Positions 1 to 52,396 of a stretch of 52,396 nt of DNA are shown in pieces. Under the pieces are notes generated by a model, which worked only from the letters and a program-made list of their open reading frames with translations, did no database searches and was not told the DNA's origin. Source of the DNA: Tannerella sp. (GTDB lineage: Bacteria; Bacteroidota; Bacteroidia; Bacteroidales; Tannerellaceae). Position numbers and translations under genes: made by a program. Numbering within the stretch: position 1 is the first letter of the stretch; each line of letters starts with the position of its first letter. Location: positions 1 through 52,396 of the forward strand of contig JAISXP010000140.1 of assembly GCA_031270465.1 (NCBI GenBank), in the 5' to 3' direction.

Positions 1-120
1 GGCGACTTCGTGGCGCAGGACATCCGCGAATGTATGCACTACCTCGGCGAAATAACCGGCGAAATATCTACGGATGAAGTGCTCGGTAATATCTTTAAGA
101 ATTTTTGCATCGGAAAATAA
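1..120 (+). CDS. mnmE: tRNA modification GTPase MnmE (TrmE), 3' end only
   Basis: The window opens inside this gene; the last 39 codons and the TAA are visible. The peptide ends in STDEVLGNIFKNFCIGK, matching the conserved MnmE C-terminus with its CxGK box, whose cysteine is invariant in the family. MnmE is a cytoplasmic GTPase that works with MnmG to modify the wobble uridine of certain tRNAs. The G domain and N-terminus lie outside the window, so integrity cannot be judged. A strong intrinsic terminator follows 31 bases after the stop. Confidence 0.9.
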   Translation, partial: GDFVAQDIRECMHYLGEITGEISTDEVLGNIFKNFCIGK

Positions 121-151
121 CCGTCCATAAACAAGTGAACAACAAAGTTAT

Positions 152-191
152 AAAAACCGCTGTAACACTCAGGATTACAGCGGTTTTTTTT
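152..191 (+). terminator. Rho-independent terminator after mnmE
   Basis: A perfect 12-bp stem (aaaccgctgtaa / ttacagcggttt) with a short loop is followed by a run of eight or more T. It ends the mnmE transcript before the convergent gene at 424. Confidence 0.85.
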
Positions 192-423
192 CGGCAGGCA
201 TACAGACGGATATATCCGATGCTGTTATCCATAATCCGTATGGTTACGGGCGGTGTTTGGCCTGCCCCGGCCATTTCTTCTTTTGCACCATTGAGGTTAT
301 AGTTTCGCAACATTTCCATCGGGATAGATCAGGATACACTGCGGAATGCCAGCCAGATGATATTTTATTCAAACCAACCGTTCATTTTTTTGTATCCACT
401 CCCGGGGCGTCCTCTCGCAGTTC
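192..423. other. Gene-free spacer between convergent genes
   Basis: The short ORFs offered here have no recognisable protein features and lie between the mnmE terminator and the stop of the leftward phosphoesterase gene. I see no RNA gene or repeat. Confidence 0.5.
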
Positions 424-1425
424 TCAAAAATCGTCCGGCACGCGAATATCTTCAATCACGATATCTTCATTGAGCCGCACCCACGTTCTGAAGCCGCGCC
501 TGTTTTCGGTCAGTTCGATGAGGCGGACGCCGTTTTTCATTTGCGTATACGTCGTTTTGCTTCCCGAGAAGCGGCCATACACCAGCGCTATGCCGTAGTA
601 ATTGACGACATAGTCATTCACATGGTCATGTCCCACGAAAGTACCCATCACGTCGCCCTTTTCGAGCATGGAGAGGAACATCCCCGAGTTGACGTCCGGC
701 GAACATTCATCTTCGAGCCGCGAGCCGGTGCCAACCGTTCCTCCGTGCACAGCCATACGGTATTCCGGCAGGGGGATATGAAAGAATGCCAGTGCAGGAA
801 GAGGCTGACCGCCGTTTGCCGACGTGTACTTTTGGCTTGTCCTGCGATACCAGTCCACCTGGTCGAACGCAAACCACGCATACCCGTCGACGAGCGGTTT
901 CATCCCGCTGTATGCGCCCGAATCCATGCAGTACAGCAGCGCTTTCACGCTCTTGCTGCCGTGTCCTCTGACTTCGAGTACGTAGTTGCCATACCCCGTT
1001 ACGTTTTTTATTTTCCTCATCTTTCCAGCGAAGAAAGGATAACCGTGAAGCATCTCCGCCAACTCTTCGCGCGACAGATCCTGCTCGTCGTCGTGATTGC
1101 CCGGTACCAGCGCCCAGGGTATTTGGCGGCTGAGCAGCGGTTCGACCACCATGTCGAGTCCTTTCCTGTACGGTTTGCCCGTGACCACGTCGCCCGTGAA
1201 GATTACCAGATCGGGATTCTCGGCGTCCAGCACCTGTTGCAGCATGATAACAGTTTCCTGCGAGTGAGGCGAATCCCATATAATATGGGTATCGGTTATC
1301 TGCATGATTTTAAACTTGCCGTCGGCATTGAAATGGAAATCGCCCGTTGCGGGAACCTTGGCCGGCAGAGAGAAAACGGTCAGGCAGGCCATAATGCCTG
1401 CGGTTAAGATTTTGTTTGTAGTCAT
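424..1425 (-). CDS. Secreted calcineurin-like metallophosphoesterase
   Basis: A 333-residue protein with an N-terminal signal peptide (hydrophobic run at residues 5-20, cleavage probably near PAKVPATG). The metal-binding motifs of the calcineurin-like superfamily appear in order: D45-x-H47 in ITDTH, GD in FTGDVV, GNHDD, and a late GHDH. It should hydrolyse a phosphate ester or diester outside the inner membrane; the substrate is unknown. It resembles the PhoD/purple-acid-phosphatase-like proteins found in Bacteroidetes carbohydrate clusters. It lies 21 bases downstream of the DUF6807 gene on the same strand and is probably co-transcribed with it. The start chosen is the only ATG that gives the signal peptide. 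Confidence 0.85.
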   Translation of the reverse strand: MTTNKILTAGIMACLTVFSLPAKVPATGDFHFNADGKFKIMQITDTHIIWDSPHSQETVIMLQQVLDAENPDLVIFTGDVVTGKPYRKGLDMVVEPLLSRQIPWALVPGNHDDEQDLSREELAEMLHGYPFFAGKMRKIKNVTGYGNYVLEVRGHGSKSVKALLYCMDSGAYSGMKPLVDGYAWFAFDQVDWYRRTSQKYTSANGGQPLPALAFFHIPLPEYRMAVHGGTVGTGSRLEDECSPDVNSGMFLSMLEKGDVMGTFVGHDHVNDYVVNYYGIALVYGRFSGSKTTYTQMKNGVRLIELTENRRGFRTWVRLNEDIVIEDIRVPDDF

Positions 1426-1446
1426 TTTTATTCTGTTTTAAAAAGT

Positions 1447-2508
1447 TTACCTGTAGTGATAATTCATTTTCGCCGACAGTTCGTTCAGTTCGCTGTCTGT
1501 TGCGAAGCCGTTTGTCTTTATTGCGATGCAGTGCCTGAAGGTGACGGTTTCGCCCCGTTTCAGCGTCAGTTCGAACAGTGGCGACGAGCGGTCGAACACA
1601 CGGCTGCCCATGTTGTTTGCCGCGAACAGGCCGTATCCTCTGGTGTGCCAGTGCGCCGGGTAACCGGGATTGTCGGGATGGTCGAACATGGCGATGGAGA
1701 TCTGCTCGCCATCTTTCTCTGCCGACAGGCATACCCACCGCGCCTGTTTGCCCCACACGTGGCGTTCGTTTTCCAGTCCTTCGCTGTTGCGGTATGTGCC
1801 GTTGACGCCCTCGTTGCGAACGGCAGGTTCGCCGGCCGGCTTGCCGTGGAGGTCGAGAAAGATGTCCGGCCGCTCCGACGGCTCTTCAAAGGCGCGGTCT
1901 GTGCGGATGGCTATCAGTCCCTCCTTGTTGTCGGTGAAGACGACCGTATCGTGATGCGCCGTGAGGGAGGTGATGCGTTCGATGATACGCCAGTCGCCCC
2001 TGCCGCCGAATATGAAGCGCGTGTTTTCCTGCAGCAGCGTCGTGCCGGCGGCGTCCGTCCAGTCGCAGACGACAGACAGTTCGCCCTGTTCACGGCCGTT
2101 TTCGATATGTGTGATTTGCCTGTGGCGTATGATTCCGTAGCGATGTTTTTCGTTTTCGGGAATCGCGCCGGAGTTGTTCCAGAAATCAAGTCCGTTGACG
2201 TTGCCAAAATTAAACCATATCCCCACATGATGCGGATGGTCGACGCGTTCGGCCGGCCGCGGGTCACGGGGAAAGCCGCGCGTAACGACCGTGCCGTTTG
2301 CCGTGTACACGGGATACAGTGCGGGTTTTTCCATGTTGTCGGGGAAGATGTACGACGTGAACAGCTTTCCGTCGAAAAGCACGTCTATTTTCCGCCGGTC
2401 TTCGTCGGCAATCAGGCGGACGCCTTTCTGTCCGCTGCCGCATGACGCCGTACCCCCCAGCAGGATGCACAGAACGGCTGTTTTCAAAATGTGTTTCATC
2501 GAAGTCAT
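1447..2508 (-). CDS. DUF6807 (PmoA-like) family lipoprotein
   Basis: About 353 residues. The ORF track extends it to 2670, but the better start is the ATG at 2508. It gives a lipoprotein signal (KHILKTAVLCILLGGTASC) and overlaps the stop of the upstream remnant by ATGA. The body carries the family hallmark around DHPHHVGIWFNFGNVNG plus late histidines (HWHTRGYGLFAANN), as in proteins annotated as methane oxygenase PmoA-like or DUF6807. The name is historical: in Bacteroidetes these sit with sugar dehydrogenases and probably act on carbohydrates, with no established reaction. It is followed by the metallophosphoesterase gene. Confidence 0.8.
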   Translation of the reverse strand: MTSMKHILKTAVLCILLGGTASCGSGQKGVRLIADEDRRKIDVLFDGKLFTSYIFPDNMEKPALYPVYTANGTVVTRGFPRDPRPAERVDHPHHVGIWFNFGNVNGLDFWNNSGAIPENEKHRYGIIRHRQITHIENGREQGELSVVCDWTDAAGTTLLQENTRFIFGGRGDWRIIERITSLTAHHDTVVFTDNKEGLIAIRTDRAFEEPSERPDIFLDLHGKPAGEPAVRNEGVNGTYRNSEGLENERHVWGKQARWVCLSAEKDGEQISIAMFDHPDNPGYPAHWHTRGYGLFAANNMGSRVFDRSSPLFELTLKRGETVTFRHCIAIKTNGFATDSELNELSAKMNYHYR

Positions 2509-2640
2509 ATCGTTTCGGGCATGACGTACGGCGAACGGTATTTGCGGGTCGACAAGGCATTTGCCTCCCCGTCGCCGATGAACCGTTCGGACGCAGGATC
2601 GAGTATCTCCCAGTGGCATTTTTCCTCGAACTGATGTGTT
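2505..2640 (-). pseudogene. Remnant C-terminus of a Gfo/Idh/MocA-type dehydrogenase
   Basis: In the frame shifted against the DUF6807 ORF, about 44 codons read as a convincing protein tail: QFEEKCHWEILDPASERFIG, then GDGEANALSTRKYRSPYVMP, then ETI and TGA. This resembles, from memory, C-termini of Bacteroidetes Gfo/Idh/MocA oxidoreductases, which are frequent partners of DUF6807. The frame has a stop immediately upstream and no start codon, so only the last part of the gene survives. Its TGA overlaps the ATG of the next gene by ATGA, as expected if the two were once translationally coupled. The family call is from memory of the tail motif. Confidence 0.5.
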
Positions 2641-2667
2641 CATGTTTGCTTTGTTTTGTTTCGGATA

Positions 2668-2675
2668 CAAAGCTA
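2668..2675 (-). promoter_or_regulatory. Bacteroidetes -7 box (TAGCTTTG)
   Basis: The minus strand reads TAGCTTTG, matching TAnnTTTG, just upstream of the dehydrogenase remnant and DUF6807 gene. A clear -33 TTG at the usual distance is not evident. Confidence 0.45.
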
Positions 2676-3100
2676 CGCAATTATTTTGAATTTGGTAAGT
2701 AAATATGGATTCTTCATTCGATTATCGGCCTCGACTTCGGCACGAATCAAATACAGTCCCCGCAGCAACGATAACGGGATTGTCACCGGAGAATTACGGG
2801 CTGTTTTACTATATTTTGTACCCATGCGGTTTGGCACGGTATGCTTGCCCCGAAAGTAAGGAAAGGACAAAAACAAATACCGAGTTCGTAATTCGTAATT
2901 TTTAAATCGTAATTCATATAGTGTGGGTGTATTTACTCGACTCATGGGCACAAAGATACGAAATAATATAAAATAAATTTAATGACATACTTATGAAACA
3001 ACAGATATTTTTTCGAACCGGAAGATGATAGATTTCGGCAGCAGGCGGCATCAATACAATAAAAAGTTTGGTATGAAAAAAAATATTTCGTTATTTTGCC
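2676..3100. other. AT-rich spacer between divergent transcripts
   Basis: No convincing gene. The 92-aa minus ORF here starts beside a TATCTTTG box (2951-2958, minus), but its composition is partly set by the short repeat at 2887-2915 and nothing in it is recognisable. Confidence 0.4.
2887..2915. repeat. Short direct repeat of cgtaatt(c)
   Basis: Three copies of cgtaatt(c) occur in 29 bases. This is simple-sequence intergenic repetition with no known function. Confidence 0.5.
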
Positions 3101-3131
3101 TTGAAAAGACAAAAGAATCTTTTTATATTTG
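3101..3131 (+). promoter_or_regulatory. Promoter of the sigma/kinase/phosphatase cassette
   Basis: TTG at 3101-3103 and TATATTTG at 3124-3131 are separated by 20 bases, close to the Bacteroidetes consensus (TTTG, about 19-21 bases, TAnnTTTG). It lies 41 bases before the sigma-factor ATG and is the only promoter-like site I noticed ahead of the six-gene run. Confidence 0.65.
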
Positions 3132-3171
3132 TGGGCTGTTAAATATGGTGCTGATATGTAAATTGAATTTT

Positions 3172-3777
3172 ATGACACAAGAAGAACTAAAGTATTATTT
3201 CGGTCTGACGGACAAACAACTGCAGGAGGCGATATATTCCGGAGATAAAAAAGCGGAAATATATTTGTTTTTCGTGAAATGCGCTCCGGTAATCGAGTAC
3301 CAGACGCGCAGATTTTTCAAGGGGGAACAGATGCAACTGGACGAAGCCATTCATGAACTTTACATCTATCTAAAAAAAGATGACTGGAAGAAACTGAGGC
3401 AGTATGAGGGGCGAAACAATGCCTCGATAAAGACATGGATGTCAACAATTGCACGCAATTTTTTCCTTGATCTCCACAACAGGCGCATCCCGCCCGAGAT
3501 CCCGATCGACGACGTGAAACCGTTGTGGAGCAGCCGCGAAGACCGAGAAGACCGTGAGATCAGCGAAAGGAACAGGATGATAGTAAACAAAACCCTGCTC
3601 GCAATGCCGAACGAACGGTACCGGAACATTCTGATTAAACTGTATTTCGAAGGCAAAACGTGCAAAGAACTGGCAATAGAAATGGGTGTATCTCAAGATT
3701 ACTTCTATGTATTGTCCGGCAGGGCGGAAAAACAGTTCCGGGAATATTACGTTATGACAATAACAAAAAAGATATAA
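3172..3777 (+). CDS. ECF-type RNA polymerase sigma factor, first gene of kinase cassette
   Basis: 201 residues from the ATG at 3172 (MTQEELKYYF). The longer ORF start at 3025 lies upstream of the promoter and is rejected. A sigma region 2 module spans about residues 25-105, with the core-binding/-10 helix read from SIKTWMSTIARNFFLDLHNR. A charged linker (SREDREDREISERNR) follows, then a region 4 helix-turn-helix at about 138-192 (FEGKTCKELAIEMGVSQDY). The protein is soluble. The acidic patch typical of ECF region 2.2 (consensus like DAED) is thin here: the aligned stretch reads GEQMQLDEAIHEL. The gene is followed six bases later by a small soluble protein and then by FHA-kinase and PP2C genes, suggesting control by phosphorylation rather than by a membrane anti-sigma factor. 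Confidence 0.85.
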   Translation: MTQEELKYYFGLTDKQLQEAIYSGDKKAEIYLFFVKCAPVIEYQTRRFFKGEQMQLDEAIHELYIYLKKDDWKKLRQYEGRNNASIKTWMSTIARNFFLDLHNRRIPPEIPIDDVKPLWSSREDREDREISERNRMIVNKTLLAMPNERYRNILIKLYFEGKTCKELAIEMGVSQDYFYVLSGRAEKQFREYYVMTITKKI

Positions 3778-3783
3778 TAAATT

Positions 3784-4110
3784 ATGATAAGTAATAGTAT
3801 GATATCCGACGAAATGTTTGCTGCCGTGATCGACGGAGCAGCAACCCCCGAAGTGCGACGGCTTGTATACAAAGCCATCGAAGGCGACGAAAAACTGAGG
3901 CAGGCCTTCAACGACTGCATCTATCTGAAAATATTCGAAGAAGAAATTGAAGCCGATTTCAATGCCCGCCATCCCGACGCGGCAAACGAACTGGGCATGG
4001 CCATCAAAGCGACAGACGTGACCGACACCGTGTTCAACGGCGTCGGTTCGCTTTCCATGCGCGAACTGATAGACAGCGCCAGTGCCGAAACCCGAAAAAC
4101 GGAAGAATAA
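3784..4110 (+). CDS. Small soluble acidic protein, candidate sigma partner
   Basis: 108 residues starting six bases after the sigma-factor stop. It has no signal peptide, no membrane segment and no His-Cys zinc anti-sigma motif. The N-terminal half (EMFAAVIDGAATPEVRRLVY) looks helical and loosely resembles the N-terminal helices of anti-sigma proteins. The C-terminus is polar and ends in charged residues. Its position directly behind the sigma gene suggests a regulator of that sigma factor or a kinase substrate, but this is inference; I do not recognise the family. A second ATG at 3799 is an alternative start. Confidence 0.65.
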   Translation: MISNSMISDEMFAAVIDGAATPEVRRLVYKAIEGDEKLRQAFNDCIYLKIFEEEIEADFNARHPDAANELGMAIKATDVTDTVFNGVGSLSMRELIDSASAETRKTEE

Positions 4111-4157
4111 AAAGTCCGAAAAAACGATACAATGTCAAACAGTAAAAAAACAAGATT

Positions 4158-6029
4158 ATGCCATCAAAAGTAGTATTAAAAATCAAATCGGGAAGCCTGA
4201 AAGACAAGGAATTTGTCTACGACCGTCGCGAAAAACTTGTGCTCGGAAGAGCGGACGACTGCACGGTCAGGTTCGGCGACGATTCCGTTTCGCGCTATCA
4301 CTGCCACGTCGACATCAATCCGCCCATGGTGCTCGTACGCGATTTCGGCAGTCTGAACGGAACTTTTCTGAACGGCGAAAAAATCGGCCAGAGAGACCCT
4401 TCCCTCTCTCCCGAAGAAGCGCAGCAACTTGAGTGCACCGAATTTCAGATGAAGTCCGGCGATAGCCTGTGTCTGGGAACATCCTGTGAAATAATCTTGA
4501 ATATCGCAAAAGCCGTCGTTTGCACGGAATGTCAATGTGAAATCGAGGAAGTCAAATTCAAAAACGACGCAAACCAGCCGCTTTGCGAAAAATGTTATAA
4601 AGAACAGGAAAAGAAGAAGCGCAAGCAACAAATAGAAGCGTTGCGCCGTGAAGAAGAAGCACACAAGCAAAATGGGAACAGGAATGGACACGCGACGGCA
4701 GTCGAAGATGAAAAAGAAAGCGATCCCGCCAATACGGCCGAAAATCCGGAAGTTGGACAGCCAAAAAACGGAGAATCGGAGAAAGGACAACCTGTAGTCG
4801 AAAATCCGGTGGAGAAAAAACCAATAATAGAAAATCCGGTGGAGGAAAAGCCAAATGGAAACGCCGCTCCTAAAGTCTCCAGCAAAAAAAACAAATGCGC
4901 AGTATGCGAAGAGCCGCTCGACAAAGGCGCCAACGGCACGAATATCTGCACGGCATGTCGGAACAACCCCGCCAAACTGTTAATGCACCTGTTTTTGCAG
5001 GCAAGAAAAAAAAGAGACGACGCCGGGGAAGTTGCCGGCTACCGGAATATCAAACTGCTTGGAAAGGGCGGTATGGGACAGGTATGGCTCGTCGAAGAAG
5101 AGAAAACGGGCGAGAAAATGGCGCTCAAGATCATGCTCCCCGAAGTGGCGCGCGACGCATTGAGCGAGAAAATGTTTATGCGCGAAGCATGTATCGGCTG
5201 TGCGCTGGAACACGAAAACGTGGTGCGCCACCACAAGTGCGGACGTTCGGGCGACATGTTTTTTATCCTCATGGAACTGTGCCGGGGCGGAAGCGTGGAC
5301 AAACTGATGGAGGCAAAGGACGGCTCTCTGGGTCGTAATGAAAAGGATATCGCGTGTGCCACAAGCATTACGCTTCAGATACTGGACGGCCTTTACTACA
5401 CGCACAACGCCACCGCGCCCGTCCGACTGAAAGACGGCAGTACCATCACGCAAAAAGGCGTCGTACACCGCGACTTCAAGCCCGGAAACATCTTCATCGC
5501 CAACGACGACCCCGCGCGACCCCTCGCCAAAGTCGCCGATTTCGGACTCGCAAAAGTTTTCGACGCAGCCGGATATACCGATTCCACAAAACAGGGAGAT
5601 ATACGCGGCACCATTGTCTTTATGCCGCGCCAGCAAATACTCGACTGCAGATATGCGAAGCCCGACGTAGACGCATGGGCTGCCGCCGCCAGCTATTACA
5701 ATATGCTGACAGGACTGTTCCCAAAAGACATCAGGGGACGGAACAGCGCGGAACTCATTCGCGAAGTGCTTACAAAAGATGCCGTACCCATCCGCCGCCG
5801 CAACTCCGCCATTCCCGATAAACTGGCGAAAGTAATCGACACCGCACTCGTGGACGGATCCGAAATCGGCATCCACAAACTGATCCGCGAGTATGGCCGC
5901 AAATCCGACAGAAAACATGCAGAAGCGTTCGTGCTGAAAAAAATGATTTGGGAAGCTCTGTCCTCGAACTGGCAAAAGCAAGTCTGGGACATACTTCCCG
6001 CCTCCACGAGAAAAGACATCGAACGATGA
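4158..6029 (+). CDS. FHA domain / zinc-ribbon / Ser-Thr protein kinase
   Basis: 623 residues, soluble. An FHA phosphothreonine-binding domain spans about 1-115 with the classic GR(30-31), SRYH(45-48) and NGTFLNG (67-73) motifs. A zinc ribbon follows at C122, C125, C143 and C146, then a charged coil and a low-complexity linker with repeated ENPVE(K/E)KP units. A second CxxC pair lies at C247, C250, C264 and C267. The Hanks-type kinase domain runs from about 295 to 565: GKGGMGQV loop (302-309), K324, E343, HRDFKPGN (437-444), DFG (461-463). All catalytic residues are present, so it should be active. The APE motif after the activation segment is altered (MPRQQ near 489-493). The stop overlaps the PP2C start by ATGA. 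FHA fused to a kinase recalls eukaryotic Chk2-type design. Confidence 0.9.
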   Translation: MPSKVVLKIKSGSLKDKEFVYDRREKLVLGRADDCTVRFGDDSVSRYHCHVDINPPMVLVRDFGSLNGTFLNGEKIGQRDPSLSPEEAQQLECTEFQMKSGDSLCLGTSCEIILNIAKAVVCTECQCEIEEVKFKNDANQPLCEKCYKEQEKKKRKQQIEALRREEEAHKQNGNRNGHATAVEDEKESDPANTAENPEVGQPKNGESEKGQPVVENPVEKKPIIENPVEEKPNGNAAPKVSSKKNKCAVCEEPLDKGANGTNICTACRNNPAKLLMHLFLQARKKRDDAGEVAGYRNIKLLGKGGMGQVWLVEEEKTGEKMALKIMLPEVARDALSEKMFMREACIGCALEHENVVRHHKCGRSGDMFFILMELCRGGSVDKLMEAKDGSLGRNEKDIACATSITLQILDGLYYTHNATAPVRLKDGSTITQKGVVHRDFKPGNIFIANDDPARPLAKVADFGLAKVFDAAGYTDSTKQGDIRGTIVFMPRQQILDCRYAKPDVDAWAAAASYYNMLTGLFPKDIRGRNSAELIREVLTKDAVPIRRRNSAIPDKLAKVIDTALVDGSEIGIHKLIREYGRKSDRKHAEAFVLKKMIWEALSSNWQKQVWDILPASTRKDIER

Positions 6030-6808
6030 AACTGCAGACGCCGCTTTTCAAGTACACCTTTCAGGCCGCCGCGTTAGTCGACATCGGGCAAAAACGTTCC
6101 TCCAACCAGGACGAAGTCATCACATGTCCCGAACAGGGTTTCTACGCCGTATCCGACGGGATGGGCGGGCTGCCCAACGGAGGAGGCGGAGTGACTTCGG
6201 ATATGATCAGGCAGGTATTGCCGCTGATGGTGCGGGAAGCGGTCTCTTTGCTCGAAGGAAAGCCTGCACCGAAACGTGCTGCCGAACTGCTGAAACAGCA
6301 GGTTCAGACGCTAAGCGACAATATTTACGATACGGGAAACAGCGAGCGGCATACTTATTTCGGCGCAACCCTGTCGGGCGTGTGGCTGATCGGCAGACAT
6401 GCCCTGTTCGTGAATCTGGGCGACAGCCGCGGATATCTCCTGCCCCGTTTCAAGAAAAACATCCGGCAAGTCACAACCGATCACAACCTGGCAGCCATAC
6501 TTGTCGAGTTGGGCAAACTGTCGAAGGAAGAAGCGCGCAATCATTCTTCGAGTTCCCGCCTTGTGCAATTTGCAGGCATGCAGGCGCCGGCAAAGCCCGA
6601 CGTGTTTATCTGTGAAGTCCGGCCGGGCGACCGCCTGCTTCTGTGCAGCGACGGTCTGTACGGCATGGTCGACGACGGCCGACTGTCCCGGCTGATGCGC
6701 TCGGCGCGACGCAGTCCCGACAGAGTATGCCGGAATCTGGTCGACGAGGCCAATGCCTGCGGCGGACGCGACAACATATCGGTCGTATACCTGAAAATCC
6801 TCAAATAA
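6026..6808 (+). CDS. PP2C-family Ser/Thr protein phosphatase
   Basis: 260 residues from the ATG at 6026, which overlaps the kinase stop (ATGA); the ORF-track start at 5948 is inside the kinase gene. All metal-binding and catalytic motifs of bacterial PP2C/Stp phosphatases are visible: RSSNQDE near 24-30, SDGMGG at 43-48, GDSRGYLL in the middle, LLLCSDGLYGMVDD, and a C-terminal GGRDNISVVYLK. There is no membrane segment or extra domain. It should reverse phosphorylation made by the adjacent kinases. Tight translational coupling with the FHA kinase implies matched amounts of writer and eraser. Confidence 0.93.
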   Translation: MKLQTPLFKYTFQAAALVDIGQKRSSNQDEVITCPEQGFYAVSDGMGGLPNGGGGVTSDMIRQVLPLMVREAVSLLEGKPAPKRAAELLKQQVQTLSDNIYDTGNSERHTYFGATLSGVWLIGRHALFVNLGDSRGYLLPRFKKNIRQVTTDHNLAAILVELGKLSKEEARNHSSSSRLVQFAGMQAPAKPDVFICEVRPGDRLLLCSDGLYGMVDDGRLSRLMRSARRSPDRVCRNLVDEANACGGRDNISVVYLKILK

Positions 6809-6857
6809 TATTCACAATAAACATTTTATTTATTAACCATTTAAATTTTCTTAAAAC

Positions 6858-7190
6858 ATGGAACAAAAATTGAACCCCGGGTGCGCAGTATCCGTTTACA
6901 TTGTCAGCTCAATCATCATGTTTGGCATCGGACTGTTGATCCCCTATTTCCTCTGTCGCATCGACCCGGCAATCGAAGCCGGATGGCTCAGGGGATTGTG
7001 GCACGGCAGCAATTTCGTCGGAAACCTTATCCTGATGCTTTTTGAAGAGCGACTGTTGAAAGCTCCCCTGCACACGACAGCTTACTCCGTGTTCTGGTGG
7101 ATATTCACCGTCGGTTCGTGCATAATAGGGTTTTTGATTTGCATCAACTGGATCACGAACCTGAAAAAAGTACTTTCCAGCGGAGTATGA
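6858..7190 (+). CDS. Small integral membrane protein of the kinase cassette
   Basis: 110 residues with two clear hydrophobic spans (about 9-33 and 77-101) and a weaker one around 47-62. It has no signal peptide with a cleavage site and no recognisable family. Its TGA overlaps the ATG of the large WD40 kinase gene (ATGA), so the two are probably translated together. As the only membrane protein in the cassette, it may anchor or signal to the otherwise soluble kinases; that role is inference. The preceding gap (6809-6857) is AT-rich. Confidence 0.7.
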   Translation: MEQKLNPGCAVSVYIVSSIIMFGIGLLIPYFLCRIDPAIEAGWLRGLWHGSNFVGNLILMLFEERLLKAPLHTTAYSVFWWIFTVGSCIIGFLICINWITNLKKVLSSGV

Positions 7191-10100
7191 AAAATTCGGA
7201 CAATGTCACCCTGCTGTTGAGCGGAGCCGATTCTGCCTCAGAGCTGTCCGAAAGTTCGTACCGGATCAATGATATTGTTCGTGGTCTGTACCGAATCGTA
7301 GACAGCCCTGTGGAAGGCGGCTTTGGCCGTGTGTTTCATGTGCATCATATTGGGTGGAATGTCGAACTTGCCATGAAACAGCCCAAAGAAAAACTGTTCA
7401 TCAACGAACAGCAAAAACAGCTGTTCATCAACGAATGCGACGTCTGGATCACCCTTGGCCTGCATCCGCATATTGTTTCATGCCACTACGTGCGCGAAAT
7501 AGACGGCATTCCCTCCATCTTCTCCGAATGGATGAATGGAGGCAGCCTGAAAGACTGGATATACGCCAAAAACAATGACAACGGCGCCGGCGCGTGGGCG
7601 AGCATGAATGACGAGGATAAAAAACGTCCGGGCAAACTCTACGACGGCGGTAAGAAAGCCGCGCTCCGACGCATCCTCGACATCGCCATCCAGTTTGCCC
7701 GCGGGCTGCAATACGCCCACAAGCAGGGTTTGATTCATCGGGATGTCAAGCCGGGCAACCTGCTGATGACCGCCGACGGCACGGCCAAGGTGGCTGATTT
7801 TGGACTGGCCAAAGCAAGAGCAGGGCTGGAAAGCATCGCTTCCGACGCAGCAAACACGCCTTCTTACTGTTCGCCCGAACAACTCAGCGACACACCTCTG
7901 ACAACCCGTACCGACATCTGGAGCTGGGCCGTATCCGTGCTCGAAATGTTTTTTTGCGGCAAACCCTGGCTCAACGGCGTGGCGGCCGGAGTATCCTGCG
8001 ACAACTATTTCGAAACGGCATACATTCCCGTCCCCGAGCTGATGAAAAATCTGTTGCGCCGCTGCTTCCGCTTCGAAGCCAAAGAACGGCCGGACAGCTT
8101 CGCCGAAATCGAAGCCCTGCTGCGCGACGCCTATTACACCGAAACGGGAGAATCCTACACCCGTCCCGAAGCCAGAGCTGCGGCCGATACGGCGGAAAAT
8201 TTAAACAACAGGGCGCTGTCTTATTTAGACATGGGAATGACGGACGAAGCCGAAAAATGCTGGGAGAAAGCCCTGGAAAAACAGCCCGACCATGTCGACA
8301 GCATTTTCAACAATACCGCATATCTCTGGAGAAACGGCCGGATAGACGATGTGCAGGCCGCTGACACGCTCAAAAATCTGTACGAAATCCATCCGGACAA
8401 TGACGACGTGATTTGGCTCTACGCCAACCTTTGTCTGGAACGGTGCGACTTCCGGACGGCCATACAGTTGCTGAGCGACCGGAAGGAAGCGTTTCGCGAC
8501 AAAAAGCACAGTGCATTTCTCCGCGCCGTCAAACTGTCGGGAGGCAGGCCGGAGCGCCGCATCCTGTGCGACGGGGTAGACTGCGCCGGTCTGCTGCACG
8601 TCGCGGACAGTGGCACCGTCGTCTCCTGCTCGGAAAAAGGCATTGAGCGGTGGGCGCTCGGATACTCGCCCGAAGGCGTCCCCAACGATGCCCGGCCGGC
8701 CGGCAAACAAGCATGGGACTGGACGCAGGTTAAGGTTTTCCGCATCGGCAGCGACGGGAAGCATGTGCTTACGCTCGAAGGCAGGGAAGATGAAAACGGC
8801 CGCCCGGTAAACGGAAAAGCCGTTTGTCTGTGGGCGGTCGACAGTTGCCGCTGTCTGCACCGTTTCGTTTCTCCCCGATTTCGGAGCGGGCAGCCGAAAG
8901 ACGCCTGTTTCAGCACGGACGGCACACACGTATTGACGGTGGCGTGGGGCGATGGCGACGACGATTCCGGCGAACTGAAAGTCTGGGACGCCGGCAGCGG
9001 GAAATGTCTGCGCACGGTTACGGTCGGCGAGCAGAACGTCTCGGCCGTATCCTTCGCGCCGGACGGTCGGTCGTTCGTGATCGGAAACAGGCGGGGAGCG
9101 GTCAAACTGTTCGATGTGCATACCGGAGCGGCGGTGCAGACTTTTCTCCACGAAGGGACGGGCGACAAGGCGTCCGCCGTTCGGACGGCTCTGCTCACAC
9201 CGGACGGCTACGTCGCCGCAACCTCTGCCGGCGGCACATTTTACCTGTGGGATGTCTCCGGCGGCAGACTGATTTGCCGGCGCGAGGGCAACTTCGCAGA
9301 TGTAAGCATACACTTTTTTCCCGACGGACGGCACACGCATGTCGTGTCGTCGGATTGCAGGCTGATCGAAATCGCATCCGGACGCTGCATCAATACGTCG
9401 GACGAATTTATCCCCGACGCCAATATCCTGCATCTTAACCGGGAATATGCACTGACTGCGGCTATCGTCGATCGCGACAGTTTGAAAAGAGGATTGATTC
9501 TCATTTCCCTCCCGAATCTCGACAGCGAGCCGGGCGTCCGGTGGACGTTGAGCCGCATCGTCGATACGCAGGAACTGGAGACGCGACGGCGCCGCTTCCG
9601 CCAAATCATGGCGGATGCAAGAACATGCATCCAGAAAAAAGACATGGCCGTTGCGCTGAAATATCTGGAAAAGACGTTCAGAATTTCGTCCGTTTCCAGG
9701 GCGGCAAGGCAAAAACTGAGCGACGACATCGGCCGGTACTGCCGCATCAGGAGCATCAGGTCGCTTCTGGTGCAGAAAAAAACCGTGGGGAAAACGGGTG
9801 GCAGATATGCCTTCAGTCCTGAAGGATATGTGATTTCGGACGGACGGCTTTACGACGTTTTCAAAAAGGAATATCTGCGCAGGTTCGACGAACCGTTTGC
9901 CCTTTACACGTTCGACCCCGACAACCGGCATGTCTACGGCATAACCGAAGGCCCCGCACATTCGCAGCGCATCAAGGCCTTTGATGTGCAAACGGGGAAA
10001 TATCTGTTTTCGTTCGACGATACGCACAGCCGCACCGTCAACGCCCTCGTGATAAGTCGCGACGGAAAATACCTCCTCTCGGGGAGCGACGACGGAACAG

Positions 10101-10846
10101 CCCGGCTGTGGAACATCGGCCGGCGCCGCTGTACCCGCAGCTTCGTCCACGACGGCGAAGTCAAAAGCGTATGTTTCGGGCCGGACACGCGGACAGTCGT
10201 CACCCTGTCCACAGCGGCCGGTCAACGGCAGGGCGATGTGTTTCGATGGGACATCCGCGACGGAGAAAAACAAACCGTCCGCGACAGTGTATACAGCATC
10301 TGCCCCGACTATGGCGGCGCCCGGCTACTGCTGGGACGTATGGGGGGCGTGGAAATGATCGACATGCATACTTCCGCAACGCTTGCCACGTGTCGACATA
10401 AAAACAACCCACGCTATTGCGCCGCCGACGTGAAGTTTTTCCCCGACGAACGCTACGCCCTCTCTGCCGGCCCGCCCGGTTCGATTTGCTGCTGGGATAT
10501 GGTCGCCGGGAAGCATCTCCTCTCTCTTCGCCACGACGGTCATTTCCTGTCGATACATCCTGCCGGAAACTATGCCCTCGCCTGCTCGGCACACTGCTGC
10601 CTGATACGCTTTGAGCATTTCTACGAATTTCCCGGCTGGGCGGAGTGGGACGAAGGTGCACGCCCTTTCCTGGAACGTTTCCTCGCGCTTCATCCCGCCT
10701 GGACGGACGAACAGTTCGGTAAAATACTGCTCCCCGAACTGCAAAACCGCGGCTACGGATGGCTGGAAGCCGAAAGCGTGCGGATGAGGCTGGAGGAAAT
10801 GGATTCCGGCAGCGCTGTGCGACCGTTTCATCATCCCTCTTACTGA
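7187..10846 (+). CDS. Ser/Thr kinase with TPR and two WD40 propeller regions
   Basis: 1219 residues from the ATG at 7187; the ORF-track start at 7097 lies inside the previous gene. The Hanks kinase domain at about 36-312 has EGGFGRV (43-49), K64, E83, HRDVKPGN (184-191), DFG (204-206), an intact SPEQ motif (229-232) and DIWSW, so it is predicted active. TPR-like helices follow at about 337-470 (NRALSYLDMGMTDEAEKCWE). Then come WD40-type blades from about 490 to 800, a short helical spacer (ARTCIQKKDMAVALKYLEKT), and a second WD40 stretch from about 890 to 1150 with a textbook GSDDGTARLWN blade. There is no transmembrane segment. TPR and WD40 scaffolds suggest a platform for partner proteins. 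Such kinases are typical of Planctomycetes, cyanobacteria and myxobacteria and unusual for Bacteroidota. Confidence 0.9.
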   Translation: MKNSDNVTLLLSGADSASELSESSYRINDIVRGLYRIVDSPVEGGFGRVFHVHHIGWNVELAMKQPKEKLFINEQQKQLFINECDVWITLGLHPHIVSCHYVREIDGIPSIFSEWMNGGSLKDWIYAKNNDNGAGAWASMNDEDKKRPGKLYDGGKKAALRRILDIAIQFARGLQYAHKQGLIHRDVKPGNLLMTADGTAKVADFGLAKARAGLESIASDAANTPSYCSPEQLSDTPLTTRTDIWSWAVSVLEMFFCGKPWLNGVAAGVSCDNYFETAYIPVPELMKNLLRRCFRFEAKERPDSFAEIEALLRDAYYTETGESYTRPEARAAADTAENLNNRALSYLDMGMTDEAEKCWEKALEKQPDHVDSIFNNTAYLWRNGRIDDVQAADTLKNLYEIHPDNDDVIWLYANLCLERCDFRTAIQLLSDRKEAFRDKKHSAFLRAVKLSGGRPERRILCDGVDCAGLLHVADSGTVVSCSEKGIERWALGYSPEGVPNDARPAGKQAWDWTQVKVFRIGSDGKHVLTLEGREDENGRPVNGKAVCLWAVDSCRCLHRFVSPRFRSGQPKDACFSTDGTHVLTVAWGDGDDDSGELKVWDAGSGKCLRTVTVGEQNVSAVSFAPDGRSFVIGNRRGAVKLFDVHTGAAVQTFLHEGTGDKASAVRTALLTPDGYVAATSAGGTFYLWDVSGGRLICRREGNFADVSIHFFPDGRHTHVVSSDCRLIEIASGRCINTSDEFIPDANILHLNREYALTAAIVDRDSLKRGLILISLPNLDSEPGVRWTLSRIVDTQELETRRRRFRQIMADARTCIQKKDMAVALKYLEKTFRISSVSRAARQKLSDDIGRYCRIRSIRSLLVQKKTVGKTGGRYAFSPEGYVISDGRLYDVFKKEYLRRFDEPFALYTFDPDNRHVYGITEGPAHSQRIKAFDVQTGKYLFSFDDTHSRTVNALVISRDGKYLLSGSDDGTARLWNIGRRRCTRSFVHDGEVKSVCFGPDTRTVVTLSTAAGQRQGDVFRWDIRDGEKQTVRDSVYSICPDYGGARLLLGRMGGVEMIDMHTSATLATCRHKNNPRYCAADVKFFPDERYALSAGPPGSICCWDMVAGKHLLSLRHDGHFLSIHPAGNYALACSAHCCLIRFEHFYEFPGWAEWDEGARPFLERFLALHPAWTDEQFGKILLPELQNRGYGWLEAESVRMRLEEMDSGSAVRPFHHPSY

Positions 10847-10947
10847 CAGTGGGGTTATTCAATGATTGTCCGGGAATCTGGCGCGATTAGTTGCCGCCTC
10901 CATCATTCGCATTCCTGTTTATCACTCCGTATCCCCGTCCGTACCCC

Positions 10948-12729
10948 CTATTTCTTCACTACTTTGACGAATGTTTCGTCGACCCGGAAGAAGTACACTC
11001 CCTGCGGATAGGCGGACAGGTCAACGCGGTTACCCACGACTTCCTGCAGCAACATTCCCTGCAGGTCGTACACTTTTATGCGGCTTTCCTTTTCCAAAAA
11101 GACGGCGCCCGACGTGGGATTCGGATAAAGCACAACAGTTGCCGAAGGCACAGCCTGAATATCGACGGCCGTTTCCCGATAAAAAGGATGCAGTTCGAGG
11201 TTGCCGTCCATCAGTCCGAAATACTGTTCGATGGGATGTCCTCCATTTTGCGATTTGACGGGTTCATCATATACCTCAAAGTAGAATGACGGAACATTGT
11301 CGCGGGCAATCCATTCGAGAAACCCGTTCAGATACTTCACGGCTTTTTGCGGTGAAGGGGTTTGGACGAAGCCGTTTTCCACGCTGTACGAACCGCCCGA
11401 ATAGGGAGTCCCCGTTTCGGTAAGCAAAACGAATTTGTAAGGAAATGCGGCCAGATGGCCGGCATACGTTCGGATGAGCGCAGCGGTCATTTCATTTTCA
11501 GGTGTCCTGTCCCACGTGCCGCAGTAGATGTTCACGCCGACGAAGTCGAGTCTGTCCAGTACGGAGTGGCTCCAGGAGACGCCGGCTATGTCCGCACTTC
11601 CGACGGGGATGACGAATCCGGCATCTTTCACTGCCTTGCGGACGGCGTCGATACACGAAGCATGTGTTGCCGGAGCAACTTCCGCCAGGCTACATTCGTT
11701 GCCGACGATGATGAGATCCGGTGCAGGCCCGGTTGCGAGGATCTGCCGCAGACCCTGTATTTGCGCGTTGTTGTCGGACGTACTGTTGGTCACGTACACG
11801 CCGATCATTGTCCGCAAACCCTGTTCCCTGGCAATTTTGTTGATGTACGGGAGGCCGTTGTCCAGTGTACCGAAGGTTTTGACCCACTTCGCAAGCCGGG
11901 CGACGGGCGCCATTCGTGCGCGCGTCGCTTCTTCGGAGAGGGGATGACCGAAAGGTTCTCCGTTGAGCGCCAGCGAGACGTTGATACCCCAGAAGGGGGT
12001 AGTGAGCGGTTCGCGTGGCAGCCATACGAAAGAGGCCGGCGCACTGAACGCGCCCGACAGGCGGGTGACAGCCTTGACGAGCAGCGACCCGTCGGAAGGC
12101 ACGGCGAAAGTGGTGCTGGCGCCGTATGTACGGGCGGAAGCGGAAGTGGCCGGGTCGCTGCCGTCCTGTGTGTACAGGATGACGCCTCCGGCCTGGCACG
12201 AGAGCTTGATGCGCCGTCCCGCATCAGCCAGTCCCGGACGGATATCCGGCACGGGTGGTTGCGGGCGGTTCGCCCAGAAATCGTTCCGGTTCACGGTGAG
12301 CGGCCGGCCGATATATTTCCCGTTCATGTAGCCGGCCTTCACGCTGCTTCCGTCGATGCCGCGAAACGTAGTACGCAATACGAGGTAAAAGCTGACATCG
12401 GCGATCGCGAAATCGCCCTCTCCACTGGTTGTGATGTTGACCGCAAAATTGCCCGATGCGTCGATGGCGTTCAGATAGTTGTCGTAGTAAGGCTTCACAT
12501 AGTCGTCGCCCCACGAAGCACGAAGCATCGCAATGACGGCGTATTGAGCGGCATTGCTTTCCGTGAGGATGTCCCATACTACCCTCCCTTCGGCGATGCC
12601 TCCTTCACCTGTCGGCGGGATGTAGTTGATGACAATTTCCGGGTCTGCTGCCCGAATTTGGTTCATGCAGGTGCAGAACAGCATTCCGGCTGCAAGGTAT
12701 GCAAGTTTTTGAAAAAATGAATGTTTCAT
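10948..12729 (-). CDS. T9SS-exported GH17-like endo-beta-1,3-glucanase
   Basis: 593 residues. A signal peptide lies at about 1-28. An N-terminal beta-rich region (30-155) is followed by a chitobiase-like Ig domain (about 160-235, ILYTQDGSDPATSASARTY). The TIM barrel (about 243-520) has a GH17-type acid/base glutamate in VGNEC (E345) and nucleophile in LTETGTPYSGG (E438). Residues about 530-593 are a T9SS type A sorting domain (LYPNPTSG ... IKVYDLQG ... YPQGVYFFRV). It is probably secreted through PorU-type processing and acts on beta-1,3-glucan such as laminarin, callose or fungal wall glucan. It converges with the WD40 kinase gene across 101 gene-free bases. The GH17 assignment rests on the two glutamate motifs. 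Confidence 0.8.
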   Translation of the reverse strand: MKHSFFQKLAYLAAGMLFCTCMNQIRAADPEIVINYIPPTGEGGIAEGRVVWDILTESNAAQYAVIAMLRASWGDDYVKPYYDNYLNAIDASGNFAVNITTSGEGDFAIADVSFYLVLRTTFRGIDGSSVKAGYMNGKYIGRPLTVNRNDFWANRPQPPVPDIRPGLADAGRRIKLSCQAGGVILYTQDGSDPATSASARTYGASTTFAVPSDGSLLVKAVTRLSGAFSAPASFVWLPREPLTTPFWGINVSLALNGEPFGHPLSEEATRARMAPVARLAKWVKTFGTLDNGLPYINKIAREQGLRTMIGVYVTNSTSDNNAQIQGLRQILATGPAPDLIIVGNECSLAEVAPATHASCIDAVRKAVKDAGFVIPVGSADIAGVSWSHSVLDRLDFVGVNIYCGTWDRTPENEMTAALIRTYAGHLAAFPYKFVLLTETGTPYSGGSYSVENGFVQTPSPQKAVKYLNGFLEWIARDNVPSFYFEVYDEPVKSQNGGHPIEQYFGLMDGNLELHPFYRETAVDIQAVPSATVVLYPNPTSGAVFLEKESRIKVYDLQGMLLQEVVGNRVDLSAYPQGVYFFRVDETFVKVVKK

Positions 12730-12822
12730 GATGATTGTATTGAGGGTATTTGACTGCGTCGATTTTCAATTCAAATTGTCGTTTATGACCCGTGTCCGTT
12801 CCTTCACATTGATTTTCATTAT

Positions 12823-13362
12823 TCATTCCGTTTTTTTTGACTCCTGCAGTTCCTGCATGGCGCTGCCGACGTCCCGGATGCGATTCGTCCATTGGTCGAA
12901 CGCCCAGTCGGCGGCGGTCATTCCTGCGAAAGGAGGCCCCGGCAGCGGGTCGAACTCATATTTGGTAAATGTTTGTCCCGTGCTCACTGTCACGGCGGTT
13001 TTGACGGCGGCAGGCGGAAAGAAACCCTCCTCGGCGCAAAGATTCATGAGTTCCGTCATCTCCCGCATCAATATTTTCGCGACCGCTTCCAGTTGCTCCC
13101 TTCTGGGAGGTGCGAACCATATATCCGGCGCAACCAGTTCGCCGCGCTTTACCCCGATAATGTAAACTTCCGGATTGATCTGCGGTGTACCTAATGACTG
13201 CAGATACTCCATCGACCGGGGTAGCGTCCGGACTGCTCCGAAGAAACAGACTTCGTCAGCGTCAACAAGAGCGCTACGCCCTTCGTCCGGCAAGACAATG
13301 CGGCGAATCCTTGATGCGATGTCCGCCTCCCACACGTTTAGCCAATCACCTAATTTTCCCAT
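12823..13362 (-). CDS. Unrecognised cytosolic protein
   Basis: 179 residues with no signal peptide or membrane segment and no motif I recognise. The middle is proline-rich (EFDPLPGPPFAG). The start is well supported: the minus strand reads aaaaggaggaaatcATG, a near-perfect Shine-Dalgarno sequence at ideal spacing. That is uncommon in Bacteroidota, which usually lack strong ribosome binding sites. It lies between the DUF6261 gene (52 bases upstream) and the GH17 gene (93 bases downstream), all leftward. The strong ribosome binding site hints at foreign origin or high expression. Confidence 0.65.
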   Translation of the reverse strand: MGKLGDWLNVWEADIASRIRRIVLPDEGRSALVDADEVCFFGAVRTLPRSMEYLQSLGTPQINPEVYIIGVKRGELVAPDIWFAPPRREQLEAVAKILMREMTELMNLCAEEGFFPPAAVKTAVTVSTGQTFTKYEFDPLPGPPFAGMTAADWAFDQWTNRIRDVGSAMQELQESKKTE

Positions 13363-13414
13363 GATTTCCTCCTTTTCTTACAGTAATACAAAATTATTTT
13401 ACAGGCCTGTACAA

Positions 13415-14191
13415 TCAGTTTTCACTTTTCGACTCACTCCCGTTCCCGGATTCCAAAGTTTCTTCATTTTGCTTTTTCGCCCTGATTCGTCCGAGGTGTT
13501 GCGCATACAGGTCGTTGTAATGCTTTATCAGCCCGTTCAGTTCGGTTACAAACGGAGCATAAGCCGTTTCGCCTTCCATCACGATCAGGGCATTGATTAC
13601 AAGGACGATTTTTTTGTATGCTTCGTCTGTTTCGCGACGGACGTCTTTAAACCGGAACGGAGGTTTTGCCGCCTGCTGTTCGTTATACGCTTTTGTCAGC
13701 CGGTCGAACGCGTCGTTGCGTTTATGCAGTTCCGCCACCCACGTCGCCAGTCCTGCAACCTGTACATCGGCGCCGTACTTACCCTCAAATTCCTGCAGCA
13801 GATTGGCGATGGCAACCGTTTCGGCGTCTAAAGGCAACCTTGTCAATGACTTGGGAGTGTTGTAGGCGTCCAGAACGATTTTCAATCTTTTCGCCGCCTC
13901 GCTCACTGTCGTGTCGAAATGACGGAGAGCGGTTCTCACTCCTTCGCTGATGCCTGTGAAAACAACATCGCGGGCTTGATCCGCATCCTCTTTGGCTTCC
14001 GAGAGATCGCTCTTGCGGATGATCTTGTAGCACAGGTCTTCCTTTTCGACGCTCGCTCGAAAAACTTCATATTGCGGAACGATTTTCAACGTCTTGGGAT
14101 CGAATTTTTCCATCAATCCTTTTGCTTCACCGGCAAATTGCAGGTGTAAAGCCTGAGTCAAATGATGACTGTAAATACTTTCTATTTTCAT
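13415..14191 (-). CDS. DUF6261 family protein
   Basis: 258 residues, predicted mostly alpha-helical and soluble. The opening (KIESIYSHHLTQALHLQF) and the conserved late ITDEA/VIVMEGETAYAPFV-type segment match the uncharacterised DUF6261 family, which is largely limited to Bacteroidetes and often repeated several times per genome. It ends in a polar, low-complexity tail. Function is unknown. The upstream 400 bases contain a 42-bp tandem repeat, and a -7 box lies at 14602-14609, so a long leader is possible. Confidence 0.7.
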   Translation of the reverse strand: MKIESIYSHHLTQALHLQFAGEAKGLMEKFDPKTLKIVPQYEVFRASVEKEDLCYKIIRKSDLSEAKEDADQARDVVFTGISEGVRTALRHFDTTVSEAAKRLKIVLDAYNTPKSLTRLPLDAETVAIANLLQEFEGKYGADVQVAGLATWVAELHKRNDAFDRLTKAYNEQQAAKPPFRFKDVRRETDEAYKKIVLVINALIVMEGETAYAPFVTELNGLIKHYNDLYAQHLGRIRAKKQNEETLESGNGSESKSEN

Positions 14192-14255
14192 GACATATAA
14201 ATTTTATTTGTGAAACCGTATCGTGGATATAAACATGTATGACCGTGAAAAAGTT

Positions 14256-14351
14256 TTTTTGACGGTCGCGAAAGCTGCGGCCGACCGGAACAATTTGTGA
14301 CGGTCTGCCCCGAGGGTTGCGGCCGACTGGAACATTTTGTGACGGTCTGCC
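14256..14351. repeat. 42-bp imperfect tandem repeat, about 2.3 copies
   Basis: The unit gcggccgacYggaacaWtttgtgacggtctgcc recurs with a 42-base period (starts at 14277 and 14319); a partial, more diverged copy (tttgacggtcgcg) precedes it. The period is a multiple of three, so minus-strand ORFs stay open and give repeats such as TVTKCSSRPQPSGQ. I treat these ORFs as by-products. Confidence 0.7.
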
Positions 14352-14601
14352 TCAAAAACGAAACAGCAACCGGCGCAGGCATTGCCGGCAAACCATAACC
14401 GCAAGGGAAAACCAGCCGAACATATAAATGACAATTCGAAAAAATTTTGACATATACGCGGGGAAACGATGCAGTTACCCGGTTCCCCTCCTGCAATAAC
14501 CGCATCAAACCAGGCGATTTCCCGGTTCAACCTGCATTTATTTAAGAAAAATGATCGCATATACAATATTTTAATTCTTACACAAACTGCATTAACGGGA
14601 G

Positions 14602-14609
14602 CAAAGATA
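14602..14609 (-). promoter_or_regulatory. Bacteroidetes -7 box (TATCTTTG)
   Basis: The minus strand reads TATCTTTG about 410 bases before the DUF6261 start, with TTG 16 bases further upstream, slightly shorter than ideal. It would drive the DUF6261 leader containing the tandem repeat. Confidence 0.4.
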
Positions 14610-14735
14610 TTGAAACTTTTTCGAACAACAGTTTTTTTTCGAGATTAATTCTTTTTTTGGAGAGATAAAAAATAAATAACACAGAATAACGGAAAAGCCC
14701 CGTCAGTGACGACATGTCGGCAGCAAACTTTATTT

Positions 14736-14762
14736 CACCACGGAGGCACGGAGGACACGGAG
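14736..14762. repeat. Dispersed (c)acggag(g) repeat, copy 1
   Basis: caccacggaggcacggagga, then cacggag, is a run of three acggag units about nine bases apart. A near-identical run lies at 42379-42405 in another intergenic region. Short repeats of this type are scattered in many Bacteroidetes genomes; their role is unknown. Confidence 0.5.
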
Positions 14763-14792
14763 CGACCGCATGGAAACATCTTCAATATTTTG

Positions 14793-14837
14793 GTGCGGTT
14801 GCCCTGACCGCACTCAGAGGTTATACCTCGTGAGTGC
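14793..14837. other. Two overlapping, mutually exclusive hairpins
   Basis: gtgcggt/accgcac (14793-14813, 7-bp stem) and gcactca-gaggt/acctc-g-tgagtgc (14810-14837, 12-bp stem with one bulged G and a TAT loop) share the bases gcac, so only one can form at a time. A T-rich stretch follows on the plus strand after a GC-rich block. This may be the terminator region of the efflux operon or an attenuator-like RNA. Confidence 0.45.
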
Positions 14838-14858
14838 GCGGGGGCTTCTTTTTATGCC

Positions 14859-14900
14859 GCCGGGGCGTCGTGCGGGCGCCGGGTGCCGGGGCGTCGTGCG
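14859..14900. repeat. 16-bp direct repeat, period 26
   Basis: gccggggcgtcgtgcg occurs exactly at 14859-14874 and 14885-14900, just beyond the stop of the P-II-like gene. Confidence 0.7.
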
Positions 14901-14903
14901 CCG

Positions 14904-15197
14904 TCAGATGGTCTTCTCGATGTTCCACATGAAGGCGCGCAGACCGAGTCGGTCGGTTTGCAGGTCAATCTTGTGCAGGGCGTCGAGGAGAAGGTCGGCC
15001 GTACGGTCTTCGACCACGGTGATGATGGCCGAACACATCGCCGGCCATGCGTGCGAGCCGTAGTGCGGCTCGCCCGTTTTAGACCCGCGTCCCTGCACGT
15101 GCTCGAAGAAAGTGTATCCGCGACAGTTCAAATGGTCGAGGGTGGCGATAATGCGTTCGTAAAACGCCTGGTCGAAGGTGATTAATACGGATTTCAT
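14904..15197 (-). CDS. P-II-like small protein linked to RND efflux
   Basis: 97 residues with the alternating beta-alpha-beta pattern of the P-II/ferredoxin-like fold. It opens MKSVLITFDQAFYERI and contains the conserved segment GRGSKTGEPHYGSHAWPAMC. Similar short proteins stand behind RND efflux operons in Bacteroidales and are annotated as P-II-like; binding partner and ligand are unknown. The gene starts 11 bases after the RND permease stop and is the last gene of the operon. It should be soluble and could sense substrate or regulate the pump; that is inference. Confidence 0.7.
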   Translation of the reverse strand: MKSVLITFDQAFYERIIATLDHLNCRGYTFFEHVQGRGSKTGEPHYGSHAWPAMCSAIITVVEDRTADLLLDALHKIDLQTDRLGLRAFMWNIEKTI

Positions 15198-15208
15198 TAT
15201 GTTTCGTT

Positions 15209-18200
15209 TTATTTTTTATTCTTGATGATATACTGTTTGTGCGAGTCAAAGTGGGCTTGCATTTCGCGCTGTTTGCGAATCTTGCGGCGGTTAAGGCGGA
15301 TGCCGAATCCTGCAAATACGCAATAAAGCACGGGGATGAGTATCAGCGTCAGAATGGTCGAAATGCTCAATCCTCCGATGACGGAAATGCCCAGCGGTCG
15401 CCACATTTCCGCGCCCTGTCCGGAGCCGACGGCCATCGGAATCATTCCCAGAATGGTGGTCAGCGTCGTCATAAGGACGGGACGCAGACGGCTGCGTCCG
15501 GCAACGACTACGGCATTGAGTGTGCTCAGACCTCTTTCGCGGCAAAGCGAGATGTAGTCTATCAGCACGATACCGTTTTTCACCACGATGCCGACCAGCA
15601 TGATGGCACCCAGAAGGCTCATCACGTTGAGCGACGTATGCGTGGCGAACAGCAGCAGAAGGATGCCGCTGAATGCAAACGGCAGCGAAAACATGATGAT
15701 GAAGGGGTACGAGAGCGATTCGAACTGCGCCGCCATGACGATAAAGACCAGAATGATGATCAGCACGCCCAGAGTGAACAGGTCGCGAAACGAATCCATC
15801 TGGTCTTCGTAGGATCCGGCAATCTGGATGGTCACATCGCCCGGCTTGTCGATGGTGTCGATGATTTTTTGGCCTTCATTTACGACGGTGCTCAGTGCGC
15901 CGGCGGACACGATGGCCGACACGGTCACGATGCGTTGCCGGTCTTTGCGTTCGATGGTGGGCGGAGCGAAACGCTCGACTACGACGCCGAGGTCTTTTAC
16001 CCTCATCGCCTGCCCGCGACTGTTGTATATCAGGATATTTTCCAGATTGTCCAGCTCGGTGCGAAATTCGGGCGCGTATCGGACGACGATGTCGTACTCG
16101 CTGCCGTCTTCGCGGTACTGCGAGGCGATGGCGCCGTTGAAGCGGTTGCGGACAAACGTTCCCGCCGTAGAGAGATTGACGCCGTGCATGGCCAGTTTTT
16201 CCCTGTCGAAGTCAATCTGATATTCGGGCTGGTAGTCGCCGCGGCTGATGATGACTTCCGAGACGCCCTTCATCGTGAGCAGTTTCGTTCTGAACTCTGT
16301 GGCGATGCGGTCTGTCACCTCCATGTCATAGCCGTAGATCTCGAAGTCGGCCATGTTTTCTCCACCCATGCCACCCATGCCTCCGCCGGCAATGACCTGC
16401 GTTTCTTTAAATTCGGGATATCCCCGCAGGTCTTCGCGCATCAGGTCGCAGATTTCCGAGAGCGAGCGGATACGGTCTCCCGGATCGCAGAGCGAGATGT
16501 TGAACGAGATGATATGCGCACCGTTGTCGCTCATGGACGCGAATGTATTGTCGTCGCCGGCCTGCCCCACGGTATAGTTGCAAATGGTCATCTCGTCGCG
16601 GTATTTCTCCTGCCATTCGCGCGTGATTTTCGAAGCAAGTTCCTGAGCAATCTCCTTGCGTGTACCGATAGGCAACTTGATCGTGGCGGCGATGCGGGCA
16701 TTGTCCTGCATCGGGAAAAATTCGGACGTGATGCCGTTCAGGCAAAACAGGCTGGAGATGAAGAGCAGCAGGCATCCGATGATGACCACAGTCCTGTGAC
16801 GGACAGCCCACTTCAGCATACGGGCATACCCGTTGTCGACCCCGTCCAGTCCGTGTTCGACCGGTTTGTAAAAGAAACGGAACGCTTTGGTCTGTTTTTT
16901 CTGAAGCTTCAGGAAGAGCGAGCAAAGCATGGGCGTCAACGTCAGGGAGCATACGAGCGAGATAAACATGATCACGCACATCATCCAGCCCAGTTCCTTG
17001 AACAGGACGCCGGTCATTCCGGTAATCATCGTCAGGGGGAAGAAGACGGCAATCATCGTGAGCGTCGAAGCAATAACCGACAGGGCGACCTCGTTGGTGC
17101 CGTGTACGGCCGCCTGCCTGGGTTCCGAACCCCGTTCGATATGCGTCGTGACGTTCTCGAGCACCACAATGGCGTCGTCCACCACCATGCCGATGGCAAT
17201 CGAGAGCGACGAGAGCGAGATGATATTCAGCGACGAGCCGGTGATGGCCAGATAGATGAAGGAGGCAATCAGCGACAGTGGAATCGTGATGGCGATAATC
17301 AGTGTCGCCCGCCATCGTCCGAGGAAGAAGAAGACGACGAGTACCACAAAGAGCAGTGCATAGAGAATGGTTTCCGTCAGGCTGTCGATGGTGTTGTGGA
17401 TATTGTCGGACGTATCGACGATGATACCCAGTTTGACGTCGCTCGGCAGGTTTTTCTGCAAATCGGGGAGCATGTTCCGCACGGAGGTCGCAATCTCCAC
17501 CGAGTTGGCGCCGGACTGTTTCTGTACGATAATCATGGCGCCCTGCACGTTGTTGTTGTAAACCTCCTGCGCGCGTTCTTCGAGCGTATCCACGATTCGG
17601 GCGACGTCGTGCAGGTAAATATTGGCGCCATTGTAGGAACCGACCACGATTTCGGCCATCTGGCGGGCGTCCCGGAACTCACCTTCGATGCGCAGCGGAT
17701 AAGTCTCGTGTCCGATATCGAAGTGTCCGCCCGGGATGTTTCTGTTTTCGGCTCCGATGACGGCGCTGATGGATTCGACCGTCAGATTGTAGGCTTCCAG
17801 CTTGTTGGGGTCGCAGTACACCTGTATCTCGCGTTGCGGAGCGCCTGCGATGGAGACCGTACCGACGCCCGGCACGCGCCCCAGGGGATTGGCGACGAAG
17901 TCGTCCAGAATCTTGTACAGCGCAGGCCGGCTTTCTTCGGCCTGTACGGACAGCAGCAGAATGGGAATCATGTCTGTGCTGAACTTGAAGATAATGGGGT
18001 TTTCGACGTCGTCGGGCAACATGGAGGCTACCATGTCGAGCTTGTCTCTCACGTCGTTTGTCAGTACGTCGATATCGTATCCGAATTCAAATTCCAGCGT
18101 GAGCAGGGACAGGTTTTCCGAAGATCTGGAGGTCAGATGCTTCAGGTTGCTGACCGAGTTCAGCGTGTTTTCGAGCGGGCGCGTCACGTTATTCTCGATG

Positions 18201-18373
18201 TCGGAAGCGCTTGCTCCCGGATAATATGTAAGCACCATGATCGTATTGGTTTCAATATCGGGGAGCAAGTCGATAGGCAACCTGCTCAGCGAAAAGAGGC
18301 CGAATATCACCACTGCGATGAAGCAGAGCGATGTCATAATCGGTTTTTTAACCGCGCTTTCGTATAAACTCAT
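15209..18373 (-). CDS. RND efflux permease (AcrB/MexB-type)
   Basis: 1054 residues, the normal length for the family. The N-terminus (KKPIMTSLCFIAVVIFGLFS, then LPIDLLPDIE) is the first membrane helix and adjoining motif of the hydrophobe/amphiphile RND family. Twelve membrane helices in two sets of six are apparent, separated by large periplasmic loops. The proton-relay segment is seen in SIAIGMVVDDAIVVLENV. It exports drugs, detergents or other amphiphiles from the inner membrane/periplasm through the adaptor and TolC-like channel encoded just upstream. The spacing to the adaptor gene is 27 bases. A 1042-aa ORF on the other strand is a shadow. Confidence 0.95.
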   Translation of the reverse strand: MSLYESAVKKPIMTSLCFIAVVIFGLFSLSRLPIDLLPDIETNTIMVLTYYPGASASDIENNVTRPLENTLNSVSNLKHLTSRSSENLSLLTLEFEFGYDIDVLTNDVRDKLDMVASMLPDDVENPIIFKFSTDMIPILLLSVQAEESRPALYKILDDFVANPLGRVPGVGTVSIAGAPQREIQVYCDPNKLEAYNLTVESISAVIGAENRNIPGGHFDIGHETYPLRIEGEFRDARQMAEIVVGSYNGANIYLHDVARIVDTLEERAQEVYNNNVQGAMIIVQKQSGANSVEIATSVRNMLPDLQKNLPSDVKLGIIVDTSDNIHNTIDSLTETILYALLFVVLVVFFFLGRWRATLIIAITIPLSLIASFIYLAITGSSLNIISLSSLSIAIGMVVDDAIVVLENVTTHIERGSEPRQAAVHGTNEVALSVIASTLTMIAVFFPLTMITGMTGVLFKELGWMMCVIMFISLVCSLTLTPMLCSLFLKLQKKQTKAFRFFYKPVEHGLDGVDNGYARMLKWAVRHRTVVIIGCLLLFISSLFCLNGITSEFFPMQDNARIAATIKLPIGTRKEIAQELASKITREWQEKYRDEMTICNYTVGQAGDDNTFASMSDNGAHIISFNISLCDPGDRIRSLSEICDLMREDLRGYPEFKETQVIAGGGMGGMGGENMADFEIYGYDMEVTDRIATEFRTKLLTMKGVSEVIISRGDYQPEYQIDFDREKLAMHGVNLSTAGTFVRNRFNGAIASQYREDGSEYDIVVRYAPEFRTELDNLENILIYNSRGQAMRVKDLGVVVERFAPPTIERKDRQRIVTVSAIVSAGALSTVVNEGQKIIDTIDKPGDVTIQIAGSYEDQMDSFRDLFTLGVLIIILVFIVMAAQFESLSYPFIIMFSLPFAFSGILLLLFATHTSLNVMSLLGAIMLVGIVVKNGIVLIDYISLCRERGLSTLNAVVVAGRSRLRPVLMTTLTTILGMIPMAVGSGQGAEMWRPLGISVIGGLSISTILTLILIPVLYCVFAGFGIRLNRRKIRKQREMQAHFDSHKQYIIKNKK

Positions 18374-18400
18374 GATTGTTAATTTGCTGTGACTACAGGA

Positions 18401-19417
18401 TTAATTGTTTTCTACTTCCACTTCCGTGCCGTCGATCAGTCGCGACTGTCCGGCTATTACTACCTGCGAATTGTTTTCGACGCCCGAAATCAATTCGTAT
18501 TCGCTGCTCATTCGGCGTCCGAGTTCTACCTTGTTGTATGATACGGCGCCGTTGTTATAGACAAAAATATAGCGGTCGCCCGATCCTGCCTGCTTGACTA
18601 CGGCGAGGTCGGGAACGACGACGCGGCTTTCGGTTCCGAAATTCAGCGTCACACGTGCAAACATGCCCGGACGCACCTTCATGTCTTTGTTATTCAACTG
18701 TACTTCGACGGGGAACGTGCGGGTTGCCTGATTGATTGTCGGATAGATGAGACTTATCCTGCCTTCGAACACTTCATCGGGATACGTGTCCAGTTTCACC
18801 GTCGCAGGCGCACCCTTGACGACCTTCGGGAAGTATGTCTCGGAGACGTTGATCACCAGTTTGACGGGAACGATCTGTTCGACCGTCAGGATAGGCTGCG
18901 CTCCGCCGTACATGTCGCCGTCATCGTAGTTGCGGGCGGTGACAATGCCGTTGACAGGGCTTAGCAGGGCGGTGTTTTCCTGCAAATTGTTGTAGGACGT
19001 TTCTCTCACTTCGAGCGCTGTCTTGGCGGCGTCCCACTCCGATTTGGAAACGCCTCCCACTTTGTACAGTTCGTCGATACGCGAAAATTCGATACGCTGG
19101 TTTTCGAGTTGCAGTCCGATTTGTTTCAGGTTGGCGGCATCCATCTGCACGAGTTTCTGTCCCTTGACGATGCGGTCGCCTACTTCTGCGAATATTTTCG
19201 AAATGCGTACCGGTGTGGAGGGCGCGATATTATTCGTCACTTCAGCTTCTACCGTGGCGGTATAATCCTGCGTCTGGTCTACCGGACGGATGGTTACGAG
19301 AGCGAGTTTGACTTTGGGCTTTTCGACCGCAGCGATTTTCTGTGCCTCTTTGTTTCCCGAACATGCACTTAACAGTGCGACAACGAGCAATGCTGTTAAT
19401 TTAATTCCTTTTTTCAT
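18401..19417 (-). CDS. RND efflux periplasmic adaptor (membrane fusion) lipoprotein
   Basis: 338 residues from the ATG at 19417; the ORF-track start at 19489 is inside the outer-membrane channel gene. A lipoprotein signal (GIKLTALLVVALLSAC) places it on the inner membrane facing the periplasm. It has the HlyD/AcrA pattern: paired lipoyl-like halves (ISKIFAEVGDRIVKGQ and LLSPVNGIVTARNYDDG) around a short coiled coil, then beta-barrel and membrane-proximal segments. It bridges the RND permease and the TolC-like channel. All three subunits are encoded in one operon, 19 bases after the channel gene. Confidence 0.93.
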   Translation of the reverse strand: MKKGIKLTALLVVALLSACSGNKEAQKIAAVEKPKVKLALVTIRPVDQTQDYTATVEAEVTNNIAPSTPVRISKIFAEVGDRIVKGQKLVQMDAANLKQIGLQLENQRIEFSRIDELYKVGGVSKSEWDAAKTALEVRETSYNNLQENTALLSPVNGIVTARNYDDGDMYGGAQPILTVEQIVPVKLVINVSETYFPKVVKGAPATVKLDTYPDEVFEGRISLIYPTINQATRTFPVEVQLNNKDMKVRPGMFARVTLNFGTESRVVVPDLAVVKQAGSGDRYIFVYNNGAVSYNKVELGRRMSSEYELISGVENNSQVVIAGQSRLIDGTEVEVENN

Positions 19418-19436
19418 TGTTATGTGTAATGTTATA

Positions 19437-20804
19437 TTATTTGATTCTTTCTTCCTTTCCCAGTACCTTGTCCAGGTCTGCCCTGGCAATCAGGTAGTCG
19501 TAGATGGACTGATTATAGACGAGTTGAGCCTGCGTAAGCGCTACTTCCGAATCGTTCAGTTCGAGGATGGTGCCTTTCCCTACTTCGTAGCGTTTTTGTG
19601 CAATCAGGCGTCCTCTTTCCGCCTGAAAGATGCTTTCTTTATTGCTGGCTACCTGTTCCGAGCTGGCGCTCATATTGTTAAGACAGCTGGCGACTTGCAT
19701 CTGCAACATTCGTTCCGTATTCAGGCGCGTTTCTTCCAGTTGCCACATTTGAATCTGCGCTCTTTTCAGTTTGGGGAAATTGCTTGCCCTGAAGAGGGGT
19801 ATGGTCAGCGTAAGACCTGCCGTGGAATAAGGGAACCAGTTGTATTCGCTTATCCTGAAGTGGTCGCTCAGCGACGTGTACATGTAGTTGAACGACGCGC
19901 TGACCGTCGGCATGAAATTCGCTTTCTGGAGTTTCATGTTGAGGAGCAGCATTTCGGCGTTGAGGTCGATTTGCTTCAGGTCGCTGTTGTTTTCCAGCGA
20001 GAGCGACTTGTCGGCCATTTCGTTGGCATACAGACCTGTTTCGTAATCTTTCAGATTTCCTTCCGCTTCGATTTCGGCATCTTTTTCAAGCCCCATCAAT
20101 ACTTTAAGCTGCAGTTTGGCAAGCCTTATACCGTTTTCGGCCGATACCACGTTGGGCTTGAGGCTTCGAACCTGCACTTCCGAACGGATTTTATCGTATT
20201 CGCTGACCATTCCCTGCCTGTACATCTCGCTTGTGACGTTGAAGTTGGCCTCGGCCTGACGGTAACTTTTCTGCAGAACGTCGTAGCTGTCTTGCGCGAG
20301 CAGGAGCTGAAAATAGGCTTTCGTGACCTGATTCACCATGTCCAGCTTTGATGCACGCGACTTTTCAACAGCCAGGTCTACATCGGTTTGCGTCAGGTTG
20401 ATGCTTTTATAAAGCGCCGGCGCAAAAACGGGCAGACTGACGACAAAGCCACCGTTGTACGAGTTGTCGATACCCATCTGAAACGTCTGGCTTTCTCCGC
20501 CAATGTCCATCACCACCGTTTGCTTTTTAAGCGTCCGGCTGTAGCCGCCCGTGGCGGATATGTCGGGAAACAGGCCTGCGTAGGCTTCCCTGTTCGATTC
20601 CTTTTTCAGTTCGATTTCGCGGTCGGCCACCTTAATCGTGGGATTGTCGGACAAAGCAATGTCAATCGCCTGCGTCAGGCTGATTCTTAACGGTTCCTGA
20701 TTCACGCGCGACGAGTCTCCGGTCCCCGCTGAGACAAAAACCGGCGCACAGAGGAGAATCATCGCCATGAATCCCAACGTTTTGTTGTTGAATATACGTG
20801 TCAT
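19437..20804 (-). CDS. TolC-like outer membrane efflux channel
   Basis: 455 residues with a signal peptide (MAMILLCAPVFVSAG). It shows the twofold internal similarity of outer-membrane efflux proteins, with long helices each beginning in the form LSLTQAIDIAL and GTILELNDSEVALTQAQLVY. It forms the trimeric exit duct of the tripartite pump encoded by the next two genes. It lies 93 bases downstream of the tetR-type gene on the same strand and is probably repressed by that regulator. Confidence 0.92.
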   Translation of the reverse strand: MTRIFNNKTLGFMAMILLCAPVFVSAGTGDSSRVNQEPLRISLTQAIDIALSDNPTIKVADREIELKKESNREAYAGLFPDISATGGYSRTLKKQTVVMDIGGESQTFQMGIDNSYNGGFVVSLPVFAPALYKSINLTQTDVDLAVEKSRASKLDMVNQVTKAYFQLLLAQDSYDVLQKSYRQAEANFNVTSEMYRQGMVSEYDKIRSEVQVRSLKPNVVSAENGIRLAKLQLKVLMGLEKDAEIEAEGNLKDYETGLYANEMADKSLSLENNSDLKQIDLNAEMLLLNMKLQKANFMPTVSASFNYMYTSLSDHFRISEYNWFPYSTAGLTLTIPLFRASNFPKLKRAQIQMWQLEETRLNTERMLQMQVASCLNNMSASSEQVASNKESIFQAERGRLIAQKRYEVGKGTILELNDSEVALTQAQLVYNQSIYDYLIARADLDKVLGKEERIK

Positions 20805-20897
20805 TTTTTTTCTGTTTTATATATTATAGATAGTATGTATTATTACAGACAGACAAAACGGAAAAATATTTTACTGAAATGCAAAAAAAATTTGTAT

Positions 20898-21542
20898 TCA
20901 TATATTTTCCTGTATTGTTTCAATCCGGTTGACAAGTCGCGGCAGCAGCAAATCGTAATACCCCTCAGTGACGTACCGTTTGAAAATTTTACGTCCGTTA
21001 TCGGTACATATTCCCCTGATAAAAAGCAAAAAGAAAGTATTGTGTACTTCTTCGTTTGTATACATTTTAAATGCTTCGGAAGGAGGCGACATTTTTGCAA
21101 ACTCTCTCATCATCAGGGCAATCATATCGTAATTGATTTCCGGCAAAAAAACGCCTTCATTCACACCGCGCTTCACCAGCGATATCATTTTGCACAACAT
21201 CGCCTTTTTATATACGGTCTGCATCGCCAGAGCGCCCGGATAGCGCAGTATGTCTTTGTAAAATGCGTCGCAAACCAACTTCCCCTGTATCTTTTGATTA
21301 AACAGCAGGATGATGTCCAGCGCGGTATTCGTTTCGATATCCAGTTCGTCCAGACATGCCTTGATATTTGAATATTCCGTTTTCAGTATCGTGACGAGCA
21401 GAGATTCCTTGTTTTCAAACAATTCATACAATGTCCGTTTCGACACGCCCGCTTCTTCGGCTATGTCGCTCATGCTTACCTTCTTTATTCCGTTTCTGGG
21501 AAAAAGGCGTTTCGCTGTTGCTATGATTTGTTCTTTCAACAT
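20898..21542 (-). CDS. TetR-family transcriptional repressor of the efflux operon
   Basis: 214 residues. The N-terminal helix-turn-helix (about 8-50) includes GIKKVSMSDIAEEAGVSKRT and LYELFENKESLL, a standard TetR DNA-binding domain. The C-terminal helical ligand domain is divergent, as usual. The gene heads the leftward efflux operon, so auto-repression and control of the pump genes is the natural inference. A TATCTTTG -7 box precedes it at 21567-21574. Confidence 0.93.
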   Translation of the reverse strand: MLKEQIIATAKRLFPRNGIKKVSMSDIAEEAGVSKRTLYELFENKESLLVTILKTEYSNIKACLDELDIETNTALDIILLFNQKIQGKLVCDAFYKDILRYPGALAMQTVYKKAMLCKMISLVKRGVNEGVFLPEINYDMIALMMREFAKMSPPSEAFKMYTNEEVHNTFFLLFIRGICTDNGRKIFKRYVTEGYYDLLLPRLVNRIETIQENI

Positions 21543-21566
21543 TACTCCCTGCTAAAAACTTCGCCG

Positions 21567-21574
21567 CAAAGATA
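21567..21574 (-). promoter_or_regulatory. -7 box of the tetR/efflux operon
   Basis: TATCTTTG on the minus strand, 25 bases before the TetR start. The -33 element is not obvious, which would suit a regulated promoter. Confidence 0.5.
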
Positions 21575-21711
21575 GGCGTTATAAAGTAAACCGTAAAGGT
21601 ATCATTTGTTACATTACTGGTCAAAATCGAAAGCGAATTATGTTTTTCGCGTCTTTTTTATGCACAAAAAGAAAAAACGGCTGGTAAAAAACAAAACCGG
21701 GATAAAAGTAT

Positions 21712-21719
21712 TATCTTTG
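21712..21719 (+). promoter_or_regulatory. -7 box of the araC-type gene
   Basis: TATCTTTG ends 19 bases before the ATG at 21739. No good -33 TTG at normal spacing. Confidence 0.5.
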
Positions 21720-21738
21720 CACGATTATTTTTTTTATT

Positions 21739-22641
21739 ATGAACTCGGAATTATCGCAGAATATGAAGATATTAAATAGGGCAACGGTTTATTTTGATGA
21801 TTTTCAGGATAATATCGTGATAGCTGAATTTAATTATTCGCCGAGTGACGCCGCCGAGCCGATACCTTTTCCGGCGCCATCGCGTCACGAAGCGTTGACA
21901 TTGCTGGGCGTCATGGCCGGCGAACTCGGTATTTCGGTCGATTACAGCCCGTACCGCATTCCCGCCAACGGGATTGTCTGGATTATGCCGACCCATATCA
22001 TGCAGGTCACGGATATTGCACACGGCACGAAAGTATGGATGTTGCATCTGACTAAATTATTTATAGATAACAATATACAAAAGCGATTCGGCGATACGCC
22101 GATGATTTCGTACATGCAACTGAAAAAGTATCCGTACAGCCTTTTCGAGCCGGAAGAATTTAAATTGCTCTACGAGCATTTGCAAACAATCAGGGATAAA
22201 TTCAAACTGAATGCACATTCGTTTCAGAAAGAGGTGGTTAAAACTTTTCTGAAGGCATTTGCCTTAGATATGGCTCATTTTTTCTTCAGGAAGAAAGACA
22301 ACTTTTTCGTACCGCAACTGACACGAAAGGAAGAACTGTTCTCCGATTTCCTTTTGCTGCTGAAGGAACATTGCAAATCGCAGCACGAAGTATCGTTTTA
22401 TGCCGGCAAACTTTGCATTACACCTCAATACCTTTCCCTGATACTCAAAGAGCAGAGCGGCCATTCAGCCAGCCAGTGGATACAGAATGCGCTTGTGGTC
22501 GAAGCGAAAAGAATGCTGAAAATGCCGCGCACAACCATTCAGAAAGTTGCTGATGACCTGAACTTTCCTGACCAGTCTGCGTTCGGCAAGTTTTTCAGGA
22601 AGCACACAGGATTTTCACCGCTCGCCTTCCGCAAATGCTGA
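21739..22641 (+). CDS. AraC-family transcriptional regulator
   Basis: 300 residues. The C-terminal 100 residues form the double helix-turn-helix DNA-binding domain, with SASQWIQNALVVEAKRMLK and the family signature FPDQSAFGKFFRKHTGFSP. The N-terminal 190 residues are a cupin-like sensor region without recognisable ligand motifs. It is divergent from the tetR/efflux operon and may respond to the same stress, but its targets cannot be read from the sequence. The next gene is convergent, 41 bases away. Confidence 0.9.
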   Translation: MNSELSQNMKILNRATVYFDDFQDNIVIAEFNYSPSDAAEPIPFPAPSRHEALTLLGVMAGELGISVDYSPYRIPANGIVWIMPTHIMQVTDIAHGTKVWMLHLTKLFIDNNIQKRFGDTPMISYMQLKKYPYSLFEPEEFKLLYEHLQTIRDKFKLNAHSFQKEVVKTFLKAFALDMAHFFFRKKDNFFVPQLTRKEELFSDFLLLLKEHCKSQHEVSFYAGKLCITPQYLSLILKEQSGHSASQWIQNALVVEAKRMLKMPRTTIQKVADDLNFPDQSAFGKFFRKHTGFSPLAFRKC

Positions 22642-22682
22642 CTAGGAGATGGCGCAAACCCGATTTTCAGTCATTCAGTTAT

Positions 22683-23402
22683 TTATATAAGCAAATAATT
22701 GTCCAGCAATCTTTTCGTTCCTTCCCTGCCACAACAGAAAAGCGTATCCAGGATGGACAGGCGGGGAACAAACTGAGGGCAGCGTTGCGGATACCGACAG
22801 TCCGGCGTCTTGACAAACAGCAGGTTGATGCCGCTTTTTGCAAAGGCATCCCTGTCGTACAGTTGTTGCCCGCCAATCGAATTGACGTAAGTGTCGGCAT
22901 TTTCCCGTCGACATATTGCTAATACCCTGTTTTCCATTTTTTTATGCGGATAATCATCCAGTTCTTCTTCGATGGACGGATAGTCTTTTCCGATAATCGA
23001 GGTTTTGATATCGAGAAGGTTGCATATTGCCCGAACAGATTCTTCGTTCAGATCGCCGAGATATTCGAATGTCTTTTGCAGGACAGATTCCACGACGGGA
23101 TAACATTCTTCGAAACAGGGCATCTTCCGATAGTAATAGTTCAATTGCCGGCAAACAACGTTCCGCCAGTTACCGGAGTTGTCTATTTTTATCCGGCTAA
23201 TCGGTGTGTCATGTTTTCTTTCCAGAAGCGGAACGCGAATATACAATTCACTTCCATCCGGTTGTACAATCCTGTTCCGGTGAATCCATCCTTTTTTGAC
23301 GAACTGCACTTTGTCGTAAAGAATGAATCTGTCGACCGCCCGAATCAGTTGAAAATATCCGATATACGGGAAATAATAGGGTTGCATGATTCCGATTTTC
23401 AT
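22683..23402 (-). CDS. WbqC-like family protein
   Basis: 239 residues from the ATG at 23402 (MKIGIMQPYYFPYIGYFQLI). The opening QPYYFPYIGYFQLI is the signature of the WbqC-like family, which is often linked to polysaccharide or glycan biosynthesis but has no settled reaction. The rest includes KKGWIHRNRIVQPDG, also typical. The ORF-track start at 23585 extends into the DUF4249 gene and is rejected. It lies 32 bases downstream of the DUF4249 lipoprotein gene in the same direction. Confidence 0.85.
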   Translation of the reverse strand: MKIGIMQPYYFPYIGYFQLIRAVDRFILYDKVQFVKKGWIHRNRIVQPDGSELYIRVPLLERKHDTPISRIKIDNSGNWRNVVCRQLNYYYRKMPCFEECYPVVESVLQKTFEYLGDLNEESVRAICNLLDIKTSIIGKDYPSIEEELDDYPHKKMENRVLAICRRENADTYVNSIGGQQLYDRDAFAKSGINLLFVKTPDCRYPQRCPQFVPRLSILDTLFCCGREGTKRLLDNYLLI

Positions 23403-23434
23403 TTCTCGAACTCGCCTGGTGGTTTGCTTTTCAG

Positions 23435-24337
23435 TTATTTTCCCGCAGGTTCCGGCACAACAGTTTCCATTTTTGCGGTAGAAAATGCGGTGAAATAGCC
23501 TACACCGCCGTTGCTGATATTCGTTTCGATATTGGAAGGCGGACCGCCGAAGAACGGATTTTCGCCGTTTTTCTCTTGCTGGCACTGGTTGACAAAGTTG
23601 AAGTAACCCTGCTCTATACGACTAAACAGCAGTGCAATACTGTATCCTGGACGAACGAAAAAGGTTGTATCAATCTCTATGTTGCCGGAAAAAGAGAAAT
23701 CGCTGTCCATGTCATCGAAATACCACAATGCTACGTCATTAAAATACTGTCCGTTAACGCCTTCGTCGGAAAATACGGTGAGGTCGGTGATATGATGAGC
23801 CTCGATTGTGTCGTTGATAATGAAACGCGCCAGATAATAATCGGCAGAAAGCGCATCCTGCGCAAACAAACTCAGCGCATAATGTCTGTATCCCATGATA
23901 GTCAGCGGCTTGATTGTGATGGAATCGATGACGGCGGGCTGCGGCATGACGGTAGAAGCGCTGTACGTTTCCACGACGCCGTCTCCGTCAAAATCAACTT
24001 CCACATTTAATGTATAGGTTATGCCGGGTATGGCGGCCATTGGCCTTGATGTCATATATACGCCCTCTTCGTCCGGGTCTTCCATCAAATCAAAAACCTG
24101 ATTATCCGACGAATATATGCTTGCCACGGCATCCGGGACATGTGTATTCCGTTTTTCGTCGAAGTAGGGTGACGAGCCGGATATCAGGACTTTCTGGTAT
24201 GCCAAACCTTCCGTCAGACAACCGTATATTACGATAACAGGCTTCGAATCATTCGTTTCAATAGCTATCGGCGCGGTACAGGCGCTCAACCACAGGAGGA
24301 CGGACAGGGTTAAAACTGATTTTGTCGTATGTGTCAT
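23435..24337 (-). CDS. DUF4249 lipoprotein, TonB-receptor partner
   Basis: 300 residues from the ATG at 24337, just 5 bases after the TonB receptor stop. A lipoprotein signal (SVLTLSVLLWLSAC) is followed by a beta-rich body matching DUF4249, including YTLNVEVDFDGDG and the late VNQCQQEKNGENPFF region. In Bacteroidetes, DUF4249 genes regularly follow a TonB-dependent receptor of the carboxypeptidase-regulatory type; the lipoprotein is presumed to sit in the outer membrane and help capture or gate substrate. The substrate is unknown. Confidence 0.85.
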   Translation of the reverse strand: MTHTTKSVLTLSVLLWLSACTAPIAIETNDSKPVIVIYGCLTEGLAYQKVLISGSSPYFDEKRNTHVPDAVASIYSSDNQVFDLMEDPDEEGVYMTSRPMAAIPGITYTLNVEVDFDGDGVVETYSASTVMPQPAVIDSITIKPLTIMGYRHYALSLFAQDALSADYYLARFIINDTIEAHHITDLTVFSDEGVNGQYFNDVALWYFDDMDSDFSFSGNIEIDTTFFVRPGYSIALLFSRIEQGYFNFVNQCQQEKNGENPFFGGPPSNIETNISNGGVGYFTAFSTAKMETVVPEPAGK

Positions 24338-24342
24338 GCTGT

Positions 24343-26652
24343 TCAAAATCGGAAGTTGTACGTGATGGACGGAACGATACCGAAAAGGTACATCATTTCG
24401 GCATACGGCAGTCCGGTATCTGCATCCTGAAGATAAGTTATAATCCACGGATTCTTTTTGTTGTAAGCGTTGAAAAGCGATACGTTCCATTCGCTTTTCC
24501 ACCGCTTTCCCGAATTTTTGTCGGGCGAGAAGGTGAAGGAGAGATCCAGCCGGTGATAGTCGGGACGGCGATATTCGTTACGTCCCGAATAGATCGGGAA
24601 ATATTCGCCCTGAATATTGAATCGTCCCGAAGGATACGTCGTCGGATTGCCGGTCGCATATATCCAGATTGCCGACAGGCTGCACTTTCGCGAGAGGTCA
24701 TAATTTACCGCGATATTCAGCGAATGAGTCTTGTCGTAAGGCGCCAGATAGGTCTTGCCGTGATTGATAGCGGGGATTGTACGTTCGGAGCGCGACAGGG
24801 TGTAATTGACGAAGCCGGTCAGCGCTCCCGTGTTTTTTCTGACCATAAATTCCGCGCCGTATGCTCGTCCGACGCCGGTGCGTATCTGCCCGTCCAATTT
24901 GTCGTTCAGGAGAAGTTGCGCATGTTCGGCAAAATCAATTACGTGCTTTAATTTTTTGTAATACATCTCGATAGAAGTTTCGTATTCATCATTTTTCAGA
25001 TTGTGGAAATAACCTAATGCAAACATGTCCACTTCCTGCGGTTTGACGTTGGGGCCGGCCGAAAACCAGATATCCAGAGGCGAGCCAGCAGCCGAATTGT
25101 TTGCCAGCTGGATAAACTGCACATTGTGTGCGTAATTGGCTTTGACGGACGACGATCCGCTCAGTTTCAGCACCATGCCGACGCGCGGTTCAAAGGCGGA
25201 GTACGTATGGTATATTTTCCCTGCTCCGTATACCGTGGAGTCGGTGGACTGGTAGTTTTCGTCGTAATTGAACACGGTCGCCTTGCCGACATTTTGAAAC
25301 AACGACCACCTGACGCCGTATTTGACACTGAAACATGTCGAAAACTTCTGTTCGTTCGATGCGTATATGCTGTGTTCCAGAGCTTTGTTGCCCTGAATTG
25401 CAATATCGTCAAATCCTTTTGCAGTGACCAGTCCCGGGTTGAATGAATGAATCGTACTCGACAAACCGTAGTTCAGATTCCATAAATCGCTGACCGGCTG
25501 GCTGAAATCGAATCGCAGCGACCAGTCCGTGATCGACGATTTCCATGAAGCCTGCGCACCTTCCATCTTCGATTCCAGTCCGTAATCGTAGTTTGAAAGG
25601 TAGACGCCGATGCCGGAGAAGAATTTTTCCGAAAAGATGTGCGACCATGTCAGCGTAGTCGAGGCATTACCGTAGTCGAAGGTGCCGGGGCCTGCGCCGA
25701 AATGGTCTTTTCCGTAATAGCCGCTCATTTCCAGTTTGTCTTTTCTCGAAAGGCGGTGCGTCACCTTGCCGTTCGTGTCGTAAAAATAGACGGACGCCGA
25801 TCGTAAATCCTTGTTAGGAGACATTTTGAGGAATAAATCCGCATAACTGCGCCGTCCGCCAACCATCCACGAAGTATTTTCTCCGATGGGTGATTCGAGC
25901 ATCAGGCGGCTCGATATCAATCCGATGCCACCCGTCGCGCCGAATTTTTCAGGAATCTCTGCCTTAGTCTGTATGTCGAGGAGCGACGACAGCCGCCCGC
26001 CATGTTTTGCCGGAATATCGCCCTTGTAGAGAGACAGTCCGCGAAGCACGTCGTTGTTGAATACCGAAAAAAATCCCAGCAGATGCGAGGCATTGTAAAT
26101 GACGGCATTGTCGAGCAAAATCAGGTTCTGATCGGACGAGCCTCCGCGCACGCTGAAGCCGGAACTGCCTTCCGATACGGTCTGGACGCCCGGAAGCAAC
26201 TGCACTGCCTTAATCACATCGACCTCGCCCAGCAGGGCGGGCATGCGTTTGATTTCGCTTGCCGTCAGCTTCTCCAGACCCATCTGCAGCATGTTTACCC
26301 GCTCGTCGCGCGCCTGCGACGAAATGGTGACTTCATACAACTGTGTATTGCCTTCCATCTTGAAATCTGCCGCCTGTTCGCCTTCGTATACTCTTATCCT
26401 GATGTCTTTCTGATAATATCCAATATAAGATGCAGTTATAGTATACGTGCCTTTCGGTATCCAGAGTGAATACGTCCCGTCGACGGCCGTAAGCGCGTTG
26501 ACATTTGTCCCCTTGACGAATACAGTCGCCTCGATAAGCGGCTCATCCGTCACGCTGTCCGTCACTTTCCCGAATATGCGCACATTTTGAGAAACAATCG
26601 CCTGGCAAACAGACAAAAACATGAATAAAACAATATATTTCCTTTTTTTCAT
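24343..26652 (-). CDS. TonB-dependent outer membrane receptor with CarboxypepD-like N-domain
   Basis: 769 residues from the ATG at 26652. A signal peptide (YIVLFMFLSVCQAIVSQ) precedes an Ig-like carboxypeptidase regulatory domain (about 20-105, DGTYSLWIPKGTYTITASYI). The plug domain carries GVQTVSEGSSGFSVRGGSSD and the rest is a 22-strand barrel ending in an aromatic residue (YNFRF). It imports an unidentified ligand using the TonB-ExbBD energy system. It is co-transcribed with the DUF4249 lipoprotein gene and probably with the WbqC-like gene. A -7 box at 26660-26667 is only a few bases upstream of the chosen ATG, so the leader is very short or translation starts slightly downstream. Confidence 0.9.
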   Translation of the reverse strand: MKKRKYIVLFMFLSVCQAIVSQNVRIFGKVTDSVTDEPLIEATVFVKGTNVNALTAVDGTYSLWIPKGTYTITASYIGYYQKDIRIRVYEGEQAADFKMEGNTQLYEVTISSQARDERVNMLQMGLEKLTASEIKRMPALLGEVDVIKAVQLLPGVQTVSEGSSGFSVRGGSSDQNLILLDNAVIYNASHLLGFFSVFNNDVLRGLSLYKGDIPAKHGGRLSSLLDIQTKAEIPEKFGATGGIGLISSRLMLESPIGENTSWMVGGRRSYADLFLKMSPNKDLRSASVYFYDTNGKVTHRLSRKDKLEMSGYYGKDHFGAGPGTFDYGNASTTLTWSHIFSEKFFSGIGVYLSNYDYGLESKMEGAQASWKSSITDWSLRFDFSQPVSDLWNLNYGLSSTIHSFNPGLVTAKGFDDIAIQGNKALEHSIYASNEQKFSTCFSVKYGVRWSLFQNVGKATVFNYDENYQSTDSTVYGAGKIYHTYSAFEPRVGMVLKLSGSSSVKANYAHNVQFIQLANNSAAGSPLDIWFSAGPNVKPQEVDMFALGYFHNLKNDEYETSIEMYYKKLKHVIDFAEHAQLLLNDKLDGQIRTGVGRAYGAEFMVRKNTGALTGFVNYTLSRSERTIPAINHGKTYLAPYDKTHSLNIAVNYDLSRKCSLSAIWIYATGNPTTYPSGRFNIQGEYFPIYSGRNEYRRPDYHRLDLSFTFSPDKNSGKRWKSEWNVSLFNAYNKKNPWIITYLQDADTGLPYAEMMYLFGIVPSITYNFRF

Positions 26653-26659
26653 TGCGGGG

Positions 26660-26667
26660 CAAAGATA
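26660..26667 (-). promoter_or_regulatory. -7 box before the TonB receptor gene
   Basis: TATCTTTG on the minus strand, 8 bases before the ATG. This spacing implies an almost leaderless transcript. Confidence 0.5.
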
Positions 26668-26843
26668 CAAACAATAAACAAATTGTACTGTCCAAATGTG
26701 CCTGTATTGAAATATTTTTGCAGTTTTGCAATCGAATATATGCATATATGCCTGATAAAGAGTATTCAGCCATAGAGACTTCCTTTCTGTTTCAATTTGT
26801 CATACTTTTGAACAGGTTTTGCAGGCCAGCCCGGCCACGCCTC

Positions 26844-27755
26844 TCAGGGAAGAGCATGAAACAGATTGAATCCCTGCGGTTTGATGACAAATCCGATGCG
26901 CAGCATGTTTTTATATCTGTTGTAATCGAGCAGACATTCGCCGTAACCGTTATAATACTGAATGAAAAGGTATTGATTCACATTTTTGTTTGTCTTGAAA
27001 CTGAGTTCCCACTGCGTATTGAAACTGAACGACCGCGACCGCCATGTCGAAGCAAGCGTGAAAATAAACCGCTTGCCGGGCGAAATATAGTTAAACGAGA
27101 CTTCGGCCAGCCCGTTGTATCTCAATATATCGCGGTTGTTGTCGCTGTCGACGATGGGTACCCACGCCTTGACGTGCGTATCCACATATTTGCTCAGCAT
27201 CAGGCGCCACCCGAACGAAACCTTGTTCCAACTGCGCGAATATTCACCGTCTTTCCCGTTGGACTCGTGTTCGAGCATGAGGTAGGCATTGCCGATATAT
27301 TTGTTTTGGCGGATAATCAAATGCCCCAGGCCGATGCCGGGGTTGAAGTTCATGTCGTACATGGGGAGCGATTCTTCGAGCACGTTCCATATCGTCTTTT
27401 GCGTGAACTGGATGTAGAGATACGTGTCGAACGGCAAGCGGCTGCGCGTAAGGCGCTGGCTTATGCTCAGTTGAAACTTGATGTTCGAATTTGCCGCCGT
27501 CATGCCGTTGATACCCTCGCCGATTTCCGTCCCTCCGATGAAGTAGTTGTCCTTGTAGAGAGAGAAGTAAGGTCCCTTCTCTATTTCGGCACGCACACTG
27601 TCGGCATTGTATTTGGGCGTCAGTTCCTCAATCCTGTCCATCACAATCTCGCGCCTCTCTTTCATCAGCGAATCAGGCACATGCTCTTCCTGCGCCGCCA
27701 AAAATGCCGACTGTGCAAGCATATATATAATAATGTAGAAACGTCCTTTTACCAT
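26844..27755 (-). CDS. Outer membrane phospholipase A (OMPLA/PldA family)
   Basis: 303 residues. A signal peptide (MVKGRFYIIIYMLAQSAFLAAQ) precedes a 12-strand barrel. The catalytic triad is visible with the spacing of E. coli OMPLA: H163 and S165 in LEHESNG, and N177 in SWNKVSFGW. It hydrolyses phospholipids that reach the outer leaflet of the outer membrane, probably as a calcium-dependent dimer. It is longer at the N-terminus than the enterobacterial enzyme, with about 50 extra charged residues before the barrel. It is a single gene with its own likely promoter (27781-27788). Confidence 0.88.
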   Translation of the reverse strand: MVKGRFYIIIYMLAQSAFLAAQEEHVPDSLMKERREIVMDRIEELTPKYNADSVRAEIEKGPYFSLYKDNYFIGGTEIGEGINGMTAANSNIKFQLSISQRLTRSRLPFDTYLYIQFTQKTIWNVLEESLPMYDMNFNPGIGLGHLIIRQNKYIGNAYLMLEHESNGKDGEYSRSWNKVSFGWRLMLSKYVDTHVKAWVPIVDSDNNRDILRYNGLAEVSFNYISPGKRFIFTLASTWRSRSFSFNTQWELSFKTNKNVNQYLFIQYYNGYGECLLDYNRYKNMLRIGFVIKPQGFNLFHALP

Positions 27756-27780
27756 GACAATATATAAAGCAATAATTATG

Positions 27781-27788
27781 CAAAAATA
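27781..27788 (-). promoter_or_regulatory. Possible -7 box of the phospholipase gene
   Basis: TATTTTTG on the minus strand, 25 bases before the ATG; no clear -33. Confidence 0.35.
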
Positions 27789-27863
27789 GAATGATTTTTC
27801 ATACGGTTGACAATCTTCTGCGGATTTGTCTCTTTTTTTCGTTTTATTATCTATATAATTTGT

Positions 27864-27871
27864 TATCTTTG
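27864..27871 (+). promoter_or_regulatory. -7 box of the lipid head-group operon
   Basis: TATCTTTG lies 31 bases before the ATG at 27903, with a T-rich region at the -33 position. It is the only promoter seen for the three overlapping genes that follow. Confidence 0.55.
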
Positions 27872-27902
27872 CCCCGTTTTTTTATGCAAATGAAAATAAA
27901 GA

Positions 27903-28796
27903 ATGAGTAAAGGAACAATAGCCGGCATTCGCAGAGGGAACCGGTTTTCACCCAATCATATCGGAAACGACGCAGCCATATTTTCTTTGACGGTCAGTCA
28001 TCTGCGCGAAAAGGGATATATCGTGAACGAATATGTCGAGACCGATTTATTGACCGGAACGTGTGATGAAAAAGCCATATTCAATATGGTGCGCGACCTC
28101 GGATCGGTGCGCCGACTGAAACAGATGGAAGACGAAGGCCGCCTGATCGTCAATTCCGGCTACGGCATCGAAAACTGTACGCGCGAACGGATGACACGCC
28201 TGCTGATGTCCAACGGCATTTCCCATCCGTCCAGCATCATCGTCGAGACCGGCTGCGACCCTGTCTCCATGCTCGAAGAAGCCGGCTTCGGTAACTGCTG
28301 GATCAAGCGGGGAGATTTTCATGCCATTCATCGTGAAGATGTTACTTATGTAAGGCACCTCGACGAGGCCAGATGCATCCTGAAAGAATATTTCATACGG
28401 GGAATCGAAACGGCAGTCATAAACGAACATCTGGTCGGCGACCTTGTGAAATTCTACGGCGTGGTCGGTACGAGCTTTTTTTACTGGTTCTACCCGACAG
28501 GTATTCCCGGCAAACACAGCAAATTCGGGCTGGAAAAGATTAACGGCCAGGCGAGGGGCATCCCGTTCGACAAGGAAGGGTTGCACAGGCTCTGTACTGC
28601 TGCCGCCGACATTCTGAACATAAAAATATATGGCGGCGACTGTGTCGTGGCCGAAGACAGTACCATACGGCTGATTGATTTCAACGACTGGCCGAGTTTT
28701 GCTCCCTGCCGCGACGAGGCCGCACCGTATATTGCCGAATGTATTAACCGTTTAATTGAAACTGATGAAAAAAGAACGTATGGCGTCGGACATTGA
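27903..28796 (+). CDS. ATP-grasp-like protein, possible inositol-phosphate-type kinase
   Basis: 297 residues, soluble. The C-terminal half has features of an ATP-grasp fold: GNCWIKRGDFHAIHREDV as a nucleotide-binding strand region, INEHLVGDLVKFYGVVG as the central motif, and LIDFNDWPSFAPCRDEAA as the metal-binding end. The NEHLVGDLVKFYGV stretch recalls inositol trisphosphate 5/6-kinases, which are also ATP-grasp enzymes. Its gene overlaps a CDP-alcohol phosphatidyltransferase by 32 bases and is followed by a HAD phosphatase, so making or loading a polar head group is a sensible role. The exact reaction is inference and the fold call is by eye. Confidence 0.55.
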   Translation: MSKGTIAGIRRGNRFSPNHIGNDAAIFSLTVSHLREKGYIVNEYVETDLLTGTCDEKAIFNMVRDLGSVRRLKQMEDEGRLIVNSGYGIENCTRERMTRLLMSNGISHPSSIIVETGCDPVSMLEEAGFGNCWIKRGDFHAIHREDVTYVRHLDEARCILKEYFIRGIETAVINEHLVGDLVKFYGVVGTSFFYWFYPTGIPGKHSKFGLEKINGQARGIPFDKEGLHRLCTAAADILNIKIYGGDCVVAEDSTIRLIDFNDWPSFAPCRDEAAPYIAECINRLIETDEKRTYGVGH

Positions 28797-29685
28797 GGCC
28801 ACGCTGAAGTCGCTTGACACGGAAGAATTTATCGACATCCGTTTTTATCGCCCGATAGGTTACCGGTGGGCTTTGCTTTTCAGGAAGTGGGGCGTACATC
28901 CCAATACCGTCACCCTTGCGGCGATGCTGATTGGCGCGGCGGCGGGCGCGTGTTTTTATTTTAACAGTCTGTGGGTGAACATTGCGGGAATGATTCTGCT
29001 TGTCTGGGCAAACTCGTACGACAGCGCCGACGGGCAACTGGCGCGCATGACGGGACAGACATCGCCGCTCGGACGCATGTTGGACGGTTTTTGCGGCGAG
29101 GTCTGGTTCAGTTGCATCTATGCGGCCATCTGCCTGCGCCTGATGCCGCAGTGGGGACTCTGGATATGGGTTCTGGGCGCCGTGACCGGTTTTTTTCACG
29201 GGAAGCAGGCGGCTATGGCTGACTACTATCGCAACGTGCATCTGTTTTTCCTCAAAGGCAGGTCGGGCAGCGAACTGGCCGACGCACGAACGCTGCTGGA
29301 AAATTTCGAACGGAAGAAATGGGCGGACGGATTCATGTCCAAACTGTCCGACTATCTTTATTACAGCTACACGAAGGGACAGGAAGCATGGGCGAAGCAG
29401 TTTCTTCGGATGCGAGATGTGCTGACGCAAAAATATCCCGACGGCGCTCCGGAATGGTTTCGCAGCGCGTTTCGTTCAAAAAGCTTTCCGCTGATGAAGT
29501 ATACCAACATGCTCTCGTTCAATACGCGCGTCGTCGTGCTGTTCATTTCGCTGTTTGTCAATATACCGTGGATATATTTCGCCTTCGAACTGACCGTGCT
29601 CAACGCCCTGCTGGCATACATGGTAGTCACGCACGAACGGTTCTGCAGGTTGTTCGTCGACCGGCTGGCAAAGGAGGCGGCATGA
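28765..29685 (+). CDS. CDP-alcohol phosphatidyltransferase family protein
   Basis: 306 residues from the ATG at 28765; the ORF track uses an earlier TTG and MASD at 28780 is also possible. An N-terminal cytosolic stretch (about 40 residues) precedes six membrane helices. The CDP-AP motif reads YDSADGQLAR, then eight residues, then GRMLDGFCGEVWF: D1xxD2GxxAR and GxxxD3 are exact, but the D4 position is glycine with a glutamate one residue later. The family joins a CDP-activated lipid (or alcohol) with an alcohol at the inner membrane; in Bacteroides such proteins include the phosphatidylinositol-phosphate synthase. The HAD gene start overlaps its stop by ATGA. Confidence 0.85.
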   Translation: MKKERMASDIEATLKSLDTEEFIDIRFYRPIGYRWALLFRKWGVHPNTVTLAAMLIGAAAGACFYFNSLWVNIAGMILLVWANSYDSADGQLARMTGQTSPLGRMLDGFCGEVWFSCIYAAICLRLMPQWGLWIWVLGAVTGFFHGKQAAMADYYRNVHLFFLKGRSGSELADARTLLENFERKKWADGFMSKLSDYLYYSYTKGQEAWAKQFLRMRDVLTQKYPDGAPEWFRSAFRSKSFPLMKYTNMLSFNTRVVVLFISLFVNIPWIYFAFELTVLNALLAYMVVTHERFCRLFVDRLAKEAA

Positions 29686-30410
29686 TTGACGGCAGGCATA
29701 TCGGCGGCATCCTGTTCGACTACGGGGGAACGATTGACAGCAACGGAATGCACTGGGGCGATGTCATCCGCCTGGCATACGAAGCGGAAAACATCGTCTT
29801 CCCCGACAGGACGGTTTTCAGGGATGCGTACGTACACGGCGAACGGACTTTGGGAAGGAATCCCATCGTACGCCCTCATCATACGTTTGCCGACATGATG
29901 CACCTGAAGATTCGGATTCAGTTCGACCGGCTGAAAGAAAACGGATTCCTGCACGGGAAAGCGGCGGCCGCGGAAACGGCACACAGCATCGCAAACCGCT
30001 GCTACGAATACGCGGCGCGTTCGGTCGAGGCCGCGCGACCGGTCATAGCCGCGCTGACGGAGAAATATCGCATTGCGCTGGTATCCAATTTTTACGGCAA
30101 TCTGAACGCTGTTCTCGACGATTTCAGACTGAGGGATTTTTTTTCTGCGGTGATAGAATCGGCCGTTGTCGGCGTCCGCAAGCCCGACCCGCAGATATTC
30201 CGGCTGGGCGTCGAGGCGTTGCATCTGCCGCCGGACGAAGTGGCCGTCGTCGGCGATTCGTACGACAAGGACATCGTACCCTCGACGATTGTCGGTTGCC
30301 GTACCGTCTGGCTGAAAAAAACGGGCTGGAACGATTGCGATGGCCGCGAAACGGCCGACGCCATCATTTCCGACTTCCCGGAACTGTCGGGAATTTTTCT
30401 GAATGACTGA
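29682..30410 (+). CDS. HAD-superfamily hydrolase
   Basis: 242 residues from the ATG at 29682, which overlaps the previous stop (ATGA). Motif I is FDYGGTID, so the nucleophile aspartate is present but the usual +2 aspartate is glycine. Motif II is LVSNF, followed by motif III lysine in VGVRKPDPQIFRLG and motif IV VVGDSYDKDIV. This is a subfamily I HAD. By position it could dephosphorylate the lipid or soluble head group made by the two preceding genes, for example a phosphatidylinositol-phosphate-like product. The changed motif I weakens a standard phosphatase call. Confidence 0.8.
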   Translation: MIDGRHIGGILFDYGGTIDSNGMHWGDVIRLAYEAENIVFPDRTVFRDAYVHGERTLGRNPIVRPHHTFADMMHLKIRIQFDRLKENGFLHGKAAAAETAHSIANRCYEYAARSVEAARPVIAALTEKYRIALVSNFYGNLNAVLDDFRLRDFFSAVIESAVVGVRKPDPQIFRLGVEALHLPPDEVAVVGDSYDKDIVPSTIVGCRTVWLKKTGWNDCDGRETADAIISDFPELSGIFLND

Positions 30411-30545
30411 ATGACGCCGGATTGCTTCACTTCGTTTACAATGACGTTTTCAGTTATCCTCTCACTTGTCAGTCTTCCGAATTACCTCGTTCCTCGCAAT
30501 GCGTCGAACACGCTCCGTCATTTCGAACGGAGTGAAGCCGCCCAG
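30411..30545. repeat. Remnants of dispersed intergenic repeats
   Basis: gattgcttcacttcgtttac next to aatgacg, and gtcatttcgaacggagtgaag at 30517, resemble short repeats widely scattered between Bacteroidetes genes. They fill the gap between convergent genes; no gene is seen. Confidence 0.4.
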
Positions 30546-30615
30546 TCTTTTTTCCTCAACTTGACGGCATTGGGACAAAACCCCGCCCGAACAGCCCGGC
30601 ACCGCAGCGCGTATC

Positions 30616-31581
30616 TCAGTTTTTTATTTCCCACCCCAGCGCGCTGGCGCCAAGTACGGCGGCATCGCTTTCTTTCAGTTCGGAAAACAGCAGTTTGGTT
30701 TTGCCGGCAAACACCTTCAGCACGTGCTTGTCCAGCGCGCGCCTGATGGATTTCATGAGCAGATCGCCCGCCCTGGCCAGACCGCCAAACAGGATAATGG
30801 CTTCGGGACTTGAGAAAGCAATGAAGTCGGCAAAGGCTTCACCCAGTATTTCGCCCGTTATTTCGAATATTTCGACAGACAGTTTGTCGCCTGCCAGAGC
30901 GGCATCGTACACGTCCTTGGATGTGATGTTTTCAGGTTCGAGCTTTCGCAGCAGACTGTCGTCGGTACGCTGAATAAGCAGTTCCTTTGCCGTGCGGGCG
31001 ACGCCTGTAGCCGAAGTGTACGTCTCGAGGCAGCCATGACGGCCGCAACCGCAAAGGCGTCCGTTCTCGCGACGGACGATGACGTGCCCCAGTTCGCCTG
31101 CAAAGCCGTCGTGTCCGTATACCAGGTTACCGCCGACGACGATGCCGCTGCCAACGCCCGTACCCAGCGTGATCACGATGAAATCTTTCATGCCGCGCGC
31201 CGCGCCGTACGTCATCTCGCCAATGGCCGCCGCATTCGCATCGTTCGTCAGCGCCACGGGGATGCCTCCCGTGCTGTCGCTGATCATCCGAGCCAGCGGA
31301 ATCCTGTTTTTCCACGGCAGGTTGGCCGCAAAATCAATGCAGCCCGTGAAATAATTGCCGTTAGGCGCGCCAACGCCGATTCCCTTGATCTGATCACTGC
31401 CGCCAGCCTGTTCGATTATACTTTTCAGCCCTTTGGCCAGCGCCGATACGTATACGTCGACTTCCTGATACTCGCCGGTCTTTATCGAACTGCTATACAG
31501 AATCGAACCTCGCGCGTCTACTATTCCGAAAACGGTATTCGTACCTCCCAGGTCGATACCTATTACATAAGGTTTTTTCAT
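30616..31581 (-). CDS. ROK-family sugar kinase (glucokinase-like)
   Basis: 321 residues. The ATP phosphate motif is GIDLGGTNTVFGIVD, the second phosphate loop is TLGTGVGSGIVVGG, the sugar-binding/catalytic region contains LTNDANAAAIGE, and the ROK zinc site reads CGCGRHGCLE. All catalytic features are intact and there is no N-terminal DNA-binding domain, so it is an enzyme rather than a NagC-type repressor. It probably phosphorylates glucose or a related hexose in the cytoplasm. It is a single gene with its own -7 box. Confidence 0.92.
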   Translation of the reverse strand: MKKPYVIGIDLGGTNTVFGIVDARGSILYSSSIKTGEYQEVDVYVSALAKGLKSIIEQAGGSDQIKGIGVGAPNGNYFTGCIDFAANLPWKNRIPLARMISDSTGGIPVALTNDANAAAIGEMTYGAARGMKDFIVITLGTGVGSGIVVGGNLVYGHDGFAGELGHVIVRRENGRLCGCGRHGCLETYTSATGVARTAKELLIQRTDDSLLRKLEPENITSKDVYDAALAGDKLSVEIFEITGEILGEAFADFIAFSSPEAIILFGGLARAGDLLMKSIRRALDKHVLKVFAGKTKLLFSELKESDAAVLGASALGWEIKN

Positions 31582-31612
31582 TTATTCTGGTTTTAAAATT
31601 TGTTTTGCGGGG

Positions 31613-31620
31613 CAAATATA
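31613..31620 (-). promoter_or_regulatory. -7 box of the ROK kinase gene
   Basis: TATATTTG on the minus strand, 32 bases before the ATG; -33 unclear. Confidence 0.5.
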
Positions 31621-31693
31621 GACGGTTTATTGAAAAAATGTCGTACTAACAGTTTTTTTAAGAAAAAATAACTTCGTATCTGCACATTTTGTC

Positions 31694-31701
31694 TACTTTT
31701 G
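31694..31701 (+). promoter_or_regulatory. -7 box driving the gene remnants
   Basis: TACTTTTG on the plus strand. It points at the degraded ORFs at 31.75-32.25 kb and is probably the surviving promoter of the lost gene. Confidence 0.4.
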
Positions 31702-31786
31702 CAATTGTCATTTTCATCGAAGAAAACTTAATGAACAAACAGACAAACGCAGTTTTGATGAAAAAACGGACGGAATACGTGACAGA

Positions 31787-31999
31787 ATGTTCGTCCGCAA
31801 TTCTTTCCCCGAAATCAGGTGGGGCTTCTCGAAAACGCCGGTCATCATTCCGGACGACCTGCCCTTCTCGGCTTTCGACACCAACTCGCCCTTCCGTGGC
31901 GAAAACCGCGGCAAGACCGTATGGTTCTGCCTCCGGTGGGAAAATACCCGTGGCGAGAAAGTCCCCTGGTCGGAAATCGTTTCGGCTATCGTGCCGTAA
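31787..31999 (+). pseudogene. C-terminal fragment of a Bacteroidetes hypothetical protein family
   Basis: About 70 codons that read as a real protein end: FDTNSPFRGENRGKTVWFCL, then RWENTRGEKVPWSEIVSAIVP and a stop. I recognise the RGKTV(W/Y)F(C/A)LRWENTRGEKGPWSE motif as the C-terminus of a larger uncharacterised Bacteroidetes family. The usual 150 or more N-terminal residues are missing and the upstream sequence is in other frames. Hence a truncated relic, although translation of a 70-residue peptide from the ATG cannot be excluded. Confidence 0.55.
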
Positions 32000-32039
32000 A
32001 CATGAACGTCTGAACTGTGATTTGAATGATTTTTTGACA

Positions 32040-32248
32040 GACTGTGATTTTTATTCGGAGATACCCGTCGAGGCGGCAGGTATTTCGTACGGCAACGGCG
32101 TGCTGTCGGTCAGCACTCCTCCGGCCGAGTGAGTAGAAGTGTATTCCGCCGGCGGACAACTGCTCTACAGGACGCAGAAGGCGGCGGGTACAGCGACGTG
32201 CTGATCGTCCGCGGCGGCAGCTGCTGGGTGAGGAAGGTCGCGAAGTGA
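32040..32248 (+). pseudogene. Relic of a T9SS-type C-terminal sorting domain
   Basis: AGISYGNGVLSVSTPPAE is followed by an in-frame TGA, then VEVYSAGGQLLYRTQKAAG in the same frame, then a frameshift to SDVLIVRGGSCWVRKVAK and a stop. Together this is the typical end of a Bacteroidetes secreted protein with a sorting or adhesion tail (VYSxxGxLLY ... GVLIVRGxSGWVRK). An internal stop plus a frameshift make it non-functional. Its N-terminal part is absent. Confidence 0.6.
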
Positions 32249-32268
32249 ACATCCCGCAGTTTTCGGTG

Positions 32269-32306
32269 AAAAAGGGGGCAGGCTGTCGAAGGTCTGCCCT
32301 TTTTGC
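32269..32306 (+). terminator. Intrinsic terminator after the relic
   Basis: aaaaaggg(gg)cag pairs with ctgcccttttt around a 10-base loop, leaving a T run at the end. Confidence 0.55.
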
Positions 32307-32417
32307 GTCATACAGCATTTCAAAGATAATAGGGCTGGAACCCCGTCCGGACAGCATCTGTCCGGTGCGAGGCGAATTGTTTTTTGCCCGTCTGCATACA
32401 ATTCAAAATATTTCATG

Positions 32418-32425
32418 TACCTTTG
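32418..32425 (+). promoter_or_regulatory. -7 box of topA
   Basis: TACCTTTG, 31 bases before the ATG at 32457. Confidence 0.5.
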
Positions 32426-32456
32426 CCGCCGTTTTAAAACAGTTTTAGGTAACACT

Positions 32457-34766
32457 ATGCAGAAAAATTTAGTTATTGTAGAGTCTCCTGCAAAAGCCAA
32501 AACAATCGAAAAATTTTTGGGAAAGGACTATAAGGTCATGTCGAGTTACGGCCATATCAGGGATTTGAAAGCGAAAGAATTCAGTGTCGATGTGGAGAAC
32601 GGCTACGCGCCCCAGTACGTGATTCCCGCCGACAAACGGAAACTGGTTTCCGAGTTGAAGAAAGCCGCCCACGAAGCCGGGACGGTATTACTTGCTTCTG
32701 ACGAAGACCGCGAAGGAGAAGCAATTGCATGGCATCTGTCCGAAGCTCTGGGACTTGACCGGGAGAATACGCAGCGCATTGTATTTCACGAAATCACGAA
32801 AAATGCCATCATGCATGCGCTGGAAACGCCCCGCCGCATCGACATCAACCTGGTGAATGCCCAGCAGGCGCGTCGCGTGCTGGACAGAATTGTGGGTTTC
32901 GAAGTCTCGCCGATACTCTGGCGCAAGGTGAAGCCCGCACTGTCGGCCGGACGCGTACAGTCGGTCGCCGTACGCCTGCTTGTCGAACGCGAGCGCGAAA
33001 TACAGCAGTTCACGGCCGAATCCTCGTTCCGGGTGACAGCCACCTTCGTACTGCCCGACGGCGAAACCCTCCTGAAAGCCGAACTGAACAAACGGTTGAA
33101 AGACGAAACGGAAGTACACGCCTTTCTCGCCGAATGTCGCTCTGTCGACTTCGCCATCGAAGACATTACGACGAAGCCGGTCAGAAAATCGCCCGCACCG
33201 CCCTTCACCACGTCGACCCTGCAGCAGGAAGCTGCCCGCAAATTAGGCTTTTCGGTATCGCAAACCATGATGGTAGCCCAGCGGCTCTACGAATCGGGAC
33301 ATATCACCTACATGCGTACGGATTCGGTAAACCTGAGCGACTTGGCTCTTGGCACATCCAAAGAAGCCATCCTCCGGAGCTACGGCGAGAGGTATTACAA
33401 ATTCCGCAAATACCAGACCAGAAGCAAGGGCGCACAGGAAGCACACGAAGCCATACGTCCGACCGCCATGAATACACCCGAAATCAGTGGAAGCGCACAG
33501 GAAAAACGCCTGTACGACCTGATATACAAACGCACGATAGCCTGCCAGATGGCCGACGCCGAACTGGAACACACGGCCATATCCATCCGCATCGGCACGC
33601 TGAAAGAAAAATTCGTCGCCACGGGCGAAGTTGTCAAATTCGACGGTTTCCTGCACGTGTACATGGAAAGTACCGACGATGAAACAGAAAAAGAACAGCC
33701 GGACAGCGGACTTCTGCCCCCCGTGAAACCGAACGATCCGCTCACGTCGAACGGAATAACCGCCACCGAACGCTTTACGCAGCGTCCGCCCCGATACACG
33801 GAAGCCAGCCTGGTACGGCGCCTCGAAGAACTGGGAATCGGACGGCCTTCGACGTATGCCCCCACGATACAGACCATTCAGAACCGGGAATACGTCATTC
33901 GCGGCGACAGACCGGGCGAAGAACGGCCTTTCTGCATCATCATTCTCAAAGACGGGAAAATAAAATCCGCTCAGAAGAAGGAAACAGCAGGCACAGACCG
34001 CAACAAACTGATACCGACAGATACGGGCATTGTAGTAAACGATTTCCTGATGGAATACTTTCCGGGCGTGATGGATTATAACTTCACGGCAAACGTCGAA
34101 AAAGAATTTGACGCCATCGCCGAAGGAGAACTGAACTGGACGAAAGCGCTCGACAAGTTCTACAAGTTTTTCCATCCCATCGTCGAAGCCACATCGTCCG
34201 TGAAAACAAAACACAAAGTCGGCCAGCGTCAGGTCGGTATCGACCCCGAAAGCGGAGAACCCGTCTATGTCAAGATTGGCAGATACGGCCCCATCGCCCA
34301 AATCGGACAGGCAAATCCGGACGATAAAAACACCAAACCGCGTTTCGCATCCCTGATGAAAGGACAGTCCATCGAAACCATTACCCTCGAAGAAACTCTG
34401 AAACTGTTCGACCTGCCGCGTACGATCGGCGAATACGAAGGCGATGCGATGGTGGCCGGCATAGGCCGCTTCGGACCCTTTATCCGTCACAGCGGAAAAT
34501 TCATCTCGATACCCAAAACGCTCAATCCGCTTGCCATCACGGAAGAAGAAGCCATTCAACTCATCGAAGAAAAGCGTAAAAAGGAAATGCAGCGCCATAT
34601 CAAAAGCTTTGAAGGCGAGGGCATAGAAATTCTCAACGGACGGTATGGCGCATACATCACACATAATGGCGCCAATTACAGGATTCCGAAGAATACCAAC
34701 CCCGAAAAGCTGACGCTGGACGACTGCCGGAAAATCATCGCCTCGTCGACAAAAAAGAAGAGTTGA
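32457..34766 (+). CDS. topA: DNA topoisomerase I (type IA)
   Basis: 769 residues from the ATG at 32457 (MQKNLVIVESPAKAKTIEKF); the ORF-track start at 32415 is upstream of a poorer frame start. The Toprim domain has E9 and DEDREGE (82-88). The active-site tyrosine is Y285 in ITYMRTDS. The C-terminal part carries toprim_C repeats (GRYGAYITHNGANYRIPKN) but no four-cysteine zinc ribbons, as is normal for this phylum. It relaxes negatively supercoiled DNA. It converges with uvrA across 24 bases. Confidence 0.97.
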   Translation: MQKNLVIVESPAKAKTIEKFLGKDYKVMSSYGHIRDLKAKEFSVDVENGYAPQYVIPADKRKLVSELKKAAHEAGTVLLASDEDREGEAIAWHLSEALGLDRENTQRIVFHEITKNAIMHALETPRRIDINLVNAQQARRVLDRIVGFEVSPILWRKVKPALSAGRVQSVAVRLLVEREREIQQFTAESSFRVTATFVLPDGETLLKAELNKRLKDETEVHAFLAECRSVDFAIEDITTKPVRKSPAPPFTTSTLQQEAARKLGFSVSQTMMVAQRLYESGHITYMRTDSVNLSDLALGTSKEAILRSYGERYYKFRKYQTRSKGAQEAHEAIRPTAMNTPEISGSAQEKRLYDLIYKRTIACQMADAELEHTAISIRIGTLKEKFVATGEVVKFDGFLHVYMESTDDETEKEQPDSGLLPPVKPNDPLTSNGITATERFTQRPPRYTEASLVRRLEELGIGRPSTYAPTIQTIQNREYVIRGDRPGEERPFCIIILKDGKIKSAQKKETAGTDRNKLIPTDTGIVVNDFLMEYFPGVMDYNFTANVEKEFDAIAEGELNWTKALDKFYKFFHPIVEATSSVKTKHKVGQRQVGIDPESGEPVYVKIGRYGPIAQIGQANPDDKNTKPRFASLMKGQSIETITLEETLKLFDLPRTIGEYEGDAMVAGIGRFGPFIRHSGKFISIPKTLNPLAITEEEAIQLIEEKRKKEMQRHIKSFEGEGIEILNGRYGAYITHNGANYRIPKNTNPEKLTLDDCRKIIASSTKKKS

Positions 34767-34790
34767 ATCCGGGCTTCCGAATCCTGACTT

Positions 34791-37589
34791 TCAAATCTTG
34801 CCTTTCAAATAGCGCCCCGTATGCGAAGCCTTGCAGGCCGCAATTTCGCGGGGCGTTCCCGTGCAGACGATATGGCCGCCGTCCCTGCCGCCTTCGGGAC
34901 CCAGGTCGATCACGTAGTCGGCGCATTTGATTACGTCGGGATGATGTTCGATGATGACTGCCGTATGTCCGTGGGCAATCAGCGACGCGAAGGCATTCAG
35001 CAGCGTTTTGATGTCGTGGAAATGCAGTCCCGTCGTCGGCTCGTCGAAGATGAACATCGTCGGCTCGTGCTTCTCCATTCCGAGGTAGCAGGCCAGTTTG
35101 ACACGCTGGTTCTCGCCGCCCGAAAGCGTCGACGACGTCTGCCCCAGTTTGACGTAGCCCAGCCCGACGTCCTGCAGCGGCTTAAGTTTCTTCACAATCT
35201 TTCCGGTCTGAAGATCGGGATGAGATTCAAAAAAATCGATTGCCTGGTCGACCGTCATTTCGAGAATGTCGTAGATATTCGCTCCGTGAAACTCGACTTC
35301 GAGCACATCGGGATGGAAGCGTTTGCCGTGACAAATTTCACACTCAAGCGAAATGTCTGCCATGAACTGCATTTCCACCACGATTCGCCCTTCGCCCTTA
35401 CATTCTTCGCAGCGTCCGCCCTCTTTGTTGAACGAGAAAAATGCAGCCGTATATCCCATCCGTTTCGAAAGGGGATGGTTGCCGTACAGTTTGCGGATTT
35501 CATCATATGCACCGATATAGGTCACGGGGTTGGAGCGCGAACTTTTCCCGATGGAATTTTGGTCGATAAACTCGACGGCGCGGATACGTTTCACGTCTCC
35601 AGATATTTCGTCGCATTCGACGGCGGGCTGCGAGCCGTCCAGTATCCGGCGAAGTCCTTCGTAGAGTATGTCGCGAACCAGCGTGCTTTTGCCCGAGCCG
35701 CTTACGCCCGACACGACCGTCATGACGTGCAGAGGGAATTTCACATCCACCCTTTTGAGGTTGTGCATGCGCGCTCCCTTTATCTCGATATATTCGTTCC
35801 ACCGCCGTGTGATATCCGGCCGTTCGATGGTTTCCTGTCCAGTCAGGTAGCGGACGGTATAGCTGTCGCTTTCTTTTTCCAGTCTGTCCGTTGCACCCTG
35901 ATAAACGACTTCGCCGCCCAGCCGTCCCGCTTTCGGGCCGATGTCGATGATGTAGTCGGCTGCGCGGATAATCTCCTCGTCATGTTCGACCACGACAACC
36001 GTATTGCCCAGCGTCTGAAGGTGGCGCAGAACCGCGATGAGGCGGTCGGTGTCGCGCGGATGCAGGCCGATGCTCGGCTCGTCGAGGATATACAGCGAGC
36101 CTGTCAGACTGCTGCCAAGCGACGTGGCAAGACTTATCCGCTGACTTTCGCCGCCCGAAAGCGACGACGACAGCCGGTCGAGCGTCAGATAGCTTAACCC
36201 CACGTCTATCAGAAATTGCAGGCGACTTCGTATCTCGGTCAGCAGTCGCTTGGCTATGGCTGCATCCGTTTCGCTCAGTTGCAGGCGGTCGAAAAATACT
36301 TTCAACTCGGAAACGGGCATGGCCGTCAGCGTGGCAATGGACGCGCCGCCGACCTGTACGTACAGCGCCTCCTTTTTCAGCCGGCCTCCCCTGCACGACG
36401 GGCAGGTCGTCTTTCCCCTGTACCGCGCCAGCATCACGCGGTACTGTATCTTGTATGTGTTGTTTTCGACATAACGGAAAAACTCGTCGATGCACGGCAC
36501 ATCCGATGCCCCGTGCCACAGCAAATCCTTTTCCGCCCCGGTCAGGTCGTAGTAGGCGCGGTGTATCGGGAAATCGTATCTGGCCGACTTGTTGATAAAC
36601 TCGCGCAGCCACTCGCCCATGCTTTCGCCTTTCCAGCATGCCACGGCGCCTTCGTAGACAGACAGGCTTTTGTCGGGCACTACAAGGCGCTCGTCTATTC
36701 CGACCGTTTTCCCGAAACCTTCGCACTGCTCGCACGCTCCGACGGGATTGTTGAAATTGAACATCAGTTCCGACGGTTCTTCGAATGCAATACCGTCGGC
36801 CTCGAATTTTTTCGAAAACTCGTGCACGACCGTTTCGCCGGGCAGATATACCCGCAGGCGACACAGATCCTGCCCCTCGTAGAACGCCGTTTCCGCAGAA
36901 TCCGCAAGGCGGCTTTTCAGCAGTCTGTCGTCCGATACGGCGAGCCGGTCTATCAGAAGTTCCACATCTTTCGATTGCAGCAGCGTCGCATCGTTCAGCG
37001 CTTCGCTGATGCGCATCACGTTTCCGTGCGACTCTATCCGCGTGTAACCTTCCTTCAACAGAATTTCCAGTTGTTCCTTCAGCGAGCGTCCATCGGGAAC
37101 GACCACCGGCGCATAAACGGCAAAACGCGTGCCCTCGGGATAACCCAGCGCCGTCTTCACCACGTCGCTCACCTGATGCTTCTTTACTTCCTGACCCGAG
37201 ACGGGCGAGATGGTTTTGCCGATACGCGCATACAGCAGCCGCATGTATTCGTATATTTCGGTAGACGTCCCGACCGTCGAACGCGGGTTGCGCACATTCA
37301 CTCTCTGCTCGATGGCGATGGCGGGAGGAATGCCGGTGATATAGTCGCACTCGGGTTTGCTCATCCTTCCGAGAAACTGCCTGGCGTAGGACGACAGGCT
37401 TTCCACGTAGCGACGCTGACCTTCCGCATACAGCGTGTCGAAAGCAAGCGAAGATTTTCCGCTCCCCGACAATCCCGTGACCACAATCAGCTTGTCGCGC
37501 GGAATGTCTACGTCGATATTTTTCAAATTGTTTACCCGTGCACCCCTGATGTGTATACAGGGGTCGTCTGCTTCCGTCTTCTTTTGCAT
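34791..37589 (-). CDS. uvrA: Excinuclease ABC subunit A
   Basis: 932 residues, full length. Two ABC ATPase modules are present: Walker A sites GLSGSGKSSLAFDTLY and GVSGSGKSTLVRDILY, signature motifs LSGGESQRISLA and LSGGENQRVKLACYLG, and two zinc modules including CEQCEGFGK and CEECKGEGR. It is the damage-recognition ATPase of nucleotide excision repair with UvrB. It is a single gene; 48 bases separate it from pepD, so the two may be transcribed together. Confidence 0.98.
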   Translation of the reverse strand: MQKKTEADDPCIHIRGARVNNLKNIDVDIPRDKLIVVTGLSGSGKSSLAFDTLYAEGQRRYVESLSSYARQFLGRMSKPECDYITGIPPAIAIEQRVNVRNPRSTVGTSTEIYEYMRLLYARIGKTISPVSGQEVKKHQVSDVVKTALGYPEGTRFAVYAPVVVPDGRSLKEQLEILLKEGYTRIESHGNVMRISEALNDATLLQSKDVELLIDRLAVSDDRLLKSRLADSAETAFYEGQDLCRLRVYLPGETVVHEFSKKFEADGIAFEEPSELMFNFNNPVGACEQCEGFGKTVGIDERLVVPDKSLSVYEGAVACWKGESMGEWLREFINKSARYDFPIHRAYYDLTGAEKDLLWHGASDVPCIDEFFRYVENNTYKIQYRVMLARYRGKTTCPSCRGGRLKKEALYVQVGGASIATLTAMPVSELKVFFDRLQLSETDAAIAKRLLTEIRSRLQFLIDVGLSYLTLDRLSSSLSGGESQRISLATSLGSSLTGSLYILDEPSIGLHPRDTDRLIAVLRHLQTLGNTVVVVEHDEEIIRAADYIIDIGPKAGRLGGEVVYQGATDRLEKESDSYTVRYLTGQETIERPDITRRWNEYIEIKGARMHNLKRVDVKFPLHVMTVVSGVSGSGKSTLVRDILYEGLRRILDGSQPAVECDEISGDVKRIRAVEFIDQNSIGKSSRSNPVTYIGAYDEIRKLYGNHPLSKRMGYTAAFFSFNKEGGRCEECKGEGRIVVEMQFMADISLECEICHGKRFHPDVLEVEFHGANIYDILEMTVDQAIDFFESHPDLQTGKIVKKLKPLQDVGLGYVKLGQTSSTLSGGENQRVKLACYLGMEKHEPTMFIFDEPTTGLHFHDIKTLLNAFASLIAHGHTAVIIEHHPDVIKCADYVIDLGPEGGRDGGHIVCTGTPREIAACKASHTGRYLKGKI

Positions 37590-37637
37590 GCAGCGATTAA
37601 AAATAAATGACAGGAATATCCGGTTATTGAACCGGAA

Positions 37638-39089
37638 TTACCCTAATTCCTCCAGCGCCGCGACGGTAAAATCCCACAATTTCTGCACGGAAGCAATCTT
37701 GACGGCTTCGTCGGGCGAATGGGGATGAACCAGGTCTGGGCCAAACGATATCATGTCCATGTCGGGATATATTTCCTGAATGATGCCGCACTCCAGACCG
37801 GCATGAATCACCTTGACGGAAGGCTTTCGACCGTACAGTTTGAGATACGTTTCCTGCATTGTTTTCAGTAATGGCGAGCGGATGTCGGGTTGCCATCCGC
37901 CGTAGGCCGAACCGTATTCGACCTTCGCTCCGGCTATTGAAAAGACGCTCTCGAGCGACGAACAAACCCACTCCTTCCTGCTGTCCGATGAACTGCGTGC
38001 AAGTATCTTGATTTCAATCACGCCTTTTCCGGACTTGACGGATGCGAGGTTCGACGACGATTCAACCGTATCGGGAAAGTCGTGCAACATGCTAAAGACG
38101 CCGTTCGGACAACCTTCGATGGCGTTGATCAAATCGTCCTGAATTTCTTCGGGAACGAGGTACGGAGGCGGTGGCGCCATTTCGGCCGTGAAATGAATAT
38201 CCGTTTCAATTCCCGCATATTCCGTCCGGAAGAGTTCCTGACAGTCTGCTATCAGTTCCCAGAGGACTTCCACGTTGTCGTTTGGCAGGGTGACAATGGC
38301 GACAGCCTCGCGCGGGATGGCATTGCGTAGCGTTCCGCCGTCGACCGATGCCAGACGCGCGCCGAAATCCCGGATGGCCGTTTTCAGGAAACGAAACATC
38401 AGTTTGTTGGCGTTGGCGCGTCCGAGGTGAATGTCGATACCTGAATGGCCGCCTTTCAGTCCGCTCAGACTGATTTTCACGGCGACGTCGCCTTCTATCA
38501 GAGGGGCGCTTTTCCCGTAGCGGAAGGCGATGTTCAGGTCTGCTCCGCCTGCGCACCCGACGAACAGTTCGCCTTCCTCTTCGGAATCGCAGTTCAGCAG
38601 GATGCGTCCTTTCAGCAGGTCAGGTTTCAGTCCGTTGGCGCCTGTCATACCGTCTTCTTCGTCGGTTGTAAACAGGGCTTCCAGCGCTCCGTGCTTCAGT
38701 GACCGGTCGGTGAGAACGGCCATTATCAGCGCTACGCCGATGCCGTTGTCTGCGCCGAGCGTAGTCTGGCGCGCCTTCACCCATTCGCCGTCGATATAAG
38801 CGTCGATCGGGTCTTTGAGGAAGTCGTGCTCGACAAGGGTCTGGGGCACCATGTCCAAATGCGCCTGCATCACGATCGGCTTGCGGTGTTCATAGCCCGG
38901 CGAGGCCGGTTTGCGGATTATGACGTTACCTGCTTCGTCCTGCCGGGTTTCCAGGCTGTGCAACTTGCCGAAATCCAGCATATATGCCGTGATGCGTTCC
39001 ATTGAGTGTGTCGGGCGGGGAATCTGTGTGAGTTCATAGAAACAGTTCCACACAGGCTGGGGGTTGAGTTTTTTAATTTCTGCTGACAT
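37638..39089 (-). CDS. pepD: Aminoacyl-histidine dipeptidase (peptidase D, M20 family)
   Basis: 483 residues with the M20C layout. Metal-ligand motifs are QAHLDMVPQ, GADNGIGVALIMA, the catalytic TTDEEDGMTGA and CDSEEEGE, with a late histidine in SFGPDLVHPHSPDE. It cleaves Xaa-His and related dipeptides in the cytoplasm. The start ATG at 39089 gives the usual MSAEIKKLNPQPVWNCF N-terminus. It lies 36 bases downstream of the flippase-like gene in the same direction. Confidence 0.95.
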   Translation of the reverse strand: MSAEIKKLNPQPVWNCFYELTQIPRPTHSMERITAYMLDFGKLHSLETRQDEAGNVIIRKPASPGYEHRKPIVMQAHLDMVPQTLVEHDFLKDPIDAYIDGEWVKARQTTLGADNGIGVALIMAVLTDRSLKHGALEALFTTDEEDGMTGANGLKPDLLKGRILLNCDSEEEGELFVGCAGGADLNIAFRYGKSAPLIEGDVAVKISLSGLKGGHSGIDIHLGRANANKLMFRFLKTAIRDFGARLASVDGGTLRNAIPREAVAIVTLPNDNVEVLWELIADCQELFRTEYAGIETDIHFTAEMAPPPPYLVPEEIQDDLINAIEGCPNGVFSMLHDFPDTVESSSNLASVKSGKGVIEIKILARSSSDSRKEWVCSSLESVFSIAGAKVEYGSAYGGWQPDIRSPLLKTMQETYLKLYGRKPSVKVIHAGLECGIIQEIYPDMDMISFGPDLVHPHSPDEAVKIASVQKLWDFTVAALEELG

Positions 39090-39125
39090 GATAGATATTT
39101 TTTTTTATTGGATTAGCGATTATGA

Positions 39126-40118
39126 TTATTCTTTTCGATTGATGACAGGTAGCGCCAGAATACTGACAAGGCCTGTGGATACGGTCCACAGTACCGACTG
39201 CACCATATAAACGACCAGCGCGAAAGTGGCGGCGTCGCTTTCCGAAACGCCGAAGCATATCAGCGTGCTTATCACCGCAAAGTGCCATACGCCGATTCCT
39301 CCCTGAATGGGCACGGCCACGGCCACGCTGCTCATGGTGAACGCTATCAAACCGATTCGCGGACCCAGGTCGCGGGTGAAGTCGAAGGCGTAGAACGTGA
39401 TGTAGAAGTAGAGGAAATATCCTGCCCAGATCATTAGCGTTTGCAGGAAGAAGCGTGTTTTGTGTTTCATCTTCCAGAGGCTTTTGACACCTTCCCAGAT
39501 GTTCAGCAGCATCAGTTTGATTTTTTGCACAAAGGCGAGATGGCTCAGCTTCGCAAACATCAGCCAGAGGCAGACGACGGCAAAGGCAAGCGCTGCATAT
39601 ATCCATACGGAAGTGAAAAGGCTCTTGAAGCCGGTGAGAAACTCGGGATGATCCGTAAAATAGCGATTAAAAAAGCTGATATTAAAGACTGCGACGCAAA
39701 GCGTGAGTATGCCCACAACGAGCGTATCCATCACACGGTCGATAAACAGCGTGCCCAGCAGTTTGGAGAACGGCACTTTTTCATATTTTGCGATGATGCC
39801 GCAGCGCCATATCTCGCCTACGCGTGGAAGCGCCATGTTGATGGCATAGTTGCCGAGCACGGCCAACACGGTATTGATTCGCCGGACTTTTTTCCCCAGG
39901 GAATCTATCAAAAGCCCCCAGCGGTACCCCCGAGCCACATTAGCGCCAAGGCCGAACAGAAGCGAATACAGGATAATGTCGTAGCGAACGCCGGTCTTTA
40001 TGACCTTTACCATTTCAGATAAATCCTGACCCTGATACAAATACCACAACAATATGCAGCCCAGCCCCAGGGGGAGTACGATTCGGACAGTTTTACGAAG
40101 GAATGTCTTTAAATTCAT
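39126..40118 (-). CDS. Lysylphosphatidylglycerol synthase TM-domain / flippase-like membrane protein
   Basis: 330 residues from the ATG at 40118; the ORF-track start at 40166 lies across the promoter. Eight or nine membrane helices are spread along the protein, with YSLLFGLGANVARGYRWGLL and NYAINMALPRVGEIWRCGII, motifs of the UPF0104 (MprF/AglD-like) family. The aminoacyl-transferase domain of MprF is absent. Members of this family are thought to move or bind lipid-linked substrates. The substrate here is unknown. Confidence 0.85.
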   Translation of the reverse strand: MNLKTFLRKTVRIVLPLGLGCILLWYLYQGQDLSEMVKVIKTGVRYDIILYSLLFGLGANVARGYRWGLLIDSLGKKVRRINTVLAVLGNYAINMALPRVGEIWRCGIIAKYEKVPFSKLLGTLFIDRVMDTLVVGILTLCVAVFNISFFNRYFTDHPEFLTGFKSLFTSVWIYAALAFAVVCLWLMFAKLSHLAFVQKIKLMLLNIWEGVKSLWKMKHKTRFFLQTLMIWAGYFLYFYITFYAFDFTRDLGPRIGLIAFTMSSVAVAVPIQGGIGVWHFAVISTLICFGVSESDAATFALVVYMVQSVLWTVSTGLVSILALPVINRKE

Positions 40119-40149
40119 GAATATATATCGAACTAATAAAAATATTTCA

Positions 40150-40157
40150 TATCTTTG
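40150..40157 (+). promoter_or_regulatory. -7 box of rsmA
   Basis: TATCTTTG, 56 bases before the rsmA ATG; the opposite-strand box lies only six bases away. Confidence 0.55.
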
Positions 40158-40163
40158 TAGCCG

Positions 40164-40171
40164 CAAATATA
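40164..40171 (-). promoter_or_regulatory. -7 box of the flippase-like gene
   Basis: TATATTTG on the minus strand, 46 bases before the gene. The divergent -7 boxes face away from each other, so their polymerase footprints overlap. Confidence 0.55.
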
Positions 40172-40212
40172 AACATAATTTCCTGGATAATCATACAAAA
40201 CATTGAAAATGG

Positions 40213-41034
40213 ATGAAGATCATACGGCCGAAAAAGTCACTGGGACAACATTTCCTGAAAGACTCCGGTATTGCCCGGCGTGTTGCGGAGACGCTGTCCG
40301 CGTACCGGGATCTGCCTGTACTGGAGGTCGGTGCGGGGACAGGTGCGCTCACCCGTTTCCTGCTGGACGAGGCGTATGACCTGTCTGTAGTGGAGATCGA
40401 CATGGAATCGGTCGGCTATCTTCGCGACCGTTTTCCCGCGCTTGAGGGGCGCATCATTGCCGGCGATTTCCTCCATCTCGACCTGGAGGCGCTGTATCCG
40501 TCCTCATGCTGCATCATCGGCAACTATCCCTATCACATCTCAAGCCGTATTTTCTTCAAGGTGCTCGACTACAGAGAGCATGTGGTCTGCTGCGCAGGCA
40601 TGATGCAGAAGGAAGTGGCGGAAAGGCTGGCCGCGTCGCCTTCGGGAAAGAGGACTTACGGCATCACCAGCGCGCTGATACAGCCGTGGTACGACGTGGA
40701 ATATCTCTTCACGGTCGACGAGGATGCTTTCGAGCCGCCGCCGAAGGTCAAAAGCGCCGTCATACGGATGACGCGCAACGGCCGGAAGACGCTCGGATGC
40801 GACGAAACGCTTTACAGGCTGGTGGTGAAGACCTCGTTCAACCAGCGGCGCAAAATGTTGCGAAACTCCATGAAACCCATTCTCGGCGCGACGTTTTCCG
40901 AATACGGTTTGCCCGTTTTCGACAAGCGACCCGAGCAACTTTCCATCGAACAGTTTGTTGAACTCACTCTTGTCGTACAGGACTTTCTGGAAAAGGACGG
41001 ACGGCGGGAAAAAAACATGCAACCCCATGATTGA
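40213..41034 (+). CDS. rsmA: 16S rRNA dimethyladenosine transferase
   Basis: 273 residues (also called ksgA). It opens KKSLGQHFLKD, contains the SAM-binding motif LEVGAGTGALTRFLL, the acidic VVEIDMESV, and the catalytic NYPYHISS loop, and ends in the rRNA-binding helical domain (FNQRRKMLRNSM). It methylates two adenosines near the 3' end of 16S rRNA during 30S assembly. Its stop overlaps the mgtE start by eight bases. Confidence 0.97.
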   Translation: MKIIRPKKSLGQHFLKDSGIARRVAETLSAYRDLPVLEVGAGTGALTRFLLDEAYDLSVVEIDMESVGYLRDRFPALEGRIIAGDFLHLDLEALYPSSCCIIGNYPYHISSRIFFKVLDYREHVVCCAGMMQKEVAERLAASPSGKRTYGITSALIQPWYDVEYLFTVDEDAFEPPPKVKSAVIRMTRNGRKTLGCDETLYRLVVKTSFNQRRKMLRNSMKPILGATFSEYGLPVFDKRPEQLSIEQFVELTLVVQDFLEKDGRREKNMQPHD

Positions 41035-42376
41035 CGTTACGAAAGAATACATCGAAAACCTGAAGCGCATCATCGACGCAAAGGACAGTACAAAGGCGCT
41101 CGCCCTCCTGGACGATCTTCATGCCGCCGACATTGCCGAACTCTACAGCGAACTCGACCTCCAGGAGATCATCTACCTCTACATGCTCATGGACGGCGAC
41201 AAGACGGCCGACGTGCTCATGGAACTCGAAGAGGAAGACCGCCGCCGACTGCTGAAGGAAATTCCCACGGAACAGATCGCCAAACGGTTTATCGACAAGA
41301 TGGATACCGACGACGCCGTCGACCTGATGCGCGACCTCGACGAAGATACACAGGAAGAAATCCTTTCGCACATCGAGGACGTCGAACAGGCCGGCGACAT
41401 CGTCGACCTGCTGAAATACGACGAAGACACCGCCGGCGGGCTGATGGGCACGGAGATGATCGTGGTGAACGAAAACTGGAGCATGCCGCAGTGTATCGAC
41501 GAGATGCGGAAGCAGGCCGAAGACATGGACGAGATATATAATGTATACGTTGTCGACAACGACGGCCGTCTCAGAGGCATGTTGCCGCTGCAGAAACTCA
41601 TCACCAATCCGTCCATTTCCAAAATCAAGCACGTGATGCAGCGCGACCCCGTCATCGTACACGACAGCGACAGCATCGACGCCGTGACCGAACTCATCAC
41701 GAAATACGACCTCGTCTCGCTGCCCGTGGTCGACAGCATCGGACGCCTCGTCGGACGCATCACCGTCGACGACGTCATGGACGAAATACAGGAACAGCAC
41801 GAGCGCGACTACCAGTTGGCGTCCGGTATCTCGCACGACGTCGAATCGTCCGACAAAGTCTTCCTCCAGACCGTCGCACGGCTCCCCTGGCTGCTGATAG
41901 GCATGATCGGCGGGCTGAGCAACTCCATGATCCTTGGCGGATTCGAACTTGGCTTTGCCAGCAACCCCAAGATGGTGTTCTTCATTCCCCTCATCGGCGG
42001 AACGGGCGGGAACGTGGGGATACAGTCGTCCGCCATCGTCGTTCAGGGGCTGGCGAACAACTCGCTCAAGCGCAGCCATGTCTTCCGCCAGATAGCGAAA
42101 GAAGCCGCCGTCGCGCTTATCAACGCATCCATCATCAGCATGATAGTCTTTCTCTACAACGTCTTCACGCTTGGCGATCACAACATCACGATATCCGTCT
42201 CGGCGAGTCTGTTCTCCGTCGTACTGTTCGCCAGCATCTTCGGCACGGTAGTTCCGATGCTGCTCGACCGCCTGCACATAGACCCCGCCCTTGCAACAGG
42301 CCCCTTCATCACCATCACGAACGACATCATCGGGATGCTTATCTATATGCTTATCTCTTCGGCGCTGATGAACTGA
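41027..42376 (+). CDS. mgtE: Magnesium transporter MgtE
   Basis: 449 residues from the ATG at 41027, overlapping the end of rsmA; the ORF-track start at 40955 is inside that gene. It has an acidic N-domain (about 1-130), a CBS pair (about 135-255, DEIYNVYVVDNDGRLRGMLP), a plug helix and five membrane helices with the selectivity motifs GGTGGNVGIQSS and DPALATGPFITITND. It forms a dimeric Mg2+ channel gated by cytosolic Mg2+ through the acidic domain. Confidence 0.96.
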   Translation: MIDVTKEYIENLKRIIDAKDSTKALALLDDLHAADIAELYSELDLQEIIYLYMLMDGDKTADVLMELEEEDRRRLLKEIPTEQIAKRFIDKMDTDDAVDLMRDLDEDTQEEILSHIEDVEQAGDIVDLLKYDEDTAGGLMGTEMIVVNENWSMPQCIDEMRKQAEDMDEIYNVYVVDNDGRLRGMLPLQKLITNPSISKIKHVMQRDPVIVHDSDSIDAVTELITKYDLVSLPVVDSIGRLVGRITVDDVMDEIQEQHERDYQLASGISHDVESSDKVFLQTVARLPWLLIGMIGGLSNSMILGGFELGFASNPKMVFFIPLIGGTGGNVGIQSSAIVVQGLANNSLKRSHVFRQIAKEAAVALINASIISMIVFLYNVFTLGDHNITISVSASLFSVVLFASIFGTVVPMLLDRLHIDPALATGPFITITNDIIGMLIYMLISSALMN

Positions 42377-42378
42377 AT

Positions 42379-42405
42379 CGCCGCGGAGACACGGAAGACA
42401 CGGAG
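42379..42405. repeat. Dispersed acggag repeat, copy 2
   Basis: tcgccgcggagacacggaag, then acacggag, closely matches the run at 14736-14762; both lie directly behind or between genes. Confidence 0.5.
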
Positions 42406-42734
42406 AAAAAGCATATTTTGTGTCGGAAACGGGTATGTTCACCGGCCCTTTGCATCCTGCAAACAGGACAATAAAGTATGTTATGTATTAGCATAACGTC
42501 ATGCAATAACAAATACGTTTATTGAAGAGAATAATTTCGATAAAGTCACTTATATTTGTGGCAATGCCATTTGGTGTCGCCTGTCAAAGCGAAACAGGCA
42601 GGAATGAGCAAAACCTGGAAATGAACGTGCAAAACCGTTCGACGGGGTATGTTTTTTCTCTGTGTTCTCTGTCTTGCGACAATCTGAAATACACCCGGAA
42701 GAGAAAAATATTTTTCCGGAGAGCAAAAATGTAG
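42406..42734. other. Gene-free spacer upstream of the DsbD-like gene
   Basis: A TTG-initiated 70-aa ORF (42522-42734) has no recognisable features. A small inverted repeat, gttatg-tattag-cataac, lies at 42480-42497. Nothing else is supported. Confidence 0.4.
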
Positions 42735-42742
42735 TACCTTTG
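42735..42742 (+). promoter_or_regulatory. -7 box of the dsbD/mazG operon
   Basis: TACCTTTG, 18-24 bases before the DsbD start, with a TTTTT element about 20 bases upstream. Confidence 0.55.
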
Positions 42743-42765
42743 TCCGTTCTCAAAAAGGAATGATT

Positions 42766-44850
42766 ATGATTAAAAAGAGCATTATTTTTGCATGTTTGAT
42801 ATTTGTCTCGCAGTTTGCCTGTTCGCAGATACTTACGCCCGTGAAATGGGACATCAGGCTGGTCGATTCGGAATCGGCGGAAAAAGAAATCCTCTTTACG
42901 GCGACTATCGATCCGGGCTGGCATGTGTACGATATGAATCTGCCGAAAGGAGGTCCGGTCTCGACAAGTATCACTTACGAACGCCGTCAGGGCGTCGAAC
43001 TGACCGGCGAGCAAAAAGCGTCCGTAGCGCCTGCCACCATATACGACGACATATTCGACATGGAATTGCGCTGGTATTCGGAGAAAGTTGTTTTTGTTCA
43101 GAAAATTAAAGTGACCGACCCGAAGTCTTTCGCTCTCGGGGGCGAAGTGGAATTTATGGCATGCAACGACGAGACATGCCTTCCGCCGGACAGAATATCT
43201 TTTTCGTTCGATAAAAATGATGTGAAACAGACGCGCATGAATACGCTCGTAGCGGAAACGGCGGATACGCTTCCTCCGGGGACGGAAGATGCGGATTCGA
43301 CGGAAACGGCGCCGGATTCCACCGAAACAAACGCTGTTGTCGCTCGGCCATATACGCCGGCAGGTGACAAAACGGCAACGGCTGTGCAGGATGTTCTGAC
43401 AGCGCAGCCGGAATTGTGGACGCCCGTTATCGAAGAACTGAAAGCCTTCGGTGAAGAAAACATTACATCGACAGGCTCCTCGTGGTGGCTGATCTTCCTT
43501 GCCGGTTTTGCAGGTGGATTCATTGCTCTGCTTACGCCCTGCGTCTGGCCAATGATTCCGATGACGGTAAGTTTCTTCCTGAAACGCAATAAACAGCGGC
43601 GGAAAGCCGTCCGGGAAGCCTTCGTCTACGGATTGTCCATCATTGTGATATATTTGGCGATGGGGCTGATGATTACGCTTCTTTTTGGAGCAAGCGCCCT
43701 GAACGACCTCTCGACGAACGCCATTTTCAATATCGTGTTTTTCCTGTTACTCGTGCTGTTTGCCATTTCATTTTTCGGCGCATTCGAGTTGGTTCTGCCG
43801 TCTTCGTGGACGAGCAGGATGGATGCAAAGGCCGATTCCACCTCGGGCATCCTGAGCATATTCTTTATGGCGTTCACACTGGCTCTGGTATCGTTCTCGT
43901 GTACAGGACCCATCATCGGCACGCTGCTGGTCGAAGCGGCTCTGGGAGGCTCGCTGGCAGGCCCTGCTATCGGAATGGCGGGATTTGCTCTCGCGCTGGC
44001 CATTCCCTTCGCCTTTTTCGCCGTGTTTCCCAATCTTCTGCAAAACATGCCCAAATCGGGCAGCTGGCTCAATTCGGTGAAGGTTGTTTTGGGATTCCTT
44101 GAACTTGCTCTGGCGCTTAAATTCCTGTCGGTTGCCGATTTGGCGTATGGATGGAGAATTTTGGACCGCGAAGTGTTTTTGGTGCTGTGGATTGTAATCT
44201 TTGCCCTGCAGGGATGTTATCTGCTGGGCAAGATCCGGTTCCGGCACGACAGCGAGTTGCGGCACGTTTCCGTGATGCGCCTTTTTCTGGCAATCATCTC
44301 GTTTGCCTTTTCCATCTACATGCTGCCAGGATTGTGGGGCGCGCCGCTGAAAGCCATCAGTGCGTTTGCCCCGCCACTGTATACGCAGGACTTTAACCTT
44401 TATGAAAATACAGTGCACAGCGTCTACAACGACTATGAAGAAGGAATGGCTAAAGCAAAAAAAATCGGGAAACCCGTACTGATAGACTTTTCGGGCTTTG
44501 GCTGCGTGAACTGCCGCAAGATGGAAACAGCCGTATGGACAGACCCGCAGGTGAAACGTTTGCTGGAAGAGCAGTACATCCTTATTACACTGATGGTCGA
44601 CAATAAAAGCAAGCTGCCCGCTCCGCTCGTCGTTGTCGAAGGCGAAAAAAAACGTACGCTGAAAAGTGTCGGCGACAAGTGGAGCTACCTGCAGCGCGTC
44701 AAATTCGGGGCAAATGCACAGCCGTTCTACGTCATTCTCGACAACGAAGGCAAACTGCTTGCTCCGCCTTATGCATACGACGAAGACGTCGCGAAATATG
44801 TACGTTTCCTGTCGGACGGATTGAAAAAATATCAACAGTTAATGCGATGA
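42766..44850 (+). CDS. DsbD-like thiol:disulfide interchange protein
   Basis: About 694 residues; the first ATG at 42760 is also possible, but aaaagga is better spaced from 42766. A signal peptide is followed by an N-terminal periplasmic domain with the redox pair in CNDETCLPP. Eight membrane helices carry LTPCVWPMIPMT and SFSCTGPIIGTLL, the two membrane cysteines. The C-terminal thioredoxin-like domain has the CVNC active site in FSGFGCVNCRKME. It passes electrons from cytoplasmic thioredoxin to periplasmic substrates. Its stop overlaps mazG by ATGA. Confidence 0.93.
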   Translation: MIKKSIIFACLIFVSQFACSQILTPVKWDIRLVDSESAEKEILFTATIDPGWHVYDMNLPKGGPVSTSITYERRQGVELTGEQKASVAPATIYDDIFDMELRWYSEKVVFVQKIKVTDPKSFALGGEVEFMACNDETCLPPDRISFSFDKNDVKQTRMNTLVAETADTLPPGTEDADSTETAPDSTETNAVVARPYTPAGDKTATAVQDVLTAQPELWTPVIEELKAFGEENITSTGSSWWLIFLAGFAGGFIALLTPCVWPMIPMTVSFFLKRNKQRRKAVREAFVYGLSIIVIYLAMGLMITLLFGASALNDLSTNAIFNIVFFLLLVLFAISFFGAFELVLPSSWTSRMDAKADSTSGILSIFFMAFTLALVSFSCTGPIIGTLLVEAALGGSLAGPAIGMAGFALALAIPFAFFAVFPNLLQNMPKSGSWLNSVKVVLGFLELALALKFLSVADLAYGWRILDREVFLVLWIVIFALQGCYLLGKIRFRHDSELRHVSVMRLFLAIISFAFSIYMLPGLWGAPLKAISAFAPPLYTQDFNLYENTVHSVYNDYEEGMAKAKKIGKPVLIDFSGFGCVNCRKMETAVWTDPQVKRLLEEQYILITLMVDNKSKLPAPLVVVEGEKKRTLKSVGDKWSYLQRVKFGANAQPFYVILDNEGKLLAPPYAYDEDVAKYVRFLSDGLKKYQQLMR

Positions 44851-45644
44851 AAATGAACGATAGAGAAGAACGGATGGAGGCTTTCGGGCGGCTACTCGAC
44901 ATCATGGACGAACTGCGCGTCAAATGTCCGTGGGATCGCAAACAAACGAACGAGAGCCTGCGGGCCAACACCATCGAGGAAACGTACGAACTGTGCGACG
45001 CCATCATGCGCGACGACCAGGACGGCATCAGGAAAGAACTGGGCGACCTGCTGCTGCACGTCGTATTTTACGCCAAGATAGGAGAAGAAAAACAGATTTT
45101 CGATATCAGAGACGTTTGCGAAAGCCTCTGCGAAAAACTGATATACCGTCATCCGCACGTCTTCGGCGATGCACAGGCCGAAAACAGCCGTAAAGTGGAG
45201 CAGTCGTGGGAACAGCTCAAACTGAAAGAAAAAGGCGGAAACAAAACGGTGCTTGACGGTGTTCCCGTCACGCTGCCGTCGCTCATAAAAGCTTACAGAA
45301 TACAGGACAAGGCTCGCAATGTCGGCTTCGACTGGGAAACGCGCGAACAGGTTTGGGACAAAGTCGAAGAAGAATTGAACGAACTGAAAACCGAAATCGG
45401 CCGGATGGACACAGATCGTATGGAAGCCGAATTTGGCGACTTGTTTTTCAGCATGATAAACGCTGCCCGCCTCTATAAAATCAATCCCGACAATGCACTG
45501 GAACGTACCAACAGGAAATTTATCCGGCGTTTCAATTATCTCGAAGCGCAAACCATCCGGCAAGGCCGTTCCCTGAAGGATATGACGCTTGCCGAGATGG
45601 ATGCCATCTGGAACGAAGCCAAAAGCGTAGAAGAGAAAGACTAA
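44847..45644 (+). CDS. mazG: Nucleoside triphosphate pyrophosphohydrolase MazG
   Basis: 265 residues from the ATG at 44847, which overlaps the previous stop; ATG at 44853 is an alternative. It has tandem MazG domains, each with the EExxE ... ExxD Mg-binding pattern: IEETYELCDAI with KELGDLLLH, and VEEELNELKTE with AEFGDLFFSM. It hydrolyses NTPs to NMP and pyrophosphate, acting as a house-cleaning enzyme and modulating (p)ppGpp levels in some bacteria. It converges with the TonB receptor gene across 20 bases. Confidence 0.95.
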   Translation: MKMNDREERMEAFGRLLDIMDELRVKCPWDRKQTNESLRANTIEETYELCDAIMRDDQDGIRKELGDLLLHVVFYAKIGEEKQIFDIRDVCESLCEKLIYRHPHVFGDAQAENSRKVEQSWEQLKLKEKGGNKTVLDGVPVTLPSLIKAYRIQDKARNVGFDWETREQVWDKVEEELNELKTEIGRMDTDRMEAEFGDLFFSMINAARLYKINPDNALERTNRKFIRRFNYLEAQTIRQGRSLKDMTLAEMDAIWNEAKSVEEKD

Positions 45645-45664
45645 GTCCTTGCCTGCGCGTGTGC

Positions 45665-47686
45665 CTAAGGCAATGTGTAACCGATGCCGCCCGTCAACCA
45701 GAATCCTGCTTGAGGAACATTGCCCGTATCGTAATAATACGTGTCGTACAAGTTATTCAGGTCGAGATGCAAACTCCACTGCCTGAGTTTGTAATTCAGT
45801 TTCAGGTCGGCTGTCGAGAAAGCCGGATAAGGCTGCAGCCCCATGTCGACGCCTTTCTCGTATCTGCGAAATATTCCCATCCGTTTCTGCACACGGAAAT
45901 ACCAGTTTGCCGATAATTCTTTGAAAATAGCGTGATGCAGTTGTACGGTACACTTGTCCCGCAAATAATTCAATGAATACCTGGACTCCAAGCCGCCGGT
46001 ATTGCATGTTTGATTCATGCGGGCATAACTGACGGTGAGTGCGGTTGTTTCGCCCAGCGACGGCCATTTGTTGCCCGGACGAAGCGTCAGTCCGGCTTCT
46101 GCGCCTTGCTTGTCGAGTTCGGTCAAGTTCCACGACTCCCATTTCGCATCGCCCGACGCCCTGACCCAGTCGATAATGTTGCGTCCCCACATCAGATAAC
46201 CGACTAAAGAAACACTCACGAACGGCCGGTTATATTTGACGCCCAAATCAACCGATTCCGAGCGCTCGGATTTCAACTTTTCGTTGGCGAGATGGGTTTC
46301 GGTAGTGTAATACAGGTCGGTAAACGTCGGCATACGGGTAGAACGGCTCCACGTGGCATACACCTTGAGCGCATTGTCGGGGCGATAGGCAAGACTGACG
46401 GACGGATAGAAATGTAGGCCCTGCTGAATTGTATTGTGATTCATCATCACGCCGGCCGAGGCAACAAAATGTTCCCAGTTTGCGGTGTGCTCCAGTGTGA
46501 TGGACGTATTGGTACGTTCGTCGTAGCGCGTATAATGGCCGTGCGCCTGCGTCATCGGCAACCCCAGATTGCTGCTCGAGATTTCTTCGCGACGCAGTTC
46601 TCCACCCAGATTCGTGATACCCAGCCGGGATGTGTACTGGAATATCAGGTTTGCACCGTATATGTCGCCACGGTGATAGTTTCGTCCTGTTTCCGTATCT
46701 TTTATCAGATCGAACCGGTCATAATGTCTGTCCCAGTAAAGAATAGGGATGATTTTGAACAGGTTGCCGAACGAACCTTTCACCGAACCCATCCACGTAC
46801 TCAATCGTTCGTATTGATTGGGATATGCAGCCGAATAGAAGGTGTTTGCCCCATATTTTTTATTGTTGTAGCCAAGTTGAAAATCAAGATAAGATTTTTC
46901 TTTCATCTTCAGGCGCGTCTGCCACAACAGATTACAGATGTCGTAATCGCTGTTTGCAATATATCCGTCCGACTTCTGACGGCTGACCGACAGGCTGTTG
47001 CATGTTCGCCCGGCAGTAGCCGCACCGCGCGCCTCAATCCCGTAGAGCGCATGCATGCCGGCTTCCGCCCGTGCATAAAAACGGGTGTCCGTCTCTTTTT
47101 TGGTGATGATGTTTATTCCGCCGGAAAAAGCGCCCGAACCGTAAATCAGCGCCGAAGGGCCGTGTACGATTTCGATGCGTTCGATGTCGGAAAGGCTGAT
47201 GGGAATGTCGAAGTTGTAATGTCCTGTGTGTGGACTGGTTAGATTGATTCCATTTAGAAGTACGGCTGTTTGGTCGGCCGAGCCGCCACGGATGGAAATA
47301 TCGGCCTGTACGCCGTGCCCGCCGCGCTGGATGATGTCGATATTGGCGGCGTAGACGAGCAGATCCTGAATGCTTTGCACGGGCGCTTTTTCAATCTGCG
47401 CTTTCGTGATGACGGTGACTAACTTGGCCGACTGGCTGACGGGCGTTTCCGTGCGCGACGCTGTCACTGTCACTTCTTCAAGCTCCTCCTCCAGCATCTT
47501 TGCGGGCTGCTGTGCTGTCGCCGACGTCTGCGCCGACGTCGAAGTAACATGTGCAAATATTAGCGTACAACTCATTACTACACCAATGTTTACGATTTTG
47601 TGCATACTGTTGAATGCGCTGTAGGACTTTCTCGAAAATCGCTTAAAACGAAAAACCTTACATCCGTTTATTCTTTTTCTTTTCAT
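45665..47686 (-). CDS. BtuB-like TonB-dependent receptor
   Basis: 673 residues from the ATG at 47686. A long basic N-region (KVFRFKRFSRKSYSAFNSMH) precedes the hydrophobic signal segment (IGVVMSCTLIFAHVTSTSAQ). A TonB box-like segment (EELEEVTVTASRTE) leads into the plug with ADISIRGGSADQTAVLLNGI, and a 22-strand barrel follows. There is no carboxypeptidase-like N-domain, so it belongs to the BtuB/CirA group and may take up a corrinoid or metal chelate. I searched the 180-base upstream gap for a cobalamin riboswitch and saw none. It has its own strong promoter (47751-47781). Confidence 0.88.
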   Translation of the reverse strand: MKRKRINGCKVFRFKRFSRKSYSAFNSMHKIVNIGVVMSCTLIFAHVTSTSAQTSATAQQPAKMLEEELEEVTVTASRTETPVSQSAKLVTVITKAQIEKAPVQSIQDLLVYAANIDIIQRGGHGVQADISIRGGSADQTAVLLNGINLTSPHTGHYNFDIPISLSDIERIEIVHGPSALIYGSGAFSGGINIITKKETDTRFYARAEAGMHALYGIEARGAATAGRTCNSLSVSRQKSDGYIANSDYDICNLLWQTRLKMKEKSYLDFQLGYNNKKYGANTFYSAAYPNQYERLSTWMGSVKGSFGNLFKIIPILYWDRHYDRFDLIKDTETGRNYHRGDIYGANLIFQYTSRLGITNLGGELRREEISSSNLGLPMTQAHGHYTRYDERTNTSITLEHTANWEHFVASAGVMMNHNTIQQGLHFYPSVSLAYRPDNALKVYATWSRSTRMPTFTDLYYTTETHLANEKLKSERSESVDLGVKYNRPFVSVSLVGYLMWGRNIIDWVRASGDAKWESWNLTELDKQGAEAGLTLRPGNKWPSLGETTALTVSYARMNQTCNTGGLESRYSLNYLRDKCTVQLHHAIFKELSANWYFRVQKRMGIFRRYEKGVDMGLQPYPAFSTADLKLNYKLRQWSLHLDLNNLYDTYYYDTGNVPQAGFWLTGGIGYTLP

Positions 47687-47750
47687 GAAAAATAAATTAG
47701 AAATTAATACTTGAACCTTATCTCTGTGCATTTTGTGCAAAAAGAGCGTG

Positions 47751-47781
47751 CAAATATAGAAAGAATGATTCAACGTGCAAA
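47751..47781 (-). promoter_or_regulatory. Promoter of the BtuB-like receptor gene
   Basis: The minus strand reads TTTG, 19 bases, TATATTTG: a full match to the Bacteroidetes consensus, 65 bases before the ATG. Confidence 0.7.
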
Positions 47782-47867
47782 TTTATTTAAATATCGTTAA
47801 CAGGGCGATTTTTTATACTTCCGTTTATAAAAAACCGTTTACCTTTACAGACTGAAAACAGTAATTG

Positions 47868-48419
47868 ATGCATCGCGATACGGAAGATGAAATGATAAAG
47901 AAGCTGAGCCAACCGGATACACGGCGGGAAGCATTCACGCAAGTGGTTAAGGATTACGGTGAAAAGCTGTATTGGATGACTCGGAAAATGGGCTTGTCTC
48001 ACGACGATACGAACGATATTGTCCAAAACACCTTCATGAAGGCGTGGATGAATCTGGACAGTTTCCGGGGCGATTCGAAACTTTCGACATGGCTGTATAA
48101 AATTGCGATCAACGAAAATATCACGTTTCTGAACAAGCAACGTGCCATGAACAACATATCCATCGATGATGTGGACGTGTTTCTGCTGGAAAAACTGAAA
48201 AGCGACGATTATTTCGATGGCGATGACCTGCAGTTGAAATTACAGGAAGCAATATTAAACTTGCCTGAGAAGCAGCGAATTGTATTTAATATGAAATATT
48301 ATGAAGAGATGAAATATGAAGAGATGTCTGAGATATTGGGGACTTCGGTGGGCGCGTTAAAGGCGTCGTATCATCATGCAGTAAAAAAAATCGAGACATT
48401 TTTAACAGACAACATTTAA
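47868..48419 (+). CDS. ECF sigma factor (second cassette)
   Basis: 183 residues from the ATG at 47868; the ORF track uses the preceding TTG. Region 2 has a proper acidic patch and helix (SHDDTNDIVQNTFMKAWMNL, FRGDSKLSTWLYKIAINE). Region 4 is LPEKQRIVFNMKYYEEMKYE with EMSEILGTSVGALKASYHHA. This is a standard ECF factor of the Bacteroidetes type. The next gene encodes a single-span membrane protein, the likely anti-sigma factor, followed by a Spy-like periplasmic protein. An imperfect -7 box (TACCTTTA) lies about 20 bases upstream. Confidence 0.93.
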   Translation: MHRDTEDEMIKKLSQPDTRREAFTQVVKDYGEKLYWMTRKMGLSHDDTNDIVQNTFMKAWMNLDSFRGDSKLSTWLYKIAINENITFLNKQRAMNNISIDDVDVFLLEKLKSDDYFDGDDLQLKLQEAILNLPEKQRIVFNMKYYEEMKYEEMSEILGTSVGALKASYHHAVKKIETFLTDNI

Positions 48420-48465
48420 ACCTTTTGGACTTTAGTACGTCAAATTACGAGGAGGATAAAATTGT

Positions 48466-48840
48466 ATGGAAGCAAAACAAAGCAAACTGGAAAAATTGAA
48501 GGGCCAGAATCCGTTTCGTGTCCCCGAAGGATATATGGAAGGACTTACCTCCCAAATAATGAACAGTATACCCGAAAATATGCCGAAGAGAGAATCCAAA
48601 GTCTTTTCTCTCAATGAACGGATACGTCCGTTGCTGTATCTTGCAGCCGTTTTTATCGGGTTCATTTTCCTTTTCAGGATGTTCATCATTCCGGCCACAC
48701 CCAAAAGCGATACGTCGCAAGGCGAATCCGTGCTGGTGCGGGAATCCGATATGTCAAATGAGGACGAAGAATACCTCGAATACTTGCAACAGGAATATAA
48801 CAGAAATTTGCTTACGGTAAGTTTAGAATATATAGATTGA
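48466..48840 (+). CDS. Single-span membrane protein, probable anti-sigma factor
   Basis: 124 residues. A polar cytoplasmic part (1-53, with NPFRVPEGYMEGLTSQIMNS) is followed by one membrane helix (about 55-75) and an acidic periplasmic tail. The FxxPxGYFE-like motif near the N-terminus is common in Bacteroidetes proteins encoded behind ECF sigma genes. It has an unusually strong ribosome binding site for this phylum (gaggagg, ten bases before the ATG). It should hold the sigma factor at the inner membrane. Confidence 0.75.
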   Translation: MEAKQSKLEKLKGQNPFRVPEGYMEGLTSQIMNSIPENMPKRESKVFSLNERIRPLLYLAAVFIGFIFLFRMFIIPATPKSDTSQGESVLVRESDMSNEDEEYLEYLQQEYNRNLLTVSLEYID

Positions 48841-48841
48841 T

Positions 48842-49345
48842 ATGAAAAATAGAGTTTTATATATTATTATGATGACGTGTCTTGCCTTTGTCGTCGTTTC
48901 GTTGCAGGCGCAGGTTGGAAACAGGCCAAAGTTTGACAGGCAGGAGTTTATAACAAAACACAATGCCTTTATCACTGCCGAAATCGGACTGACAGGCGAC
49001 GAAGCCGTCGAGTTTATTCCCGTGGAAAATCAAATGAAAGAGAAATTGTTCGAAATAGGGAACGAATGTCGCAAACTGAACCGGGAAATCCGTTCGAAAA
49101 AAACCATATCGGACGAAATGTACTTGAAACTTATTAATTGTAACTTCGAAACGCGTCTCAAAGAGTTGCAACTCGAGAAAGAGTATTACGAAGAGTTTAA
49201 GAAAATCCTTTCGCCCGAAAAACTGTACAGATATCAGCAGGCGGAATTTAAGTTCATGCGCGAATTTATGGGTAATCAAGGCGACCCGCAACGGCGTCCC
49301 CCACGAGAAAACGACGAGCCGCACGAAAGAAAAAGCAAGCCGTAG
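48842..49345 (+). CDS. Spy/CpxP-like periplasmic protein
   Basis: 167 residues, starting one base after the previous stop. A signal peptide (IIMMTCLAFVVVSLQAQ) precedes an all-helical body with long charged helices (FIPVENQMKEKLFEIGNECR, YYEEFKKILSPEKLYRYQQA) and a proline- and charge-rich tail. The pattern fits the Spy/CpxP (LTXXQ) group of periplasmic chaperone/sensors, seen in many Bacteroidetes sigma operons. It may feed envelope stress back to the sigma/anti-sigma pair; this role is inferred. Confidence 0.75.
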   Translation: MKNRVLYIIMMTCLAFVVVSLQAQVGNRPKFDRQEFITKHNAFITAEIGLTGDEAVEFIPVENQMKEKLFEIGNECRKLNREIRSKKTISDEMYLKLINCNFETRLKELQLEKEYYEEFKKILSPEKLYRYQQAEFKFMREFMGNQGDPQRRPPRENDEPHERKSKP

Positions 49346-49568
49346 GCTTTGATTCGCTCTCGAGGCTAACCATAAATCCTCAAGAGAAAACAGTCATAAT
49401 TTCTTACGAACAGGAGCATTGCCAAAATTGTATTTGCACTTTTCATTGTTATGATTTTCAATTATTCATGATGCTTTATTAACATCGCAAACCTTTCTGC
49501 TGTAAACTACAGCCCTGCTAATGGTATACATAAAACTTGCGTTTGCTATCCTGCATTATTTATTATTG

Positions 49569-49651
49569 TACTCGAAGCGGGAGTTGAACCCGCACAGCCG
49601 TGAGGCCAAAGGATTTTAAGTCCTTCGTGTCTACCATTCCACCATTCGAGC
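49569..49651 (-). tRNA. tRNA-Leu (anticodon TAA)
   Basis: An 83-base minus-strand class II tRNA: acceptor GCTCGAA/TTCGAGT, D arm, anticodon arm GGACT-TAA-AATCC, a variable arm around ggcctcacggct, and T arm CGGGTTCAACTCCCG. The 3' CCA is not encoded. Confidence 0.93.
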
Positions 49652-49674
49652 ATTGTATTACTTTGCATCTTGTG

Positions 49675-49747
49675 AGCGGAAAACGGGACTCGAACCCGCG
49701 ACCCTAACCTTGGCAAGGTTATGCTCTACCAACTGAGCTATTTCCGC
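49675..49747 (-). tRNA. tRNA-Gly (anticodon GCC)
   Basis: A 73-base minus-strand tRNA with acceptor GCGGAAA/TTTCCGC, D arm GCTC...GAGC, anticodon loop around CTT-GCC-AAG and T arm CGGGTTCGAGTCCCG. It lies 23 bases upstream (in transcription) of tRNA-Leu. Confidence 0.95.
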
Positions 49748-49770
49748 ATTTTTGTTTGGCTTTGCTTTTC

Positions 49771-49813
49771 CCTTGCCAAGGTTAGTTTTTACATCTAACT
49801 TTTGGGGCAAGGT
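49771..49813. repeat. Inverted repeat built from tRNA-Gly anticodon-arm sequence
   Basis: ccttgccaaggttag (49771-49785) can pair with ctaacttttggggcaagg (49795-49812), giving GTTAG/CTAAC and CCTTGCC/GGCAAGG stems around a nine-base loop. The left arm is an inverted 15-base copy of the tRNA-Gly anticodon arm at 49704-49718. Confidence 0.7.
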
Positions 49814-49841
49814 TATGCTCTACCAACTGAGCTATTTCCGC
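49806..49841 (-). pseudogene. Duplicated 5' half of tRNA-Gly
   Basis: 36 bases identical to positions 1-36 of the intact tRNA-Gly (49712-49747): acceptor 5' strand, whole D arm and the 5' part of the anticodon arm up to GCC. The 3' half is missing and replaced by the hairpin sequence, so no mature tRNA can form. Confidence 0.85.
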
Positions 49842-49853
49842 GAAATACGGGTG

Positions 49854-49883
49854 CAAAGATACGCATTTTTTGAAATACGCAAA
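49854..49883 (-). promoter_or_regulatory. Promoter of the tRNA cluster
   Basis: The minus strand reads TTTG, 18 bases, TATCTTTG, ending 12 bases before the half tRNA. Transcription would therefore cross the half tRNA, then tRNA-Gly, then tRNA-Leu. Confidence 0.7.
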
Positions 49884-49965
49884 CTATTCGGGTATTTTTT
49901 TTACTGCATCCGTTCTCCGACAAAAAAATTAACAGGATAGAGAGTATGTTTCCGTATAAAAACCG

Positions 49966-49973
49966 TATTTTTG
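49966..49973 (+). promoter_or_regulatory. -7 box of the DUF4837 gene
   Basis: TATTTTTG, 21 bases before the ATG at 49995. Confidence 0.45.
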
Positions 49974-49994
49974 CCCGCACAAAAACTGATTGAT

Positions 49995-51041
49995 ATGAAA
50001 ACATCGATTTTAATGCCAATTTGGGGATTCCTGCTGTCAATGACGCTGGTGTCCTGTAATTTTTTCTCGTCTTCATCGGGTTCGATGGCCGTTCGCGCTG
50101 CCGGCGCACCCTATGAAGTAGTGGTGGTGGCAGATCATTCCCTGTGGAATGACGCCGTCGGGAGTAAACTCAAGGACGAACTGCAGCGGTCTGTTCCGGG
50201 CCTTCCGCAGGATGAACCGTCCATGAGAATTACTCATGTGGGACCCGCCGATTTCAACGGCATGTTGACGTATGTCCGCAATATCCTGATGGTAGAGGTC
50301 GATCCGTCGCGGTATACCAAAGCGTCTCTCAATACCGAAAGAGACAGGTGGTCGAGCGGGCAGGCCGTGATTCACGCGACGTCGCCGGAGAAAGAAATGC
50401 TGCTTGAGTACCTGGAGCAGCATCCGGGACAGCTGGTGGATTACTATACGCGAATAGAAATGTCGCGGATGGCGCAGGTGCTTCGGAAAACGCACAGTAC
50501 ACGGACTGAAAACAAACTGAAGGAGAAGTTCGGCATTGTGCTGTATGTGCCGGATGAGTTCGGTTCGTACAAGGATACGACCGACTTCTTCTGGTCGTCC
50601 AACAACGCCAACACCGGACGGATGGACATCGTCGTGTATACGTTCCCCTATACGGACGAGCGTACCTTTACGAAAGAATACCTGATTGCCCGGCGGGATT
50701 CGATACTGGGCGTCCATATTCCGGGTTCGTTTCCCGGCTCCCGTATGGCAACGGATACAGACCGTGTGTCCTATACGGCAACCGCGCAAAGGGGCAAGTA
50801 TTGCGGCGTGCTGCGCGGACTGTGGCAGATGGAAGGCGACATGATGGGAGGCCCGTTTGTCAGCTACGCCCGTGTCGACGAAGCGCGGAACCGGGTAATC
50901 GTGGCGGAAGGATTTGTCTATTCGCCGGAGACGGACAAACGCGCTTACATCAGGCGTCTGGAAGGGTCGCTGCATACCCTGCTGCTGCCCGGGGAAGCCG
51001 ACGCGCAGGAAGAACAGCCAAAAACGGAAGTGAACGAATGA
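49995..51041 (+). CDS. DUF4837 family lipoprotein
   Basis: 348 residues from the ATG at 49995; the ORF track uses an upstream TTG. A lipoprotein signal (PIWGFLLSMTLVSC) precedes two similar halves, one opening PYEVVVVADHSLWND and later segments GIVLYVPDEFGSYKDTTDFF and GSRMATDTDRVSYTA. These match DUF4837, a conserved Bacteroidetes outer-surface or periplasmic family of unknown function. It stands seven bases before pdxA in the same direction, a pairing I would expect to be conserved but cannot check here. Confidence 0.85.
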   Translation: MKTSILMPIWGFLLSMTLVSCNFFSSSSGSMAVRAAGAPYEVVVVADHSLWNDAVGSKLKDELQRSVPGLPQDEPSMRITHVGPADFNGMLTYVRNILMVEVDPSRYTKASLNTERDRWSSGQAVIHATSPEKEMLLEYLEQHPGQLVDYYTRIEMSRMAQVLRKTHSTRTENKLKEKFGIVLYVPDEFGSYKDTTDFFWSSNNANTGRMDIVVYTFPYTDERTFTKEYLIARRDSILGVHIPGSFPGSRMATDTDRVSYTATAQRGKYCGVLRGLWQMEGDMMGGPFVSYARVDEARNRVIVAEGFVYSPETDKRAYIRRLEGSLHTLLLPGEADAQEEQPKTEVNE

Positions 51042-51048
51042 AGTATCC

Positions 51049-52158
51049 ATGGAAAGAAGACTGATCAGGACAGGTATCACGCACGGCGACATCAACGGCG
51101 TCGGCTATGAGGTCATATTGAAAACGTTTGCGGACGAACGGATGGTCGAATTATGCACGCCGGTGATCTACGGTTCGCAGAAAATAGCGCAGTATAACCA
51201 GCGGACCATGAAGTTGCCGTCCGTAAGTTTTGAAGTCATCAACCGGGCGGAGGATGCGCTGGACGGCAAAATCAACCTGATCAACTGTGTGGACGAAAAT
51301 ATAAAGGTCGTACCGGGAAAGGCCACACCGGAAGCCGGTCTCGCGGCATACCGGTCGCTGGAAGCTGCCGTGGCCGACATCAAAAGGGGCGTGATCGATA
51401 CGTTGCTGACGGCGCCGATCAACAAATACTCGATCCGTAGCGCGGCGTTTCATTTTCCGGGTCATACGGAGTATCTGGAAGCGCATTTCAAGGGAAATGA
51501 CCCGTCGGACGGAGCGCTGATGATCCTGATGCAGGAGCAACTGCGCGTGGCACTGGTCACGGGACACATTCCCCTGGGAGAAGTGAAGTCGCAAATCACG
51601 AAGGAACGGATTGTCGAAAAACTGAACCTGTTCAACATATCGCTGAAGCAGGACTTTGCGATTGTCCGGCCGCGCATCGCCGTACTGGCGCTCAATCCCC
51701 ACGCCGGCGACGGGGGCGTGCTGGGGTCGGAAGAAGAGACGGTGATCAGTCCGGCCATCGCGGAAGCGGAAAAACGCGGCCTGATGGTTTTCGGCCCCTA
51801 TGCGGCGGACGGATTTTTCGGCTCGACGGCCTACACCCGGTTCGACGGTATTCTGGCCATGTATCACGACCAGGGGCTGATTCCCTTCAAGGTCCTGGCC
51901 ATGGAAAACGGCGTGAACTATACGGCCGGGCTGCCGGTGGTACGCACCTCGCCGGCTCACGGAACGGCGTATGACATTGCCGGGCGGAACCGGGCTTCGG
52001 AAGAGTCGTTTCGCCGGGCGGTGTTCGTCTCGATGGACATCTTCCGGAACCGGCAACTGTATCGCAGGATAACGGTCAACCCCCTACAGAAGCAGTACGT
52101 GGACAGGGGAAACGATAGCGTCAAGCTCGACCTGACCGGGGAAGAACCGGCCATGTAA
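51049..52158 (+). CDS. pdxA: 4-hydroxythreonine-4-phosphate dehydrogenase
   Basis: 369 residues. It contains the family motifs GITHGDINGVGYEVILKTF, the metal-binding histidines in HFPGHTEYLE and LNPHAGDGGVLG, and the C-terminal AMYHDQGLIPFKVLA and RTSPAHGTAYDIAG. It oxidises 4-phosphohydroxy-L-threonine in the DXP-dependent pyridoxal phosphate pathway, before PdxJ. Start and length are normal for Bacteroidales. Confidence 0.96.
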   Translation: MERRLIRTGITHGDINGVGYEVILKTFADERMVELCTPVIYGSQKIAQYNQRTMKLPSVSFEVINRAEDALDGKINLINCVDENIKVVPGKATPEAGLAAYRSLEAAVADIKRGVIDTLLTAPINKYSIRSAAFHFPGHTEYLEAHFKGNDPSDGALMILMQEQLRVALVTGHIPLGEVKSQITKERIVEKLNLFNISLKQDFAIVRPRIAVLALNPHAGDGGVLGSEEETVISPAIAEAEKRGLMVFGPYAADGFFGSTAYTRFDGILAMYHDQGLIPFKVLAMENGVNYTAGLPVVRTSPAHGTAYDIAGRNRASEESFRRAVFVSMDIFRNRQLYRRITVNPLQKQYVDRGNDSVKLDLTGEEPAM

Positions 52159-52182
52159 TTTCATTATGCAAGATTAAAAACT

Positions 52183-52396
52183 ATGTTTAAAGATAAGACT
52201 GTTGTATATACGTCGGGAACGTTTGACATGTTCCACTACAATCATTTGCGAATGATTAACTACGCCCGCAGCCTGGCGGACATCCTGATTGTGGGCGTGA
52301 GCACGGACGAACTGGTGTCGTCGTACAAGGCGCCTCCCATCATCCCCTTCAACGAACGTCTCCAAATCATTGAAGCGCTGAAAACGCCCGACATCG
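52183..52396 (+). CDS. Cytidylyltransferase-like nucleotidyltransferase, 5' part only
   Basis: 71 codons before the window ends. The N-terminus (TVVYTSGTFDMFHYNHLRMI) has the nucleotidyltransferase GTFDxxHxxH signature of glycerol-3-phosphate cytidylyltransferase and related enzymes, followed by a typical VGVSTDELVSSYK segment. It would activate an alcohol phosphate as a CDP (or ADP) derivative. Full length and substrate cannot be judged. It starts 24 bases after pdxA. Confidence 0.85.
   Translation, partial: MFKDKTVVYTSGTFDMFHYNHLRMINYARSLADILIVGVSTDELVSSYKAPPIIPFNERLQIIEALKTPDI

Follow-up and report, generated by a model that had tools for sequence, protein, structure and literature searches.

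A repeatable leader of tRNA-Gly(GCC) in Bacteroidales, built from a duplicated 5' half and an antisense anticodon arm, and its possible role in tRNA maturation

tRNA genes are usually viewed as constitutive. The rtT repeats carry a short piece from the 3' end of tRNA-Tyr and are found downstream of the gene. Among known tRNA-derived repeats, those of rtT RNA from the E. coli tyrT operon are the nearest (Bosl and Kersten 1991, cited in PMC2965389). The element described here has in common with them tRNA-derived repeats co-transcribed with a tRNA gene (here a prediction) and a by-product RNA for which a regulatory role is proposed. Unlike them, it combines a 5' half with an antisense arm, lies upstream, accompanies tRNA-Gly, occurs in another phylum and has no Rfam match. 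It also recalls a glycine-class T-box leader, being complementary to the tRNA-Gly anticodon region and having two mutually exclusive folds, likewise predicted. However, the controlled gene would be the tRNA itself, and a 15-nt antisense takes the place of the T-box codon-anticodon and acceptor contacts; there is no T-box covariance match, and a candidate intrinsic terminator after the hairpin was rejected because no U run follows it. Tandem inversion duplication and quasi-palindrome template switching (PMC8604942) offer a third likeness, with the order sense-antisense-sense, the turn at an inverted repeat and the homogenisation of the arms, but they describe a mutational origin and not a function, and alone leave the retention across families unexplained. 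Finally, tRNA fragments displaced by genomic islands (Islander, PMC4383910; PMC9897764) share the 5' fragment upstream of an intact copy and the break near the anticodon, whereas the present locus has no island or integrase in between, a conserved hairpin and tandem units.

The unit lies on the minus strand of the window (the whole stretch of 52,396 nucleotides that was analysed, contig JAISXP010000140.1 of Tannerella sp.), and its parts are listed in Table 1. The promoter was assigned by the Bacteroidetes-type consensus known from Bacteroides. The preliminary description had placed a half tRNA between promoter and intact tRNA-Gly, and TTTG and TATCTTTG do precede the half, which begins 12 nt after the -7 box. 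It had also claimed an exact repeat of 36 bases; the identity holds (36/36), but the copy has no sharp end at position 36, for behind the inserted CC it continues as a decayed version of tRNA positions 37-44 (AAAAGTTAG versus AAGGTTAG). After the half, the unit reads CC-AA-AAGTTAG-ATGTAAAAA-CTAACCTTGGCAAGG. The proposal that the hairpin is made from an inverted copy of the anticodon arm is borne out by the last of these segments, 15 nt that are the exact reverse complement of positions 30-44, numbered along the gene. By structure prediction, the unit on its own folds as a D-arm plus hairpin.

Table 1. Features of the tRNA-Gly(GCC) locus in the window, in order of transcription
Feature	Position	Strand	Basis or remark
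-33 promoter element TTTG	49880..49883	-	Sequence; 18 nt before the -7 box
-7 promoter element TATCTTTG	49854..49861	-	Sequence; transcription predicted to begin a few nt ahead of the half
Sense half, duplicated 5' half of tRNA-Gly(GCC), positions 1-36	49806..49841	-	36/36 identity to 49747-49712
CC inserted behind anticodon position 36; bulges out of the hairpin	49804..49805	-	Near-universal in homologous units
Conserved hairpin core, AACCTTGCC-CC-AA..loop..AACCTTGGCAAGG	49771..49814	-	Model R1, 62.2 bits, and predicted structure
Antisense arm CTAACCTTGGCAAGG	49771..49785	-	Exact reverse complement of tRNA-Gly positions 30-44 (anticodon arm), 15 nt
Spacer, 23 nt	49748..49770	-	Remnants of the tRNA's first part in antisense, more distinct in relatives
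Intact tRNA-Gly(GCC)	49674..49747	-	ARAGORN; Rfam RF00005, 72.4 bits
tRNA-Leu(UAA)	49568..49651	-	ARAGORN; presumed to share the transcript of tRNA-Gly

Neither ARAGORN nor Rfam recognised a tRNA inside the unit, which contains no cloverleaf with T-arm and acceptor stem. In an Rfam scan of both loci of the window genome at E-values up to 5, no family matched the unit, rtT and T-box included. The 36/36 match, the 15-nt antisense match and the recurrence in dozens of species together exclude chance. Two other identities were considered and dropped: an integron attC site, after inspection of the sequence, and a leader peptide, since the ATG-TAA frame in the loop of the window unit is missing in most relatives.

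A second tRNA-Gly(GCC) in the window genome, on contig C10, is preceded by two tandem units with a period of 87. Among 60 related genomes, BLAST returned matches extending beyond the half in many of the same genus, often in tandem. Scanning 84,980 genomes with a pattern that, as in all our pattern-based searches, demanded part of the stem sequence gave 72 contig stretches, and every record is titled Bacteroidales or a taxon within it (Proteiniphilum, Seramator, Tannerella, Paludibacter, Alistipes, Prevotella, Mediterranea and others). Arrays of one to eight units occur patchily in Tannerella, Dysgonomonadaceae, Paludibacteraceae, Bacteroidaceae/Prevotellaceae and Rikenellaceae. Many gut-type Bacteroidales are carriers. 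The element is real, old and conserved, and the comparison with relatives that the preliminary description had called for yields homologous units in dozens of species.

The association with tRNA-Gly is strict. Each of the 102 units read in the 72 stretches has a tRNA-Gly downstream wherever enough sequence is available. The partner was tRNA-Gly in 68 cases, and no true case with another tRNA turned up in 230 tRNAs, with 30 tRNA loci, a part of the full set, covered in the window genome. Apparent exceptions at tRNA-Leu turned out to be true tandem tRNA-Leu genes.

How common the unit is depends on the group sampled. In the family of a Seramator-like genome (G246), about one-third of 101 genomes have matches across the hairpin, several of them single-contig assemblies, and genus g20 of the same family has almost no match. 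In another family, probably Rikenellaceae (f107), about 17 of 200 genomes carry the unit. It is rare among 392 evenly sampled Bacteroidales genomes, in which the exact pattern found it in 4 and the model in a few more, a count that is a lower bound because the order-wide covariance search scores 16 candidates per genome; the remaining exact-pattern matches in this sample are not units. A looser phylum-wide pattern gave scattered matches that we attribute to chance, since the reversed pattern, used as control, gave many matches too; among the matches listed, the window's own was the only unit.

Where the unit is missing, the promoter mostly stands directly before the tRNA, as seen in unit-less representatives of the families. 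In the syntenic relative G031 (L342), the same promoter region is joined straight to an intact tRNA. Such an empty site in a close relative indicates that the element is dispensable. At this site, the promoter side matches the window and the downstream side differs; these flanks suggest recombination between tRNA-Gly loci as a possible route of gain and loss.

Within the unit, conservation is concentrated in the half and the hairpin. In three groups compared, the half (D-half) is 90 to 94% identical and the loop 71 to 81%, while the spacer and the upstream and downstream flanks reach 47 to 54%, the level of unrelated sequence. Between species, BLAST matches reach no further than the end of GGCAAGG. 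The CC insertion was partly demanded by the search pattern, and units found by BLAST carry it too. The hairpin, with 13 to 16 nt of antisense, is retained in four units whose acceptor/D half is lost (L081, L089, L067 and L106). Changes on both sides of the stem were found in three pairs, a number reached in 2 of 500 shuffles; the pairs are few because the stem hardly varies. At L159, AATCTTGCC pairs with GGCAAGATT, and at L031, TTTTG pairs with CAAAG and CCGAA with TTCGG, the tRNA of each locus being unchanged.

The antisense arm follows the tRNA of its own host. The tRNA-Gly anticodon stem varies by lineage (TAACC, CAACC or CGACC), and three arm bases match the host's own tRNA in 87 of 94 units, compared with 36.6 under permutation (at most 51 in 2000 permutations), a contrast inflated by shared ancestry. 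Tannerella has all three stem types, as does Dysgonomonadaceae, and the Bacteroidaceae-like and the Paludibacteraceae-like loci have two each; the mixture of types inside these groups implies several independent changes of the tRNA stem, each followed by the arm. The next arm base is C, the complement of G44, in 70 of the 94 units and A, a direct copy of A26, in 15, which identifies the arm as an inverted copy. In 93 of 94 units, 13 to 18 nt are perfectly antisense to the own tRNA, and the arm includes the complete 7-nt complement of the anticodon loop. The half is identical to its own tRNA over 36 nt in 58 of 94 units. Tracking of this kind is predicted both by selection for pairing and by homogenisation through template switching (PMC8604942); the persistent CC bulge and the conserved loop favour selection.

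The preliminary description expected the half to be transcribed together with the true tRNAs, and the placement of promoters supports this. Of 85 arrays, 62 have a TAnnTTTG box in the 90 nt ahead of the first unit, where shuffling gave 4.8 and at most 10; of 101 stretches that separate a unit from the next unit or from the tRNA, only 3 have one. Since the boxes stand upstream of the units, these are predicted to be part of the tRNA leader and to be transcribed as such.

The transcript thus predicted would have two competing structures. In the window, the separate folds of leader and tRNA add up to about -48 kcal/mol, and the joint minimum is -58.3; in the joint fold, the antisense arm takes up the entire anticodon arm of the tRNA, the acceptor strand of the half is paired with the 3' strand of the tRNA, and the T-arm stays intact. 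Equilibrium prediction, which ignores tRNA tertiary structure, modifications and kinetics, pairs the arm with the tRNA at 66 of 67 loci, the alternative being better than the parts folded separately by 10.9 kcal/mol on average. The one exception, L081, has lost its half. Scrambling the arm lowers the mean gain from -9.9 to -2.3. When prefixes of the window transcript were folded, the arm left the local hairpin only once some 40 nt of the tRNA had been made. However, the alternative fold follows automatically from an antisense copy, so bistability alone is no proof of function.

With the anatomy, the conservation, the position between promoter and tRNA and the complementarity of the arm to its own tRNA established, we propose that the feature in the window is one unit of a conserved, repeatable leader of tRNA-Gly(GCC) that was born by foldback, has been kept by selection and gates the maturation of the tRNA. 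We put the probability of this reading at about 0.42. During transcription, the half would capture the antisense arm first, in the local hairpin, and thereby shield the tRNA, which would be free to fold as a cloverleaf and be committed by the RNase P cut. If processing lagged, the stabler fold would form, with the arm on the anticodon arm of the tRNA and the acceptor strand of the half on its 3' strand, and the unprocessed precursor would collapse into a dead-end pseudo-tRNA. The output of glycine tRNA might in this way be set by the processing capacity or by whatever binds the half. Gating through two exclusive folds is what the folding models lead us to infer. Against it speak the antisense of only about 10 nt in one genome (G869), the small number of two-sided stem changes, the patchy distribution, the empty site in G031 and the ability of template switching to keep inverted repeats complementary without selection (PMC8604942). 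A more specific version, which we consider doubtful, is a self-antisense switch in which the precursor chooses between the cloverleaf and a giant pseudo-tRNA whose 5' half is replaced by that of the leader, with copy number tuning the choice.

We know of no earlier folding switch on a tRNA gene. If gating is real, it would be the first, and would offer a testable route for setting the level of a single tRNA; units are present in culturable species. We found no description of the element in the open-access literature, which was the scope of the search. The architecture is new to the families and papers searched; the newness is that of the architecture and not of a proven function.

The main rival of maturation gating is a scar kept complementary by template switching, that is, a functionless relic of an old tandem inversion duplication at the anticodon-arm quasi-palindrome. 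Gene conversion would homogenise the half with the tRNA, template switching between the inverted repeats would homogenise the arm, as it does for short inverted repeats (PMC8604942), and the copy number would rise and collapse as the 36-bp direct repeats recombined. The spacer is antisense to tRNA positions 1-28 with p below 0.05 in 19 of 58 units, most strongly in T. forsythia, Bacteroidaceae-like and some Rikenellaceae-like units; since in many lineages it pairs with the 5' half of the tRNA, the order of the array is sense half, antisense half, sense full gene. Sense, inverted and sense copies in a row are what a tandem inversion duplication at this quasi-palindrome would leave, and read from sequence this is a good account of the origin. 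Such long-hairpin complementarity of the spacer was not seen in Proteiniphilum, Seramator and Paludibacter and is not claimed to be universal. The decay of the antisense spacer, the variation from one to eight copies, the empty site and the agreement of the half with its own tRNA all suit a scar as well. However, the CC bulge is hardly ever repaired, the loop is conserved above background, hairpin and antisense outlive the decay of the half, and homologous hairpins have lasted in several families even though a single crossover between the repeats removes a unit. We therefore regard a pure scar as possible but less than probable. The foldback scar of the preliminary description survives as an origin and not as a one-off event, the element being repeated order-wide. 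Even a scar would be a rare natural record of an inverted duplication persisting beside a tRNA gene across families.

Released units might instead act in trans, as a small RNA or decoy that binds tRNA-Gly, glycyl-tRNA synthetase, a tRNA-modifying enzyme or an anticodon nuclease. The 7-nt anticodon-loop complement in the arm and the tracking of the own tRNA would fit such a role, tandem copies would increase the dose, and the D-stem of the half is kept despite changes of the D-loop (L339 and L051). The units, however, occur upstream of tRNA-Gly only and nowhere else in the genomes exhaustively pattern-searched, which indicates a role in cis, and a unit without its own 3' acceptor strand cannot be charged. 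We consider action in trans unlikely, and retain the regulatory decoy of the preliminary description at that level; a half-tRNA decoy misses the core of the element, since several units lose the acceptor/D part and yet keep the hairpin.

The trace of an integrative element, also raised at the outset, is far less probable still. Islands are known by sites centred on the anticodon and by 5' fragments that lie upstream of a restored tRNA (PMC4383910; PMC9897764), and a same-orientation 5' fragment does lie upstream of the complete tRNA gene here, as if a 5' tRNA fragment had been displaced at an attachment site in the anticodon arm. Islander, however, demands an element of at least 2 kb with an integrase (PMC4383910), and the interval between half and tRNA-Gly is about 58 nt. 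The junction is a conserved inverted repeat and not a simple att pair, and an inverted arm, tandem multiplication and conservation across families are foreign to such scars. Viral contigs, phages and plasmids gave plain tRNA or chance matches only and no unit; the viral-contig matches have a different sequence context, and none stands beside tRNA-Gly. An assembly artefact is hardly conceivable, for although the window genome is in 183 contigs and contigs often end at unit repeats, the same units are present in isolates (Tannerella forsythia, Proteiniphilum acetatigenes and Seramator thermalis) and in single-contig genomes (G030, G857, G865, G866, G869 and G870).

The arrays themselves show some variety. 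Copies number one to three in 85 arrays and eight in the complete genome G869, where contig C1 (L339, L345) has eight tandem units with a period of about 118 ahead of one tRNA-Gly. Their D-loop is altered and only about 10 nt of the antisense arm remain, which may mean that the array is drifting. Several genomes of family f107 (L329-L334, L344) have two or three intact tandem tRNA-Gly(GCC) genes, instead of or beside half units, with differing spacings. The units at L008 and L044 are each followed by a tRNA-Gly gene whose body is of the GCC type but whose anticodon is TCC (AACCTTTCCAAGG), with an imperfect acceptor stem, possibly an anticodon switch or a sequence error. Downstream of the tRNA-Gly on contig C10 (L002, 1257-1368) lies a near-perfect long inverted repeat, TCCACGAATT...AATTCGTGGA, which is MITE-like.
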